From positions 1 to 62,324 of the forward strand of contig JAJFGG010000153.1 of the NCBI GenBank assembly GCA_021776235.1: DNA of 62,324 bases, given 5' to 3'. The stretch comes from Alphaproteobacteria bacterium (GTDB lineage Bacteria > Pseudomonadota > Alphaproteobacteria > GCA-2731375). Each line of letters starts with the position of its first letter. The stretch's first letter is position 1. A model generated the notes under the pieces. It was not told the DNA's origin, searched no databases, and saw only the letters and a program-made list of their open reading frames with translations. Positions 1 through 62,324 of the stretch are shown piece by piece. A program made the translations under genes and the position numbers.

Positions 1-347
1 TTTCGATTTTCATCGAATCAGGCCTAGCTATTGTCGCTCACGCTTGTGCGCCAAAGCGCACCGCTCCGCGAGGGCGGCGCACTGGCGCCGGGCCGCCGTC
101 GCGGCCTGGATTGCGTAATTCGAAATCGAAACTGGTCTAGCAACGACGGCCTCCACCCGGAATGGAGCATGGAGACCCCGGAGGCCCTGATCAACGAAGG
201 GCGCGGCGGCCGAACTCTCGATACCAAAGAGATTCAGGCGGGCGCCGCCCGCTTCGCCGCCGGCAAAGGTCGTGGCGGAGATTTTGGCAGTAATTCAGGC
301 GAGAAGCCTCCGCCCGTAAAATTTTCTCTTAAAGTGTCCGCCGCATT
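1..347. other. Left-edge region without a supported gene
   Basis: No convincing gene is seen. An open frame of about 120 codons runs on the plus strand into the 3' end of queC, but it is basic, low in complexity, has no recognisable motif and no clear ribosome site. A short perfect palindrome (TTCGAT, TTTC, ATCGAA) lies at 2-17. The rest is GC-rich sequence that could be the untranslated 3' region of queC or the edge of a gene outside the window. Confidence 0.4.
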
Positions 348-1076
348 TCAGAGTTTGTTCGATGCTGCAACCATAGCCCTGCGGCGCAGATAAATCGTGT
401 AGCCATTGCTGCGTAATTCACACGCCGGGCACTCACCGCAGCCATATCCCCATGGCAGCCTGTTGGAGCGATCCGCCAAATAGCAGGTATGGGTGTCTTC
501 GATGATGATCTGTACCAGTGCATCGTCGCCAAGGTCTGATGCCAGTTGCCACGTCTCGCCCTTATCGATCCACATCAAGGGGGTATGAAGCACGAAGCTC
601 TTGGCCATGCCGAGATTGAGCGCCAGTTGCATCGCCTTGATGGTTTCGTCCCGGCAGTCCGGATAGCCGGAGAAGTCCGTCTCGCACATGCCGCCCACGA
701 TGTGTTTGATCCCCCGGCGATAGGCAATCGCGGCGGCAAAGGTCAGAAACAGCAAATTTCGGCCAGGCACGAAAGTTGTCGGCAGGCCAGTCTCGCCCAT
801 CTCGATCTCGATTTCCCTGGTCAATGATGTGTCACTGATCTGACCCAGAACCTGCAGATCGATCAGATGGTCCTGTCCCAGACCAGGGGACCAGTTCTCG
901 AACCGGGCTTCGATTTCGGCACGAATTTTAGGCCGGCAATCAAGTTCAACGGCGTGGCGCTGTCCATAATCGAAACCAACGGTCTCAACCATCTCGAACC
1001 GGTCCAGAGCCCAGGCCAGACACGTCGTGCTGTCCTGACCACCCGAAAACAACACCAATGCCCGCTGGTCCGTCAT
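348..1076 (-). CDS. queC: 7-cyano-7-deazaguanine synthase QueC
   Basis: QueC converts 7-carboxy-7-deazaguanine to preQ0 using ATP and ammonia, in cytoplasmic queuosine biosynthesis. The 242-residue product begins with the PP-loop ATP pyrophosphatase motif SGGQDSTT and ends with the zinc site of the family (a Cys shortly before [13 protein letters not shown]). Length is normal. The ATG at 1076 is chosen because the protein then starts a few residues before the P-loop, as in homologues; an upstream in-frame start would add 12 unconserved residues. No queD or queE lies in the window, so the rest of the pathway must be elsewhere. It is 79 bp downstream of the aminotransferase gene on the same strand and could be its operon tail. 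Confidence 0.93.
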
Positions 1077-1155
1077 TGTAGGAAACCGGCGGAGTGGGCC
1101 AGTGGTCGGCACGTTCGAGCAGGCATGTTCGTGCCCATCGGGTTCCCGCGGCCGA

Positions 1156-2088
1156 TTAGTGGCCCGGCAGATGATCCAGATACTGGGCCACGAAATCCGT
1201 TTTGACTTCCGCCTTGTAGGCCTCCATCAACTTGGCCGTGACCGGGCCCGGCACCGCGCCATTGCCGATGGCCGCGCCGTTGAAGCTGCGCATGGGGCAC
1301 AGGCAGAGAGAGGTCGAGGTAATGAAGGCCTCGTCGGCCGTGGCCGCGTCGAACGGCGACAGATCGTCTTCCTGGATATCCAGCCCAAGATCACGGCACA
1401 GATCCATGGTCACCGCCCGGCTTACGCCGGCCAGGACGTATTGCGCCTTTGGCGTGCGCACCTTGCCATTCTGAACGAGAAAGATATTACTGCCACTGCC
1501 TTCCGTCAGAAATCCGCGGGTGTCCAGCAGCACCGGCCAGGCGTCCGGCGCCGCATTCTGGGTTTCCAGGCCCGCCACGATCAGATTCAGGTAATTGTGC
1601 GTTTTGGCGGCCGGGTTAAGGGATTCCGGCGGCGTGCGCCGGGTGGCGGGCACGACCACGTCGATACCGTCGCGAAACAGCGTTGCCCGCTTCGCCAAGG
1701 GCAAGGGCACGCAGGTGACGATGACCGTCGCGCCGGTATCGCCCCCCGGCCCGTCCGGATAATTGGGGCCACGGGTAACCCGCAGAAACACCCAATAATC
1801 GTCATTCGGGCCCAGCAGATGCAGGTTCCGTTCGATCACGTCCTCTGCGATGGCGACGAATTCCGCCGCGCTCAGACCCGGATCAATCTGCACATAGCGC
1901 AGGGACCGCAGCAGCCTCTCGACATGCTCGTGCAGACGATAACATTTGCCGCCAAAGGTCCGCGCCGTGTCGAAAACAGCGTCGCCATAAATAAACCCGC
2001 GGTCCGTGATGGGTATCTGGGCCCGGGATTCGGGTACATAGTCCCCGTTCAGATAAACCACTCTTTCGTTCGATAATTGCTCGTTCAT
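1156..2088 (-). CDS. Class IV PLP-dependent aminotransferase
   Basis: The 310-residue product belongs to the fold-type IV aminotransferase family, which includes branched-chain, D-amino acid aminotransferases and aminodeoxychorismate lyase. Visible features are the N-terminal YLNGDYVP and [13 protein letters not shown] segments, the catalytic-lysine region (KTHNYLNL) and the phosphate-binding [10 protein letters not shown] motif. Substrate cannot be fixed from sequence; the family splits between L-branched-chain and D-amino acid substrates. The ATG overlaps the stop of the iron-sulfur gene (ATGA), so the two are translationally coupled at the end of a five-gene operon with a nitrilase and a ThDP enzyme. 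This suggests transamination feeding or draining a 2-oxo acid in that pathway. Confidence 0.85.
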
Positions 2089-3425
2089 ACCGCCACCTCA
2101 GTCTTCTTGCAGCCATCGGCAAATGCTTCCAGGCCGCCCTTGAATTCGGTCTGCGCGAAGATCTCCGGCAGCAGGTTTTTCAGCCAGTCCCGGTCCATTT
2201 CTAGGCCATTGGCTTTGAGGTAGATCTCGCCCTCGTCCAGCACCATGTCCCATTCATCCTGCATGCGGTAGCGTTTGGAGATATCGTCGTGCGGCTGTTG
2301 ACCCAGCGCCTGGACCAGCAGGTCGGTCCAGTTCATAACCTGGAAATTGCCTTTTGCCTCCAGTCCCGCAAGCTGAGCGTGGCAGCCATGATAGAGAGAA
2401 ACCAGCACATCCACGTCCTCGCGCTCGGCCCGGGCCAGGGTGACTTCACGGACGGCCTGTTTCAGTGCGGGTGACCGGTCCGCGCCGGAACCGCCGCAGG
2501 TAAAGCCGGGTTCCGACACCGTATCGACCAGAGTCAGCCCCGGAACCGATGACAGCATTGCCGCCACGTTGCGGCCAATCTTGTCCATGCCGTCATGGGT
2601 ATGCAGCAGAACCCGCTTGTTTACCGGTTGGACAAACTTGCCGGCCAGGCCCTCGGCACGGGCCACAAGATAATTGGTGACATGATCGAAATCGAAACTT
2701 GCCTGGCGAAAGCCCGACAAAGTCTCACCCAGATGCAGCACGCAGGATGGACACCAGCTCAATACTTCCTTGGGTCTGTGACCGGCGAAACGATGGATGG
2801 TGCCATTCATGACCCGCTCGGCGGAAGGCTGATCTCCTTCCCACAAAGACTGGATAATGCCGCAACAGGCGCCCGGCCCGCCGACCACCTCGTAGTCAAC
2901 CTCCAGGGCATCCAGGATGGTCATTGCGTTGAACAGCAAATGCGGTGTGCGGATCGGATTGCAGCCGGTATAGAAAACCACGTCGACATCGTGGGCCCGG
3001 GGGTTGCGCAACAGCCTGTCGAACTCCGGTGGGGCCAGTTGCATGGCCGCCATGATGCGGATCGCACGGGACATCTTGCGAAACAGCTGCGGCGTGGGGC
3101 TGTTCTGTTCCGCGGCCGTCGTATTGGTCAGCATCAACATGCGGCGTGGATTGATCCCTTCCGGACAGGTGGGAATGCACAGGCCGCAGCCGTTGCATTG
3201 GCTGCTCCATTCCTTTGCCGCTTCCTGCAACGGCGTGCCGTCGCGCAGCAGACCCAGCACGCCGCCGACAACGGCCGGTTCGTCACCGGACTGGATCGCG
3301 GTAAAGGGTGTAACCGGACAGACCTCCACGCATTTGCCGCAGGCTGTGCAATCCGAGACCAGGGCGGCACGCTCCTGCGCCAGAAAGTCGTCCAACGTGT
3401 GTTTTGCAGATTCCATGACGGCCAT
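2085..3425 (-). CDS. Iron-sulfur oxidoreductase with two 4Fe-4S sites and CCG domains
   Basis: The roughly 446-residue soluble protein has two N-terminal ferredoxin motifs (CTACGKCVEVCP and CNGCGLCIPTCP). A CCG domain follows (single Cys, then CCG, then CPSC) with a second, partly degenerate CCG-like region (TCGGSG, YHGC). This is the architecture of GlpC, GlcF, LutA and HdrD-type electron-transfer subunits, which pass electrons from a flavin oxidase partner to quinone. No FAD partner is encoded next to it, which is unusual. I use the ATG at 3425 because AGGA precedes it; an in-frame ATG at 3461 with weaker upstream sequence is possible. It is coupled to the aminotransferase by a 4-base overlap. 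Confidence 0.85.
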   Translation of the reverse strand: MAVMESAKHTLDDFLAQERAALVSDCTACGKCVEVCPVTPFTAIQSGDEPAVVGGVLGLLRDGTPLQEAAKEWSSQCNGCGLCIPTCPEGINPRRMLMLTNTTAAEQNSPTPQLFRKMSRAIRIMAAMQLAPPEFDRLLRNPRAHDVDVVFYTGCNPIRTPHLLFNAMTILDALEVDYEVVGGPGACCGIIQSLWEGDQPSAERVMNGTIHRFAGHRPKEVLSWCPSCVLHLGETLSGFRQASFDFDHVTNYLVARAEGLAGKFVQPVNKRVLLHTHDGMDKIGRNVAAMLSSVPGLTLVDTVSEPGFTCGGSGADRSPALKQAVREVTLARAEREDVDVLVSLYHGCHAQLAGLEAKGNFQVMNWTDLLVQALGQQPHDDISKRYRMQDEWDMVLDEGEIYLKANGLEMDRDWLKNLLPEIFAQTEFKGGLEAFADGCKKTEVAV

Positions 3426-3464
3426 AGTTTCCTGCGCGGCGCGGCAGGTCAAGGGCCGCATGGC

Positions 3465-3824
3465 CTAGCGAGTTTTCTTAGTCCCCTTGGCGGCATCGGC
3501 GCGCAGCGCGGCATCGGCCGCCCCACGGGCCCAGATCAGGAATTCGTCTTCCGCATCCAGGACATCAACGGGCACCTGCCAATAGCTGCCCAGGGTGGCC
3601 TGCTTGCCTTTACGTTGATAGCTGAAGGGTTCCATGCCCGCGGCTTCATAATCCGGACGGTTCCGCTCGTCGACCTTGAAATGCAGCACATCGTTGACGA
3701 TCAGGGCGAACATCAGGCCCCGATAGAACACCCCCAGGCCGCCGAACATGCGCCGTGTTCCTACGTGGCCCAAAGGCGCGACCAGATCTTCAATGTAGGC
3801 CCGGTATTCCGGTGTGACGGCCAT
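3465..3824 (-). CDS. TfoX N-terminal domain-containing protein
   Basis: This 119-residue protein matches the TfoX/Sxy N-terminal domain: an amino-terminal helix, the RRMFGGLGVFYRGLMFAL segment and the YWQVPVDVLDA segment near the C-terminus. The TfoX C-terminal domain is absent, as in most alphaproteobacterial small TfoX-like proteins, whose function is not known. A lysine-rich tail (KGTKKTR) closes it. The ATG at 3824 is preceded directly by an in-frame GTG that touches the nitrilase stop, so coupled translation is likely. Its place inside a catabolic-looking operon gives no clear role; it need not have anything to do with DNA uptake. Confidence 0.85.
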   Translation of the reverse strand: MAVTPEYRAYIEDLVAPLGHVGTRRMFGGLGVFYRGLMFALIVNDVLHFKVDERNRPDYEAAGMEPFSYQRKGKQATLGSYWQVPVDVLDAEDEFLIWARGAADAALRADAAKGTKKTR

Positions 3825-3826
3825 CA

Positions 3827-4699
3827 CTATTTGTAAAGTGGCAGTTGATCCTTGGGTTTGCCGATATTGCCGTATAAATCCGGGCGCCGCTGATCCATCA
3901 GGGGATAGCGGCGCTTGACCTCGTCGGCGAAATTCAAGTCGATTTCGGTGGTAATGACGCCTTCGTCATCGGAGGCGGTCGCCACCACGGTGCCCCAGGG
4001 ATCGATGACCATGGAACGGCCAACAAAGGCAATGCCGGATTTCGGCTCCACGCCATATTGGCCGGAAGCAACCACCCAGCATTGGTTTTCCGTGGCCCGG
4101 GCGCGCAGGAAAAACTCCCAATGGTCAAAGCGCGGGCTGAGAAAGGCCGAGGCACAGACAATCACCTCGGCGCCTTTCAGGGCCAGTTCGCGATAGACCT
4201 CGGGGAACCGTAGATCGGAGCAGACCGAGACGCCAATCTTGGCCGGGTCCGTTTGATAAACCGGCAGTTCCGTGCCGGCCCGGACATGGTCGGATTCCCG
4301 AATGCCGCTTTTGATGTCCGGGCGGTCGGGGGCGTCAAACAGATGGGTTTTCCAGTATTTGCCAATGATCTCGCCGTCCGGGCCGATCAGGGGTGAGGAG
4401 TTGTAATACTGGTTGCCATCCTGTTCATACATGGAGCCCACGACGTACATGCCATATTCACGGGCCTTCTCCGCCACCAGACCGGTGGTTGGTCCTGGGA
4501 TTGGCTCGGCGATTTCCAGATAGGCTTCGTCCGAGGAAAAGCCCAGGCCCGTCCAGACTTCCGGCAGCACCACAAGTTCCGAGCCGCGCCGCCCGGCCAC
4601 GTCCAGAAAGCCCAACATCTTTTCCACCGTGGCCTGTTTTTCGCCATCCTCCGCGGTAATCTGAATGGCGGAAACGGTCATGGGGCGAGCGGTTGTCAT
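3827..4699 (-). CDS. Nitrilase-superfamily carbon-nitrogen hydrolase
   Basis: The 290-residue product carries the catalytic triad of the nitrilase superfamily: Glu47 (LPEVW), Lys117 (KYWKTHLF) and Cys160 (SVCSDLRFPE). These enzymes are cytoplasmic amidases or nitrilases that form a thioimidate or thioester on the cysteine. The CSDLRFPE form is typical of the amidase branches (omega-amidase, N-carbamoyl hydrolase) rather than of true nitrilases, though the substrate is unknown. ATG 4699 is used because AGGGAC precedes it; a TTG seven codons earlier lacks a site. It is 23 bp after the ThDP-enzyme stop, and an aminotransferase is in the same operon, so hydrolysis of a 2-oxo-acid amide is plausible. 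Confidence 0.88.
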   Translation of the reverse strand: MTTARPMTVSAIQITAEDGEKQATVEKMLGFLDVAGRRGSELVVLPEVWTGLGFSSDEAYLEIAEPIPGPTTGLVAEKAREYGMYVVGSMYEQDGNQYYNSSPLIGPDGEIIGKYWKTHLFDAPDRPDIKSGIRESDHVRAGTELPVYQTDPAKIGVSVCSDLRFPEVYRELALKGAEVIVCASAFLSPRFDHWEFFLRARATENQCWVVASGQYGVEPKSGIAFVGRSMVIDPWGTVVATASDDEGVITTEIDLNFADEVKRRYPLMDQRRPDLYGNIGKPKDQLPLYK

Positions 4700-4722
4700 G
4701 GCATAAGTCCCTGTTATCAAAA

Positions 4723-6351
4723 TCAGTCGCGTGAAATTTCGACTTCCTTGGCGGTGATGAACTCCAACAGGGCCGGCACGCCGGCCTCGGTCTGGGCGAT
4801 GCCGCGTTGAATGGCGGGAATGATCTCGGACGGGTCCGTGACACGCTCGCCATAGGCGCCAAAAGCCTTGGCCATGTCGGCATAATTGCCGGAAATATCG
4901 GTGGAGCGATACTTTTCCGTCGAAACCTCCATGATCTTCAACTCGATAGCCATGGAGAAGTTATTCATCAGGATGGACAGTATGGGAATACGTTCGCGCA
5001 CCGCCGTTTCGAAATCCATTCCCGTGAAGCCGATGGCCGCGTCACCCCACACATTAATGCACAAGGCCTCGGGCCGGGCCAGTTTGGCCCCCATGGCCAG
5101 CCCCAATCCGTAGCCCAATTGGGTGGTCTTGCCCCAGCCGATATAACTCAGCGGCTTGGTCGACCGCCAGAACGGGGAAAGCTGATCCCGGGGCGAGCCT
5201 GCGTCATGGGTGATGATGGTATTGTCCTTGTCCACCGTATTCTGCAGATCCCATAGCACCCGGTAGGGCGTCATGGGGTTCTGGTCCGAGGTCAGCTTCG
5301 GTTTCCATTGGGCCAGCCATTCTTCGTGCACGGATGCGATTTCGGCCGCCACGGCCGTGCTGTCCCGCGGGCCATCGACCAGCTCTTCGACAGCTTCGAT
5401 CAGGGCATCGAGGGTCAGGGCCGCATCGCCCAGAAGGCCCACTTCGGCCTCCACATCCTTGTTCATATCAACCGGGTCCAGGGTGGCGTGCAGGAAGCGT
5501 TTGCCTTTCGGCATGGCGATGCCAAAGCTGGTTTCGGTGAATGAGCAACCGACGCCAAATATGACATCCGATGCATGCAGGAACTGGTGCACCGCCTTGG
5601 GATAGGCCAGACCGCCGGACCCGAGGGACAGGGCGTGATCCTCGGGAAAGCTGCTTTTTCCGCCCAGGGAGGTGCAGACCGGAATCGCCAACAGCTCCGC
5701 CAGCCGTTTCAGTTGCGGCCAGGCCTCGGCGTAATGGATGCCACCGCCGGCGTAAATCACCGGCCGCTCGGCCCCTACAAGCACCTCCGCGGCTTTGGCC
5801 ACAGCCGCCGGATCCGGGCCATAGCGCGTTGACAGGACGGGAGTGTAGTTCAGCTCTCCCGACAGCTCTTCATTAAAGACATCGGTGGGTACTTCCACCA
5901 CACAGGGGCCGCCCCGTCCGTTGCGCAGCTGCGTGAAGGCCCGGCGCATGATGTTGGGTACTTCGTCAGCCGAGGTCACCGGCTCGGTCGACTTGGCGAC
6001 CTGGGCCATGGCCTCGGTCGAGTTGAAATTCGGGCGAATGTGGGCGAGACGCCGGGCATAGCCCATGGGCAGGACCAGGATGGGCACCCCTTCGCCAAAG
6101 GCCTGGGCCACCCCGCCGTAGGCGTTTTCGGCGCCAGGTCCGTGCTGCATGGCAAAGACGCCGATGTTCTTGCCGGAAGACAGCCGCGACATGGCATCCG
6201 CCATATGCAGGCCGATGCGTTCCTGGCGCACAATAATGGGCCGGATATCCCAACGCGCGGCATATTCCAGGATATGGTTGACGGGATAGCCGATCAGACA
6301 TTCCACCCCTTCCCGCTTCAGAATTTCGACAATGGCTTCAACTGCTTTCAT
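4723..6351 (-). CDS. Thiamine diphosphate-dependent enzyme, acetolactate synthase-like
   Basis: This 542-residue protein has the three-domain layout of the acetolactate synthase/benzoylformate decarboxylase/oxalyl-CoA decarboxylase family. The N-terminal pyrimidine-binding domain has the activating glutamate Glu44 (VRQER), then comes a central Rossmann-like domain, then a C-terminal diphosphate-binding domain with GDAAIGF and MNN about 27 residues later. The exact reaction (decarboxylation or carboligation of a 2-oxo acid) cannot be read off. It begins with an excellent ribosome site (AGGAGGG before ATG) and is the first gene of the operon that continues through nitrilase, TfoX, iron-sulfur and aminotransferase genes. 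A divergent promoter region shared with the cyclase gene lies upstream. Confidence 0.9.
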   Translation of the reverse strand: MKAVEAIVEILKREGVECLIGYPVNHILEYAARWDIRPIIVRQERIGLHMADAMSRLSSGKNIGVFAMQHGPGAENAYGGVAQAFGEGVPILVLPMGYARRLAHIRPNFNSTEAMAQVAKSTEPVTSADEVPNIMRRAFTQLRNGRGGPCVVEVPTDVFNEELSGELNYTPVLSTRYGPDPAAVAKAAEVLVGAERPVIYAGGGIHYAEAWPQLKRLAELLAIPVCTSLGGKSSFPEDHALSLGSGGLAYPKAVHQFLHASDVIFGVGCSFTETSFGIAMPKGKRFLHATLDPVDMNKDVEAEVGLLGDAALTLDALIEAVEELVDGPRDSTAVAAEIASVHEEWLAQWKPKLTSDQNPMTPYRVLWDLQNTVDKDNTIITHDAGSPRDQLSPFWRSTKPLSYIGWGKTTQLGYGLGLAMGAKLARPEALCINVWGDAAIGFTGMDFETAVRERIPILSILMNNFSMAIELKIMEVSTEKYRSTDISGNYADMAKAFGAYGERVTDPSEIIPAIQRGIAQTEAGVPALLEFITAKEVEISRD

Positions 6352-6599
6352 TTTGCGCCCTCCTGTCCTGGGCGTTCCATCCGGCCCGCCCTATTCGGTT
6401 CTGGTCCAATGATGACACGCTACTGCCCGGTCGCCAATCGTCTATTCCGGACGCGCCGCGCCTGCCACTATTTTGCCGCAAATAATCAGCGACGGCGCAG
6501 TTTGAAATGTGGCGCGCTAACCCTGCAAACGACACGGTAGTCGACGCTTGTGGATTTTCCGGTCCGTCATCACTAATCTTGCCTGCAGGGAGAATTTCG

Positions 6600-8357
6600 A
6601 TGGATCGCCGTCTTGCCGCCATTCTGATTGCTGACGTGGTTGGCTACTCGCGGCTAATCCGAGCCGACGAAGAAGGGACCATCGCAGCCCTGAAGGTGAT
6701 GCGCGCGGGGCTAATCGATCCGAAAATTGAAGCGCATCACGGGCGGATCGTTAAACTAATGGGCGATGGGATGCTGGTGGAATTCTCCAGCGTTGTCGAC
6801 GCTGTAAACGCAGCCGTGGAAACCCAGCAGGCCGTCTCCGAACACAACGCCGATCTGCCCAAAGACGATAGAATTGAATTCCGCATCGGCATCAACCTGG
6901 GCGACGTGGTCATTGATGGTGCCGACATTCAGGGCGATGGTGTTAATATCGCGGCCCGCCTGGAAGGGCTGGCGTCGCCTGGCGGCATTTGCGTCTCCGG
7001 CAGCGTGCATGAACAGGTGCGTGACCGTCTCGACGTCACCTTCGAGGATCAAGGGGAACAGGAAGTCAAGAATATCGGGCGGCCGGTACGCGTCTGGCAG
7101 TGGATTCAGGAATCCGCCCACTCGTTGCCCGCATCTTTCGGCGACAGCGCGCCCATGCCACTGCCCGACAAGCCTTCGATCGTCGTCCTCCCTTTTGACA
7201 ACATGAGCCGGGATCAGGACCAGGATTATTTCAGCGACGGCATCAGTGAAGACATAATCACGGATCTGTCAAAAGTGTCCGGTTTGTTTGTGATCGCCCG
7301 CAATTCGGCCTTCGTCTACAAGGGCAAGACGTTCCATGTTCCAGATGTATGCCGCGAATTAGGCGTCAGGTTCGCCCTCGAAGGCAGCATCCGCAAGGCC
7401 GGCAACCGCGTTCGGGTCACCGCCCAGTTGATCGACGGATCAAGCGGCGGACATCTTTGGGCAGAGCGTTATGACCGCGAACTCACCGACATATTCGAGG
7501 TTCAGGACGATGTTACACAACACATCGTCGGCGCGCTCGAAGTAACGCTGAACGCGGCCGAAAAGGCCCTGATCGTCACAGGCGGCACCACGAATGTAGA
7601 CGCCCATGACAATTTTCTGAAGGGCCGAGCTCTGATGTTTGGACTTAAAAGAGACCGCGAAATGTTCGAGCAATCGACGGCCTGTTTCCGGCGCGCTATT
7701 ACGCTCGATCCGAACTATGGCAGCCCCTGTGCGGGTCTGGGTATGGCCTACGTGCTTGACCACAACAACCGTTGGAGCGATGCGCCCGAAAACTCTCTTG
7801 ATAAAGCCGGGCGCTTGATGGCCGAGGCAATCGAAAAAGATGCCAATGATCCCTTTGCGCACTATGGCGCGGCCCTGGTCGCCATGTTTCGGAAGGATTT
7901 TGCGAACTGGGCCAGTTCGGCTGATAGGGCCTTGTCGCTCAGCCCCAACTTCGCGCTGGCGCTTAATGTCCGGAGCATCGTGTATATCTATGCGGGAGAA
8001 CCGGGCAAGGCGATCCCCGACATCAAGAAAGCGATGCGCCTCGACCCGGCGCAACAATCACACTACATGCATTTCCTCGGCACGGCCTATTTCGTGGATG
8101 GTGATTACGAGACTGCCGCAGCTTCATTCAGAGATCGCATAGCGATCAATCCGACCACTGATTTGTCCCGCGCCTTTCTGGCGTCGGCGTTGGGTCATTT
8201 GAACGACCCGGACGAGGCCCGGCGGACCTGGCGCGAGCTCAAAAAAATCAATCCGGCCTACTCCTTTGCGGAACATATAGATCGGCTACCGTTCAGGAAT
8301 TGCGCCGACGCGGAGAAGTTCGCCGATGGTCTGCACAAGGCGGATTTGCCGGAATAA
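6600..8357 (+). CDS. Class III adenylate/guanylate cyclase with TolB-like and TPR domains
   Basis: The 585-residue protein starts with a class III nucleotide cyclase domain (about 1-180): metal-binding Asp12 (IADVVGYS) and Asp56 (KLMGDGM), and the transition-state pair Asn116/Arg120 (GVNIAAR). Residues about 195-310 form a TolB-N/FlgO-like domain (VVLPFDN, DYFSDGISEDI, LEGSIRK), followed by TPR-like repeats to the end. No membrane segments or signal peptide are visible, so it is probably a soluble cAMP- or cGMP-forming sensor. ATG 6600 is used because AGGGAG precedes it and the protein then begins at the domain border. A paralogue of the same length lies at 32660-34417. The effector is unknown. 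Confidence 0.9.
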   Translation: MDRRLAAILIADVVGYSRLIRADEEGTIAALKVMRAGLIDPKIEAHHGRIVKLMGDGMLVEFSSVVDAVNAAVETQQAVSEHNADLPKDDRIEFRIGINLGDVVIDGADIQGDGVNIAARLEGLASPGGICVSGSVHEQVRDRLDVTFEDQGEQEVKNIGRPVRVWQWIQESAHSLPASFGDSAPMPLPDKPSIVVLPFDNMSRDQDQDYFSDGISEDIITDLSKVSGLFVIARNSAFVYKGKTFHVPDVCRELGVRFALEGSIRKAGNRVRVTAQLIDGSSGGHLWAERYDRELTDIFEVQDDVTQHIVGALEVTLNAAEKALIVTGGTTNVDAHDNFLKGRALMFGLKRDREMFEQSTACFRRAITLDPNYGSPCAGLGMAYVLDHNNRWSDAPENSLDKAGRLMAEAIEKDANDPFAHYGAALVAMFRKDFANWASSADRALSLSPNFALALNVRSIVYIYAGEPGKAIPDIKKAMRLDPAQQSHYMHFLGTAYFVDGDYETAAASFRDRIAINPTTDLSRAFLASALGHLNDPDEARRTWRELKKINPAYSFAEHIDRLPFRNCADAEKFADGLHKADLPE

Positions 8358-8547
8358 CCCCGTGTCATAAGACCCACGCCGCGTGGAGGAATTGAAGGAA
8401 CTGCCCCTCCGATTTCCGCGGTTTTCAAGTTGATGTATACGGCATCTGCATATTTCGGAGTGGGCCACTCGCGTTATCGTACCGTGAATTGTGGCCAATT
8501 GAGCAAACAGTGCGGGAATGGAAAATATAGGGATACTGGGAATGCCC

Positions 8548-8895
8548 ATGAGAACGCGATACTTCTTCACGGTCAGCATGGATGTGCCGGCCGAAAGGGA
8601 GGATTTCTTCAATCAGGTTTACGAAACCGAGCACGTGCCCTATCTGACATCCGTGCCGGGTGTCCTGGCTGCGACCCGCTCGGTGAGAGAGCCCCTGCAG
8701 ATGATGCTCGCCGGGGAAGAACGGGCCATGGACCCGGGTAATGAGCCGCGCTACAGCGTGATCTACGAAATCGAGGGCCCGGAAGTGCTGCTCAGCCCCG
8801 AATGGGCCGAAGCCGGCGAGCGCGGCCGTTGGCCGACCGAGGTTCGGCCCTTCACCACCAACCGCCGTCATATCCTGCGCAAGGTGATCGGATAG
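8548..8895 (+). CDS. EHxP-motif dimeric alpha/beta-barrel protein, single domain
   Basis: This 115-residue protein is not a named family I can assign with certainty. It looks like one ferredoxin-like dimeric alpha/beta-barrel domain (EthD/DUF-type). It has YETEHVPYLTSVPG near residue 30 and an EVRPF-T-NRRHIL ending that matches, segment by segment, the second domain of the next gene (YDEEHLPALAAVPG; EVRPHFRDRIRIL). ATG 8548 has GGGA six bases upstream; ATG 8542 is an alternative. The two genes and the following P450 suggest a role in oxidation or degradation of a hydrophobic substrate, but this is inference. Confidence 0.75.
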   Translation: MRTRYFFTVSMDVPAEREDFFNQVYETEHVPYLTSVPGVLAATRSVREPLQMMLAGEERAMDPGNEPRYSVIYEIEGPEVLLSPEWAEAGERGRWPTEVRPFTTNRRHILRKVIG

Positions 8896-8971
8896 AGAGG
8901 CCATGATGCAAGGCGCTTGAAATGCTATTGGCGGCCTGAGATTATGCCGTCCAATCATGTAGGAGGCTGCC

Positions 8972-9613
8972 ATGTCCAAGGGTCTACTCATCGCCGCGTT
9001 TGATTTCTCGACTGCGCATGGGGACGAATTTCACGACTGGTACGATCTGGAACATGTCCCGGAACGCCAGGCAGTGCCCGGGTTCGGCGCCTGCGAACGG
9101 TGGATCGACGACGAGGCGCCAACCATTTCGGTCGCCACCTACGATCTCGATACGCTCGATGTGCTGCGCGGCGACGCCTATAAATCCATCGCCTACGATA
9201 ATCTGTCCGCCTGGTCGAAGCGTGTGACGTCGATGTGCGGACGCCTGCTGCGTTTTGAAGGGGTGCAAATCTCGCCCGGCGAAGCGGCGGCACCGGAGGG
9301 TGCTGGCGGCTTACTGTTGAACGCCATGAACGTCACGCCCGAGGCTGAGGACAATTTCAATGCCTGGTACGACGAAGAGCACCTGCCCGCCCTCGCCGCC
9401 GTGCCGGGTACGCTGGCGGCCCGGCGCTACCGCTCCGGCGAGGACGCCGAGGGCACCCACCGCTATGTCGCGATCTATCACCTGACATCGCCCGATGTGA
9501 CCCGTAGCAAGGCCTGGAAAGCTGCCGTTGAAACACCCTGGTCCGACGAAGTCCGCCCGCATTTCCGCGATCGGATACGCATCCTGAGCAAACGCTATGT
9601 GCGCGGCGCCTAG
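8972..9613 (+). CDS. Tandem EHxP-motif alpha/beta-barrel protein, two domains
   Basis: The 213-residue product contains two copies of the domain found singly in the preceding gene. The first has DWYDLEHVPE (about residue 22) and the second AWYDEEHLPAL (about 130), each followed by VPG and an aromatic-rich strand. This makes a pseudo-dimer of ferredoxin-like barrels, similar in layout to EthD-like or DUF4286-like proteins. AGGAGG precedes the ATG. The invariant Glu-His pair could be a catalytic or ligand-binding site. The neighbouring minus-strand gene is a CYP153-like P450. Function is unknown. The gene ends 26 bp before the P450 stop. Confidence 0.8.
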   Translation: MSKGLLIAAFDFSTAHGDEFHDWYDLEHVPERQAVPGFGACERWIDDEAPTISVATYDLDTLDVLRGDAYKSIAYDNLSAWSKRVTSMCGRLLRFEGVQISPGEAAAPEGAGGLLLNAMNVTPEAEDNFNAWYDEEHLPALAAVPGTLAARRYRSGEDAEGTHRYVAIYHLTSPDVTRSKAWKAAVETPWSDEVRPHFRDRIRILSKRYVRGA

Positions 9614-9639
9614 AGCATGTCGGGGTTATTCTGATTCAT
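9613..9639. repeat. Solo copy of the dispersed-element terminal repeat
   Basis: Sequence starting AGAGCATGTCGGGG followed by TTATTCTG matches the outer end of the 270-bp palindromic elements (AGAGCATTTCCGGGCTATTCTG) with only a few substitutions. No partner end or hairpin body is attached. It abuts the stop codon of the P450 gene and follows the stop of the plus-strand gene. This is either a remnant of an excised or decayed element or a terminus with its own role at gene 3' ends. Confidence 0.55.
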
Positions 9640-10883
9640 CAAGCCGTGATCCGCACCGGCAGGGATCTGATGCCACGAATAAAGTTGGAATAGAGCCGCA
9701 CGGGTGGGCCCATCACCTCTATTTTCAAGTCCCGGCGCAGTATTTCCTGCCACAGGATTTCCAGCTGCAACTCTGCCAGCCGGTCGCCGACACAACGATG
9801 GATACCGGCACCAAATGAGAGATGCCGGCGTGCGCGCGGCCGATCGATGACGAACTGATCTGCGTTTGCAATCGCACTTTCATCGCGGTTGCCCGAAACG
9901 TACCACATCACTACCTTGTCGCCCTTGGCGATGGGATGGCCGGAAATTTCGGTTTCCTGCAAAGCGGTCCGGCGCATGTGGATCACCGGGGTCTGATAGC
10001 GGATAATTTCGGGCACCATATTTTTGACCAGGCTGTGATCGGCCCGCAGCTTTCTAAATTCATCTGGAAACTCGGCGAAGGCCAGCAGGGCGCCGCTCAT
10101 GGAATTGCGCGTGGTATCGTTGCCGCCGACGATCAAAAGGGCGATGTTGCCTATGAACTCCCGAGGCGGCATGTTCGCGGTCGCCTCGGAATGGGCCAGC
10201 ATGGATATCAGATCGAACGTCGGTTCCGCCGCTTCGCGCTGCTTCCAAAGCTTGGCGAAGTACTCAGCCATCTCGTAAAGATGCCGCATGCGCTCTTCGT
10301 CGCTGCTGACCACTGCATCGTCGGCGTTGGTGTCGGCGATGGCGACGTCGGACCAGAAACTGAGTTTGCGCCGATCCTCGAAGGGAAAATCGAACAGTGT
10401 CGCCAACATCATGGCGGTCAATTCAGTAGAGACAAGATCGACCCAATCAAAGGTTTCGTTACGGGGTAAGGCGTCCAGCGCAGCCGCCGTGCGCTGGCGG
10501 ATCAGACTTTCCATGTTCTTCAGATTGCCGGGCGCCACAATGGGGGCAACGGTTTTACGCTGCGCCGTATGCCGTGGCGGATCCATGCGTATGAAATTCG
10601 GTAATTCCTCGCCTTCGGGCTGATCGTTGATCCGAATGCCGCCCATTTCGGAAGCGGAAGAAAAGGTGCCGTGGTCCAGTTCGACCTGCATGATTTCGTC
10701 ATAACAACTCAATGACCAATAAGGGCCATGGGGGCTGTCGGGGTAGTAATGTACCGGAGCATCCCGGCGTAGGCGCGCAAACACCTCGTGCCAGGTGTCA
10801 TCCTGATACAATGCAGGATCACTGACATCGATTTGGTCGATGGCAAGCCTGTGCGCTTCGCCTTTATGACCGTGTTCTGCCAT
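9639..10883 (-). CDS. Cytochrome P450, CYP153-like
   Basis: The 414-residue soluble P450 has an I-helix GGNDTTRN, a K-helix EIIR and the heme-ligand loop FGAGIHRCVGDRLAE with Cys364 as the thiolate ligand. The segments MWYVSGNRDE and SNFIRGIRSLPVR near the C-terminus resemble CYP153 alkane/fatty-acid omega-hydroxylases, from recollection of that family; other CYP families are possible. It would hydroxylate a terminal carbon with electrons from a ferredoxin and reductase not encoded next to it. AAGGA lies about eight bases upstream of the ATG. FadD, acyl-CoA dehydrogenases and crotonases elsewhere in the window would suit breakdown of the product. A dispersed palindromic element follows its 5' side. 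Confidence 0.88.
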   Translation of the reverse strand: MAEHGHKGEAHRLAIDQIDVSDPALYQDDTWHEVFARLRRDAPVHYYPDSPHGPYWSLSCYDEIMQVELDHGTFSSASEMGGIRINDQPEGEELPNFIRMDPPRHTAQRKTVAPIVAPGNLKNMESLIRQRTAAALDALPRNETFDWVDLVSTELTAMMLATLFDFPFEDRRKLSFWSDVAIADTNADDAVVSSDEERMRHLYEMAEYFAKLWKQREAAEPTFDLISMLAHSEATANMPPREFIGNIALLIVGGNDTTRNSMSGALLAFAEFPDEFRKLRADHSLVKNMVPEIIRYQTPVIHMRRTALQETEISGHPIAKGDKVVMWYVSGNRDESAIANADQFVIDRPRARRHLSFGAGIHRCVGDRLAELQLEILWQEILRRDLKIEVMGPPVRLYSNFIRGIRSLPVRITA

Positions 10884-10963
10884 GATCGGTCCTTACCTGT
10901 GCATGCCTTAGATCAAAACGCAGCCTGGCATTCTGAACACCAGGTAGGTCTGTTCAGGATAAT

Positions 10964-11233
10964 AGAGCACTTCCGGGCTATTGTGAGTCATTTGATGGTG
11001 ACCCTAAGCCATTCGGGTAGGCGCGTCGCGTAGCGCGATGTGGTACATCGGGCAAGCGGCGCCCAGAGCCTTGGGCATCCGATTGGCTTTGGGACGCCAC
11101 CGGAGGCCGTCCACCAAGGCCCCGTGGCGGCGTTGCGGTTTTTGGACGATGTCCCACATCGACCTGCAAACCGCGCCTACCCACGGGGCCTTGATGGACG
11201 GTCAAATGACCCAGAATAGCCCGGAAATGCTCT
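10964..11233. repeat. Dispersed palindromic element, copy A (type 1)
   Basis: The 270-bp element begins AGAGCACTTCCGGGCTATT and ends with the inverted form, AATAGCCCGGAAATGCTCT. Between the roughly 30-bp terminal inverted repeats are two long hairpins. Hairpin 1 spans about 10990-11100 with tip CGATGT-GGT-ACATCG at 11036-11050. Hairpin 2 spans about 11105-11212, with arms around CCACCAAGGCCCCGTG and tip CGATGT-CCC-ACATCG at 11147-11161. Copy B at 41089 is nearly the same; copy C at 32348 has the same plan with different sequence. Short frames inside it are by-products of the repeat. It fills the gap between the P450 and pentapeptide genes. Confidence 0.85.
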
Positions 11234-11286
11234 ATCACAGGGCCGCCGTGACGTTGAACCGCGGCCGCAAACGCCTTGTTTTAGGG

Positions 11287-12048
11287 TTAGTCGGGCGCCT
11301 CGCAATTGAGCGCCTGATGCAGGCTATCCGGCGAAATGACGCAGCGGGCCAAATTGGCGCGCCACAGGTCGGCGCCTTGCAAAACGGCCGAAGACAGATC
11401 GGCTTCGATTAAATTGGCCTCGGTCAGGGAGGCAGAGGAAAGGTTGCTGTTGGTCAGGTTGGCGCCGCTCAGATCCGCCCCAGTCAGGTCCGCCCCGACC
11501 AGCTTGGCGCCGCGCAACCGCGCTCCGGACAGTTTCGCGTTGGCCAGGCTGACGTGGCTTAAATCCCGCCCTTCAAGGTTCACGTTGCTTAAGTTCTCGT
11601 CGGACAAATCAGCACGGACGCCGTCTCGATCGCCTTGCAACCAACGATGATGCGCGGTCAACGTCCGCAGCAGGCGTCGATTGCGCTCGCCATTCCGTTG
11701 CCGCTGTTCCTCGTCGACAATGTGTTTTTCGATGATGCGGGTATCGACCGGCAAATGAGTAACGCCCAGTATGACGCGCAGTTGCCGCTGGGCGTGCTTC
11801 AAGTCATAGGCTTCAAGTTCGCCTCTGGTCAGGTCGCCGCCCGAGTAGAACCGCACTTCATAAAGATATTCGATCAGGTCGGGCGCGGCCGCATCGCTGG
11901 CCTCGGTTTCCGCCTCCGCTTGCCGCAATGCCGCCAGTTCGGCTTCCAGTTCCTCTGGTGGTGCATAATTGCTGTTGTGGCCGATACCCGGCTGCCAATC
12001 AGCGGGACTGTCGGCAATGCCTGGGGACTTCTTTTTCGGCTGGGCCAT
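11287..12048 (-). CDS. Pentapeptide-repeat protein, cytoplasmic
   Basis: The 253-residue protein has an N-terminal region rich in Ala and Glu (to about 130). It is followed by about 15 pentapeptide units of A(D/N)LXX type (residues about 145-235, for example GADLTGADLSGANL), which fold as a right-handed quadrilateral beta-helix. There is no signal peptide. AAGGAGG upstream of ATG 12048 decides the start; an in-frame start seven codons earlier would lie before the ribosome site. Pentapeptide proteins include DNA-gyrase-protecting mimics and many of unknown role; nothing here favours one. A second, exported pentapeptide protein is at 28268. Confidence 0.85.
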   Translation of the reverse strand: MAQPKKKSPGIADSPADWQPGIGHNSNYAPPEELEAELAALRQAEAETEASDAAAPDLIEYLYEVRFYSGGDLTRGELEAYDLKHAQRQLRVILGVTHLPVDTRIIEKHIVDEEQRQRNGERNRRLLRTLTAHHRWLQGDRDGVRADLSDENLSNVNLEGRDLSHVSLANAKLSGARLRGAKLVGADLTGADLSGANLTNSNLSSASLTEANLIEADLSSAVLQGADLWRANLARCVISPDSLHQALNCEAPD

Positions 12049-12169
12049 CCAACGTGCCTCCTTGCGCATAGCGGACCTCGGAGCCGCTACTTACGTGCTC
12101 CGGCATAGCCATAAAATACGCTGGGCAATATAGTTACGGGTCATTAACAAAGACTTATGGGGATATGGC

Positions 12170-14623
12170 TTAAGCCCGTATACGCAGGTTCTTGGGGTCA
12201 TACATGGGACGCAAAGACGCCGTCGCCTCGATCCGATCGCATGCCACTTCGATGCTATAGCTGCCGTCCTTGATAAACCCCGCATCGACGACACCACCCG
12301 CGGGATCGCGGACATAACCCAGGCCGATGGCGGCGCCCAGGGTATGGCCATAACTGCCTGAACGCAGATGGCCGACGATCACGTCATCGCGCCAGATCGG
12401 CTCGTTGTGATAGAGCAGTTTCTCCGGATCCGACAATTTAAACTGAACCAGCCGTTGCCGCGGGCCGGATTGGCGTTGCCGCAACAATGCCTCCCGTCCG
12501 ATGAAACCGCCCGGCTTATCCCAGGCCACGGCAAAGGCAAGGCCCGCTTCGATGGGGGTGTCTTCATCGGTGATATCATGCCCCCAATGACGGTAGGCCT
12601 TTTCCATGCGCAGTGAGTCCATGGCGTGATAGCCGGCATGACGCAGGCCGAATTCAGGCCCCGCCGCCAAAATCGTGTCGTAGACGTCTTGCGAGAATTC
12701 CGCCGGGATATACAGCTCCCACCCCAATTCGCCTACATAGGTCAGTCGCGTGGCGCGCACCATGGCATAGCCAATGGCAATTTCGCGCGAGGCGCCAAAG
12801 GGAAAGGCCAGGTTGCCAACATCCCCATCCGTGACCGAGGCCAACAAATCGCGCGCCCTTGGCCCCATAATCGACAACACCGCGAAGGCCGAGGTGAGAT
12901 CGACCAGGTGGGCCTGGGCATCGTCCGGGATATGCCCCTTCAACCAATGAAAGTCCCGCACCTGGCTGGTGGCGGAGGTGACGATCAGAAAGCTGTCTTC
13001 AGTGGTGCGGGTCACGGTCAAATCCGCTTCGATCCCGCCACGCTCGTTCAACCATTGCGTATAGACCGTCCGCCCCGGCGCCACATCTATCTGGTTGGCG
13101 CAGACCTGGTTCAGCACTGCCAAGGCATCGCGGCCGGCGAGCTGGAATTTGGCGAACGAGGACTGCTCGAACAAGGCCACGGTCTGGCGGGCCGCCTGAT
13201 GCTCCGCCGCCGAAAAATCGAACCAGTTTTGCCGGCCAAAGCTGTAGTCGTATCCGGGCGCCAATTCTCCAGGGCTGTACCAGTTTGCCCGTTCCCAGCC
13301 CGCCGCTTCGCCAAACGCGGCGCCGGCCTTGGCCAGACGGTCATGCAGAGGCGATTTCCGAATGCCGCGCGCTGTGCGGTATTGATAGAATGGCCAACGC
13401 ACGGCGTACAGTAGCCCCAGACACTCGCTGACCCGTTCACGCAGATAACGGCTGTTATTCTGATGGGGCATGTTACGGCGAATATCCACATCCCACAAAT
13501 CCAGGGTGGGATGGCCATCGCGAATCCATTCCGCCATCACCTTGCCCACGCCGCCCGCCGATTGGATGCCGATGGAATTAAATCCGCAAGCTACGAACAG
13601 GCCGGCCGTCTCGGGCACCTCGCCCAGATGATAGCGGTTGTCCGGCGTGAAGCTTTCCGGTCCGCAGAACCAGGTACGGATGCCGACCTCGGCCAACGCC
13701 GGCATCCGCGTCAGGGCGCGTTCCAGTACCGGCATGAAATGCTCCATATCGCTGGGCAGTTCGTCGAAGCAGAAATCCTCCGGAATGCCGTCCATACCCC
13801 AGGGCTTGGCCTCGGCCTCAAACGCACCCAGCAGAATTTTGCCCGCATCCTCTTTGTAGTAGGCATAGTTGTCGGGATCGCGCAGCACCGGCAGATCAGG
13901 GGTGACGCCGGCCATGGGCTCGGTCACCACATAGAAATGTTCGCAGGCATGCAGGGGCACCAAAGCATCGCTCAAGGCACCCACCTCCTGGCCCCACATA
14001 CCCGTGCAATTGACCACGATGTCCGCGTTGATGATGCCGCTTTCAATGGCCACGCCAGTTATCCTGCCCTGGGCCGTCAAAATGTCCGTCACCTTGGTGT
14101 TTTCCAGAATCTTGGCACCGCCGGCGCGCGCGCCCTTGGCTAGGGCCTGGGTCAAATCCGATGGATTGATCTGTCCGTCCTTTGGCAGAAAAACCGCGCC
14201 CGCCACATCTTCAACAGACAACAGGGGATGCATGCGGCGGACGTCATCCCGGCTGATCTCCTCCACTGCCAGGCCAAAGACCCGCGCCATGGAGGCGGCG
14301 CGGCGCAATTCCTCCAACCTTTCGCCATTGGTGGCGAGTGAAATGGAGCCGTTCTGTTTGAAGCCCGTGGCCTGCCCGGTCTCGGCTTCCAGACCGGCAT
14401 AAAGCTCGGTCGAGTATTTCGCCAACTGGGTGAGGTTCTGCGTCGCGCGCAACTGCCCGACCAGGCCGGCGGCATGCCAGGTGGTGCCACTGGACAGCTG
14501 TTTTCGCTCCAACAACAGCACATCCGTGAGGCCCAGCTTGACCAGATGATAGGCGATGGAACAACCTACGACGCCGCCGCCGACTATGACGATGGCCGCG
14601 TGGCTGGGTGGAGATACCGGCAT
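12170..14623 (-). CDS. FAD-dependent dimethylglycine/sarcosine dehydrogenase-like oxidoreductase
   Basis: The 817-residue protein begins with a DAO-type FAD-binding fold (IVIVGGGVVGCSIAYH) and has GTTWHAAGL, where the histidine (His50) is the site of covalent FAD attachment in dimethylglycine and sarcosine dehydrogenases. C-terminal to about residue 430 come FAO_M and GCV_T folate-binding-like domains. The family oxidatively demethylates N-methyl amino acids and passes the one-carbon unit to tetrahydrofolate. GGAG lies upstream of ATG 14623, whereas an earlier in-frame ATG (14656) has no site. The gene is divergent from a D-aminoacylase-like gene with a shared promoter region of 115 bp. Substrate is not determined. 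Confidence 0.88.
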   Translation of the reverse strand: MPVSPPSHAAIVIVGGGVVGCSIAYHLVKLGLTDVLLLERKQLSSGTTWHAAGLVGQLRATQNLTQLAKYSTELYAGLEAETGQATGFKQNGSISLATNGERLEELRRAASMARVFGLAVEEISRDDVRRMHPLLSVEDVAGAVFLPKDGQINPSDLTQALAKGARAGGAKILENTKVTDILTAQGRITGVAIESGIINADIVVNCTGMWGQEVGALSDALVPLHACEHFYVVTEPMAGVTPDLPVLRDPDNYAYYKEDAGKILLGAFEAEAKPWGMDGIPEDFCFDELPSDMEHFMPVLERALTRMPALAEVGIRTWFCGPESFTPDNRYHLGEVPETAGLFVACGFNSIGIQSAGGVGKVMAEWIRDGHPTLDLWDVDIRRNMPHQNNSRYLRERVSECLGLLYAVRWPFYQYRTARGIRKSPLHDRLAKAGAAFGEAAGWERANWYSPGELAPGYDYSFGRQNWFDFSAAEHQAARQTVALFEQSSFAKFQLAGRDALAVLNQVCANQIDVAPGRTVYTQWLNERGGIEADLTVTRTTEDSFLIVTSATSQVRDFHWLKGHIPDDAQAHLVDLTSAFAVLSIMGPRARDLLASVTDGDVGNLAFPFGASREIAIGYAMVRATRLTYVGELGWELYIPAEFSQDVYDTILAAGPEFGLRHAGYHAMDSLRMEKAYRHWGHDITDEDTPIEAGLAFAVAWDKPGGFIGREALLRQRQSGPRQRLVQFKLSDPEKLLYHNEPIWRDDVIVGHLRSGSYGHTLGAAIGLGYVRDPAGGVVDAGFIKDGSYSIEVACDRIEATASLRPMYDPKNLRIRA

Positions 14624-14738
14624 TAATGACTCCAATAGTGCAGGCGTTGCAGACATTCACCGGGCTACCCTACCGGATTGCCTATGCATGGGCCATAATG
14701 GCCGAACGCTATTCACGGGGCTTATGGGGAATTTCGCA

Positions 14739-16445
14739 ATGAATTATGATCTGGTAGTGCGAAACGGGACTGTCATTGATGGCTCGGGCATGCCCCGTTA
14801 CCGGGCCGACGTGGGGGTAAAAGATGGCCGCATTGCCCATATCGGGCGCATTAGCAATGGCGGCGGCGAAAGTATCGATGCCGAGGGCCACATTGTATCC
14901 CCGGGCTTCGTCGATGGTCATACCCACATGGATGCACAGATCTTCTGGGACCCCCTGGGCAGTTGTTCCTGCTATCACGGCGTTACCTCGGTGGTGATGG
15001 GCAATTGCGGCTTTACTCTGGCGCCTTGCCGCGAGGCAGAGGCGGACCTGGTATTTCGAAATCTGGAGCGGGCCGAGGATATCTCCCGCGATGCCATGCT
15101 GGCCGGCATCAAATGGCGCTGGGAAAGCTTCCCCGAATATCTCGACGTCCTCGACTCGCTGCCCAAGGGGATCAACTACAGCGGCTATATGGGCCATTCG
15201 GCGTTGCGCACCTATGTCATGGGCGAGCGTGCCTTCAGCGAAACCGCCAACGAAGACGAACTGGCAAACATGGCGCATTTGGTGAAAGAGTCCGTGCGCG
15301 CCGGCGCCATCGGCTTTTCGTCCTCACGCAGCAGCAACCATGAAACCTCTGACTATCGGCCCGTGGCATCCCGTGCGGCGGATTGGCGGGAATTGGCCAC
15401 AATGGTCCGCGCCATGGGCGAGGTTGACGCCGGTATCCTGGAACTGGCGGGAGAACCCACCGGCGCCAATCACCAACGCGCCGAACCCTATTTCAATGGC
15501 TTGAAGGATCTTTCAGTTGAAACAGGCAGGCCCATCACGTTCGGAATGTTTTCCACCCGCGCCAAGCCCCAGGCCTGGCGCCCCTGGTTCGATGTGCTCA
15601 ATCAGGCGGCGGCGGAAGGCGGGCGCTTGTTTGTCCAGGTCCACAGCCGGGCCCTGAACGTGTTGTTGTCTTTTGAAACCAACACGCCATTCGACACATG
15701 GGAGTTATGGCGGGAAATCCGCGCCCTGCCCCTCGAAGAACAGAAGGCCGCCTTCCGCAATCCGGATACCAAAGCGAAATTGATCGCGATCGCCAACCAA
15801 CCCTACACCGGGCCCAAGGCGATCGGGACCGAGGCGCGGCCGCCCGATTGGGATTGGATTTTTTTGATGAATACGGTCGAAGGCCCGCATCCGTCGATGG
15901 CGGAAGTGGCGCGGCAACGGGGTGTCTCACCAGTCGAGGCAATGATAGATCTGGCACTGGAGCATGACTTCAAGGTTTTCTTCCGCCAGCCCATCGCCAA
16001 CGAAGACGACGCGCAAGCTTTGGAGATGATGCAACATCCCCGCTCTGTTGTTACCTTTTCGGATTCCGGCGCCCATGTTTCCCAGATCATGGATAGCTCG
16101 TTACAGACCCATATATTCAGCCATTGGGTGCGCCAGCGTCAGGCCTTTACCCTGGAAGAAGCGGTGCGTCTGGTAACCTACGACACCGCCACCCATTGGG
16201 GCTTTCATGATCGCGGCCTGTTGCGCGAGGGTATGGCGGCTGATCTGGTGGTCTTCGATCCCGACACCATCGGTCCACGCATGCCGGAAGTCGTCACCGA
16301 TCTACCGGCCTCGGCCAAGCGCCTGAAACAAACCGCTAACGGCATTCGCGCCACCGTGGTCAATGGCGCGGTGCTGTTGCGCGATAATGAACCCACCGGC
16401 GCTACGCCGGGCCGCCTGCTCAGAGGGCCCCTCGCCCGGCATTAG
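14739..16445 (+). CDS. N-acyl-D-amino-acid deacylase-like amidohydrolase
   Basis: The 568-residue product is an amidohydrolase-superfamily member: an N-terminal urease-alpha-like strand segment, GHTHMD with metal ligands His61 and His63, GNCG (Cys90) as in D-aminoacylase, and FSDSGAH with the catalytic aspartate late in the barrel. It would remove acyl groups from N-acyl-D-amino acids or related cyclic amides in the cytoplasm. GGGGAA precedes ATG 14739; an ATG at 14724 is possible. The hairpin at 16452 follows its stop. Divergent neighbour: an N-methyl-amino-acid dehydrogenase-like flavoprotein, which could act on the same group of modified amino acids. Confidence 0.88.
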   Translation: MNYDLVVRNGTVIDGSGMPRYRADVGVKDGRIAHIGRISNGGGESIDAEGHIVSPGFVDGHTHMDAQIFWDPLGSCSCYHGVTSVVMGNCGFTLAPCREAEADLVFRNLERAEDISRDAMLAGIKWRWESFPEYLDVLDSLPKGINYSGYMGHSALRTYVMGERAFSETANEDELANMAHLVKESVRAGAIGFSSSRSSNHETSDYRPVASRAADWRELATMVRAMGEVDAGILELAGEPTGANHQRAEPYFNGLKDLSVETGRPITFGMFSTRAKPQAWRPWFDVLNQAAAEGGRLFVQVHSRALNVLLSFETNTPFDTWELWREIRALPLEEQKAAFRNPDTKAKLIAIANQPYTGPKAIGTEARPPDWDWIFLMNTVEGPHPSMAEVARQRGVSPVEAMIDLALEHDFKVFFRQPIANEDDAQALEMMQHPRSVVTFSDSGAHVSQIMDSSLQTHIFSHWVRQRQAFTLEEAVRLVTYDTATHWGFHDRGLLREGMAADLVVFDPDTIGPRMPEVVTDLPASAKRLKQTANGIRATVVNGAVLLRDNEPTGATPGRLLRGPLARH

Positions 16446-16451
16446 ATCAAA

Positions 16452-16482
16452 CAGCCCAAAAAATGGAATAAGTTTTGGGCTG
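16452..16482 (+). terminator. Hairpin after the D-aminoacylase-like gene
   Basis: A perfect 10-bp stem (CAGCCCAAAA / TTTTGGGCTG) with an 11-base loop begins six bases after the stop at 16445. There is no long T run after it, so intrinsic termination is likely but not certain. Confidence 0.6.
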
Positions 16483-16506
16483 ATAATCTGACCTATTTCA
16501 AAGAGT

Positions 16507-16550
16507 TAGAGCACCTTGTCTGCGTGCAATTGAACGCAGGTTGCTCTAAG
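16507..16550. repeat. Short palindrome with AGAGCA/TGCTCT ends
   Basis: TTAGAGCA (16507-16514) pairs with TGCTCTAA (16543-16550), and CTGCGT with ACGCAG inside it. The outer AGAGCA/TGCTCT ends are the same six bases that end the 270-bp elements, so this 44-bp palindrome may be an internally deleted relative or a terminator of the MaoC gene downstream on the minus strand. Confidence 0.6.
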
Positions 16551-16611
16551 CGACAGGTTTAGGCGGCAATGTGCCAATTTCGGAAGTCGCAAGAAATCGA
16601 TGTACTCATAT

Positions 16612-17085
16612 TCATGTGCTTGGCCGGCATCGGTACAGGCTGGTCAGCTTCATTGAGTGCACGACATCGCCATGTTGATTCAATATTTCCCGCTTCGTCG
16701 TGACGATCCCCTGGCCACCCTTGCTCGACAGGTGCTTTTCGGTTGGCGTTGTTGCCACCTCGATGGTGTCGCCGTGCTTGACCGGTTTGTGGATGCGCCA
16801 CTCGTCCAGGCCCAGCATCGCGATGATGGTGCCATCATTTATACCGCTTTGGCAGCCGAGGCCGCCGGCAACAGCCAGTATCAACGGACCGTGGGCGATG
16901 GGCTGGCCATAGGGCTGTTCCCTACAGAATTCCCAATCCACATGCGGCGCGTTGAAATCGCCCGACAGGTTGGCGAAGTTCACGATGTCCGTGTTGGTTA
17001 TTGTGCGCCTTGGGGTTTTGTATGTCTTGCCGATTTCGAAATCCTCGAAATACATGCCGCTCGGTTCGCGCGCCTCCATTGGCAT
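16612..17085 (-). CDS. MaoC-family dehydratase
   Basis: The 157-residue single hot-dog protein has the MaoC motif in the form ANLSGDFNAPHVD followed by IAHGPL, the hydratase-2 catalytic Asp/His region. Such enzymes hydrate R-specific or medium-chain enoyl-CoA. GGGAGAA precedes the ATG. It is six bases downstream of the acyl-CoA dehydrogenase gene and is the third gene of an operon with a luciferase-like oxidoreductase, so it likely acts on the enoyl-CoA made by that dehydrogenase. The natural acyl group is not known. Confidence 0.87.
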   Translation of the reverse strand: MPMEAREPSGMYFEDFEIGKTYKTPRRTITNTDIVNFANLSGDFNAPHVDWEFCREQPYGQPIAHGPLILAVAGGLGCQSGINDGTIIAMLGLDEWRIHKPVKHGDTIEVATTPTEKHLSSKGGQGIVTTKREILNQHGDVVHSMKLTSLYRCRPST

Positions 17086-17091
17086 TTCTCC

Positions 17092-18246
17092 CTATAATCC
17101 CATACGTTGAGCTATTACGTTGCGTTGGATTTCGCTGGTACCGCCACCAATGGGACCAACACGGGCGTCGCGGAACATCATCTGCATATCCTGATCCAGG
17201 ATATAGCCGGCACCCGCTAAAATTTGCATTGCCATGTCCGCGACCTTCCAATTGACTTCCGTCGTGTAGGCCTTCGCGACGGCATTCTCCATGATCGGGT
17301 CCACGCCCGCATCCAACATATGAGCCACCCGGAAGGTCAGGGCGCGGGCGGTCTGATACATGATCTGCATCTCGGCGAATTTATGACTCACCGCCTGGAA
17401 CTTGCCAATCGGACGGCCGAACTGCTCTCGCCCCTTAGCGTAAGCCAACGCGTGCTCCATGATCTTCAAGGTATTGCCGACACCGTTGGCGGCAAGGTTC
17501 AGGCGCTCCACGTTGAGGCATTTCATCAGCCCTTGCCAGCCGTCGTTTTCCGTACCGATCAGGCGGTCGGCCGGCAGGCGGACATCCTCGAAGAAACAAT
17601 GATTGGCTTCGGTGGTAAAGCGCCCGAGAGCATCAAGGCGTTGGATTGTGACGCCGGGCAAGGTGGTGTCGACCACGAACATGGAGATGCCGTCATAGCC
17701 CCGGCCCGGCCTGGTCTTGCAGACGACCACAAGATTATGCGCCACATGGGCGGCACTGTTGTAAATCTTCTGGCCGTTCAGGACGTAGTCATCACCCTGC
17801 CGCTCCGCCAGGGCCTCGATGGAAGCAACGTCGGAGCCATGATCGGGTTCGCTGAGACAAAGTGCCAGACGCATATCGCCGGATATGATCTTGGGCAGAA
17901 TTTCGCGTTTCATTGCGTCGCTGCCGTGCAGGGCGATGTGCATACCGGCATAAATACAGGTAATGCCCCAAGCCTGGGCGATGCCGCCGTAATGATAGCC
18001 CAGCGCCTCGCCCAACACGGCGAGATCCGTAAAGGAGCCGTCCTGGCCGCCGTATTCTTCCGGATAGACGATACCGTTGATGCCCGCCTCGGCCAAGGCG
18101 GCGCAGGCTTCATATGGGTACTCGCCCGCTTTATCGAGTTGGCGGATTTTCTCCGCCGGTAAGACCCGCTGCAACGTGCCAAGCACACTATCACGCAGCA
18201 GTTTCTGTTCCTCCGTATAGTCAAACGTGAGGTTAGGATCAGGCAT
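17092..18246 (-). CDS. Acyl-CoA dehydrogenase
   Basis: The 384-residue flavoenzyme carries the family signatures LCLSEPDHGSDVAS and GREQFGRPI. The C-terminal region reads GGGTSEIQ, without the glutamate that medium- and short-chain enzymes use. The helix-G residue Glu247 (NVERLNLAA) is in the place used by isovaleryl-CoA and long-chain enzymes, so that type of active site is likely. The reaction is alpha,beta-dehydrogenation of an acyl-CoA with electrons going to ETF. GGGAG precedes the ATG. It lies between the luciferase-like and MaoC genes in one operon. Confidence 0.9.
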   Translation of the reverse strand: MPDPNLTFDYTEEQKLLRDSVLGTLQRVLPAEKIRQLDKAGEYPYEACAALAEAGINGIVYPEEYGGQDGSFTDLAVLGEALGYHYGGIAQAWGITCIYAGMHIALHGSDAMKREILPKIISGDMRLALCLSEPDHGSDVASIEALAERQGDDYVLNGQKIYNSAAHVAHNLVVVCKTRPGRGYDGISMFVVDTTLPGVTIQRLDALGRFTTEANHCFFEDVRLPADRLIGTENDGWQGLMKCLNVERLNLAANGVGNTLKIMEHALAYAKGREQFGRPIGKFQAVSHKFAEMQIMYQTARALTFRVAHMLDAGVDPIMENAVAKAYTTEVNWKVADMAMQILAGAGYILDQDMQMMFRDARVGPIGGGTSEIQRNVIAQRMGL

Positions 18247-18264
18247 GAAAACAACTCCCTACAT

Positions 18265-19242
18265 CTACATCAAATCATGCAACAACGGCCTTACTTCATT
18301 GGCGAAACGCTCCAACTGCTCATGGCGCCGCTCGTACGGTCCGGCAAAATCGAGAGAAATATGGCGCACGCCCGCATCATAATAGGCGCGGATCGTGGCC
18401 GCGACATCCGCCGGCGCCCCCAACGCGCCATATCGTTTGGTCGCCTTGCGCATATCCATGCCGTAGCGGATGCTCAGATGCCTGCTCGCCTCGTCCAACG
18501 CCTGTTCGGCGCTGTCAGAGACGCGGGCAAAAAGCAGGTGCGCCGTGCCAAAGGTGTCAAGGTCACGACCAGCCGTGGTGGCCGCCTCTTCGATGACAAC
18601 AAGGCCGTCGCGGTACATATCCGGCGTGATCGCATAGGAAAACCAACCATCGCCAATCCGCCCGGCCCGTTGCAACGCCGCCTCGGCCCGGCCACCACAC
18701 CAGATCGACGGGCCATTGGACTGGGCCGGCGCAGGTGTCATGCGCACATCTTCAAACGGATAGTATCTGCCGTCATTGCTGACGCTCTTGCCGGTCCAAA
18801 GCTTGCGCAGCACGCCGATACCCTCGGAAAGCCGCGCGCCGCGTTCGTGACGCGGCACGCCGCAGGCCTCATATTCCTTGGGAAACTCGCCGCCCACGCC
18901 AACGCCGAATATAAACCGTCCTTCGGTTAGCAAGTCGATGGTCGCGACCTGTTTGGCGACCGGTGTCGGGTGCCGCAGAGGTAGGAGATAGACCGAGGTC
19001 CCGAACATCAGACGCCGGCTCGCCACAGCGGCCTGGGCGATCTGCAGTAGCGGATCCATAAACGGAATTTCCATGGAAATATGGTCGCCGCACCAGAAGG
19101 AATCATAGCCGAACTGGTCAACCTGTTCGACCATTGCAACCAGATCGTCGATCTTTGGCAGCCATTGCCCGACGCCGGGTTCGGTGCGCCGGTGCATCGT
19201 ATTCACGCCGATCTTAAGTGTGTTGTTCAAAGGTAGGTGCAT
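18265..19242 (-). CDS. LLM-class luciferase-like oxidoreductase
   Basis: The 325-residue protein is a bacterial-luciferase-like TIM barrel of the LLM family, with FWCGDHI, GTSVYLLPLRHP, GRFIFGVGVGGE and WCGGRAEAALQRAGRIGDGW. Members use FMN or F420 for monooxygenation or hydride transfer; which cofactor is used cannot be told from sequence alone. GAGG precedes the ATG. It is the first gene of the three-gene operon with acyl-CoA dehydrogenase and MaoC. An oxygenation or reduction step at the start of a degradative route for a hydrophobic acid or terpenoid is the natural reading. Confidence 0.85.
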   Translation of the reverse strand: MHLPLNNTLKIGVNTMHRRTEPGVGQWLPKIDDLVAMVEQVDQFGYDSFWCGDHISMEIPFMDPLLQIAQAAVASRRLMFGTSVYLLPLRHPTPVAKQVATIDLLTEGRFIFGVGVGGEFPKEYEACGVPRHERGARLSEGIGVLRKLWTGKSVSNDGRYYPFEDVRMTPAPAQSNGPSIWCGGRAEAALQRAGRIGDGWFSYAITPDMYRDGLVVIEEAATTAGRDLDTFGTAHLLFARVSDSAEQALDEASRHLSIRYGMDMRKATKRYGALGAPADVAATIRAYYDAGVRHISLDFAGPYERRHEQLERFANEVRPLLHDLM

Positions 19243-19459
19243 CTGGCCTCGCTTGACATGTCATGCCGTGAATGCGGCACGAGTACCCGTCAGCGATACA
19301 ATAGCGCATACGCAGATCACGACCGAAACCAAAACCGGAACACCAGCGAGTTTGCCCGGCGATGCGACGGTTTTTGAGCCACCGTTTGCCTTCGCCACAA
19401 TGCCCGCGCTGGGTCATGACCGGGTAGGCAGGAACTGAATACGGTAAAGGTTTTTGATA

Positions 19460-19642
19460 TTATTTCAGGTAGGGCAACAACGTGACGGCCAGGGCCGCGC
19501 CAACGATAATAACGGCAAAGACAATTTGACCTCGTTTCGTGGTCCAGCTTTTCGGCACCCCAAGCAACCGCGCGACCCGGACCGCGCCCAGCCACCAAAC
19601 CAGGCCACCGACCACGATCAACAGTAAGAGTAGAAATTTCAT
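19460..19642 (-). CDS. Small two-helix membrane protein
   Basis: The 60-residue product has two hydrophobic segments (about residues 2-22 and 40-57) joined by a short basic loop (KSWTTKRGQ), giving a hairpin in the inner membrane. No family is recognised. There is no clear ribosome site, but the composition is typical of a real membrane protein and the frame lies alone in the gap between two transcription units. It might be translated in coupling with the hydrolase upstream. Moderate confidence only. Confidence 0.5.
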   Translation of the reverse strand: MKFLLLLLIVVGGLVWWLGAVRVARLLGVPKSWTTKRGQIVFAVIIVGAALAVTLLPYLK

Positions 19643-19681
19643 GGCTGGCGCGGCAACCCGACGAGCGGCGATTTCAACCGA

Positions 19682-20332
19682 TTAGGCAGCGTCTTCCTTC
19701 AAGTTGGCGTCCAGATAGTTGGACACTTCCTTGTTCACCCGTTCCATCTTGCCCTGGAAGAAATGGGTCGCGCCGGGGATCTTCCGATAGTCGATAGCGA
19801 TGCCGCGTTGCGCCTGCAGCCGCTCGGCCAGGGCTGCGGCGTCCGCCTCGGGCACTGTTTCATCACGGCTGCCGTGAACGATCAGGCCAGACGCGGGACA
19901 GGGCGCCAGAAAGGTGAAATCGAAATTGTTGGCGGGTGGTGCGATGGAAATGAAGCCCGAAATCTCCGGCCGGCGCATCAGCAGTTGCATGGAGATCCAG
20001 GCGCCAAAGGAATAACCGCCAATCCAGCAGATCTTGGCGTTAGGGTGGATACTTTGCAGCCAATCGAGGGCCGACGCGGCGTCGGATAATTCGCCGATGC
20101 CGTTGTCATAGGTGCCCTGGCTGCGACCGACCCCGCGAAAATTGAAGCGCAGAACGGAAAATTCCCGCTCTACGAAGGACTGGTACAAATTGTACACAAT
20201 CTTGTTGTTCATGGTGCCGCCAAAACGCGGATGAGGATGCAACACCATGGCGATCGGCGCGTTGATTGCCTTGCTTTCGTGAAAGCGCCCTTCCAGTCTG
20301 CCGGCGGGCCCGTTGAAGATAACTTCAGGCAT
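19682..20332 (-). CDS. Alpha/beta hydrolase (COG2945-like)
   Basis: The 216-residue cytoplasmic hydrolase has an HPHPRFGG loop, the nucleophile elbow GYSFGA, Asp in SRDETVP and His in THFF, a complete catalytic triad. The layout is that of the small COG2945-type hydrolases. The natural ester or thioester is unknown. AAGGAG precedes ATG 20332; a longer frame starting 21 codons earlier would begin before this site. It is divergent from cysE. Confidence 0.85.
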   Translation of the reverse strand: MPEVIFNGPAGRLEGRFHESKAINAPIAMVLHPHPRFGGTMNNKIVYNLYQSFVEREFSVLRFNFRGVGRSQGTYDNGIGELSDAASALDWLQSIHPNAKICWIGGYSFGAWISMQLLMRRPEISGFISIAPPANNFDFTFLAPCPASGLIVHGSRDETVPEADAAALAERLQAQRGIAIDYRKIPGATHFFQGKMERVNKEVSNYLDANLKEDAA

Positions 20333-20645
20333 ATTGAGGGTACTCCTTGTTGCCGATGCTGCGACCTGTACACTCCAGGGAGCTATCGACGTCATCCTTA
20401 ATGGCCATATAATGCACAGAGGCCCGTATCTGCAAGCCTTTGCAGTTTTATTTTGCAGAATCGATGGAAAAATACGCTGATACGGCGCATCTTGAACATT
20501 TAGACTAAGCTAACTAGGTTAGACTGGTAGCCGAGGTTCACCAGCCTGCGGAAATGCGGCAGGTTATGGCGAGGGGTCCCCTGGGCATTGTCAATGCAGT
20601 TGCCGCACAAGGTTGCGGCGGCGCGATACAGTGCGGAGATGCGTC
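20333..20645. promoter_or_regulatory. Divergent region between hydrolase and cysE
   Basis: No gene is supported here. At 20510-20522 lies a small inverted repeat (CTAAC, TAG, GTTAG), flanked by two TAGACT repeats at about 20500 and 20520. It could be an operator for the cysE-iscS-fdx group; alphaproteobacterial iron-sulfur regulators bind comparable short AT-rich sites, but I cannot assign one. Confidence 0.3.
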
Positions 20646-21437
20646 ATGTTCAAGACATTTCGAGAAGACATTGCGGCCTGCATGGCGCGCGACCCAGCGG
20701 CCCGGTCCAAACTGGAGGTCGTCCTGGCTTATCCGGGTTTTCACGCTGTGGTGTATTACCGCATCGCGAAATGGTTTTGGCAAAGAAAGTTCTTTCTGCT
20801 GGGCCGGGTCATATCCCATATCGGACGTATGCTGACGGGGATCGAAATTCACCCCGGCGCGACAATCGGCACGGGTTTCTTCATTGATCATGGCCTGGGC
20901 GTCGTGATCGGTGAAACCGCGGAAATTGGCAACAACGTCACTTTGTATCATGACGTCACCCTGGGCGGGATTGCACCGTCGGTTGATTCAGACGCCCAGC
21001 GCCAGCGCAAACGCCATCCAACCCTGGGCGACGACGTCATCGTTGGCTCCGGGGCACAAATTCTGGGCCCGATTACCATTGGCGCCGGCGCCAGGGTTGG
21101 GGCAAATTCCGTCGCCTTGCGCGATGTACCACCCGGCGCCACGGTTGTCGGCATTCCTGCCAAGATCGCCCGTGGCCGCGCCCCCGACAACGAAACCAAT
21201 GATGTTCGTTTCGCCGCCTATGGTACCCAGGCCGACATTCCCGACCCGGTACAACGGGTCATTGATGCGCTTCTGGACAAGGTCCAGGGCCTGTCCATGC
21301 AGGTTGAAGAGTTGGAGCGGCGGTTGGACGATCCCGACAAGGTGGATTGGAAACTAGGAGAATTGGCCGCGCCCTATGACGACGCGGATGACGATGAAGA
21401 CGACGACGTTGGCGGTTGCACGGAAATAAATAACTAG
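20646..21437 (+). CDS. cysE: Serine O-acetyltransferase
   Basis: The 263-residue enzyme makes O-acetylserine from serine and acetyl-CoA, the first step of cysteine synthesis. It shows the N-terminal helical SAT domain, then hexapeptide left-handed beta-helix repeats ([22 protein letters not shown]), the catalytic-base region with [10 protein letters not shown] and HDVTLGG, and a PAK-type exit. The acidic C-terminus ([10 protein letters not shown]) is unusual but the core is of normal length. ATG 20646 is chosen for the CGGAG before it. It is nine bases before iscS, and a ferredoxin follows, so cysteine supply is linked to iron-sulfur assembly. Confidence 0.92.
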
Positions 21438-21446
21438 GACGATATT

Positions 21447-22583
21447 ATGACGGCAACCGAACCGGTCTATCTGGATTATAACGCGACAGCACCGACCCGG
21501 CCCGAGGTAATTGCACTGGTTGGCGAAATTCTGGCCACCGTGGGTAATGCCTCGTCGGTACATCAAGCCGGGCGCAAGGCGCGGGCGCGTGTCGACTTGG
21601 CGCGTCAACAGGTCGCAGATCTGGTCAGAGGCCAGGCGAGAAACGTCATATTTACAGGCGGTGGGACGGAAGCGGACAATCTGGCGCTACGCGGCTTTGG
21701 CGCCCGCCGTTTGATTGTCTCCGGCGTCGAACATGGCGCCATCCTGGCACCGGCCCTGTTGCTGGACCCGGGCGCGGTGATCGTCGACGTCGATGATCAG
21801 GGCCGTATGGATTTAGCCGCCCTCGAAGCCGCCCTCGGCGCCAGCGATGGGCCAACCCTGGTTTCATTGATGCTGGCGAATAACGAAACCGGCGTTATCC
21901 AACCGGTGGCGGAAGCCGTAGCCGTTGCGCATGGGCACGACGCGCTGGTGCATTGCGACGCTATTCAAGGGGCGGGTAAAATCGCCATCGATATAGAGGA
22001 ATTGGGGGTTGATCTGCTCTCTCTGTCCGCCCACAAGTTTGGTGGTCTCCAAGGCGTCGGTGCCCTGGTAATGCGCGAAGACCGTACAGTTTTCGCACAA
22101 ATGGTTGGCGGCGGTCAGGAAATGGGCCGCCGTTCCGGCACGGAAAATGTTGCCGGCATCGCGGCTTTTGGCGAAGCCGCCCGGCTGGCAGCCGGTGAAT
22201 TGGACCAGTTTGCCGAACTCGCCGGCTTGCGTGACAGTATGGAAGACCGTCTGGGCGAAATTGCCCCAACCCGCAAAGTCATCGGCGGCACCGTGGCGCG
22301 ATTGTCGAACACGTCCTGTGTGACCATGCCTGGGGTCCGCTCCGACGTCCAGGTCATGGCTCTGGATCTGGCTGGAATAGCGGTCAGCGCCGGCTCCGCC
22401 TGTTCATCGGGCAAGGTTGCCGCCAGCCATGTGCTGGATGCCATGGGCATGGAAATGGACGAAGCCATGACCGCGATCAGGGTCAGTCTGGGCCGTGACA
22501 CCACGACGACGGAAATCGACCGCTTTCTGAGCGCGTGGGCGGAAATCTATCGCCGCAATAGCACCCATGCCAATGCAGCCTGA
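21447..22583 (+). CDS. Cysteine desulfurase, NifS/IscS family
   Basis: The 378-residue PLP enzyme releases sulfur from cysteine as a persulfide for iron-sulfur or tRNA thiolation. Visible residues are the PLP lysine Lys197 in SAHKFGG and the reactive Cys319 in SAGSACSSGK. The short loop around this cysteine groups it with NifS/IscS rather than SufS. AGGACG precedes the ATG. No iscU, iscR or hscA follow; the next gene is a ferredoxin. It may serve as a house-keeping or secondary desulfurase; suf genes were not found in the window. Confidence 0.92.
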   Translation: MTATEPVYLDYNATAPTRPEVIALVGEILATVGNASSVHQAGRKARARVDLARQQVADLVRGQARNVIFTGGGTEADNLALRGFGARRLIVSGVEHGAILAPALLLDPGAVIVDVDDQGRMDLAALEAALGASDGPTLVSLMLANNETGVIQPVAEAVAVAHGHDALVHCDAIQGAGKIAIDIEELGVDLLSLSAHKFGGLQGVGALVMREDRTVFAQMVGGGQEMGRRSGTENVAGIAAFGEAARLAAGELDQFAELAGLRDSMEDRLGEIAPTRKVIGGTVARLSNTSCVTMPGVRSDVQVMALDLAGIAVSAGSACSSGKVAASHVLDAMGMEMDEAMTAIRVSLGRDTTTTEIDRFLSAWAEIYRRNSTHANAA

Positions 22584-22610
22584 ACATCAGTGAGCCTGAA
22601 TTCACCACAT

Positions 22611-22937
22611 ATGGTTTTTGTCAGCGCCGACGGCTCCCAGCAACAGGAAGTCGAGGCGCCTATCGGCGTTTCGGTGATGGAAATTGCCATCAGCAACAAC
22701 ATCGATATGGAGGGCACCTGTGAAGGCAATATGGCGTGCGCGACCTGCCACGTCATCGTCGATCCGGGCTGGAGCGGGAAACTCCCTGCCCCCAAGGAGG
22801 AAGAGGACGATATGCTCGACCTGGTCTTCGACCTGAAACGCGACTCCCGTTTGGGCTGCCAGATTGTCATGACCGCCGAGTTGGACGGTCTGACAGTGCG
22901 CCTGCCGGCAGAAAGCCGGAATTTACTGACCGATTGA
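22611..22937 (+). CDS. fdx: 2Fe-2S adrenodoxin-type ferredoxin
   Basis: The roughly 108-residue ferredoxin has the cysteine set C-x5-C-x2-C (CEGNMACATC) and a fourth cysteine late (LGCQI), as in Fdx of the isc pathway and in adrenodoxins. It would carry electrons for iron-sulfur assembly or for a P450. The ATG at 22611 has no clear ribosome site; a GTG at 22590 is an alternative. The gene is separated from iscS by 27 bp, so they are probably co-transcribed. The CYP153-like P450 in this window has no ferredoxin next to it, and this protein could in principle serve it. Confidence 0.88.
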   Translation: MVFVSADGSQQQEVEAPIGVSVMEIAISNNIDMEGTCEGNMACATCHVIVDPGWSGKLPAPKEEEDDMLDLVFDLKRDSRLGCQIVMTAELDGLTVRLPAESRNLLTD

Positions 22938-22944
22938 GCAAAAC

Positions 22945-22966
22945 GGACCAGACGGGAAATGCTCTA
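22945..22966. repeat. Solo terminal-repeat-like sequence between convergent genes
   Basis: GGGAAATGCTCT with its upstream bases is the inverse of AGAGCATTTCC, the outer end of the dispersed palindromic elements, and keeps partial similarity beyond it. It lies at the stop of the minus-strand MaoC-like gene, downstream of the ferredoxin. It may form a weak hairpin with GAGCA at 22936. Confidence 0.4.
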
Positions 22967-23815
22967 GCTGGTCGCCGAGGCCGAGCCGACAATAACGACC
23001 GTGCCATCATCCTTTTCCATCCACACTGTAATAATTGCCCGTCCGGCCTGCTTGTCGGTGATCACGCCTTTTGCCGTAACGCGGTCGTCGGGCCACACGA
23101 TATTCGTGAACTTCACATCGAGTGTTCCGCCTTCGTAGTAACCGCGGCCAAAGCGCTGCTCGATCATCTCGCCGATGAGTGACATGGTCATTTTGCCGCC
23201 GACCACGACCTCCTCGAAACCAAGCTCTTCCGACGCTGCCTTGTCAGTGTGGTAGCTCCGGTTGCCGTGAAAAAATACGCCGCACATCTCTAGATCGATG
23301 CTGCGCGAGACGCTGGCGATGGCTTCTCCTTGAGGCACTTCGAACTTGCGGACGCCTTCCTTTTTCTTCGGGTCGCGCAGGGCCACCTTGCCGGAGTTTT
23401 GGCCCAACAGGTAACTCTGATGATGAATGCCACGAACGATTAACGCCTCCCCTTCGTAGAGGTTCACTTCCTGTTTGACCACCGATCGGTCTCGCCACTC
23501 GTAGATGTCGACCACGGCGGATGTGCGGCGATACACGCGGTCCGGAAAAATCGGTTGGTGAAAGGCCCATTCCTGGCGCATCCAAAGATTGCCAAACGCG
23601 TTATCGAACCGCGCCCCGTCAAAGCCGCCATCCACTTCGCCAACGATCATCGCGGGCGCCGCCGCTTCTTTCCAATAGCTTGGACTGCGATAGCGTGAGT
23701 GGTCGACGGCCAGTCCGTCGCAATAATGCTCCACCATGGTTGGTGTACATATGAACGGGATCTCACCGAGGTCCTTGCCCGCATAGGGTTCGTCTTTCGC
23801 CTGCGTTTTGTTCAT
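22964..23815 (-). CDS. MaoC-like double hot-dog hydratase
   Basis: The 283-residue protein seems to contain two hot-dog folds (about 35-150 and 175-275), similar to FAS1/MaoC-type acyl dehydratases. The PPDRVYRRT-like segment and the GGKMTMSLIGEMIEQRFGRGY motif in the second half support the family. Role: hydration or dehydration of acyl-CoA, substrate unknown. GGAGGAAGCC immediately before ATG 23815 decides the start. It is convergent with the ferredoxin gene and stands alone. Confidence 0.75.
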   Translation of the reverse strand: MNKTQAKDEPYAGKDLGEIPFICTPTMVEHYCDGLAVDHSRYRSPSYWKEAAAPAMIVGEVDGGFDGARFDNAFGNLWMRQEWAFHQPIFPDRVYRRTSAVVDIYEWRDRSVVKQEVNLYEGEALIVRGIHHQSYLLGQNSGKVALRDPKKKEGVRKFEVPQGEAIASVSRSIDLEMCGVFFHGNRSYHTDKAASEELGFEEVVVGGKMTMSLIGEMIEQRFGRGYYEGGTLDVKFTNIVWPDDRVTAKGVITDKQAGRAIITVWMEKDDGTVVIVGSASATS

Positions 23816-24116
23816 GGCTTCCTCCGCTCGCTTCGTGAACATGCCTAAAACCGGGTGTCCAGATTTCGATGGTTGCTGACACACAGGTGGATTTTCTTAA
23901 CTCACGGTAATCCAGGACAGCTTGCCCCCACGCGCCAATTTGGCGGTAGGGCCAGCCCATGGTGGCCCATATGGGCAGAATTCCCAAATGGGAATTGGGC
24001 CAAGACATTGCAGCCGGGATGCCAGGCGGGTGCGAGTAATTTGTTTCCATTGCTGGTATCTCTTGATGCATCGTAAATGGATTGGCCGCATGGGGCCAGA
24101 TTAGGGAGCAAAAATA
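23816..24116. other. Intergenic region with nested palindromes
   Basis: No gene is supported. GCCCATATGGGC (23965-23976) and AATTCCC-AAAT-GGGAATT (23979-23996) are perfect palindromes in tandem. They lie in the divergent promoter zone of the MaoC-like and AhpD-like genes and could be operators. No factor can be named. Confidence 0.45.
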
Positions 24117-24668
24117 ATGCCACGATTACCAATTCCCTCCGATACGGAAGCGTTTGCCGACGAAACCCGCGCCGCCGTGCGCCACGTTCTCCAGACACGC
24201 AAAAGTCTGCCCCCACCAAGCAGCTACCTTACTTATGCCGGGCGCGCCGGCGCCCTGCTTTCGGATCTCGTTGAACACCTGCGCTACCACACGTCACTGA
24301 GCGAGGCGGAGTCGGAGCTGGCGATCTGCACGGCGGCACGGGCGGCCAATGCCGATTACATCTGGAACGCACACGTCAGACTAGGTCTGCAGGCGGGCAC
24401 TCGCGAGGCGGCGCTCCACGCTGTCGATACCCACGGACCGTTGGACGGCCTTACAGCGGATGAGGCTTTGATTATCCGCTTCGGGCGGGAACTTTTAGAG
24501 GCGCCACAGGTCAGTGACGAAACCTTCAGCGCCGTGCGGCAGCGGTATGGTGAAAAAGGTTTGCTGGAGCTGACCGCGGTGATGAGCGTCTACATGATGA
24601 ACGCGGCCATTTTGCGGGTGATGGACCACCAGCCAGAAGCGGAGGCGCGGCATTTGACGCCGCGATAG
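24117..24668 (+). CDS. Carboxymuconolactone decarboxylase/AhpD-like protein
   Basis: The 183-residue all-helical protein matches the CMD/AhpD family. The region corresponding to the CxxCxxxH redox motif reads DYIWNAHVRLG: it keeps the histidine but has no cysteine pair, so a peroxidase activity like AhpD is not expected; decarboxylase-like or unknown activity remains. GGGAG precedes the ATG. The ThuA-like gene follows after 67 bp on the same strand, so an operon is likely. Confidence 0.82.
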   Translation: MPRLPIPSDTEAFADETRAAVRHVLQTRKSLPPPSSYLTYAGRAGALLSDLVEHLRYHTSLSEAESELAICTAARAANADYIWNAHVRLGLQAGTREAALHAVDTHGPLDGLTADEALIIRFGRELLEAPQVSDETFSAVRQRYGEKGLLELTAVMSVYMMNAAILRVMDHQPEAEARHLTPR

Positions 24669-24735
24669 CATAAAGGCTCAAATGGATACCCTTGAGCTTG
24701 ATAACTGAAAAACCCCGTGTATCGGAGGATCCGCC

Positions 24736-25560
24736 ATGACCACGACCCAGCGTGCCCATCTCATCACCGGGGGATTCCCTCCCGGTTCCGCCGCAGGACA
24801 CGATATGGATTACGCGCGCTTGCAACTGTTGCTAAAACTGCAAGCCAAAGACCAGCTTGCCGTAACCGTCGCGAACGATTTCCAGGACGTCGAACGCTGG
24901 CTGCCTGGAACCGATCTTCTGGTAACTTATGTCGCGGGCCCCTACCCGGCGGGCGCAGGCAATGAAGCATTATTGAACTGGCTGCAGAATGGCGGGCGGT
25001 GGTTCGCCCTGCATGGGACATCCGGGGGAAAGGCCGTCAAAACTGAACACGAAGGCCGTCCTGTTAAAAAGATGGTCAAGGCTGAGCACCACCAGACCCT
25101 GGGATGTTTTTTTCTCAACCATCCGCCGCTGCGCGAGTTTCAAGTATCCGTCACCGGCGACCATCGTGTTACCCAAGACCTGCCCGATCTGTTCACCGTC
25201 CAGGATGAACTCTACCTGATAGAACTTCAGGATCCGGGCGCCAGCCGTATTCTTTTGACAACGGAGCTGGCAGCGGACCCGTCTCCGCCTGGCTTTGGAT
25301 TTTACTATGACGAAGATACCTCGTTGCAGCCGGATGGAAAAACACGCGTGCTTGGCTACGCCCGCGAAATCGGGCAAGGGGAAATCGTTTACGTGGGATT
25401 GGGACATTGCCACACGGGCCGCACCAATACCCAGTCAACCGTCGATCCCAGCATCCATTCAGAACGAACCGTGCCATCCGAATTTCATGGTGTCTGGGAA
25501 ACCGAAGCGTTTTCGCGCTTGCTACAGAACGCTATTACTTGGGGGACCGACAAACGCTAA
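24736..25560 (+). CDS. ThuA-like domain protein
   Basis: The 274-residue protein has the class I glutamine amidotransferase-like fold of the ThuA family, implicated in trehalose utilisation in Sinorhizobium. Segments are LITGGFPPG near the N-terminus, LHGTSGG around residue 100 and VYVGLGHCHTGR near 225. No cysteine nucleophile of the amidotransferase type is visible in LHGTSGG. GGAGG precedes the ATG. Paired with the CMD-like gene. Function beyond the family name is not known. Confidence 0.8.
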   Translation: MTTTQRAHLITGGFPPGSAAGHDMDYARLQLLLKLQAKDQLAVTVANDFQDVERWLPGTDLLVTYVAGPYPAGAGNEALLNWLQNGGRWFALHGTSGGKAVKTEHEGRPVKKMVKAEHHQTLGCFFLNHPPLREFQVSVTGDHRVTQDLPDLFTVQDELYLIELQDPGASRILLTTELAADPSPPGFGFYYDEDTSLQPDGKTRVLGYAREIGQGEIVYVGLGHCHTGRTNTQSTVDPSIHSERTVPSEFHGVWETEAFSRLLQNAITWGTDKR

Positions 25561-25602
25561 CCGCAGCCGGCGCTTCCGCGTTTTCGCCAGCGCCCCGATT
25601 GC

Positions 25603-26415
25603 CTACTCGCCATAAACCGGCGGCCGTTTTTCCTTGAATGCCAACAACCCTTCCATGGCATCAGGCTCCGTCGTGGCATATTTGTGCACGAATTCAAGCT
25701 CCAACTGCAGGCCCGCTTGCAGATCATCACGCAGGCCCTGGTTGACCAGATACTTGGCACCTTCGAGGCCGGCCGGGCTGTGCCTGGCCATGGCCCGGCA
25801 CAAGGCCATTGATAGCGTTGCCAATTCGGCATCGGGGAAAACCCGATTGATCAGACCAAGGCGTTCCGCCGCCGCCGCATCCAATAACTCACCGCTGAGC
25901 ATTAGAAATTTCGCCCCGGAGGCGCCGATGGCGCGAGGCAAACGCTGGGAACCCCCGGCACCCGGCAACTGGCCAAAATTCAGATGACCATCACCAATAC
26001 GGGCACCCTCCCCCGCCAGCGCCACATCACAGGCCAACAGCAGTTCCAAACCACCTGCCACACAGGCGCCATTGACGACCGCCACGAATATTTTGGTCGA
26101 GCGTTCCATTTGGTCCAGTAGATCGTGGAAGACCTGCAGGAATTTCCTGAACGCCGCCGGCGACCGGTACAAAGATATGTATCCGGCCAAATCACCACCG
26201 GCGGAAAACGCCTTTCCCTCGCCGGTCACGCGGACCACACGGATTTCGGGGCGCGCCTCCAAATCCGTCACCATGCCCCGCATTAAATCGATCGTGGCGC
26301 TATCCAGGGGGTTCAGCTTGTCCGGCCGGTTCAGGGTCAATGTCGCCACAGCGCCATCGCATTCGAGGCGGACAGGCGCGTCCTGGGTATTTTCGCCTTG
26401 TTCTTCGTTTCTCAT
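25603..26415 (-). CDS. Crotonase-family protein lacking both hydratase glutamates
   Basis: The 270-residue protein has the crotonase oxyanion-hole sequences AFSAGGDL and NGACVAGGLELLLACD. The residue matching the first catalytic glutamate of enoyl-CoA hydratase is His (DGHLNFG), and the position of the second glutamate is Phe (GAKFLML), so hydration by the usual mechanism is doubtful. It may be an isomerase, hydrolase or other crotonase. AAGG precedes the ATG. It is divergent from fadD, across about 166 bp, so fatty-acid metabolism is the likely setting. Confidence 0.85.
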   Translation of the reverse strand: MRNEEQGENTQDAPVRLECDGAVATLTLNRPDKLNPLDSATIDLMRGMVTDLEARPEIRVVRVTGEGKAFSAGGDLAGYISLYRSPAAFRKFLQVFHDLLDQMERSTKIFVAVVNGACVAGGLELLLACDVALAGEGARIGDGHLNFGQLPGAGGSQRLPRAIGASGAKFLMLSGELLDAAAAERLGLINRVFPDAELATLSMALCRAMARHSPAGLEGAKYLVNQGLRDDLQAGLQLELEFVHKYATTEPDAMEGLLAFKEKRPPVYGE

Positions 26416-26581
26416 CAGCGAACCTTACCTGAAAACCCTGCAATGGGTAATCGCCGCCTGGGCCGATCATGGTGTCGATCCGTTGGCGAAATATTTGTAC
26501 GCGATGGATAAATTTCAGGATATTCTTCGCAATTCGCCGCATTGAGAGATATCGACAACCAAGCCAATGGGTAGGACCATC

Positions 26582-28213
26582 ATGACCGACAAACCTTGGA
26601 TCAAGCATTACGAACCAGGCGTCCCGCACGAGATTGACGCCGATGCCTACCCATCCACCTGGGCCATGTCACGTGAAGCCATTGACAAGTATGGCGACGC
26701 ACCGGCATTCAGCAATTTCGGCGCTGATCTAAGCTATAATGACGTCGACCGCTTGTCGGAAAGCCTGGCGGCCTATCTGCAGGGGCATCTGGGCCTGAAA
26801 AAAGGCGACCGGGTGGCGATTATGTCTCCCAACATCATGGCCTTTCCCGTCACCATGTTCGCCAACATGCGGGCTGGTCTGGTACAGGTCAATGTCAACC
26901 CGCTGTACACCCCGCGGGAGCTGCAACATCAGCTTAACGACGCCGACACGGATACCATTGTCATCTTCTCAGGCTCGACACCGGTGCTGGCTGAAATCAT
27001 CGGCAACACCAAGATCAAGAACGTCATCGTCGCCAATTTGGGTGATTGCGGCAATGCCGCCCTGCCCAGCCCCCCCGCGGATGAACGCCTGAACAACGTG
27101 GTTACTTTCTCCGATGCCCTGTCGACAGGCGAGAAACTCTCTTTCACGCCTGTCGATATCGCGGGCGAGGATTTACTATTCCTGCAATACACCGGCGGCA
27201 CCACCGGCCTATCCAAAGGCGCAGCGCTGACCCACAGCAATCTGGTGGCCAATATCCTGCAGTTCACCCTGCCTCTGGCCGATGATATTCGCGAGCGCGA
27301 GGAAGTGGTGATCACCGCCCTGCCGCTGTATCACATCTTTGCCTTGATGGTGAATTGCCTGTCCTATTTCTCCAAGGGCGGCCGCAATGTCCTGATTACC
27401 AATCCGCGGGACATGCCCGGCTTCGTCAAGGAACTCGCCAATTGGAAGTTCTCGGTCATAACCGGGGTCAATACGCTGTTCAATGGTCTGCTGCACACGC
27501 CGGGGTTTGCCGAGCTTGATTTCTCTGCCCTCCATCTGGTGGGCGGCGGCGGCACTGCGATCCAGGAAGCAATTTCCAACAAGTGGCGCGAGGTCACGGG
27601 CCTCCATATCACCGAAGGTTATGGCCTTTCGGAGACTTCGCCCGTGGTGACTTTCAATGTGGCGGGGCGGGATGAATTTACCGCCACCATCGGCATCCCC
27701 CTGCCGTCCACCGATGTCACCCTGCGCGGCGAGGATGGCGGCGAAGTCGCCATGGGCGAGCCGGGCGAACTGTGCGTCAAAGGACCCCAGGTCATGCAGG
27801 GCTATTGGCGCAGGCCGGAAGAAACCGCGGCCGTGACCACGGCGGATGGCTATTTTTGCACCGGCGACATCGCCATCCTGACCGAGGAGGGCCGTTTTAA
27901 GATCGTCGACCGCAAGAAGGACATGATCCTGGTCTCGGGCTTCAACGTCTATCCCAATGAGGTGGAGGCGGTGGTCGCCAACATGGATGGCGTATTAGAG
28001 GCTGCCTGCATCGGCGTGCCGGACGAGCGCACGGACGAAGCGGTGAAATTGTTTGTGGTGAAAATGCCCGATGGGAATGTTAGCGCCGAAGATGTCATCG
28101 CCTTTTGCCGGGAGAATCTCGCTGCCTATAAGGTACCCAAGCAAATCACATTTATTGACGAACTGCCGAAATCGCCGGTCGGCAAGATCCTGCGCCGGGA
28201 ACTGCGTGATTGA
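26582..28213 (+). CDS. fadD: Long-chain fatty acid-CoA ligase
   Basis: The 543-residue adenylate-forming enzyme activates free fatty acids to acyl-CoA. It has the P-loop-like YTGGTTGLSKGA, the GYGLSETSP motif, the aspartate motif YFCTGDIA and the C-terminal lysine motif (PVGKILRRELR). Length is normal for FadD. AGGA precedes ATG 26582. It is divergent from the crotonase gene. An omega-hydroxylating P450 and several acyl-CoA enzymes in the window would share its product pool. Confidence 0.93.
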   Translation: MTDKPWIKHYEPGVPHEIDADAYPSTWAMSREAIDKYGDAPAFSNFGADLSYNDVDRLSESLAAYLQGHLGLKKGDRVAIMSPNIMAFPVTMFANMRAGLVQVNVNPLYTPRELQHQLNDADTDTIVIFSGSTPVLAEIIGNTKIKNVIVANLGDCGNAALPSPPADERLNNVVTFSDALSTGEKLSFTPVDIAGEDLLFLQYTGGTTGLSKGAALTHSNLVANILQFTLPLADDIREREEVVITALPLYHIFALMVNCLSYFSKGGRNVLITNPRDMPGFVKELANWKFSVITGVNTLFNGLLHTPGFAELDFSALHLVGGGGTAIQEAISNKWREVTGLHITEGYGLSETSPVVTFNVAGRDEFTATIGIPLPSTDVTLRGEDGGEVAMGEPGELCVKGPQVMQGYWRRPEETAAVTTADGYFCTGDIAILTEEGRFKIVDRKKDMILVSGFNVYPNEVEAVVANMDGVLEAACIGVPDERTDEAVKLFVVKMPDGNVSAEDVIAFCRENLAAYKVPKQITFIDELPKSPVGKILRRELRD

Positions 28214-28267
28214 TGCGCCAATGTTGAGAAAAGTGTGGTGGAGATCTTATTTCCATAGTTCTTGATA

Positions 28268-28996
28268 TTACCTGGAATTCGCCTCCGTATCGTCAGGCAT
28301 TGTCGTTGCGGTTCCAAATATGCGGCCAAGAAATGCCGCGATATCAGGCAGATCAAGGTCGCTTTTCCCGGCCGGCCTGACTATGAGCCGAGACGATGGC
28401 GGGGTAGATTTTATTAACGGGAGTGCGGCTGCCTCCGCCGCCTTGTTGTTAACGTCACTTGGTTCTTCGATCTTCCACCACGGGCAATCGGGATTATTGA
28501 TCACGCCTGACGGCATGACCGTCTGACACAGAATAGCGCCGCGCAACTTGGCATCTTGCATCGAGGCCCGGGTCAAATCGGCCCGGCTCAAATTCGCGCC
28601 GCGCAAATCAGCATCCCGCAGATTAGCGCCGCGCAAAACCGCCCAGGCCAAACCCGCCCGCTGCAAATTGGCTTGCTGCAAATTCGCGCCGTGCAGTCGC
28701 GCACCTTTCAGCTTTGCGCCGGATAGATTGACCTTCTGCAACTTTACGCCGCGCAAATCGGCACCGCGCAAATCGGCCGCATTCAAATTCATTTTGCGCA
28801 GATCGGCGCCTCTCAGTTTTGCTCCGATCATTTTGACTACGCCGCCCTGCGCCTGCAAAAGGTGGCAGCGGGAACATGTCTGCATGGGCTTGAAGCCCTG
28901 CTGATCGGTCTGATCAAATTCGTCAAATGCCGCCGTCGTCGCGGGAATCAGTACGGCAATGATAATGACGCCGATGGTGGAGATAGTTCGATTCAT
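28268..28996 (-). CDS. Exported pentapeptide-repeat protein with a CxxCH motif
   Basis: The 242-residue product has an N-terminal hydrophobic signal (to about residue 24), then CSRCH, a CxxCH heme-c attachment motif. About 18 pentapeptide repeats follow (residues 50-145, units such as GADLR, GAKLK). The C-terminal cysteine region (LCQTVMPSGVINNPDC) is also seen in other pentapeptide proteins. Periplasmic export is inferred. A covalent heme on a pentapeptide beta-helix would be an uncommon combination; the motif might instead be a chance metal or disulfide site. It follows fadD convergently. No heme-lyase genes are nearby. Confidence 0.75.
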   Translation of the reverse strand: MNRTISTIGVIIIAVLIPATTAAFDEFDQTDQQGFKPMQTCSRCHLLQAQGGVVKMIGAKLRGADLRKMNLNAADLRGADLRGVKLQKVNLSGAKLKGARLHGANLQQANLQRAGLAWAVLRGANLRDADLRGANLSRADLTRASMQDAKLRGAILCQTVMPSGVINNPDCPWWKIEEPSDVNNKAAEAAALPLIKSTPPSSRLIVRPAGKSDLDLPDIAAFLGRIFGTATTMPDDTEANSR

Positions 28997-29035
28997 GGTG
29001 GGCAAAGTAGCATGGCTATGTCTGGAATGGCGCTG

Positions 29036-29584
29036 TCAACCAGTGCTCAAACGCCGGCTCATGTCCTGTAGCGAGACAAGTAGCTGGCTGATCAAATCTT
29101 TGGCGCCGTCGTCAAGCAGAATGCCGTTGTCATCAAACGCCTGCCCGGCGCCGCCGACCATGACTTCCGGCTTATTGAGCACATGACCGTTGAGGAAGAT
29201 AAAAACCTGACGCAGATGATATTGTGCCCGCGCCGTTCCCAGCCGGCCGGCGCTGGCCCCCATCAAGGCAACCACCTTGCCGTTAAAGGGCTGTTCCGGT
29301 GGGCGTGAGGCCCAGTCGATGGCGTTCTTCAGCACGCCCGAAAAGGAATAATTATACTCCGGCGTAGCGATCAACAGCCCGTCGGCGGCAGCAATTTGTG
29401 CCCGGAAAGTTTCAACCGGCGCCGGAAAACCGTTGCCATAAACATCCTCGTTGTAGGGCGGAACGCCAGCAAGGTCGGCAATCTCTATCTCCATTCCCGC
29501 GGGTCCGATTTGCTGCGCCGTACGCAGCAGGGCCGTATTGTACGAGTGCTCCCGCAGGCTCCCGGAAATTCCTAAGACCTTCAT
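29036..29584 (-). CDS. NADPH-dependent FMN reductase
   Basis: The 182-residue flavodoxin-like protein has the FMN phosphate loop GSLREHSYN and the TPEYNYSFSGVLKNAIDW segment of the chromate/quinone reductase family (ChrR/YieF type). It would reduce FMN, quinones or azo compounds in the cytoplasm. GAGGA precedes the ATG. The next gene upstream (GST-like) is 45 bp away on the same strand, so a small stress-related operon is likely. Confidence 0.88.
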   Translation of the reverse strand: MKVLGISGSLREHSYNTALLRTAQQIGPAGMEIEIADLAGVPPYNEDVYGNGFPAPVETFRAQIAAADGLLIATPEYNYSFSGVLKNAIDWASRPPEQPFNGKVVALMGASAGRLGTARAQYHLRQVFIFLNGHVLNKPEVMVGGAGQAFDDNGILLDDGAKDLISQLLVSLQDMSRRLSTG

Positions 29585-29628
29585 GTTGTGATCCTCTTCA
29601 ATGTAAGAATTCTAGAGTTGCTACCGCC

Positions 29629-30396
29629 TCAAAAGTCGAGTGGCAAACTCAAATGCCGGGTGTACATGCTATCCCGGTGGGTGATCAATATGGGATTGCA
29701 CACCGTCGTCTCCGGCGCCGTGTAGGGGCCCCGTAGTCGCATCGGCATGGGGTTCAGATCCTCTGCCATGGGTGTCACCAATTGCGAGAAACAGGCCCAG
29801 TAAAGATCAGCGGCGGTGAAACCGTCGCCGACGAAATAATCACTGCCGCTTGCCGCCTGCGAGCGCAGCTTGTCCGCCAACATGGCCAGGATATCGTTGC
29901 AAAGGTCTCCCGCCCGTTGCGCCGCCGCCACGTTATGGCCATAACGGGCAGCCAGCACATCCGGTGTCTGGCGCACCTTGGGGTCGTCCGAGGCGGCATA
30001 CATTTGGTCGATCATTTGCAGCCTCCGCTGCCATGCCAAGCCACCTTCGGAAGCGATCTCGGTGATCAGACCGAACATCTCGGCCCGGGCGGCGGAACCA
30101 GGCGGCAGCAGGCTGGGCGAGGGTGCGATCCGTTCGGCCAGCATGATGATCTCGTACCAACCCACCCGTGGCGCCTGATCCTCATAAACAGCAACGGGAG
30201 CATTGCGATGGCCCGTCCAGGCGTGCAACTCGGCATTTTCGCGGGCGCCCAATTGACCGACTGGAAGGAAGGGAAAGCGTTTGTATTCGAAGATGTACTT
30301 TGCCGCCTGGCTCCACGGCCCCGGCACTCCCATAGTAAGCGCCAATCGCAATCCGGGTTTATCCTTCGCATCCGCGACCTTGACGTATTCCACCAA
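29629..30396 (-). CDS. Glutathione S-transferase-like protein
   Basis: The 255-residue protein has a thioredoxin-like N-terminal half (PGPWSQAAKYIFEYKRFPFLPVG; no obvious Cys-x-x-Cys) and a helical C-terminal GST domain (DYFVGDGFTAADLYWACF). Glutathione conjugation or peroxidase action is inferred only. Start is ambiguous: TTG at 30396 or GTG at 30393, both just after GGCAGG. Operon with the FMN reductase gene downstream. Confidence 0.75.
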   Translation of the reverse strand: MVEYVKVADAKDKPGLRLALTMGVPGPWSQAAKYIFEYKRFPFLPVGQLGARENAELHAWTGHRNAPVAVYEDQAPRVGWYEIIMLAERIAPSPSLLPPGSAARAEMFGLITEIASEGGLAWQRRLQMIDQMYAASDDPKVRQTPDVLAARYGHNVAAAQRAGDLCNDILAMLADKLRSQAASGSDYFVGDGFTAADLYWACFSQLVTPMAEDLNPMPMRLRGPYTAPETTVCNPILITHRDSMYTRHLSLPLDF

Positions 30397-30473
30397 CCTG
30401 CCCCGTGCTCTAAAAATTTAACTGCCTATACCTTAGAGCATATGGCATTCTTTTCGGCGGAGAATATTTGCCC

Positions 30474-31037
30474 ATGAGCAAGGCGTTCACGAAAGAAAAC
30501 GACGAAGCAGTGGAAGAGGATCTGCCCGAGATGGCGGCCCCCCTGCCCCCTGGTGCGAAGAACTACCTGACACCGGAAGGGTACGCCCGCCTGACGGAAG
30601 AGCTGCGCCAGTTGCGCCGGGAAGAACGGCCAAAGGTGGTTAACGTCGTTGCCTGGGCCGCCGGCAACGGTGATCGCTCGGAAAATGGGGATTACATTTA
30701 TGGCAAGAAAAGGCTGCGGGAGATCGACCGGCGGGTGCGTTATTTGATGAAACGCCTGGAGATTGCCGAAGTGGTGGATCAAAGCCGGCAAAAGAACCGC
30801 GATCAGGTTTTCTTTGGCGCCACGGTAACCTATCTGGATGGCGGCGAATTGGAACGCACCGTGCGCATCGTAGGCGCCGATGAAGCCCGCCATGATCACG
30901 GCGAGGTCAGCTGGGTCGCGCCCATCGCGCGCGCCCTGCACAAGGCCGCGGAAGGCGATACCGTAAAACTGCGCACCCCGTCAGGCGTTGAAGAGATCGA
31001 AGTGCTGGAGATTGCCTACGTCGCTATACCGTCATAG
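30474..31037 (+). CDS. greB: Transcription elongation factor GreB
   Basis: The 187-residue protein has the Gre coiled coil and C-terminal FKBP-like domain; the coiled-coil tip keeps the acidic GDRSENGDY motif used to stimulate RNA polymerase transcript cleavage. The basic patch and DQVFFGATVTY at the start of the C-terminal domain point to GreB rather than GreA. An N-terminal tail of about 25 residues is extra. ATG 30474 is preferred over a TTG two codons earlier. Divergent from the GST-like gene. Confidence 0.9.
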   Translation: MSKAFTKENDEAVEEDLPEMAAPLPPGAKNYLTPEGYARLTEELRQLRREERPKVVNVVAWAAGNGDRSENGDYIYGKKRLREIDRRVRYLMKRLEIAEVVDQSRQKNRDQVFFGATVTYLDGGELERTVRIVGADEARHDHGEVSWVAPIARALHKAAEGDTVKLRTPSGVEEIEVLEIAYVAIPS

Positions 31038-31172
31038 CGGCGCCAGATAAACGCGCCCGGCTCTTGGATACAAACCATATACCGAGGCCCGGCCGCTCTG
31101 CATCAAATTCGCCATGCATCGATGCTTTCCCGTTAGTATCGCAAAACCATGCGCTGTAAAGATGGAGTAAAG

Positions 31173-32285
31173 ATGATGAAGCAGGCCCTTCCCCTTGCCG
31201 GTATCCGTGTGCTCGAGTTGGGCAGTAATGTTTCCGGCCCCTATGGCACCTGGATCCTGGCGGCCTTGGGCGCCGACGTGGTGAAGGTAGAACGACCAGA
31301 CGGCGGCGATGATGCACGCGGCTGGGGCCCGCCGTTCTGGCGCGGGGTGGCGACGGTATTTCAAACCATAAATCGGGATAAAACTTCGATTACCATCGAT
31401 TTCAAGGATCCCAAGGCGCTGGCGTCGCTGCGCCGGCGGATCGCCTCGGACACGGATGTGGTGCTGCAAAACCTTCGCCCCGGCGTGGCCGATGGGCTGG
31501 GCCTGGGCGCCAAGGCCATGACGGAGGAAAACCCCCGTCTGATTTACTGTAATCTGTGGGCCTTCGGAGCCAAGGGGCCGCTGGCGGGGCGGCCCGGATT
31601 CGATGCCTTGATGCAGGCCTTCGGCGGCATCATGGCGGTTACAGGTGAGGAAGGCCAGGCGCCGGTCCGGGCCGGCATATCGGTGGTTGATATGGGGACG
31701 GGCATGTGGAGCGCCATCGGTATTCTGGCGGCTCTGAACCGGCGCCACAGCAGCGGCCGGGGCGGTGTTGTCGATACCTCGCTGTACGAAACCGCCCTGG
31801 GCTGGACGGCATACTACAACGCTGATGTGCAGGTCACGGGCGATACACCACAACGCCATGGCTCCGGTGTACGCGGCATCATGCCCTATCAGGCCTATGA
31901 CTGCGCCGACGGCTATCTGGTGGTCGCCGCCTCCAACGACCGGCTGTTTCAGAATCTGGCCCGGGAGTTGCAACATGCTGACTGGCTGGAGGATCCGCGC
32001 TTTGCCGACAATGCGGCCCGCTCCAGCCACCGTGAGGATTTGAACGCCCTGCTAATGCCGATCTTCAAGGCTGAGACCCGAACCCATTGGCAGGAACGCC
32101 TGGATCGGGCCGGCGTTCCAAACGCACCCATCCAGCATGCCGGTGAGGTTGTTGCTCACCCGCAGACCCAGGCCTTGGGTATTCTGCAGGATACCGGCCA
32201 CGGTGTGGCCTTGACCGGACTACCAATGTCATTCGACGGCGAACGCCCCCCCTTGCGCAACATCGCACCGGATCTGGAAGAATAA
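31173..32285 (+). CDS. CaiB/BaiF-family (class III) CoA transferase
   Basis: The 370-residue enzyme transfers CoA between carboxylates. The active-site aspartate is Asp173 (ISVVDMGTGM), which matches Asp169 of formyl-CoA transferase. The family cannot be split by substrate from sequence alone. GGAG lies five to eight bases before ATG 31173/31176. The gene stands alone between greB and palindromic element C. A link to the acyl-CoA genes elsewhere is inferred. Confidence 0.9.
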   Translation: MMKQALPLAGIRVLELGSNVSGPYGTWILAALGADVVKVERPDGGDDARGWGPPFWRGVATVFQTINRDKTSITIDFKDPKALASLRRRIASDTDVVLQNLRPGVADGLGLGAKAMTEENPRLIYCNLWAFGAKGPLAGRPGFDALMQAFGGIMAVTGEEGQAPVRAGISVVDMGTGMWSAIGILAALNRRHSSGRGGVVDTSLYETALGWTAYYNADVQVTGDTPQRHGSGVRGIMPYQAYDCADGYLVVAASNDRLFQNLARELQHADWLEDPRFADNAARSSHREDLNALLMPIFKAETRTHWQERLDRAGVPNAPIQHAGEVVAHPQTQALGILQDTGHGVALTGLPMSFDGERPPLRNIAPDLEE

Positions 32286-32347
32286 TCCATGCCTATCCGG
32301 TCAAAAAGAGGCGTTCACTAAAAACGGCGCGCCATGTCGGCAGCCCC

Positions 32348-32610
32348 TAGACCATGTTTACAGAACATAGATCCGTTTGATGGCGTGTGGAGGTCATTCG
32401 GGTAGGCGTTTTGCGCCGCGCGTAGTGGGACTACGGGCAAGCAAAACAACACATCCGAATGGCCACCACGCGCTACCGAAGGCCGCGCTTCCCAGCGCCG
32501 TGGCGTCGTTGAAGGTTTTGCCCGTAATCCCACTACGCGCGGCAACCTTCGCCTAGCCACGAAGCTGGGAAGTGCGGTCAAACGGGTCTATGTTCTATAA
32601 ACGTGGTCTA
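32348..32610. repeat. Dispersed palindromic element, copy C (type 2)
   Basis: The 263-bp element starts TAGACCATGTTTACAGAACA and ends with the inverted form, giving a 33-bp terminal inverted repeat with a few mismatches. Hairpin 1 (about 32381-32472) has tip CGTAGT-GGG-ACTACG (32421-32435); hairpin 2 (about 32480-32582) has tip CGTAAT-CCC-ACTACG (32523-32537). The outer stems and ends are unlike copies A and B, but the plan is identical: TIR, hairpin with purine-rich triloop, hairpin with CCC triloop, TIR. CATTCGGGTAGGCG is shared by all three copies. It fills the gap between the CoA transferase and second cyclase genes. Confidence 0.8.
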
Positions 32611-32659
32611 GTATCCGGCTATGACCAGACTGCTTGAACCAGGTGTTCACCACGCCAGC

Positions 32660-34417
32660 CTAAATTGTCACCCCGGCCTTTTGAATGCCCTCGAGAATGT
32701 GCTCGTTGTCGATCGGATTCCTGTATGGCTTCCACGTTTTCCGTTTGGCGACGAACCCTGGCTGGGCTTGCTCGCATGCGTCCAATGCGGCGCGCGCTTC
32801 ATCCATTCGTCCGAGATGTCCAAAACTTGCTGCCATGACATAGTTTGCGTTTGGGTAATCTGAAAGGTGTTGTAAAGCCCGCTTGGCCCATTCAATCGCC
32901 GCTTCGTAGTCCCTGGCGTTCAGATGCGCACGGGCCAGAAGGGTGAAGGCGACGTGGTTTCGGGGATCCTGCGGATTGAGTTCGAGCGCCTTCTCTAAAC
33001 TCTGATTGCCGACCTCGAAATCTCCATCGCTGTCCTTGAGAGTCCCATACACGGTAAGCGCCCACGCATTATTCGGGTTCAGTTCAATCGCCTTTTGCGC
33101 CTCGGCCAGGGCCAAGTCGTTCTGTTCAGGCCATATATAAGCCTGTGCGAGGGCCACGCGGGCATTCGAATTCATTGGATCGAGCGCGACCCCACGCTTC
33201 GCGGCCTCCAGGCATTTCGTGATGGCGTCCTCCCGGTCCTCGACGAATTCTGCCGTCAGGTCACGGTGATAGCTGTATGCAAGACCGGTATAAGCCGCAC
33301 GATAGTTCAGTTCCTGCTCAATCGCCTTTTCGAAGAATGCCCGGGCCTGCTCATTGCCTTCCTTTGTGAATTCAAAGAGTTTGGACCAGCCTCGATGATA
33401 GTAATCCCAGGCGTCCAGATTTTGTGGGTTTATGTCAACCGACCGCTGGCGCTCCACCCGATGCATCTCGGGCTCAACGGTCGCCGCGATCCGTTGGACG
33501 ATTTCATCCTGTAGATCGAAGATATCGGTAAGATCGCTGTCAAACCGCTCTGCCCAGACGTTGACGCCACTCGTGCCGTCCGTCAATTGAGCCGATATGC
33601 GCACGCGGCTGCCGCTTTTGCGTACGCTGCCATCAAGGACGTAGCGGACCCCCAACTCGCTGGCGAGCGTACGCACCTCTGGCGCCTTCCCCTTGTAGGC
33701 GAAGGTCGAGTTGCGTGAGATTACCGGGAAGGTTCGATAGCGCGACAGCGCGGCAATGATGTCCTCGGTAAGCCCGTCCGAAAAATATTCCTGATCGGGA
33801 TCGCCCGACAGGTTATGGAACGGCATGACCGCGACCATGGGGAGCCGTTTCGTATCATGTGCGGGCTTGGCAGCGTCGGGATCGGACGAGCCGTCGGGCG
33901 ACCAACTCCAAATCCGGACCAACCTTTCGATGTTCTTGAGTTTCTGTTCGCCGGTGTCAGTGAACGCGATGTCAAGCCGATTGCGCACCTCCTCGAACGA
34001 TTGATTGGAAATCGACACCCCGCCGGGCTTGGCCAGCGCCTCGATACGGCTGGCGATGTTGACACCGTCGCCGAGAATGTCATCCCCCTCGATGATGATG
34101 TCGCCGAGATTGACGCCAACGCGAAAGGTAATGCGCCGGTCTTCATCAATGCCTTTGTTGCGTTCCGCCATCCCCAACTGGATTTCGACCATGCATCGAG
34201 TGGCGTCGACGACAGATGCGAACTCCAGCAGCAGTCCGTCGCCCATTGTCTTGACGATGCGGCCGCCGTGCTCGCCGATCAGTCGATCAATGCATTCGGC
34301 CCTATGTGCGCGTAACGTAGACAGGGTACCCGTCTCGTCCGCCGCCATCAGGCGCGAATAGCCGACGACATCGGCCGATACGATGGCCGCCAATCTACGC
34401 TGTGTCAGCTCCGTCAT
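32660..34417 (-). CDS. Class III adenylate/guanylate cyclase with TolB-like and TPR domains, paralogue 2
   Basis: The 585-residue protein has the same order of domains and length as the cyclase at 6600: cyclase domain with Asp16 (SADVVGYS) and Asp60 (TMGDG), the GVNIASR pair, a TolB-N/FlgO-like middle (VMPFHNLSGDPDQEYFSDGL) and TPRs in the C-terminal third. No membrane segment. It differs from the first at many positions, so duplication is old. The start ATG has no strong ribosome site. A short gap separates it from cutA upstream. Confidence 0.9.
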   Translation of the reverse strand: MTELTQRRLAAIVSADVVGYSRLMAADETGTLSTLRAHRAECIDRLIGEHGGRIVKTMGDGLLLEFASVVDATRCMVEIQLGMAERNKGIDEDRRITFRVGVNLGDIIIEGDDILGDGVNIASRIEALAKPGGVSISNQSFEEVRNRLDIAFTDTGEQKLKNIERLVRIWSWSPDGSSDPDAAKPAHDTKRLPMVAVMPFHNLSGDPDQEYFSDGLTEDIIAALSRYRTFPVISRNSTFAYKGKAPEVRTLASELGVRYVLDGSVRKSGSRVRISAQLTDGTSGVNVWAERFDSDLTDIFDLQDEIVQRIAATVEPEMHRVERQRSVDINPQNLDAWDYYHRGWSKLFEFTKEGNEQARAFFEKAIEQELNYRAAYTGLAYSYHRDLTAEFVEDREDAITKCLEAAKRGVALDPMNSNARVALAQAYIWPEQNDLALAEAQKAIELNPNNAWALTVYGTLKDSDGDFEVGNQSLEKALELNPQDPRNHVAFTLLARAHLNARDYEAAIEWAKRALQHLSDYPNANYVMAASFGHLGRMDEARAALDACEQAQPGFVAKRKTWKPYRNPIDNEHILEGIQKAGVTI

Positions 34418-34430
34418 GGCGGGAGTTTAG

Positions 34431-34835
34431 CTAAACCCAGTCGTGGAAGCTATTGGAACCGCTTTTAGAGCATGTCGGGGCCACCCTGTCCGCCGGTGTG
34501 GGCTTCACCACCTCGCCTCGATCAGTCTCGCGCTGCAGCCAGGCCAGAAAATCCGGGTTGCCATGCTGGATCGGCAGGCCAACGACACAAGGCAGATCAT
34601 AGGAATGGAGAGCCTTGATCCGCTCTGTCACTAGAACGGTGCTATCGCGGCGCGCTTTCAACAGCATGGCCACTTCCTCCTGCTCCTTTACCGCACCATC
34701 CCAACGATAGACCGAGGTTACGGGCCCCAGGATATTGGCGCAGGCGACCAGACGCTCGCCGACCAGGACACGGGCGATAGTCTTGGCCTCGTCACCATCG
34801 GCACAGGTTACATACAACAGGGTCAACTCCGCCAT
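34431..34835 (-). CDS. cutA: Divalent-cation tolerance protein CutA
   Basis: The 134-residue protein is the trimeric CutA1 fold: YVTCADGDEAKTIARVLV near the start, ANILGPVTSVYRW and LKARRDSTVLVTERI in the core, and ending LAWLQRET. About 20 more residues (to GSNSFHDWV) extend past the usual C-terminus; the DNA for the tail contains a copy of the dispersed-element end, so the tail probably arose by insertion. Function of the family is unclear in spite of its name. It is 15 bp from ctaA. Confidence 0.88.
   Translation of the reverse strand: MAELTLLYVTCADGDEAKTIARVLVGERLVACANILGPVTSVYRWDGAVKEQEEVAMLLKARRDSTVLVTERIKALHSYDLPCVVGLPIQHGNPDFLAWLQRETDRGEVVKPTPADRVAPTCSKSGSNSFHDWV
34468..34488. repeat. 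Terminal-repeat-like sequence inside the cutA 3' end
   Basis: AGAGCATGTCGGGG is identical over 14 bases to the solo repeat at 9613. The next eight bases differ from it by C for T at four places. It is read through by the cutA frame and encodes part of the added C-terminal tail. Confidence 0.5.
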
Positions 34836-34850
34836 TGCATATCCACCCCC

Positions 34851-35918
34851 TTATGTTCTGTGCAGACGCCAGGAGAAATTCACTGTGGCGGCGAACAACA
34901 ACAACGCACCGCCCTGATGCAGTACGGCCAGTGACACCGGTATGATCAGCAGCAGGGTTGCGACGCCCAGAGCCAATTGGACACCCAGGGCCACCAGCAT
35001 AAGGTTGAGGGCCAGACGGGCCGCCGGGTCCAGTACGATGGACCGCGCCTTGAACCAAAGCCCGAGAAACAGCAACGTGCATAAATAGGCCCCAATACGA
35101 TGGTCAAATTGAACCGTGACCACATTTTCGAGCATATTCAACCACCACGGCGTTAATTCCGCCAATTCCGGGGGCAGCCAGTATTCATTCATCATGGGAA
35201 AACTATTGTAGACAAATCCGGCATCCAAACCCGCGACCAGTCCTCCCGATAAAACTTGTAGAAACACCAGGACGACCGCCAGCCAAGACAAAGCCCGCAG
35301 CCCCCGGTCCCCGGCTGTCGCCGCGACCGCTGTTCTGGCTTTGGCTAGCAGATCAAGGGCGACCCAGATCAGCCCGCCCAGGATCAGGAACGCCACGCCC
35401 AGATGCACAGTTAGCCGGTAATGACTGACGTCCGGGCGATCCACAAGTCCACTTTTTACCATCCACCAACCTATCAGCCCTTGTAGTCCGCCTAACACAA
35501 ACAAGGCGAAAATAGCCGCTCTTCGGCGGCGCTCGATGCGGCCGGTCAGCAAAAACCATAAAAATGGAACAGCGAACACCAAACCGATGCCGCGGCCGAG
35601 GACCCGATGGCTGTATTCATAGTAGAAAATACCCTTGAATTCCGACAGGGTCATGCCTTGGTTGATTTTCTGATATTCCGGGTATTGCTTGTATTTGTTG
35701 AAGGTGTCGAGCCAGTCGGCCTCATTCAAGGGCGGCAAAGTTCCCATCAGGGGCTGCCATTGCACCATGGACAGGCCCGAATGGGTTAGCCGGGTGGCGC
35801 CGCCAAGCATGACCATGGCCGTGACCATTGCCGCCACCACCAACAGCCATGCTGCCACCATGGGACGTGCCCGGACAGCATGCCCATCGTTACTTTCCAT
35901 CTCCCCGCTGGTCGTCAT
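34851..35918 (-). CDS. ctaA: Heme A synthase CtaA/COX15
   Basis: The 355-residue integral membrane protein has eight predicted transmembrane helices in two homologous four-helix bundles. Conserved histidines are seen in YEYSHRVLGRG and VQFDHRIGA, with two more in SHYRLTVHLG and VLHQGGA. It oxidises the C8 methyl of heme O to a formyl group, giving heme A for cytochrome aa3 oxidases. AGGATT precedes the ATG. An AT-rich stretch upstream (35930-35995) would suit its promoter. cutA follows after 15 bp. Confidence 0.93.
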   Translation of the reverse strand: MTTSGEMESNDGHAVRARPMVAAWLLVVAAMVTAMVMLGGATRLTHSGLSMVQWQPLMGTLPPLNEADWLDTFNKYKQYPEYQKINQGMTLSEFKGIFYYEYSHRVLGRGIGLVFAVPFLWFLLTGRIERRRRAAIFALFVLGGLQGLIGWWMVKSGLVDRPDVSHYRLTVHLGVAFLILGGLIWVALDLLAKARTAVAATAGDRGLRALSWLAVVLVFLQVLSGGLVAGLDAGFVYNSFPMMNEYWLPPELAELTPWWLNMLENVVTVQFDHRIGAYLCTLLFLGLWFKARSIVLDPAARLALNLMLVALGVQLALGVATLLLIIPVSLAVLHQGGALLLFAATVNFSWRLHRT

Positions 35919-36013
35919 TTCAATCCTAATTCATTTTTATATTAAAATAAGTTACGCATATAAATTAAACTGCAATATGAGAAGCTTTACTGCGGCCGGA
36001 GGCCACAGAGAAA

Positions 36014-36039
36014 GGGGCCGATCCTACCGGATCGACCCC
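36014..36039 (-). terminator. Rho-independent-like terminator of tRNA-Pro
   Basis: An 11-bp stem (GGGGTCGATCC / GGATCGGCCCC with one T.G step) and four-base loop, read on the minus strand, is followed by TTTCTCT. It lies nine bases beyond the CCA end of tRNA-Pro. Confidence 0.7.
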
Positions 36040-36047
36040 CAATTCAA

Positions 36048-36124
36048 TGGTCGGAGCGAGTGGATTCGAACCACCGACCCCCACACCCCCAGTGTGATGC
36101 GCTACCAGGCTGCGCTACGCTCCG
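36048..36124 (-). tRNA. tRNA-Pro (anticodon GGG), CCA encoded
   Basis: Read on the minus strand the 77 bases form a complete cloverleaf: acceptor stem CGGAGCG with CGCTCCG, D-arm GCGC/GCGC around AGCCTGGTA, anticodon loop CTGGGGG (anticodon GGG at positions 34-36), variable region, and T arm GGTGG-TTCGAAT-CCACT. The CCA is encoded. It is followed by a terminator-like hairpin and lies downstream of merR on the same strand. Confidence 0.95.
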
Positions 36125-36215
36125 ACAATGACCGAACAAACCAATAAGGCCCAGACGGTGTTCCGAGGAATATAACGGTCGCCACGTAACGAAACAAACG
36201 CAATTGTAGCGGCAA

Positions 36216-36791
36216 CTAACTTTTTGTGGTGGGTCGGCGCAAAAGCTCTCGCAACTCGCCCAATTCCAAGGCCAAATCTGACAGTTTGCCGCGCTGTGCC
36301 GCCGTCAGGCCCGTATTGCCAGAAGCCTCATTGCCGCTGGCAATGGCCTTTTCCGTCAGCGAAGGGTCAAGCCTGCTCCGATCCACCGTTTGCGGGCCGG
36401 CCTGTGGCTCCATCACAGCGCCTTGACGGCGGGTTCGGGCTGCTGCGACGCCGGCTGCGCCTGTGCGGTCAGGTCCCGACAGTGACCGCCCGGATTCCAT
36501 GATCGATTTCGAGCCTATTTCGCGCAGTAGCTTCTGCACCCCTTTTATTGTGTAGCCATCGGAATAGAGAAGATGGCGAATGCCGCGCAGCAGATCCACG
36601 TCTTCAGGCCGGTAATAGCGCCGGCCGCCACCACGTTTCAACGGCTTGACCTGTGTGAATTTGCTTTCCCAAAAGCGCAAAACGTGCTGCGGAACCTCAA
36701 GATCCGTGGCAACTTCGCTGATCGTGCGAAACGCGCCAGGGGCCTTGATTTTCCGGCGCGTTTCAGGGGCGCCGCCCATGGAATCCGCCAT
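36216..36791 (-). CDS. MerR-family transcriptional regulator
   Basis: The 191-residue protein begins with a MerR-type winged helix: [25 protein letters not shown] and [16 protein letters not shown] basic, disordered C-terminal part follows (about 100-190) without a metal-binding motif. It corresponds to the small conserved MerR homologue located after ihfA in alphaproteobacteria; its effector is unknown. GGGATT precedes the ATG. Eight bases after ihfA, so co-transcribed. Confidence 0.88.
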
Positions 36792-36799
36792 AATCCCGG

Positions 36800-37129
36800 T
36801 CAGTCGACCGAATTCTCTCCGGCAGCAGAACCACTTAGATGCCGGTTCACCTGCTCTTTTAGCACATGGCTGGGACGAAAGACCAAAACCCGGCGGGGCG
36901 CGATAGGCACTTCTTCCCCCGTTTTGGGGTTACGGCCGATGCGCCCACCTTTCTGACGCACTGAAAAACTGCCAAAAGACGAAACCTTTACAGACTCACC
37001 TTGAACCAAGCTGTCACAGATCTCAGCCAGTACGGATTCCACCAGTTGGGCGGATTCATTGCGCGACAGCCCCACTTCTTGGTACACGGCCTCGCTCAGT
37101 TGTGCGCGCGTTACGGTATTGCCTGCCAC
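36800..37129 (-). CDS. ihfA: Integration host factor subunit alpha
   Basis: The 109-residue product is an HU/IHF-family DNA-bending protein: [53 protein letters not shown] with the beta-arm, and the terminal [10 protein letters not shown]. The GTG at 37129 (AGGGGAAGAAAC before it) is used rather than a TTG that would add 13 residues. IHF alpha/beta heterodimers bend DNA at promoters and recombination sites. The beta subunit is not in the window. Confidence 0.92.
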
Positions 37130-37301
37130 GTTTCTTCCCCTTGCTTCGCCAGGGCAAAACTGTAGCAAATTGGAAGTTTTCAGTCAATATCAAAGGGATG
37201 CGGGAGAGAGTTTAAGTAATATAACGATTGACAGGGAAAACCGGCATCTGACCCTCCGGTGCAGCCTTATCACCTGTCGGCCAATTCGCGCACCTACAGG
37301 G

Positions 37302-38285
37302 TCACCAGCGGGCCAGCACGGCCCCCCAGGTGAAGCCACCGCCCATGGCCTCCATCAAAATTACATCGCCTTGCTTGATCCGACCATCCGTGACCGCCTC
37401 GTTCAAGGCCAGAGGCACCGAAGCCGCTGAAGTATTGCCATGTTCCGCTACCGTCAATATGACCTTCTCGGAGGGTAGTTTTAGCTTCCGCGCTGTGTGA
37501 TCAATGATCCGTTTGTTGGCCTGATGAGGCACCAGCCAGTCAATGGCGTCGGGCGACAGGTCGTTGGCCGCAAGTGCCTCCGCGACGACGCTGGTCAGAT
37601 TGCTGACCGCGTGGCGAAACACCTCGCGTCCGCGCATCCGCAAAAACCCTGCGGTGCCGGTTGATGAGGGCCCGCCATCAACATATAGCATATCGTGATG
37701 GCGACCGTCGGCATGCAGGTGGGTCGACATGATGCCGCGTTGGTCGCTGGCGGGCGATGTGCCGGATGGGCTGGTTTCAGCCCTCAGCACCACGGCGCCA
37801 GCGCCATCGCCAAACAGCACACAGGTCGTCCGGTCTTCCCAGTCCAGGATTCGCGAAAAGGTCTCGGCCCCGATTACCAGTACATTGCGGGCCTGCCCGG
37901 CCTTGATAAAGTTGTCTGCAACGGCCAAGGCATAAACAAAGCCGGAACAGACGGCCTGCACGTCGAAAGCCGGGATACCGGCAACTCCCAGGCGGGCCTG
38001 CACCTGGGTCGCGGTAGCGGGAAATGTTTCGTCGGGTGTTGCTGTCGCCAGGACTATCAGGTCCAACTCGCCAGCGGCCATGCCGGCAGATGCCAGTGCT
38101 TCGACCGCCGCGGCAAAAGCCAGATCCGATGTCATCTCGCCATCCGCGGCAATATGGCGGTTGGAAATGCCGGTACGCGCGACAATCCAATCATCGGATG
38201 TATCTACTTTCGCGGCCAATTCGTCGTTGCTAACGCTGCGTTCCGGCAAATACGCACCGCAGCCTATGAATACTGATTTTATCAT
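37302..38285 (-). CDS. fabH: 3-oxoacyl-[acyl-carrier-protein] synthase III
   Basis: The 327-residue condensing enzyme joins acetyl-CoA and malonyl-ACP to start fatty-acid synthesis. Its triad is Cys113 (AVCSGFV), His254 (VPHQANKR) and Asn284 (EHGNTSAAS). Start ATG 38285 gives the usual family N-terminus; an earlier in-frame start overlapping plsX is not needed. It lies one base past the plsX stop, forming the plsX-fabH pair. Confidence 0.95.
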
Positions 38286-38286
38286 T

Positions 38287-39336
38287 TTATCGAGCCACGG
38301 CCCTGTCCCGCGTTTCATCATGATCGGAAAACTGTGCCATGTCGGTCGTGATACGACCAATCAGATCGTCGGCCACCATGTCAACCGCCAGACCGATAGC
38401 TGTGGCGAAACCTACATCATCCATGCCGCCATGACTTTTTACACTGATACCATTCAATCCCAAAAAGACACCGCCGTTGTGGTGCCGGGGATCGATCCTT
38501 TCCCGCAAGGCCATTATCGCCGGTCTGGCCAGCATATAACCAATTTTTGACATCAAGGACTGGCTAAAGGCTGTCCGCAGGAACTGGGAAAACAGCGTTG
38601 CCGTCCCTTCCATGGTCTTAAGCGCCACATTGCCGCTGAAACCATCGGTCACGACCACATCGGTGGTGCCCTTGGCAATGTCGTCACCCTCGACGAAACC
38701 ATGAAAGCGTAAGGGTAGAGACGCCTCGTTCAAAATCGCCGCTGCCCCTTTCACAGCTTCATTACCCTTCAATTCCTCTTCACCCACATTCAGCAGCCCG
38801 ACCGTAGGACGCGGCAGACCCAGGATCGTACGGGCAAAGGCCGCCCCCATGATAGCGAATTGGACAAGGTTGTCTTCGTCACATTCTACGTTGGCGCCGA
38901 GGTCAAGCATGACGCTTTCACCGCGCAGGGTAGGCAGAAAGCCGCATAGGGCCGGCCTGTCGATCCCCTTCATGGGTTTCAGGGCGAATTTTGACATCGC
39001 CATCAGGGCACCGGTATTGCCCGCCGAGACGACACCACCCGCTTCAGCATCAGCCACCGCATTGATGGCCAGACGCATGCTGGTTTGCCGGCCCTGGCGC
39101 AGTGCCTGACTGGGCCGATCCGTCGATTTCACCTGCTGGTCCGTATGGCGTACGCTCACGACATCACGCAAGATACGGTGACGGGATAGCAAGGGCGTAA
39201 TTTTGGCCTCGTCACCAAACATCAGGAAACGCAAGTTGGGATGCCTCTCGCGCGCCAATGCTGCGCCGCCGACAACCATGCCGGGGGCCGCATCACCACC
39301 CATCGCATCCAACGAAATCGTAATGTCGGGGGTCAC
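38287..39336 (-). CDS. plsX: Phosphate acyltransferase PlsX
   Basis: The 349-residue enzyme makes acyl-phosphate from acyl-ACP for phospholipid synthesis. Family signatures: [12 protein letters not shown] at the N-terminus, [10 protein letters not shown] around 110, and [16 protein letters not shown] around 230. The start is a GTG at 39336 (no in-frame ATG before the GGD motif). It follows rpmF by 30 bp in the usual rpmF-plsX-fabH order. Confidence 0.95.
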
Positions 39337-39366
39337 GCCTGTGGACCAAGCGCTACTATGTCAAAA

Positions 39367-39552
39367 TCATGCGGCACTTGACGGTTCGCTGACCTCACGG
39401 TCATTGTAATAACCGCACGCAGCGCACACATGATGCGGCCGCTTCAATTCACCGCAATTTGGGCATTCAGCGTAGGCCGAGGCTTTTAAAGCATCATGGG
39501 AACGACGCTGACCGCGACGCGCGACAGAGATTTTCTTCTTAGGTACAGCCAT
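39367..39552 (-). CDS. rpmF: 50S ribosomal protein L32
   Basis: The 61-residue protein begins [19 protein letters not shown], the standard L32 start, and has two CxxC zinc-finger halves (CPNC and CAAC), so it is the zinc-binding form. It is located between yceD and plsX as is usual. A tandem 13-bp repeat lies just upstream. Confidence 0.96.
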
Positions 39553-39620
39553 AGCTTCACATTTTCATCCAAGTTGTCCGGGAGCCTCTAACAGACCATA
39601 AAGGCCACGGTCCGATTTCA

Positions 39621-39682
39621 TCACAGTATTTGGTCACAGTATTCGGTCACAGTATTCGGTCACAGTATTTGGTCACAGTAAT
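39621..39682. repeat. Tandem 13-bp repeat upstream of rpmF
   Basis: The unit TCACAGTATTYGG occurs four times in a row, followed by a partial fifth (TCACAGTAATTC). It lies between the yceD stop (39717) and the rpmF start (39552), within the likely transcript, so it would be in the leader of rpmF. Copy number could vary by slippage. Confidence 0.8.
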
Positions 39683-39716
39683 TCATCGCATCATTTCTTC
39701 ACATCGCTTGACCCGC

Positions 39717-40370
39717 CTAAGCAGCGCCGTTTCCAGCGCCACCGTCACCTTGCCCGCCAGACCGCCATCCTTCAAGAATGGCGAAGGGGTTCACATCGTC
39801 CGGGTCAGCACCTACTTTGTCCTCTCGCGACGTTTCGCCCTCCGGCGCTTCATCGCTCCCAACGTTCATCTCAATTTCGGTCCAACCCCCGACTATCCCC
39901 GCGTCCCCCAACACCGCTTCGGTCTGGATCCCCGGCATACGCGGATATGGATCAAGGGAAAGCGACAAATGCTGGGCAACCAGTTCGCCAACATCAATTC
40001 GACCGTGGTCCAAGGGTTCGATCGGATCCTCGCCAAAAGGATCTACAAACACTTCCCTGTCAGAATCTTCCCTTTGTCCTCGATTTTTCCCGCCTTCACA
40101 AAGGAGGGAAAATCCATCCGCAACCTTTGCCGCCACAGGTTCAAGCGTCACGACGCACGATTGTACCACATTCGCCGAAAAATCAACATTCAACCGCACC
40201 AAGCCCGTCGCCGTCCGCCGCAAGGACACATCCACCTGCAAATTCGCCATGCTTTGCAGGTCGAGACGTTGGGCCAAGGCAGTGTGTTCCTTGGTATCAG
40301 CCTGAAGCTTGATGGTGGCGCCGTCGGCGCCGACGGCATCGACCAGCACCAAGCGACTAAACTCCGGCAT
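39717..40370 (-). CDS. DUF177/YceD-family protein
   Basis: The 217-residue protein begins MPEFSRLVLVDAVG as alphaproteobacterial DUF177 proteins do, and has the core FSANVVQSCVVTLEP and the acidic D-PFGEDPIEPLDHGRIDVGELVAQHLSLSLDPYPR segment. YceD-family proteins, encoded before rpmF, are linked to 23S rRNA processing in some bacteria; no enzyme activity is claimed. ATG 40370 is used since GGGGG precedes it; a longer open frame upstream overlaps the CBP3 gene and has no such site. Confidence 0.88.
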   Translation of the reverse strand: MPEFSRLVLVDAVGADGATIKLQADTKEHTALAQRLDLQSMANLQVDVSLRRTATGLVRLNVDFSANVVQSCVVTLEPVAAKVADGFSLLCEGGKNRGQREDSDREVFVDPFGEDPIEPLDHGRIDVGELVAQHLSLSLDPYPRMPGIQTEAVLGDAGIVGGWTEIEMNVGSDEAPEGETSREDKVGADPDDVNPFAILEGWRSGGQGDGGAGNGAA

Positions 40371-40488
40371 TGCCCCCATATTGGTCAATGCAAACTCTCC
40401 AACTTCATGAATGACCGAGATGGGCACCGTCGCCCTATTACGAAGTTCAGGCAGGTGCCAAAGCCGGCGCAAAATACGGATATCGAAT

Positions 40489-41067
40489 TCACCGGTCAAC
40501 GCCTTTTCCGGTCCATTGGGCAAATTGCACCTCACCGGATAAAATCCGCGCTTCGGGGAGCGAAGCCATATGTCCCGCTTGACAACGGAGGTAATCCGCC
40601 ATCGCCTCCACATGGGCCGGCGTCGGTGCGACGGTGCCGAATAGATTTCTGCGCAGAGCCTCACCCAAGAGCTCGTCTGATCCCGCCAAAGCCTCGTCGT
40701 AGGCCGCCACACGCCCATAAAAGGCCTTTGCCATATACTTTACCCGCTTACCTACGGCAATATCCGAGACCCCCATTTCGCGCAATGAGCGGTCCATGTC
40801 GCCAAACATGGTATCGAATAGGGATTGGGCAATATCGCCTGCCCGCCTGCGGACTGTCAGAGGGGCATCAGGCTGCGCCAATTCATTCAAGGGCCGCAGC
40901 AATAAAAAAACATGCAAAACGATTAGATCAAAACGCCCATCCACCGAATCAGGGATTCCATGATCGCTGTAAAAGATCGGTTGCCGGGCCTGGTTAACGG
41001 CGGTGTCGTACAGCAGATGGGCCACGTCCTGGCCCCTGTCGCGCTTGTGAAACCAATTTCTCAACAC
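40489..41067 (-). CDS. Ubiquinol-cytochrome c reductase assembly chaperone, CBP3-like
   Basis: The 192-residue product matches the CBP3 chaperone domain (Ubiq_cyt_C_chap): GIPDSVDGRFDLIVLHVFLLLRPL, the FDTMFGDMDRSLREMGVSD core and KAFYGRVAAYDEAL. In mitochondria CBP3 helps cytochrome b assembly; the bacterial protein likely does the same for the bc1 complex. The start is GTG 41067 with GGAT upstream. It begins right after palindromic element B, and yceD follows. Confidence 0.9.
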   Translation of the reverse strand: MLRNWFHKRDRGQDVAHLLYDTAVNQARQPIFYSDHGIPDSVDGRFDLIVLHVFLLLRPLNELAQPDAPLTVRRRAGDIAQSLFDTMFGDMDRSLREMGVSDIAVGKRVKYMAKAFYGRVAAYDEALAGSDELLGEALRRNLFGTVAPTPAHVEAMADYLRCQAGHMASLPEARILSGEVQFAQWTGKGVDR

Positions 41068-41088
41068 ATTCCGATCCTTGCAACACCT

Positions 41089-41361
41089 AGAGCATTTCCG
41101 GGCTACTGTGGGTCATTTGATGGTGACCATAAGCCATTCGGGTAGGCGCGTCGCGCCGTGCGATGTGGTTCAGTCTGCCGATCCGGGTGCAAGCGGCGCA
41201 ACCCATCCGAATGGCTTAGGGTCACCATCAAAGGCCGTCCACCAAGGCCCCGTGACTGCGTTGCGGGTTTTGGACGATGTCCCACATCGACCTGCAAACC
41301 GCGCCTACCCACGGGGCCTTGGTGGACGGTCAAATGACCCAGAATAGCCCGGAAATGCTCT
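41089..41361. repeat. Dispersed palindromic element, copy B (type 1)
   Basis: The 273-bp element starts AGAGCATTTCCGGGCTACT and ends AGAATAGCCCGGAAATGCTCT. Hairpin 1 has arms at about 41116-41156 and 41195-41232, with GGTGACC and AAGCCATTCGG. Its tip is broken: CGATGT at 41161 lacks its ACATCG partner. Hairpin 2 has arms 41233-41254 and 41310-41331, matching at 21 of 22 positions, with tip CGATGT-CCC-ACATCG at 41275-41289. It is near-identical to copy A in the second half and lies between the divergent CBP3 and bamE genes. Confidence 0.85.
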
Positions 41362-41402
41362 GGATTGACTTGGCTCTGGTAACGGTGGCATGTTCCCAGC
41401 CG

Positions 41403-41876
41403 ATGACAAGGATGGTTATACACCAAAGATGTTCTTTCCGGGCCCGTTTGCCTCTGCATTTGGCCGCCTTGGCGATGACTGCCCTGGTTGCCTGCTCGCC
41501 CATGCAAAACAGCCACGGCTATATTCCGGATGAAGAGCTTGTGGCGAAACTGCGCCCCGGCGTGCATGATCGCGATTCGGTCACGTCCCTCTTCGGTTCG
41601 CCCGTCACCGTTGCCAATTTCAATGGCGAGACTTGGATATATGTGAAACAGGCATCCGAGCAGATTGCTTTCTTTAGCGAGAAAATGCTGGAACAGGACG
41701 TATTGGCGGTGCATTTCAACAATGCAGGTGTAGTCAGCGATATTCAGCGTTACACCCTGGCCGACGGCGGCATCCTGGTGTTGGTGGAACGAAAAACCCC
41801 GACCAGGGGTAAGGAAATTACCGTCCTAGGGCAGTTATTCGGCAACGTCGGCCGCTTTTCGAACGAAGGCCAGTAG
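41403..41876 (+). CDS. bamE: Outer-membrane assembly lipoprotein BamE/SmpA
   Basis: The 157-residue protein has a lipoprotein signal peptide (LPLHLAALAMTALVAC with the lipobox LVAC) and the SmpA/OmlA domain (LVAKLRPGVHDRDSVTSLFGSPVTV, followed by W-Y). It would join the BAM complex in the periplasmic leaflet of the outer membrane. The ATG at 41403 is used; 41412 is possible. Only 41 bp separate it from element B, so its promoter must lie within or overlap the repeat. The 41968 hairpin follows it. Confidence 0.88.
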   Translation: MTRMVIHQRCSFRARLPLHLAALAMTALVACSPMQNSHGYIPDEELVAKLRPGVHDRDSVTSLFGSPVTVANFNGETWIYVKQASEQIAFFSEKMLEQDVLAVHFNNAGVVSDIQRYTLADGGILVLVERKTPTRGKEITVLGQLFGNVGRFSNEGQ

Positions 41877-41967
41877 AAGGCCGGTCCAGCGTCGTTATTC
41901 TTCGGACCGCCACAAAATCGAAAATGGTGCCATACACTGCAACACGCCGGAGCAAGACAGCTGAACG

Positions 41968-42000
41968 AAAAACCCCGCCGGCAACCACCGACGGGGTTTT
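41968..42000. terminator. Bidirectional terminator between bamE and hppA
   Basis: AAAACCCCG-C-CGG, loop CAACCA, CCG-A-CGGGGTTTT forms a strong GC stem bounded by A and T runs on both strands. It sits between two convergent genes and can act for either. Confidence 0.85.
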
Positions 42001-42026
42001 CCCGTTTCGAACTTTAGGTTGGACGA

Positions 42027-44135
42027 TCAGTTCCAATGGGCCAGCAAACCCAGCAGTAGCAAAGCCATGATATTGGTAATCTTGATCATCGGGTTGACGG
42101 CCGGGCCAGCGGTGTCCTTGTAAGGATCGCCTACCGTGTCGCCGGTAATCGCCGCCTTGTGCGTTTCCGAGCCTTTGCCGCCAAGATTGCCGTCCTCGAT
42201 ATATTTCTTGGCATTATCCCAGGCGCCGCCACCCACAGTCATGGAGATCGCCAAATACAGGCCGGTTACGATGACGCCCAATAACATGGCGCCGACCGCC
42301 GCAAACGCCTCGCCCTTGCCCGCGATAGCAACCATGACAAAGTACAGTACTATGGGCGCCAGTACAGGCAGCAGGGACGGAAGGATCATTTCCTTGATTG
42401 CGGCCTTTGTGAGCAGATCGACGGTGCGGCCATAATCCGGTTTTGCCGTGCCCTCCATGATGCCAGGGTTTTCCCGGAACTGCCGGCGTACCTCTTCCAC
42501 CACCGTACCGGCGGCCCGGCCTACTGCCGTCATTGACATCGCGCCAAAGAGGAATGGCAAGAGACCGCCAAAGATCAGACCGATCACCACATAAGGATTG
42601 GACAAGGCAAAATCCACCGTCACATCCTTGAAATAGGTGTACTGGTCGGCATTGGCGGCGAAGAACTTCAAATCCTCCGTGTAGGCCGCAAAAAGCACCA
42701 GCGCGCCAAGACCTGCCGAGCCGATGGCGTACCCCTTGGTGACGGCCTTGGTGGTGTTGCCCACCGCGTCCAGGGCGTCCGTGGTTTTGCGAACGTTTTC
42801 GTCCATCTTCGCCATTTCGGCGATACCGCCGGCATTATCGGTTACCGGACCATAGGCATCGAGAGCCACCACCATACCGGCCAGGGCCAGCATCGTGGTG
42901 ACCGCGATGGCGATGCCCATCAGGCCGGCCAGATTTTGGCTGACCAGAATTCCGGCAATGATGACGATGGCGGGTATGGCGGTCGATTCCATACCAATGG
43001 CTAGACCCTGAATAACATTGGTGCCATGTCCCGTGGTCGAAGCCTGAGCCACGCTGCGCACCGGACGGTATTCGGTGGACGTGTAATATTCCGTGACCCA
43101 GATCAACAGGCCCGTAACCGCCAGGCCGGTGAGGCCGCAGAAGAAAAGGTCCTGCCCGGTGTAGCCCATGGTGCCGATCTGACCCATGCCGATAATCCAG
43201 TCGGTTACCGGCCACAAGGCCACGGCCGACAGCACGGCGGAAACGATGAAGCCTTTGTACATCGCACCCATGATGTTCTGGCTGCTACCTAATTTCACAA
43301 AGAAAGTACCGATCACAGAGGTAATGATACAGGCCCCGCCAATGACCAGGGGATACAGCATCATTTGACTGGACAGGGCCGCATCACCAGCGAAAAAGAT
43401 AGATGCCAGGACCATGGTCGCCACGACGGTCACCGCGTAGGTCTCGAACAGATCGGCGGCCATGCCGGCGCAATCGCCCACATTGTCGCCCACGTTATCG
43501 GCGATGGTGGCCGGGTTGCGCGGGTCATCCTCAGGGATACCGGCTTCAACCTTGCCGACCAGATCGCCGCCAACATCGGCGCCTTTGGTAAAGATGCCGC
43601 CGCCCAAACGGGCGAAGATGGAAATCAACGAAGCACCAAAGCCCAGGCCCACCAGCGGATCAATCAGGTCGCGGCCCTGAATACCCATATTCAGCAACAC
43701 CGCATAGGTAACCGACACCGATAAAAGAGCCAGTCCAGCCACCAGCATGCCGGTGATTGCCCCCGATTTGAAGGCAATGTCCAGGCCCTTGGCCAGGCTT
43801 TTTCTGGCCCCCTCGGCGGTGCGCACATTGGCCCGCACCGAGACATTCATGCCGATATAGCCAGCCGCCCCGGAAAGCACCGCGCCGACCAAAAAGGCCA
43901 AAGCGACAGAAATATTAAATAGCAGAAACAGGACAATGAAGATCACCACGCCGACCACGCCGATTGTCATGTATTGCCGATTTAGATAGGCCTTGGCGCC
44001 AACCTGAACGGCCGCCGCGATTTCCTGCATGCGCTCGTTACCGGCGCTTTCCGATAATACCGAGCGCACCGCCCAGATACCGTAAATTAGTGCGATCAAA
44101 CCGCACACGATGGCAAAAGCCAATCCCGTTGACAT
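42027..44135 (-). CDS. hppA: K+-independent membrane-bound H+-translocating pyrophosphatase
   Basis: The 702-residue membrane protein has the H+-PPase core: [43 protein letters not shown] and, later, DNAGGIAEM. It hydrolyses pyrophosphate and pumps protons across the inner membrane. The key position in [10 protein letters not shown] is Lys, as in K+-independent enzymes (the K+-dependent form has Ala there). About 16 transmembrane helices are expected. GAGGATGTGACCT precedes the ATG. It is convergent with bamE. Confidence 0.95.
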
Positions 44136-44512
44136 AGGTCACATCCTCTTTGCTGGATCTCGTCGATAGTCATGGGGTCAGAATTGGAGGTCTGACCCTA
44201 CTGTTCCGCCTGGGGCGAAAATGCGCGCGATAAATGCCAGAGAAGTGTGCGAAACGCAACCGGTGCCTTTGACGCAGGCATCACCCGCCGGGCGCCGGAC
44301 CGGAGCCGTATCGTCGTAAGCTAGAGAACAGTGCGAAAGCTGGCCGCACGCTTTTCCCGATGACCCGCAGCGTGACAAAACTATTTTGATCGATCTATGG
44401 GCGTTCGCTAGCTTCACGGACCCGATTCTCGATACGCTTTGCCGTTGGGTAAAGCCAAAGAATTATGCAGACCAATATTCTACGGCTGCCCTTATACCAA
44501 CACGCGTTGATA
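44136..44512. other. Intergenic region with REP-like palindrome
   Basis: No gene is supported; a small frame at 44178-44417 has no known motif. GGGGTCAGA-ATTGGAGG-TCTGACCC (44173-44197) is a compact palindrome of the kind seen next to REP-associated transposases in some proteobacteria; no transposase is visible here. The rest may be leftover sequence between the MFS gene and hppA. Confidence 0.5.
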
Positions 44513-45715
44513 TTAGGCCGAAGGCAGCGCCTGCTCCTGGCTTCGCCGAATGAAGCCGTACCAGACAACCAACAAAATGACGGCGAAGATAAATGGCAAT
44601 GCCACGAGATTGACCGTCTCCCAACCAAAGTTGAACAGCAAATGACCTGACAGAAACGAGCCCGACGCGGTGGTCGCGAAAACCATGAAATCGTGGGCCG
44701 CCTGGGTCTTGGCCCGCTCGGCCGGGGTATAGACCTCTGTTAACAGGGTCGACCCGCCGACAAAAAGAAAATTCCAGCCCAGGCCGACCAGGATCATCGA
44801 GACCAAATAATTCTGGAACAGAACCCCCGAAAGGGCGGCGAAGATGGCAATCAGCAACAACAGGGCGCCGCTCAACATGATCGTGACCAAACCGAAGCGG
44901 TTGATCAGATGACCAGTAAAAAAAGAGGGCCCAAACATCGCCACCACGTGCCATTGAATGACCAGTCCGGCATCACTGACCGGATGATGTCCGGAAACCA
45001 TCGCCAAGGGTGTGGCCGTCATCAACAGCGCCATGACGCCATAGCCGATCATCGAGGCACCGGCCGCGGCAATAAAGCGTGGCTGGCGCATGATCCGCAG
45101 CAAGGGACGCCCCGTCTCCCGCATCTCCGCTTCCGACAGCCGCGGGATCCGCACGAACGAAACCAGCACCACCACACCGGCCGTCATAGCCGCCAGTACA
45201 AAATAACTGGCCAAATATTCAATGTCAGGCAACCAATCGCGGGACCGGACGGCCAGCGAGGGACCGATCACACCGGCGACGATACCCCCGGCCATGACCA
45301 GGGATATCGCTTTCGGCCGAAATGCCAAGGTTGCGACATCCGCCGCCGCGAACCGGTAATACTGGCAAAAGGCATTGTAAAATCCCACCGTCAGGGCGCC
45401 CAGGCACAGCAGCCAGAACATGGAATTATACAGGGCCAAGGCACAGGTCAGCATACCGCAAAGGCCAACCACCGCCGCGCCCATGAAGCCGCTACGGCGA
45501 CCCACACGGCGCATCACCAACGAGGCCGGAATCGTCATAATGGCGGTGCCCAGAATAACCGCGCTAACAGGCAAGGTCGCAAGAGTCTTGTCGAATGCCA
45601 GCTTGTAGCCGATCAAGCCGCCGACGAAAAACAGGCTGGTCTGGCCGCAGACGAAAATAGCCTGGCAAATTGCCAATAAGGTGACGTTACGATGTTGGGG
45701 ATGGACAAACACCAA
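44513..45715 (-). CDS. MFS transporter
   Basis: The 400-residue polytopic membrane protein has about 12 hydrophobic segments and the intracellular loop VMRRVGRRSGFMGAAVV typical of the major facilitator superfamily. A possible substrate is not evident. The start is a TTG (45715) or GTG one codon on; no ribosome site is clear. It is separate from hppA and the FliL-like gene. Confidence 0.85.
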   Translation of the reverse strand: MVFVHPQHRNVTLLAICQAIFVCGQTSLFFVGGLIGYKLAFDKTLATLPVSAVILGTAIMTIPASLVMRRVGRRSGFMGAAVVGLCGMLTCALALYNSMFWLLCLGALTVGFYNAFCQYYRFAAADVATLAFRPKAISLVMAGGIVAGVIGPSLAVRSRDWLPDIEYLASYFVLAAMTAGVVVLVSFVRIPRLSEAEMRETGRPLLRIMRQPRFIAAAGASMIGYGVMALLMTATPLAMVSGHHPVSDAGLVIQWHVVAMFGPSFFTGHLINRFGLVTIMLSGALLLLIAIFAALSGVLFQNYLVSMILVGLGWNFLFVGGSTLLTEVYTPAERAKTQAAHDFMVFATTASGSFLSGHLLFNFGWETVNLVALPFIFAVILLVVWYGFIRRSQEQALPSA

Positions 45716-45789
45716 GGCAATCTAATCGCTTGTCAAAATCCAGACAAGCGGCGAATTCATGCGCGCGGCGGGCCTGGCAGTGTTTGAAT

Positions 45790-46287
45790 TTAGCCGCCCA
45801 TGCGCAGGATATTAAGCACCAAAACATCCTCTATGCCTTCGTCACCCACCATGGCCCTGGTCAAAAGCAGCACCCGTTTTTTCAAATCAGGCAAATCTAT
45901 GGTGCCGCTGACCTCATCAACCGAGATGGGGTTGGTAAAAAGTTCCGTGTGCATGGCATCCCGCAAACGGGGCAGAACGCCCTGCACATCATTCTTTGTA
46001 CCAATGTCGGCGACCTGCAGGCTAAGTGTCATTATGACTTGATACTGCACCCGTCCGTCAGAGATTACCGGCGCCGAAATCGGTTCGAACTGAACAAAAA
46101 GCGCTTCATTGGCCTGTTCAGCATCGGTGCCGTGTCCGCTGGCGGCACCCTCACGCGCTTCGCCCTCCGCCGCCAACTCTTGATCAAGGCCCAGAAGCTC
46201 GTCAAGCATACCCATAGCGTACAAGCCACCGCCAACGCCCGCCAGCAGAACGATCAGCGCCAGAAATCCCATAACGATTTTTTTCAC
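45790..46287 (-). CDS. FliL-like inner-membrane protein
   Basis: The 165-residue protein has a short cytoplasmic N-terminus (KKIV), one transmembrane helix (MGFLALIVLLAGVGGGLYAMGM), an acidic linker and a periplasmic FliL-like domain (YQVIMTLSLQVAD, LPRLRDAMHTELF, RVLLLTRAMVG). FliL binds the flagellar stator, but no other flagellar genes are here, and FliL-like genes next to thiL are found in non-flagellar contexts too. The GTG at 46287, preceded by CGGAG, is the start. Confidence 0.75.
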   Translation of the reverse strand: MKKIVMGFLALIVLLAGVGGGLYAMGMLDELLGLDQELAAEGEAREGAASGHGTDAEQANEALFVQFEPISAPVISDGRVQYQVIMTLSLQVADIGTKNDVQGVLPRLRDAMHTELFTNPISVDEVSGTIDLPDLKKRVLLLTRAMVGDEGIEDVLVLNILRMGG

Positions 46288-46412
46288 GACATGCTCCGCG
46301 CTTGCGCCCAAGCCCGGCGGAGGAACTCCGAGCGGGCAATGCGCCAGCACACAACATGACAAAAAATGGTTATGAGAAGGTTACAGCAATAAGACCAAAA
46401 CACCGACCACCA

Positions 46413-47405
46413 TCAAAAATGGCGGTAGCCGCCGCGTTCCACAATGACGGCGTTGCCCAACTGGTCAATTATATGGACACCCTGCCCTTCCTCGACCTGT
46501 CCGATACAACTGACCGCCGCATCAACTTCGCGGGCGGCGGCTAACAGGCGCGTTTCGTTCTCAGGGGCCGCGGTAAACAGCAGTTCATAGTCATCGCCCG
46601 CCACGATGGCGCCCTTGGCCCCACCAATCAGGTTCGCCAGGGGCGAAATGGGTACCCGATGCAGTTCGACCACCATGCGGGCTGCGGATTGCTCCGCCAA
46701 ATGAGCCATGTCAGCCACCAGTCCGTCCGAAATGTCGATACAGGCGCTGGCCAGGCCGCGCAAGGCGCAGCCCAAGGCCAGTTGCGGTTTCGGCCGGCGG
46801 TAACGTTCAACCGCCCGCTGCCGATCCGCCGCCGCGCCCCCCAACAGACCATCACGCAGAATACCCAGGCCGACACCGGCATCTCCGATCCGGCCCGAGA
46901 CATAAAGACGGTCGCCGGCGCGGGCACCATTTCGCCGCAGGGCGCTATTGCCGGGTAGCTCGCCAATCGCGGTCAGCGTCAGGCTCAAGGGTCCCCCCGT
47001 CGCCACCGTATCGCCGCCCAGCAAGGCGACGGAATAGGCCGCTTGTGCCTCTGCCAGGCCCTGGGCAAAATCGGCGATCCAAGCTTCATCCAGATCGCGG
47101 GGCCAGGCTGTGGTGATCAGATAACCCACCCCCTCCGCCCCCATGGCGGCCAGATCAGACAGGTTGACCGCCAGCAGCTTTTGCGCCACGTCGCCCGGCG
47201 GATCATCGCCTAGAAAATGCACACCCGAGATAATGGCATCGGCGGTGAAGACCATCTGCCGGCCAGGCGTGGGAGTCAGAACGGCCGCATCGTCGTCCAG
47301 ATGAAACGCGCCGGGACCGGCCAAGGGCGCAAAATATCGGCCGATCAGGTCGAATTCACCGGGCCGTCCTTTCGCCGCAGGGTCAGCTGGAATTGGCGCG
47401 CTCAT
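46413..47405 (-). CDS. thiL: Thiamine-monophosphate kinase
   Basis: The 330-residue enzyme phosphorylates thiamine monophosphate to the diphosphate cofactor. It has DDDAAVL, NLSDLAAMGAEG and LLGGDTVATGGPLSLTLTAIG (Mg-ATP site) and ISDGLVADM. The ATG at 47405 (GGAG before it) overlaps the end of nusB by 23 bp. It is the downstream gene of the rib-nusB-thiL operon. The ThDP enzyme at 4723 would use its product. Confidence 0.93.
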   Translation of the reverse strand: MSAPIPADPAAKGRPGEFDLIGRYFAPLAGPGAFHLDDDAAVLTPTPGRQMVFTADAIISGVHFLGDDPPGDVAQKLLAVNLSDLAAMGAEGVGYLITTAWPRDLDEAWIADFAQGLAEAQAAYSVALLGGDTVATGGPLSLTLTAIGELPGNSALRRNGARAGDRLYVSGRIGDAGVGLGILRDGLLGGAAADRQRAVERYRRPKPQLALGCALRGLASACIDISDGLVADMAHLAEQSAARMVVELHRVPISPLANLIGGAKGAIVAGDDYELLFTAAPENETRLLAAAREVDAAVSCIGQVEEGQGVHIIDQLGNAVIVERGGYRHF

Positions 47406-47910
47406 TCTTGTGCTCCAGGAGTTCCTCCGCCCGCAGCTTCTGCGCGATCTCCTGCAGCACGCCGTTGATAAAGCCGCCCTCGTTGCCGTCGTAGAAAGCC
47501 TTCGTGATCTCCACGTATTCATTGATGATCACTGCCACCGGTACATCCGGGCGATATTGCAGTTCGTAGACTGCGCAGCCCATAACCTCGGCCAAAACGC
47601 GGTCCAGGCGCTCGAACTTCCAGCGCTGCGGCAAGACGCTATCCATAAGCTGCACCAGATCAGCGTGGTGGCGGCGCGTCCCCCGCACCAGGTCGGAAAA
47701 CAGATCGTCATCAACTTCGGCATAGGCATCTTCAGGTAGCTCGGCGCCTGGCCGATGGGTCAGAAACTCGATAATTGCATCCTCGACCTCGTCATCGCCG
47801 GAATCCGGGTCGCTCAGGGTCAACTGATACAACGCCTGCACCGCGGCCAGACGCGAGGCCCGGCGCAACGAACCTGCAGAGTTTTCTATTTTGCCGGTTT
47901 CTCGGCTCAT
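47383..47910 (-). CDS. nusB: Transcription antitermination factor NusB
   Basis: The 175-residue all-helical protein has RRASRLAAVQALYQLTLSD near the start and DVPVAVIINEYVEITKAFY with GGFINGVL near the end, as in NusB. It binds BoxA RNA with NusE during rRNA transcription. It overlaps the ribH stop by four bases (ATGA) and thiL by 23. Confidence 0.94.
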   Translation of the reverse strand: MSRETGKIENSAGSLRRASRLAAVQALYQLTLSDPDSGDDEVEDAIIEFLTHRPGAELPEDAYAEVDDDLFSDLVRGTRRHHADLVQLMDSVLPQRWKFERLDRVLAEVMGCAVYELQYRPDVPVAVIINEYVEITKAFYDGNEGGFINGVLQEIAQKLRAEELLEHKNERANSS

Positions 47911-48371
47911 CGCGGGAAATACCCAAACTCGCGTTTTACCTCGATCATGCGCAGGGCGGCATCGGCCACCACCCCGCCCTTATTGGATTGATCGACCGCT
48001 GCCCGCGCCCAGGCCTGCGCCTCGTTCTCCACCGTTAGAACGCCAAATCCCACCGCGACGGAAAACTCCAGGGTCAGGTCCATCAAACCGCGGGCACACT
48101 CGCCGCATACATAGTCGTAATGTGATGTCTCGCCACGAATGACGCAGCCCAGGGCGACGTAGCCATCATAGCGCCGACGTCCGCCCACCAATTCCATGGC
48201 TTTGATGTTCATACGGATGGCGGCCGGAATTTCGAACGCTCCGGGCACGGCCAATCGATCATAGGTGGCCCCGGCCGCATCCAGTGCCGCCACGGCGCCT
48301 TTCGCCAATTCATCGGAGATCCGCTCGTAGTAGCGGGCCTCGATAATCAGCAGGTGGGGTGCATCACTCAT
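47907..48371 (-). CDS. ribH: 6,7-dimethyl-8-ribityllumazine synthase
   Basis: The 154-residue enzyme condenses the ribityl pyrimidine with the four-carbon ketone phosphate. VPGAFEIP, ALGCVIRGETSHYDYV (His of the active site) and GVLTVENEAQA are seen. Overlap with nusB shows coupled translation. It is encoded six bases after ribB. Confidence 0.95.
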   Translation of the reverse strand: MSDAPHLLIIEARYYERISDELAKGAVAALDAAGATYDRLAVPGAFEIPAAIRMNIKAMELVGGRRRYDGYVALGCVIRGETSHYDYVCGECARGLMDLTLEFSVAVGFGVLTVENEAQAWARAAVDQSNKGGVVADAALRMIEVKREFGYFPR

Positions 48372-48377
48372 CTGGGT

Positions 48378-49508
48378 CTACAAATCCTCGACCGGAATGC
48401 GGCGGGTTCCCGAAATGGTCAAGCCATAGCCTTCGATGCCGACAATGTCATAATCGGAATTAGTCAGGAGTTCCATTTCCCGCACGCCGAGATCGAACAG
48501 GATCTGCGCCCCGATACCATAATCGCGCAATTCCACCCGATGGGGCACATGTTCGCCCGCTTTGCGGCGAATCTTGTCTGAAACGGCCGTGGGCAAAGCT
48601 TCACGGATTAAGACCACCACGCCGCGCTCTTCGTTGGCGATCAGCCGCATGGCCGATTGCAGGACCCCCGCCTTGCCCGCCGTGTCGCCCAGGGTATCGC
48701 TTAACACATCCAAGGCATGCATGCGCACCGGCACCGAACCCGGTGCGGTCACGTCCCCTTTGACCAGGGCGACATGTTCGGAATAGGCAATTTTGTTGAC
48801 GTAGACGACGGCCCGGAATTTACCGCCATAGGAACTATCCAGTTCCGCCTCGGCGCGGCGCTCCACATAGGTTTCCGTGCGCCGGCGGTACTCGATCAAA
48901 TCAGCTATGGTGCCGATCTTCAGGCCATGAAATTGGGCGAATTTTATCAAATCGGGCATCCGCGCCATGGTGCCGTCATCATTCATGATCTCGCAGATCA
49001 CGCCGGCAGGCGGCAGACCGGACAGACGCGCCACATCCACCGCGGCTTCCGTGTGACCGGCCCGTACCAGGACACCGCCATCACGGGCCATCAAGGGAAA
49101 TATGTGGCCCGGCGTGGCAATATCCCTGGCGTCGCTTTCCGGCGCGATGGCAACGGCAACCGTACGGGCCCGGTCCGCCGCGGAAATGCCCGTGGATATG
49201 CCGTCCCGCGCCTCGATAGAAACCGTAAAGGCTGTGCCGTGGCGGGATTCATTGCGTTGCGCCATCAACGGCAGGCCCAGTTGCCGCACCCGCTCGCCGT
49301 TCAGGGACAGACAGATCAGGCCGCGGCCATACCGGGCCATGAAATTGATCGCTTCCGGCGTCGCCATGGAGGCCGGAATAATCAAGTCGCCTTCATTTTC
49401 CCGGCCCTCGTCATCGACCAGGATGAAGATCCGGCCCTGCCGGGCATCCTCCAGAATCTCTTCGATGCTCGATAAATAATTTTGATCTTCGACTATAATT
49501 TCGTTCAC
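48378..49508 (-). CDS. ribB: 3,4-dihydroxy-2-butanone-4-phosphate synthase with degenerate GTP cyclohydrolase II domain
   Basis: The 376-residue protein has an intact N-terminal RibB domain: DDEGRENEGD, PGHIFPL and AGHTEAAVD. In the C-terminal RibA-like half the zinc ligands (Cys-x10-Cys-x-Cys, typically GSLRCDC) are replaced: the matching region reads SDTLGDTAGKAGV without cysteines. GTP cyclohydrolase II activity is therefore unlikely, as in many alphaproteobacterial RibBX proteins, and GCHII must come from elsewhere. ATGA overlap with ribE. Confidence 0.92.
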   Translation of the reverse strand: MNEIIVEDQNYLSSIEEILEDARQGRIFILVDDEGRENEGDLIIPASMATPEAINFMARYGRGLICLSLNGERVRQLGLPLMAQRNESRHGTAFTVSIEARDGISTGISAADRARTVAVAIAPESDARDIATPGHIFPLMARDGGVLVRAGHTEAAVDVARLSGLPPAGVICEIMNDDGTMARMPDLIKFAQFHGLKIGTIADLIEYRRRTETYVERRAEAELDSSYGGKFRAVVYVNKIAYSEHVALVKGDVTAPGSVPVRMHALDVLSDTLGDTAGKAGVLQSAMRLIANEERGVVVLIREALPTAVSDKIRRKAGEHVPHRVELRDYGIGAQILFDLGVREMELLTNSDYDIVGIEGYGLTISGTRRIPVEDL

Positions 49509-50098
49509 AGCGTCTCCTTTTGTGCCAGCCGTGCAACGTACCGGGCCAGCACATCAATTTCCAAATTGATACGGTCGCCTGCCGCTGCGGTACCAAAAGT
49601 TGTCATCTTTTGTGTGTGGGGAATTATATTGATGCCAAAGCCAGATTCATCCACTTCATTCACGGTCAAGGATACGCCGTCGAGGCAGACAGACCCTTTT
49701 GGCGCGACATAGGGCGCCAATTCGTCGGGCAATGTGAAGCGGAAGCGCAGCGAATCGCCATCGCTCTCAATCCCGGTGATCTCCACGACCCCATCCACAT
49801 GACCCGAGACAATGTGACCGCCGAGCTCGTCACCTACCTTCAGGGCCCGCTCCAGGTTGATGGCGGTACCAAGTCCCCAGCCGCCCAGATTACTGCAGGC
49901 CAGCGTTTCCGCCGACGCGGTAACCGCGAACCAGCCCGGCGCCTTATCGACCACCGTCAGACAAACGCCCGAACAACAAATCGAGGCGCCGATGGCGATC
50001 AAGGCGCTATCGTACTGCGAGGCGATGACAAATTTCGTATCGCCGGTGGGTTCGACCTTATCAACCCGGCCGATATCAGTGACTATGCCAGTAAACAT
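49505..50098 (-). CDS. ribE: Riboflavin synthase, alpha subunit
   Basis: The 197-residue enzyme has two lumazine-binding barrels starting MFTGIVTDIG and GGHIVSGHVDG, and dismutates two ribityl-lumazines to riboflavin. It overlaps ribB by four bases and follows ribD by eight. No RFN riboswitch was seen before ribD. Confidence 0.95.
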   Translation of the reverse strand: MFTGIVTDIGRVDKVEPTGDTKFVIASQYDSALIAIGASICCSGVCLTVVDKAPGWFAVTASAETLACSNLGGWGLGTAINLERALKVGDELGGHIVSGHVDGVVEITGIESDGDSLRFRFTLPDELAPYVAPKGSVCLDGVSLTVNEVDESGFGINIIPHTQKMTTFGTAAAGDRINLEIDVLARYVARLAQKETL

Positions 50099-50106
50099 AT
50101 CCCTTA

Positions 50107-51240
50107 TTACGCCCGATGGACGTAGCTTTCCAGTACATCATCTCCTAACGGCTCAATTCTCTGGCGTTCGAAACGCGGCATCTGCGCCAGCGTTGCCACG
50201 CCTATTTCACCAATAACCGCCAAACCGTCATCCCCGATCAGCCCCGGCGCGCGAAACCAGGCCAGATGATCGACCAGGGATGCATTCAAAAATGCCGTTG
50301 CGACGGCGCTGCCGCCCTCGACCAGCACCCTCGTAATGCCAAGACCTGAGAGAACCGCCAAAGCGGCGCTCAGATCAACCCGGCCCTGTTCGTCCACCGG
50401 CGCCGCCAGAATTTTTGCGCCGTGTTTCTCCAGGGCCCCGTTCTTCTGTTTCGGGCCCGTCAGCAGCCACAGCGGATGATTCCTTGCCCCCTGGACCAGA
50501 CGGCTAGCGCTGGGCAAGCGCAGATTGCTGTCCAGGACCACCCGGACAGGGGATCGACCGAGCATGCCCGGCAGGCGACAGGTCAAATCCGGGTTGTCCG
50601 ACAGGGCGGTGCCGATACCAATCAGAATGGCGTCATGTTCGGCCCGCAACAAATGCGCCCGGGCCCGGGCCTGCGGTCCCGTAATCCACTTGCTTTCACC
50701 ACTACCAAGAGCGATGCGGCCATCCAGCGTCGAGGCCAGCTTCAATGTTACCAGTGGCCGGCCCTGCTTTACCCTGGACAAGTAGCCGGCATTCAATGCC
50801 TCCCCTGCTGACTTGTTTGCCCAATCCACCCTGACGCCGGCGGCCTGCAGCATTTCCGCGCCCCGGCCATTGACACGGGCGTCGGGGTCGGGAGCGGCTA
50901 TGACCACGCGGGCGACGTTTGCCGAGATCAGGGCGCCGGCGCATGGAGGGGTCTGGCCATGATGGGCGCAAGGTTCCAAACTGACATATGCGGTGGCGCC
51001 CCTGGCCCTTGGGCCTGCCTGCGCCAGCGCCATTGTTTCGGCGTGGGGGCGGCCGCCCGGCTGGGTCCAGCCGCGGCCCACGATCAGGTCCGCTGTCTGG
51101 TCCAGGCCCGGCTGCACCAGCACACATCCCACCGCCGGGTTAGGCCAGACGTTGCCCAGGCCGCGACCGGCCAAGGCAAGGGCGACGCCTAGATAATCAT
51201 CATCCGAACGTTTTGGCCGCCTGGCGTCAATCGTTCTCAA
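50107..51240 (-). CDS. ribD: Bifunctional diaminohydroxyphosphoribosylaminopyrimidine deaminase/reductase RibD
   Basis: The deaminase half shows the zinc motif PHAETMAL and [11 protein letters not shown]; the reductase half has [12 protein letters not shown] and [13 protein letters not shown]. No ATG lies between the nrdR stop and the first conserved residues ([12 protein letters not shown]). Start candidates are a TTG at 51240, overlapping nrdR by 14 bp, or an ATT at 51231. GAGGAG lies upstream of both, ten bases before the ATT. The given start is the TTG and is uncertain. Roughly 377 residues, normal for RibD. Confidence 0.9.
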
Positions 51241-51697
51241 TCTCCTCGTCGCCGCCGATCTGGCCAACGAAATCCTCGAAATCGCGGGCTTCCCGGAAAT
51301 TTTTGTACACCGAGGCAAAACGTACGTAGGCCACTGAATCAAGGTTTGATAGTGCCTCCATGACCAGTTCGCCGACGGTCTCGGAACGGATCTCGGCCTC
51401 GCCGGAACTTTCCAGGCGGCGCTGAATGCCATTCACCACCCTTTCAACCCGCTCCTCGTCTACCGGCCGTTTGCGGGTCGCCATTTGGATCGAGCGGATC
51501 AGCTTGTCCCGGTCAAAGGCCACCCGTTGACCATTCTTCTTCAGGATTGTCAGATCTCGCAGCTGCACCCGCTCGAACGTGGTGAAGCGCGAACCGCAGT
51601 CGGCGCAAAAACGCCGCCGGCGTATCGCCGCGTTATCTTCGGTGGGGCGCGAGTCCTTCACCTGGGTATCATTATGACCGCAAAATGGGCAACGCAT
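51227..51697 (-). CDS. nrdR: Transcriptional repressor NrdR
   Basis: The 156-residue protein begins [17 protein letters not shown] and has [17 protein letters not shown], the zinc ribbon, then an ATP-cone (VVKKNGQ-like, [18 protein letters not shown]). NrdR represses ribonucleotide reductase genes when dATP is high. ATG 51697 is canonical; 51706 is possible but would sit too close to AAGGAAAG. It lies between glyA and ribD, with ribD coupled to its stop. Confidence 0.95.
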
Positions 51698-51774
51698 TAG
51701 AGCCATCTTTCCTTGTTCACTGCGGGTTCAAGCGTATCTTATCCGCGGCCAGTTTGGCCCTGGAATGAAATCTC

Positions 51775-53079
51775 TCAATAAATCGGAAATGCCGCACAAA
51801 TCTCCTCGACCTTCGCGCGCACCTCGGCTTCGACCGCGCCGTTGCCCGCCACGCCATTGCCGGCGACGCCATCCAGGACGTCAGCAATCAGATGCCCAAT
51901 GGCCTGAAATTCCCTGACGCCAAAGCCCCGGGTGGTTCCCGCCGGGGTCCCCAACCGAACGCCGGATGTCACGGTTGGTTTTTCCGGATCAAACGGCACG
52001 CCATTTTTATTGCAGGTAATCGACGCCCGCTCCATGGCCGCCTCGGCAATATCACCTGTTAGTCCTTTCGGGCGCAGATCAACAAGCATTAAATGAGTAT
52101 CCGTGCCGCCCGAGACAATATCCAGGCCGCGTTCCTGTAAAACCACCGCCAGCGCACGGGCATTGTCCACGACCGCCTGCGCATAGGCTTTGAATTCAGG
52201 CGTCATCGCCTCCTTCAAGGCAACCGCTTTGCCCGCGATGGCATGCATTAATGGTCCACCCTGCAGGCCGGGAAAGACGGCCGAGTTGATCTTCTTGCCC
52301 AGCTCCAGATCATTGGACAACACCATGCCGCCACGGGCGCCGCGCAAAGTCTTGTGGGTGGTTGTGGTAACCACATCCGCATGGGGCAAGGGATTGGGAT
52401 GGCTGCCGCCGGCAACCAGGCCGGCGAAATGCGCCATATCAACCATCAGCTTGGCCCCGGCCCGATCGGCAATTTGGCGGAACGCGGCAAAATCTATCAC
52501 CCGGGGATAGGCCGAGCCGCCGGCAATGATTATTTTCGGCCGCTGTTCCATAGCCAGCCGCTCTACTTCTTCAAAATCGATTTGGGCATCCTGGCGGCGT
52601 ACGCCATATTGCACCGCGTTAAACCATTTTCCTGACTGATTGGGCGGTGCGCCGTGGGTGAGATGCCCCCCGGCGGCCAAGGACATGCCCAGCACCGTAT
52701 CGCCCGGTTTCAGAATGGCCATGAAAGCCGCCTGATTGGCCTGCGAGCCGGAATTCGGCTGCACATTGGCGTAGCCGCAATCAAAAACCGCCCTGGCGCG
52801 CTCAATGGCCAGTCTTTCCGCAACATCCACATACTCGCAACCGCCATAATAGCGCCGCCCGGGATAACCCTCCGCATACTTGTTTGTCATCACCGAGCCT
52901 TGGGCCTGCAAGACCGCGCGTGAGACAATATTTTCCGATGCAATCAACTCGATCTGTTCCTGCTGGCGCCGCAATTCGTTTGCCAGAGAGGCGAACAATT
53001 CCGGGTCCCGTTCCGCCACATCCTGGGTAAAAAATCCATTTTCGGCAGGTGACTGCACGACGGAACCGGTTAGCGACAT
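51775..53079 (-). CDS. glyA: Serine hydroxymethyltransferase
   Basis: The 434-residue PLP enzyme converts serine and tetrahydrofolate to glycine and methylene-THF. Motifs: [30 protein letters not shown], the PLP lysine in [14 protein letters not shown] and the [13 protein letters not shown] end. A small tandem [10 protein letters not shown] insertion near the C-terminus is odd. AGGAT precedes the ATG. First gene of the glyA-nrdR-rib unit. Confidence 0.96.
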
Positions 53080-53416
53080 TCAACAATCCTTTACATTCAT
53101 GCAATCGGTTTAGGCAGCAGCAAAACAGCCGCATTGGCTACCTGCCGGGCCGTTGATCTCGTACCCAATGGAATCGGCCTTCGCTGGCGCTTGCATACCA
53201 TATGTAGATGACCCTGCCAACGCATCACAGTGCCGCATCCGCCGGCTGGGATCGATAACCACATCTAACCATTATGATTCTTTCGCGATTGGCAAAACTT
53301 GCAACATCACAAAATAAAACCGGAATCGTATAATAAAACACTAGAAATTCACAATATATTGACAATTGTTGTTTACCTTTGAAACAAATTCGAACAACAA
53401 TTCATGGACAAAGGTA
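53080..53416. promoter_or_regulatory. AT-rich divergent promoter region of glyA and mucR
   Basis: No gene. The part nearest mucR (53280-53416) is markedly AT-rich, with TTGACA at 53359-53364 and several AACAA repeats. Ros/MucR proteins bind AT-rich sites and often control themselves, so this is a plausible autoregulatory region. No -10 of good match was found. Confidence 0.4.
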
Positions 53417-53845
53417 ATGGAACAGGAAACGAAATCCGAATTGCCACGGAATGAGTTGCGGCAACTCGTTGCCGATGTCGTATCCGCGTACGTAAGTTAC
53501 AATACATTGCCCAACTCGGACCTGCCGGCACTCATCGGTACAGTGTACGAGACACTCGCCAGCATCGATAAGGGCAGCGCAAGTGAAGTAGAAACCGAGT
53601 CGCAGAAACCAGCGGTACCTATTCGCCGATCAGTCCAGAACGACTACATTGTCTGTTTGGAAGATGGCAAAGAACTGAAGATGCTAAAACGTTATCTGCG
53701 AACCCGCTACAATTTGACGCCCGACGAATATCGGCGCAAATGGGGCCTTGCCTCCGATTATCCCATGGTGGCGCCCAGCTATTCCGATTTACGCTCCAAC
53801 TTCGCCAAGCAGATTGGCTTGGGACGCCGACGGGGCCAGGCCTGA
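53417..53845 (+). CDS. MucR/Ros-family regulator with incomplete zinc finger
   Basis: The 142-residue protein matches the MucR C-terminal region: VPIRRSVQNDYIVCLEDG, KMLKRYLRTRYNLTPDEYRRKWGL and MVAPSYSDLR. The finger normally shows Cys-x2-Cys and His-x-H; here one Cys (YIVCLEDG) remains, the second is Asp, and both His positions are Tyr, so it may fold without zinc, as some Rhizobiales homologues do. It would bind AT-rich DNA as an H-NS-like global regulator. Confidence 0.88.
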   Translation: MEQETKSELPRNELRQLVADVVSAYVSYNTLPNSDLPALIGTVYETLASIDKGSASEVETESQKPAVPIRRSVQNDYIVCLEDGKELKMLKRYLRTRYNLTPDEYRRKWGLASDYPMVAPSYSDLRSNFAKQIGLGRRRGQA

Positions 53846-53864
53846 AACAAGCCGGCCTCTTATA

Positions 53865-53902
53865 GGCCTGATGCTATGGGCCTGATGCTATGGGCCTGAT
53901 GC
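53865..53902. repeat. 14-bp tandem repeat after mucR
   Basis: GGCCTGATGCTATG occurs twice in tandem and is followed by a partial copy (GGCCTGATGC). It lies between the mucR stop (53845) and the stop of the convergent binding-protein gene (53945). Purpose unknown. Confidence 0.75.
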
Positions 53903-53944
53903 GGTACACCCAGCCCGGGCCGTTTCGGGCATTTTTGGCGGCGC

Positions 53945-55045
53945 CTATTTCTCGGCGTACTTTCCGCGGCTCCATTTGTACCAGACATAAGCGGGCCGCT
54001 TAATGTCACCATTGCTGTTGAACGTGATATCGCCGAGGACCGTCTGAAAGGTATCGCTTTTCAAGGCCTTGATTGTCTTCTCTATTTCCGTGCTGCCGGC
54101 TTTGACTACCGCCTGGGCCCAGGCCTGAATGGCCGCATACGTGTAGAGGGTACTGCCTTCCGGCTCGAAACCGCGTTTGCGCATGCTCTCGACCACCGAT
54201 TTCGCGTACACGGATTTGCGGGCATCAGGCGCATAGGTCATCATGGTTCCTTCGCCCGCGGCACCGGCAATCGCCCAATATTTTTCGGTCGCCAGATCGT
54301 CGCCGGAAACCAGTACGGTGGCCATGCCCTGTGCGCGGATTTCGCGCATGATCAGACCGGCCTCACCATGGTAGCCGCCATAATACAGGACATCGATATC
54401 ATTCCGCTTCATCCTGGTAACGAACGGGTTATAGTCCTTTTTGCCCGCATCGACCGTCTCGTACATGGCTTCGTTGATGCCACGCTTGTTCAGTTGCACT
54501 TTGGCGGCTTCCGCCAGGCTTCTGGAGTAGGCCTGACGGTCGTGCACGATGGCGACCTTCTTGCCGCCGTAGTTATCGGCCAGGAAGTTTCCGGCGATCG
54601 TGCCCTGTTGATCGTGTCGGCCGCAGACCCGAAAGACATTGTCAAAACCCAGTTCCGTCAGTTTTGGGTTCGTCGAAGCGGGTGAAATCAACAGGATACC
54701 CTCTTCATGGTAGACCTCGGCGGCAGGAATGGACGCGCCCGAGCAGAAATGTCCAACCATCAGACTGATGCCCTTGTTGACCATCGAATTCGCTACGGCC
54801 ATGGCCTGTCTTGGATCGCAGGCATCATCACCGATTACAAGCTTGATTTTCTGATCCAACAAACCGCCGTCCCTGTTCAGATCGGCGACGGCCTGTTCGG
54901 CGCCCTGCTTCATCCGTTCGCCAAAAGCGGCGAATGGTCCCGTCATCGGCCCGGCCATGGCAATGGTGATGTCGGCCCGGGCAGAGCCGGCCACAAGCCC
55001 CAAGGCCGCAAGGAAAACACCAAGAATGATCTTTACATTTTTCAT
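53945..55045 (-). CDS. Branched-chain amino acid ABC transporter substrate-binding protein
   Basis: The 366-residue protein has a Sec signal peptide (MKNVKIILGVFLAALGLVAGSARA) and the type I periplasmic binding fold of LivJ/LivK: AMAGPMTGPFAAFG, VGHFCSGASIP and ISPASTNPKLT. Substrate could be a branched amino acid, amide or other organic acid. No permease or ATPase genes are near, so it is an orphan here. ATG 55045 is chosen as the start of the signal; an earlier frame start is out of the signal. Confidence 0.9.
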   Translation of the reverse strand: MKNVKIILGVFLAALGLVAGSARADITIAMAGPMTGPFAAFGERMKQGAEQAVADLNRDGGLLDQKIKLVIGDDACDPRQAMAVANSMVNKGISLMVGHFCSGASIPAAEVYHEEGILLISPASTNPKLTELGFDNVFRVCGRHDQQGTIAGNFLADNYGGKKVAIVHDRQAYSRSLAEAAKVQLNKRGINEAMYETVDAGKKDYNPFVTRMKRNDIDVLYYGGYHGEAGLIMREIRAQGMATVLVSGDDLATEKYWAIAGAAGEGTMMTYAPDARKSVYAKSVVESMRKRGFEPEGSTLYTYAAIQAWAQAVVKAGSTEIEKTIKALKSDTFQTVLGDITFNSNGDIKRPAYVWYKWSRGKYAEK

Positions 55046-55148
55046 TGCAAATAAGACCTCGCGCCTAATTGACCCTTTTCCCGCCAAACCGTTTTCGCCA
55101 CGGGCTTACGCCCCAGGCGGGCCGGGCGGCGCAATCCGCCGCCTTGAT

Positions 55149-55382
55149 CTATGCTTTGATACCGGGGCGGGCGTCGGTGGGAGCTTCAGTCTGCTTGCGC
55201 AGCACGTATTCCAGCTTGCGCACGGCGAGATGGGATAGTTCCGCTTCAGAGACGGTGGTCGGGCCAACGATCGAAACCTCGACCAGGGTAACCGGGTCAA
55301 TGGCGGAAACCTTGACCGACGAGCCAATGGTCTGAAATTCCACCAGATAACGTCGCCTTTTCTCCAAGCCGCGCGGCGCCAT
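55149..55382 (-). CDS. Small conserved alphaproteobacterial protein (DUF6898-like)
   Basis: The 77-residue product contains EFQTIGSSVKVSAIDPVTLVEVSIVGP, a pattern I recognise, with low certainty, from small conserved alphaproteobacterial proteins without known function. It is downstream of hemA (34 bp), on the same strand, so it probably shares its transcript. No catalytic motif is visible. Confidence 0.7.
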   Translation of the reverse strand: MAPRGLEKRRRYLVEFQTIGSSVKVSAIDPVTLVEVSIVGPTTVSEAELSHLAVRKLEYVLRKQTEAPTDARPGIKA

Positions 55383-55415
55383 GATCCTGACCGGGATACG
55401 GGGATGGGGTCCGCT

Positions 55416-56627
55416 TTAAGCGGCCCGACGCAACTGCAGCCGCAGCCAGACCACTTTCAACGCCGAGACCAGGTCGGCCATCATGGCCTCGTCATGAAAC
55501 GGCGTCGGCGTGAAGCGCAACCGCTCCAAACCGCGGGGCACCGTTGGGTAGTTGATGGGCTGCACATAAATACCGAATTCATCCAGCAATTCGTCGGAGA
55601 CCCGTTTGCAAAGCGCAGCGTCACCCACCAGCAAGGGCACAATATGGCTGACCGAGGGCATCAAGGGTAGTTCCGCTTCGCTAAACAGCCGCTTTAGGGT
55701 CGCGGCCCGTTCCTGATGCGCACGCCGTTCGCTATCGGACACCTTTAGATGCCGCACGCTTGCCAGGGCGCCGGCGGCAATGGTCGGCGCGATGGAGGTT
55801 GTGAAGATGAAGGAGGAGGCATAACTGCGGATCACATCGACCAAATCGGCGGACGCTGCAATATAACCTCCCATGACGCCAAACGCCTTGGCCAAGGTGC
55901 CTTCGATGATATCCAATTGGTCCATGACGCCATCACGCGCCGCGACGCCGGCGCCACGGGGTCCATACATCCCCACCGCATGGACCTCATCAAGATAGGT
56001 CAGGGCGCCATATTTTTTCGCGATCGCGCAAATCTCGGCAATCGGGGCAATATCGCCATCCATGGAATAAACCGATTCAAAGGCCACGATCTTTGGCGTA
56101 TCCGGGTCGGCCTGCGCCAGCAGTTCAGCCAGATGAGCGGTATCGTTGTGGCGCCAGATTTGTTTTGGACCGGCGCCATGACGAATGCCGTCGATCATCG
56201 AGGCATGGTTCAGGGCATCCGAGAAAATGATCAGGCCTGGCAATGCCTTGACCAAGGTCGACAAGGTCGCCTCGTTGGAGATATAGCCGGAGGTAAAAAG
56301 CAGTGCGGCTTCCTTACCGTGCAGATCCGCCAATTCCTGTTCCAACAAGACATGATAATGGTTGGTGCCGGAAATATTGCGCGTGCCTCCGGAACCAGCG
56401 CCCACCTTGTCCAGGGCTTCATGCATGGCGGTCAGGACTTTTTCGTTCTGTCCCATGCCCAGATAATCATTCGAGCACCAGACCGTAACGTCCTGCTGTC
56501 CGCCGTCATGGTATCGGGTCGCCTTGGGGAAATTACCGGCGTGACGCTCTAATTCGGCAAAAACCCGATAGCGCCCTTCATTGCGAAGGTCGCTCAACCG
56601 ATCAGCAAATAGTCTTTTGTAATCCAT
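55416..56627 (-). CDS. hemA: 5-aminolevulinate synthase
   Basis: The 403-residue PLP enzyme condenses glycine and succinyl-CoA to aminolevulinate (the C4 heme pathway typical of alphaproteobacteria). Motifs are [33 protein letters not shown] and the PLP lysine in [23 protein letters not shown] precedes ATG 56627, which is preferred over an earlier start eight codons upstream. An FNR/FixK-type site lies about 60 bp upstream. Confidence 0.95.
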
Positions 56628-56679
56628 AGCTAATTCCCCTTTTCCGTCCAAAACATACCCGTCTCAATTGGCGATGGAC

Positions 56680-56693
56680 TTGATCAGTGTCAA
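56680..56693 (-). promoter_or_regulatory. FNR/FixK-type box upstream of hemA
   Basis: On the minus strand, TTGACACTGATCAA matches the FNR/FixK consensus TTGA(T/C)-N4-(A/G)TCAA. Its centre is about 60 bp upstream of the hemA ATG. In Rhodobacter and Bradyrhizobium, hemA is known to be controlled by FnrL or FixK, so anaerobic or low-oxygen control is likely here. The promoter itself was not located. Confidence 0.7.
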
Positions 56694-56904
56694 TCAAACG
56701 CGTTACCGTTTTATTAACTACGATAGTTTTCCGTCTACCGCGGCGTTTACTAGGTAATTCATTGTCCCCGGACGAACCGCCACTCTGGAGAATTTTGTCT
56801 CCGAACGGCGCCCCCATGATTGCCGCGGCCGCCATCCTTGGTTAATAAGGCCACTGCCTTTATGAAGGGTAAAGTCAGCGGCAGCACATGGGAGTATCGC
56901 CATA

Positions 56905-58116
56905 ATGAGCACGGATCGGGCAAAGAGCCAAACAGATTATCTCGCAACCGGATCTTTTGCCTGGGATGATCCCTTCCTGTTGGATGATCAGTTGAATGAG
57001 GACGAAAAACTGGTCCGCGACAGCAGCCGCGACTATTGCCAGGATAAGCTGATGCCCCGGATCATCGAGGCCACCCGGCAGGAGCACTTCCACCGCGAAA
57101 TCATGAATGAAATGGGCGCCCTGGGATTGCTGGGCGCCACCATCGATGGCTATGGCTGCGCCGGCGTCAGCTATGTCTGTTATGGCCTGATCGCGCGGGA
57201 GATCGAAAAGGTGGACAGCGGCTACCGCTCTGCCGCCTCGGTGCAATCCAGTCTCGTGATGCATCCCATCAACGCCTACGGCAGCGAAGAACAGCGCCAG
57301 CGCCTGCTGCCGAAACTGGCCAGCGGCGAACATGTCGGGTGCTTTGGCCTGACCGAGCCGGACCACGGTTCCGACCCCGGCTCCATGATAACCAGGGCCA
57401 AAAAAGTCGACGGCGGCTGGATCCTGAACGGCGCCAAGATGTGGATTACCAATTCTCCCATCGCCGATCTGGCGGTGGTCTGGGCCAAGGATGACCAGGG
57501 CGATATCCGCGGCTTCGTCGTGGAGCGCGGCTTCGAAGGCTTCTCGACGCCCAAGATCGAGGGCAAGTTGAGCCTGAAGGCCTCCATCACCGGTGGCATC
57601 GTTCTGGAAGACGTCTTTGTGCCGGACGAGAACTATTTACCCGAAGCCAAGGGCCTGTCCGGTCCGTTTGGCTGCCTGAACCGGGCCCGCTATGGCATTG
57701 CTTGGGGCGTCATGGGCGCCGCCGAGTTCTGTTGGCAGGCGGCCCGGACCTACACAATGGACCGCAAGCAGTTCCGCAAACCCCTGGCGGGCACACAGCT
57801 GGTGCAGAAGAAACTGGCCGACATGCAGACCGAGATTGCCATCGGCCTGCAATCCTGCCTGCGGGTCGGCCGCCTGATCGATGAACACCGGGCAGCGCCG
57901 GAAATGATTTCGATTATCAAGCGCAATTGTTGCGGCAAGGCGCTGGATATTGCCCGCACCGCCCGCGATATGCACGGCGCCAACGGCATTTCCGACGAAT
58001 ACCATATCATGCGGCATATGGTGAATTTGGAAACCGTGAATACCTATGAAGGGACTCACGACATTCATGCCCTGATCCTGGGCCGCGCCATGACCGGCCT
58101 GCAAGCTTTCACTTAG
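56905..58116 (+). CDS. gcdH: Glutaryl-CoA dehydrogenase-like acyl-CoA dehydrogenase
   Basis: The 403-residue flavoenzyme has [14 protein letters not shown] and the catalytic glutamate Glu382 in [21 protein letters not shown], a C-terminal sequence typical of glutaryl-CoA dehydrogenase. Arginine and substrate-loop sequences also fit that subfamily. It would oxidise and decarboxylate glutaryl-CoA to crotonyl-CoA in lysine or tryptophan catabolism. It is 27 bp before an arylformamidase-like hydrolase, suggesting an operon. Confidence 0.88.
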
Positions 58117-58143
58117 AAAAATATTGAGGCTGGGAGAGATACA

Positions 58144-59013
58144 ATGGTTGACGTGGCAGCGGTTGATCGGCGCGGCTATTCGGTCGAGGAGTTCGAGCGG
58201 CAGTACAATCCGCGCCAGGCTGTACCCGATCACCAGGGCAAGATCGATTCCCGGGTCATCGCCTCGGCCGAGGCGCGCTGCCGCATCGAAGGGGTTTACG
58301 ATCTGCGCTACGGTCCCGGCCCCCTGGAAGTGTTGGACGTTTATCCGGCCGAGGCAGGGGCCGCCCCGGTACAACTTTATATTCACGGCGGCTATTGGCG
58401 GGCCCAGGATAAATCGGACGTCAGCTTTTTCGCCGAGCCCTTCACCGCCGCCGGGGCCACGGTGGTGGTGGTCAATTATGATCTGTGCCCCAACGTCACC
58501 CTGCCGGAAATCATCGCCGAGATGGTCCGGGCCCTCACCTGGACCCATGGCAATATCGCCGAATGGGGTGGTGATCCCGACCGCATCTTCATCTCCGGCA
58601 ACTCCGCCGGCGCCCACCTGGGCGCCATGATGCTGGCGCACGACTGGCCAGCCGAAGGCTTGCCGGCGGATTTGATCAAAGGCGCCGCCTTGCTGACCGG
58701 CGTCTATGATCCCACGCCGGTGCTGGGCATCAGCGTCAACGAAGAAATCGGCCTGACCCCGGATATGCTGGCAGCGGTGTCGCCCATGCAGAACCTGCCG
58801 CGCCGGGATTTACCCTTGCTGCTGCCCGTTGGCGGCGCTGAAACCGCGGAATGGATCAAACAGACCCGCGCCTATGCGGATCTATGCCGGGCCAACGGGA
58901 TCGGCGCGGAGTATCTGGAGGTACCCGGCGCCGATCACTTCGATATGACGGCGGCGATGGGCGATCCGGACCGCGCGGTACTGCCCGCGATCCTGGCGCA
59001 AATGGGCCTATGA
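58144..59013 (+). CDS. Alpha/beta hydrolase, arylformamidase-like
   Basis: The 289-residue hydrolase has the HGGYW oxyanion motif, the nucleophile elbow GNSAGAH, and a final His in GADHFD, as in kynurenine formamidase (AFMID-like) and related esterases. GGGAGAGAT precedes the ATG. Together with the glutaryl-CoA dehydrogenase gene it could fit tryptophan breakdown, but kynurenine genes are not in the window, so substrate is unproven. Confidence 0.82.
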   Translation: MVDVAAVDRRGYSVEEFERQYNPRQAVPDHQGKIDSRVIASAEARCRIEGVYDLRYGPGPLEVLDVYPAEAGAAPVQLYIHGGYWRAQDKSDVSFFAEPFTAAGATVVVVNYDLCPNVTLPEIIAEMVRALTWTHGNIAEWGGDPDRIFISGNSAGAHLGAMMLAHDWPAEGLPADLIKGAALLTGVYDPTPVLGISVNEEIGLTPDMLAAVSPMQNLPRRDLPLLLPVGGAETAEWIKQTRAYADLCRANGIGAEYLEVPGADHFDMTAAMGDPDRAVLPAILAQMGL

Positions 59014-59156
59014 GCGCCGTGCACTGAGAAAAAGACAACCACCCGGACCAGACCGGTAGGCTTGCCGCACCTGGGCAAAACGGCCGGCGGTGCGGCGCCG
59101 AGAAACCGTGGCATGGGAAGCGTAATCCCAATCGCCGGTGTATCACGTCCCGGACA

Positions 59157-60101
59157 TTATAGTTTCGTTGGATCTTCAATCCGCGTCACCGCGTGGATGC
59201 GGTGCAGGGTGATGCCGCCCGAACTCAGGGCCTGGTAAGTGCGGGCCCAATATTCCACTTCCCACATCACCCACTCCTGCAATTCCCGCGGCAACGCGTC
59301 TTTCTGCAGAGTCTGGGCAAAGTCTCGGACGTCGTTCAACAGCATGGCCATGTATGACTTGGTCTCGTCCTTGGCGATGCGCACGTCAAAACCGACCCTT
59401 TGCAAGCCGTCGCGAAGCTCATCCAGTTGGAACAATTGCGGGGCGGCGCGATGCAACGCATTCCACTCCCCCCGCTCAAACTTGCCTTTGCTCGGTACCG
59501 TGAGAAAATCGGTTATCAATAGATGACTGCTGGGCTTCAGCAGGTCGCTCAGGGATTTGAACAGCCGCTCCCGTTCCGTGATTTGATGCAGGGTTTCCCG
59601 CAGAATGATGGCGTCACGCTTGTGCGCCTTGATTTCAGGGTGGTTCAATTCCAGTTTCCGGATCACAGCTTTTTTCGCCAGGCCCTCGACCGCCGAAAGC
59701 CGCGTGCCTTCCTCCACCAGCGCATCATTCCTCTCAATACCATCGACCCAGGCGCCGGTCTCCTTGGCGATGACCCGTGCCGTCGTGCCCAGACGCGCGC
59801 CGATATCCAGGACTGTCATCTTCTCGTTCAGACCTATGGGATTGATCAGGTTGCGGGTGCGTTCGCGGGCCGATGGACCATCAACGCCCTCACCGTAGAT
59901 ACTTTGAATACTGGCGATACGCTGTGGCGTCCATTCCGCGACGCCGCTGGGCGAGGGAAACTCTTCAACCGGCGCCTCTGTATCCGGCCTTGCCCTGGCC
60001 CTTGCATCATTCTGTCCGGCCGGCTTTTCATCGCCATGCCACCAGGCTTTCATGCGGCCGCCGATGTTATTGCTGAGGGGGTTTTTTAGGATTTCCGCCA
60101 T
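59157..60101 (-). CDS. SAM-dependent methyltransferase
   Basis: The 314-residue protein has a class I methyltransferase core: VLDIGARLGTTARVIAKETGAWVDGIERN (SAM motif I and acidic residue) and LLITDFLTVPS. The N-terminal 75 residues are polar and specific. Similarity is nearest the phosphoethanolamine/sterol-type group in layout but no substrate can be named. GAGGGTG precedes the ATG, and the start is ten bases after the PilZ stop. Confidence 0.82.
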   Translation of the reverse strand: MAEILKNPLSNNIGGRMKAWWHGDEKPAGQNDARARARPDTEAPVEEFPSPSGVAEWTPQRIASIQSIYGEGVDGPSARERTRNLINPIGLNEKMTVLDIGARLGTTARVIAKETGAWVDGIERNDALVEEGTRLSAVEGLAKKAVIRKLELNHPEIKAHKRDAIILRETLHQITERERLFKSLSDLLKPSSHLLITDFLTVPSKGKFERGEWNALHRAAPQLFQLDELRDGLQRVGFDVRIAKDETKSYMAMLLNDVRDFAQTLQKDALPRELQEWVMWEVEYWARTYQALSSGGITLHRIHAVTRIEDPTKL

Positions 60102-60111
60102 GACCGCACCC

Positions 60112-60510
60112 TCAACCGCGCGTTTCGCCGGACGAAGGTGTCACCGCGGTGGCCGAGGTCCCCCTGCTCCAGCCGGCGATCAATATGCCGATACTGGGAT
60201 TGGTAAACTGAATACCGACGCCGTCGCCGGACCGGTGAATGACCGTGGCTTGCACGCGGCCGCTTATACTGGGTAGTTCCAGTTCCAGTTCCGCGCCGGT
60301 GCCCATGCCGCAGTCCGGCTCCAGCATGGCGCCGGAAATCGAGACGTCGCGCAGGCGCCCCTCGAAAGTATGATTTTCGAAGAAAACCGTAACCTTGGCA
60401 TCCACTTCCGCGCGCGAAAAACCTCGCCGCCCTGGCAAGGGGGATTGCTTTGGGCTCATCGCAAGGTTTCTAAGGCGAAGCAGCATTCGCCGCAGCGGCG
60501 CAACCATCAT
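60112..60510 (-). CDS. PilZ-domain protein
   Basis: The 132-residue protein has the PilZ c-di-GMP-binding signature in the form RRGFSR (residues about 29-34) and DVSISGAML. The usual RxxxR/D-S-x-x-G pair is partly kept (RGFSR; SISGA), so c-di-GMP binding is possible. TTAGGA precedes the ATG at 60510 (or 60507); earlier (60546) and later (60459) starts were considered. It shares an operon with the methyltransferase. Confidence 0.78.
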   Translation of the reverse strand: MMVAPLRRMLLRLRNLAMSPKQSPLPGRRGFSRAEVDAKVTVFFENHTFEGRLRDVSISGAMLEPDCGMGTGAELELELPSISGRVQATVIHRSGDGVGIQFTNPSIGILIAGWSRGTSATAVTPSSGETRG

Positions 60511-60618
60511 CGTTGTCCTAACATCCAGTCGGTCCTGACCGAGCATGATCAGGAATTCGGAATGCTATGGTTTTTAGTTTAGCAAATGGTTAAAAAGTCC
60601 AGCAAATCGGGGCTGCCG

Positions 60619-61431
60619 CTAGCGGCCCTTGAAATTCGCTTTCCGTCGCTCCACGAGAGCGCGAACGCCTTCGGCGTAATCTTCACTGTCGATCAGCAAA
60701 CCCTGAACGTAGACGCTATGTTCCCATTCCGCCGCCAGGGTGGATTCCATGCCCCGGCGGATGCCCTCCTTCATGGCCCGCAATGCCAATGGCGGGCCAT
60801 CGGCCAAACGTCCGGCCAACCTGGCCGCCGTTGCGTCCAGTTCTTCGTGCGTTACCGTCTCGTTGACAAGGCCCATGGCCGCGGCCTCGGCGCCGTCGAC
60901 CTGCCGGCCCAGCAGCAGAATTTCATTGGCCCGGGCCAGGCCAACCAGCCGCGGCAACAGGTACATGCCGCCCAGAGGCGAGATCAGGCCAAGGTGGATC
61001 CAGGATTGATGGAACAGGGCCTTGCTGGAGGCAACGCGGAAGTCGCAGGCCAGGGCGATTTCAAAACCCGCACCGGCGGCCGGGCCATTGACCGCCGCCA
61101 CAGTCGGCTTTGGGAACATTTTCAGATTGCGCACGCCTTTGCCAAAGAAAGCATACACCGTGTCCTTTATTTCAAAGGGCCGGTAATCGATCAGTTTTTC
61201 CAGAAAGCCCGCATCGCCACCGGCGGAGAAGGCCCGCCCGGCGCCCGTGATCAGCAACGCCCGGACAGCGTCATCCGCCTCCAAAATCTCCAGGGCGGCA
61301 ATGATCTCGGCCATCATTTCCGGTGTCAGGGCGTTCAGGACCTCCGGCCGGTTCAAGACCAGCCGCCCGATGCCGCCGCCGGCTGAAACCTGGATAAATT
61401 CATAACTGGGATAAGTGATTGTTTCAGGCAT
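60619..61431 (-). CDS. Crotonase-family protein, enoyl-CoA hydratase/isomerase-like
   Basis: The 270-residue protein has AFSAGGDAGF and NGPAAGAGFEIALACDF. At the first catalytic glutamate there is Trp (HQSWIHLG), while the second is kept (ARANEILLLG), so isomerase-type or altered chemistry is possible. GAGGATG precedes the ATG. It is separated from the PilZ gene by 108 bp and divergent from the holin-like gene. Confidence 0.87.
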   Translation of the reverse strand: MPETITYPSYEFIQVSAGGGIGRLVLNRPEVLNALTPEMMAEIIAALEILEADDAVRALLITGAGRAFSAGGDAGFLEKLIDYRPFEIKDTVYAFFGKGVRNLKMFPKPTVAAVNGPAAGAGFEIALACDFRVASSKALFHQSWIHLGLISPLGGMYLLPRLVGLARANEILLLGRQVDGAEAAAMGLVNETVTHEELDATAARLAGRLADGPPLALRAMKEGIRRGMESTLAAEWEHSVYVQGLLIDSEDYAEGVRALVERRKANFKGR

Positions 61432-61562
61432 GTTTCATCCTCCGCCGCGCTGCAAGACAGGCCCACGCCATTACGTGACAATGGCACTGATCGCATACTA
61501 TGTTATTTTTGTTTAGCTTGACCCATAATGGTGGCGCGGCCAATTTCGAGAGGTTGGAGTGC

Positions 61563-61916
61563 ATGACGAGGCATCAACATCATGCGACCCTGGGCGTGAT
61601 CAGCCTGGGACTGGCCATGGGCCTGACCTGGGGATTTTTTGTCTTCGTTCTTGGCATCATGGCAACGTTTTTCGGCTGGGGCGCGCCCTTGGCGCTGATC
61701 CTCTCGTCTGTCTATGTGGGCTTCACGCCAACCGTGGCCGGCACCATGGCCGGCGCGGTCTGGGGCTTTGCCGAGGGCTTCATTTTCGGCATCATGATTG
61801 CCTGGTTGTATAATCGTTTCCTGGGCATGCGCACGGTACGCAGCCAGGATCCGGCGGATGAACCGGCGGCGGCGGCGGCCGAAAAGCAACCGGACAACAC
61901 CAGGACATCCCGGTGA
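61563..61916 (+). CDS. Small membrane protein, bacteriophage-holin-like family
   Basis: The 117-residue protein has two hydrophobic hairpins: about residues 9-34 (GVISLGLAMGLTWGFFVFVLG), 37-58, and 65-90 ending in IAWLYNRF. It resembles a family labelled holin-like in sequence databases, found as short two- or three-helix membrane proteins in many proteobacteria, and lytic activity is not proven. An acidic/alanine-rich tail ends it. GGAG precedes ATG 61563. Confidence 0.72.
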   Translation: MTRHQHHATLGVISLGLAMGLTWGFFVFVLGIMATFFGWGAPLALILSSVYVGFTPTVAGTMAGAVWGFAEGFIFGIMIAWLYNRFLGMRTVRSQDPADEPAAAAAEKQPDNTRTSR

Positions 61917-62309
61917 CACAAACCTTTCCGTGACAAGTAGGGCACGGTTCGGCGGCGGGGACTCGGAACGACTATAACCCTTTTAGGGCATAGGAAATGG
62001 TGGGCCCGGCTGGAAAAAGTTGGAACCATCTTCTGGACATTCTGGCGAAATGGAATTCGGCGTTGGGCGAACCTGACGCCGACTCCTCGGCCACGCAGTT
62101 GGTTATGCCCCGGTTTTCTGATCGTCCGTTGTCGGGGATATAGCGGGCCCCAGCAGAGACGGTCGTTCACGTCCGCTAAGTGCCAAAGAACTAAATCGCT
62201 CCCGCGATAATTTTTGTCAGCGTGTGGTGAGGACTGCACGATAACGGGTTGGCCTGTCCTGTGTTGAGATTTGTGGTTTCCGAACCTCACTCAACACAGG
62301 AGCAGAACC
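61917..62309. other. Right-edge region with SD-overlapping palindrome
   Basis: No full gene is supported. At 62258-62268 (CCTGTGTTGAG) and 62290-62300 (CTCAACACAGG) is a perfect 11-bp inverted repeat; its right arm includes part of the AGGAG used by the following start codon. Such a stem would mask the ribosome site in transcripts that read through from upstream, a feature of several insertion sequences. Confidence 0.55.
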
Positions 62310-62324
62310 ATGACCGACAAAACT
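62310..62324 (+). CDS. Truncated 5' end of a gene at the window edge
   Basis: ATG with AGGAG upstream begins MTDKT and runs off the window. Identity is unknown. The palindrome overlapping its ribosome site suggests a transposase, but five codons are not enough to say so. Confidence 0.4.

Follow-up and report, generated by a model that had tools for sequence, protein, structure and literature searches.

Between the stop codons of two convergent genes in an alphaproteobacterial genome lies a short palindromic stretch, here called copy C, that repeats the plan of two other stretches nearby, copies A and B, in visibly different letters. This raises the question of whether the fold rather than the sequence has been kept and, if so, what kind of element would keep it. 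To answer it, we analysed the window (the whole 62,324-nucleotide stretch, taken from contig JAJFGG010000153.1 of assembly GCA_021776235.1), the host genome to which it belongs (6.36 Mb in 174 contigs) and genomes of sister species. Taken as a whole, the observations are best explained if copy C belongs to a superfamily of Y-shaped, non-autonomous miniature transposons (MITEs) carried by one family of uncultured Alphaproteobacteria, a reading that we consider very probable.

Fold and parts of the element

RNA folding draws copy C as a Y, composed of a 30-pair outer stem and two hairpins, with a minimum free energy of -164.6 kcal/mol (z -15.2; 0 of 200 shuffles equally stable), and copies A and B adopt a like fold (z -12.7 and -15.5, respectively). 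The first-pass annotation of this DNA had given ends TAGACCA...TGGTCTA, a length of 263 bp and two hairpins in a row between terminal inverted repeats; both the ends and the length are found in copy C, and the fold bears out the order, the inverted repeats forming the outer stem. Among 27 full-length host copies the outer stem (helix 1, 30 pairs) is paired in 95.7% of cells. The two hairpins are related by a two-fold inversion, the model of hairpin 2 also matching hairpin 1 on the opposite strand. Their apices are 91% reverse-complementary within one element and 71% between types, while their lower stems reach 41% within an element; the apices changed in concert next to lower stems that stayed unrelated. 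Direct (kissing) pairing of the two apices is unsupported beyond the level of type, loop complementarity being 0.816 against 0.799 +/- 0.011 (maximum 0.835) when partners were shuffled within type. A search of the window against Rfam 15 gave tRNA as the sole family match, and the three Rfam 15 matches to copy C all scored far below the gathering score.

Table 1. Coordinates of copy C, its parts and neighbours in the window, and loci of the E-type elements.
Feature	Position	Strand	Remarks
Copy C, complete C-type Y element	32348..32610	+	263 bp, TA at each end included
Left TA of presumed target duplication	32348..32349	.	within CTAG 32347-32350; presumed from the empty sites of further copies
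Right TA of presumed target duplication	32609..32610	.	within CTAG 32608-32611; presumed from the empty sites of further copies
Left terminal inverted repeat (outer stem 5' arm)	32348..32379	+	fold, alignment
Right terminal inverted repeat (outer stem 3' arm)	32579..32610	+	fold, alignment
Hairpin 1	32381..32475	+	fold, 27-copy structure, tree-based pair counts
CATTCGGGTAGGCG in copy C	32395-32408	+	terminates in GTAGGCG
GTAGGCG, 5' side of hairpin 1 internal bulge	32402..32408	+	few or no changes per column
Hairpin 1 apex dyad CGTAGTGGGACTACG	32421..32435	+	apex comparison, genome pattern count
Hairpin 2, inverted relative to hairpin 1	32482..32578	+	fold, hairpin-2 model, pair counts
Hairpin 2 apex CGTAATCCCACTACG	32523..32537	+	commonest C-type form is CGTAGTCCCACTACG
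CGCCTAG bulge of hairpin 2	32550..32556	-	counterpart of GTAGGCG on the opposite strand
Copy A, A/B type	10963..11234	+	272 bp; alignment, fold
Copy B, A/B type	41088..41362	+	275 bp; right end TG, not TA
CoA-transferase family III gene (PF02515), upstream neighbour	31149..32285	+	stops 62 bp before copy C
Guanylate/adenylate cyclase domain and TPRs gene, convergent downstream neighbour	32660..34417	-	stops 49 bp after copy C
E-type Y elements	L342, L343, L346, L348, L350, L391-L403		host and sister genomes

The window also holds two lone stretches starting TAGAGCATGTCGGGG (9611-9639 and 34466-34480), which resemble isolated ends of a further type, D, and are possible relics, as well as a 13-bp tandem repeat, TCACAGTATTCGG, of about four to five clear units (39608-39711) at the start of ORF 39630-40997.

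One family of elements in related genomes

Full copies in the host genome number 10 for the C type, 14 for the A/B type and 3 for the D type; they are 263-275 bp long bar one of 262 bp and hence too short for a transposase gene. The full C-type copies are 92-100% identical to copy C, and partial ones are present too, several at contig ends. All 27 full copies can be aligned end to end with many invariant columns, and A/B, C and D are one family, not two. In the first-pass annotation CATTCGGGTAGGCG and the hairpin-tip layout had been the only features that copy C shared with A and B, a view that is not upheld: the three align over their whole length, and in two repeats without gaps, 85 and 158 nt long, copies C and A are 60-61% identical. 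CATTCGGGTAGGCG itself occurs exactly three times in the window, where 0.03 occurrences are expected even allowing one mismatch. That the outer stems differ between types is correct, most clearly for the outer 33 bp (59% identity between types, compared with 63-82% in the hairpin stretches). Equal total size does not apply to the three copies, as A (272 bp) and B (275 bp) are longer than C because of short insertions in hairpin 1, and it does apply to the family at large: exactly 263 bp was found in 48 of 62 unique full-length elements from host and sister genomes, an alignment that omitted duplicates, elements below 255 bp and those without findable ends (4 of 40 fetched stretches, e.g. L185, L186, L189 and L198) and for which a sample of the sister-genome copies was fetched.

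Searching with copy C at the DNA level gave matches in 9 of 61 genomes including the host, all of one bacterial family. Of 15 genomes from this family, 13 had matches to a covariance model built for hairpin 2. A scan placed 24 element stretches in metagenome-assembled genomes titled Rhodospirillaceae, Alphaproteobacteria or Proteobacteria bacterium, and from isolate names such as SI072, BS150m, casp150 and Arabian10 we infer an origin in waters of Saanich Inlet, the Black Sea, the Caspian and the Arabian Sea. One sister-genome element (L181, genome G011) is a chimera with A/B-like ends, a C-like hairpin 1 apex and an A/B-like hairpin 2 apex.

Conservation of the fold over sequence

Across the Y elements, conservation of the fold over the sequence is strongly supported. 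In a tree-based count over 61 sequences and 101 pairs, 96.0% were paired compared with 65.4 +/- 2.4% in 100 unconstrained simulations that placed the same substitutions regardless of structure, the tested structure having been derived from 27 of the 61 sequences, which favours it somewhat. In the same set, compensating double changes on the same branch numbered 126 against 6.2 +/- 2.5 expected, 31 pairs had two or more compensations (0.64 expected) and pair-breaking double changes on the same branch numbered 15 (20.5 expected); sliding the partners by 1-3 columns left 33-39% paired and 2-6 double changes. The divergent G012-type element L157 was excluded from the tree-based, per-pair, wobble and apex analyses. 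Among the 27 host copies, 96.4% of cells were paired with a covariation score of 0.417, compared with 80.7% and 0.147 for column shuffles and 34-38% and 0.05-0.07 for slid partners; at least one pairing-preserving double change was seen in 48 of the 101 pairs, and further pair types did not exceed those of the shuffles (91 vs 94.9).

The branch-level count had been added because a per-pair test, an R-scape-like G-test with APC and 60 simulations, reached E<0.05 for only two pairs, both within the structure. In our opinion this weak per-pair significance arises because much of the change fell on a few deep branches. Covariation in a larger alignment, proposed earlier as the check on the fold, is evident branch by branch and scarcely pair by pair.

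Selection on the fold, which the first-pass annotation had named as the simplest explanation, is not the sole route to such a record. Templated correction of quasipalindromes, or conversion between the arms, would restore pairing and give apparent covariation in the absence of any selection on the fold. Many of the pair switches are indeed flips (G-C to C-G or U-A to A-U), and the concerted change of both apices between types would fit as well. The two hairpins, however, have not been homogenised in their lower stems, and neither the constant length nor the conservation of several unpaired columns in the GTAGGCG bulge is explained by pairing correction. Such correction may add to the covariation, and we regard it as an unlikely account of the whole. 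What stands of the earlier claim is the conservation of the fold over sequence, which the tree-based counts strongly support.

Target sites and candidate transposases

Insertion sites were compared with their orthologs by querying eight joined flanks, of which three were examined at the junction and most of the other five matched one flank only. At one A/B, C or D insertion (L061), nine of nine sister-species sites were gap-free across a single dinucleotide, TA in three and CA in six. At a second (L071), two of the sister sites, L248 and L258, have the sequence CATCTAGAAATA, in which TA occurs once, the remaining sister sites having CTAA or similar with small gaps nearby in some, and at the third (L084) two of six sister sites were gap-free, L265 with TA and L251 without. 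The empty sites are clear for L061 and L071, and one at L084 is clean. At the inspected junctions, orthologous empty sites thus have one TA where the element has two, so TA is duplicated on insertion, usually within CTAG: in the host, C precedes the left TA in 23 of 27 copies and G follows the right TA in 21 of 27, TA being absent at one or both ends in five of the 27 (L060, L062, L067, L068 and L082). For copy C itself, the flanking gene yielded no usable empty site in eight sister genomes. Duplication of TA with a preference for CTAG is the pattern of IS630/Tc1 transposons. At L063 an A/B-type copy splits a hydrolase-like frame which carries a GSSFGG motif and, once a single TA links the two flanks, is open for 312 aa (stop to stop). 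A comparison of L004 (end of contig C91) and L109 (contig C137) shows a C-type copy adjoined by sequence identical to the start of the host IS630-family element at CTAG, and the same CTAG may have been reused as a target.

Candidate donors were found in sister genomes. The ends of an IS630-family element of genome G008 (L286) match the D type at 26/30 and 22/30 positions, those of another in G008 (L273) match the A/B type at 24/30 and 22/30, and one end of a third in G007, whose gene is broken (L296), matches the A/B type at 25/30; the best of 3000 random TA-starting 30-mers, a pool that left out those starting TAGAGC or TAGACC, reached 19. L286 and L296 had been chosen for their similarity, and L273 by its own inverted ends. 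The DDE_3 domain was confirmed in the L286 and L273 proteins. A donor for the C-type ends (TAGACCACGTTTACAG) was not found among 31 scanned DDE_3 loci (30 of 55 sister matches and the one of the host), the best candidate, L277, matching the C-type end at 15/30. Nor was a transposase with matching ends found in the host genome, whose single DDE_3 element has other ends by eye and gave none in an end-pair scan.

Judged from these end matches, the best interpretation of the A/B and D outer stems is that each suits a different IS630 transposase, and by analogy the same may hold for the C-type outer stem. These transposases, or similar ones, would act in trans to mobilise copies of the A/B, C and D types, and the outer stem would double as the transposase binding site, which could be why it differs between types.

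Of 52 sites, 26 have a called gene that ends in frame on the terminal TAG of the element, a tally made with a crude gene caller that allowed cut frames and in which a third of random frames would run into this TAG. Stronger evidence comes from the sister sites: a stop triplet of the host frame is present at the same place in nine of nine at L061 (TAA or TGA) and in at least eight of nine at L071; there the element therefore inserted into an existing stop codon and restored it as TAG. Landing in stop codons and recreating TAG suggests how such elements can stay harmless.

The core with a second kind of ends

The apex pattern CGWWGTNNNACWWCG occurs 68 times per strand of the host genome compared with 13 for a reversed control, and its sites outside the known copies led to a further type, E. 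E-type elements are mostly 261 bp long with ends TACCACC...GGTGGTA (TACCACCTTGCGATGATAGG). Of 23 unique loci, each counted a single time however often it was fetched, 20 show a 3-bp TNA duplication without mismatch; the duplications seen, TAA, TTA, TCA and TGA, each read as a stop codon on one of the two strands. A search with one E-type element gave matches in 12 of 15 genomes, partial and cross-type ones included. The E core is homologous to that of the A/B and D types, with 80% identity along 64 nt that occupy equivalent positions (50.9 bits vs at most 34.6 in 20 shuffles). Taken alone, the E type is 96.3% paired with about 64 double changes and 13 pairs with two or more, as counted without simulation on 21 sequences from which the structure itself was derived, elements above 275 bp and duplicate sequences having been dropped.

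A TNA duplication is typical of IS5/IS1031-type transposases, and since both the ends and the 3-bp duplication differ from those of the other types, the E type is probably moved by another transposase family. The folded core thus travels with two kinds of transposon ends and probably outlives a change of transposase. On a bolder reading, which we place just short of an even chance, the paired-hairpin core would be a functional unit, acting as RNA or single-stranded DNA, that rides at least two unrelated transposase families, the ends being exchanged while the fold, the GTAGG bulge and the apex are kept. Bacterial MITEs are commonly seen as reduced insertion sequences with nothing but filler between their ends; in the Y elements the inside is the conserved part, near-fixed in size, and its pairing was rebuilt many times while the letters changed.

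Possible role of the fold

As to what the fold does, our leading guess, which we hold tentatively and by analogy with Correia or ERIC elements, is that it acts as RNA at gene ends. After insertion, the two-hairpin core would provide the joined gene with a stable 3'-end structure, so that the insertion would be tolerated or the transcript shielded, and its two-fold symmetry would allow it to act in either orientation. A wobble test read in hairpin orientation gave a G.T to A.C ratio of about 84:31 in the C, A/B and D types, with no such excess at unpaired sites, which hints at single-strand action there, and 21:19 in the E type. Given this asymmetry in C, A/B and D and its absence in E, the ratio is no proof of action as single-stranded RNA, and we dropped it as evidence for strand-specific RNA.

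The fold might instead be needed at the DNA level, the palindrome extruding as a cruciform, or folding in single-stranded DNA at replication, and joining the ends for the transposase. In favour, the two terminal inverted repeats are themselves the arms of the outer stem, the structure has the two-fold symmetry that a function in DNA would favour, the wobble counts of the outer stem are symmetric (about 18 G.T to 20 A.C) and the E type keeps the same plan despite its other ends. Derivatives of the element, however, point to movement without the Y. A 47-bp C-type derivative lacking the hairpins is identical at two sites with different flanks (L090:1487-1533 and L091:1514-1560) and is perhaps mobile in its own right, and 184-bp one-hairpin forms from which most of hairpin 1 is gone (L014 and L015 in the host, L166, L126 in G010 and L203 in G004) are present in at least three genomes (host, G004 and G010) and perhaps constitute a separate mobile lineage. 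These forms suggest that the core is not strictly needed for movement; moreover, IS630-type transposition is not known to us to need internal hairpins. We therefore consider a DNA-level need possible and rather unlikely, somewhat behind the proposed role in RNA at gene ends. Should the core be active in the cell, the Y elements would be a mobile, structured non-coding module; if it is inactive, they would offer a clean natural case of the extent to which templated palindrome correction mimics RNA covariation.

Relation to known elements

The nearest known kinds are RUP, Correia/NEMIS and ERIC, for the last of which (ERIC/RU-1) no exchange of transposase ends is known to us. CIR elements of Caulobacter and Brucella are, like the Y elements, alphaproteobacterial. 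The comparisons that follow draw on excerpts of the cited papers, and a description of the present Y element was not found in the part of the literature searched. RUP of pneumococcus is likewise non-coding, with IS630-Spn1-like terminal inverted repeats and a TA target, and indirect evidence indicates that it is mobilised in trans (PMC2229807); it differs in its length of 107 bp, its sequence and its host, and the excerpted description contains neither a two-hairpin core nor covariation. The Correia/NEMIS elements (CREE) of Neisseria share terminal inverted repeats and TA at the termini (PMC2229807), and their transcripts are bound or cleaved by RNase III (PMC2649163), whereas they comprise 107- and 155-bp species of other sequence in other bacteria, an inverted two-hairpin Y being absent from the description as excerpted. 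ERIC (IRU, RU-1) and YPAL of enterobacteria are also small palindromic elements near genes and are counted among the transcribed MITEs (PMC2229807, PMC3733652), although ERIC/RU-1 is 127 bp long (PMC2759123) and has one long stem. For CIR, the RNA is drawn with two arms as in the Y elements (PMC2229807), but a linker, and not pairing between the two ends, connects the arms, and CIR is only partly MITE-like and carries a GANTC motif.

The paired inverted GTAG hairpins of GTAG-type REPs and REPINs are a further likeness: GTAGG is inverted in both halves of 42 of 62 C, A/B and D elements, as in GTAG dimers, and REP dimers occur inside longer palindromes (PMC3733652, in excerpt). A RAYT (Y1, HUH) transposase could accordingly be thought to recognise the inverted hairpins, the outer palindrome being secondary, and Y1_Tnp matches are present in 13 of 15 genomes. 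We nevertheless judge this very improbable and reject REP/RAYT as the mover. REP units measure 20-40 bp and often lie at RAYT genes, whereas no Y element was present at the 20 Y1 loci examined of 29 matches, the sole trace being a 22-nt match (E 0.004) at L234. Furthermore, GTAG lies inside the bulge and not at the hairpin foot, hairpin 2 of the C type has CTAG in its place, and the inverted repeats around Y1 genes look unrelated (8 loci). Y1 enzymes are not known to produce duplications of TA or TNA. Several Y1_Tnp genes of this bacterial family, at L227 and L238 among other loci, have flanking inverted repeats of their own, such as GGGGACACAATAC palindromes, which are unlike the Y elements.
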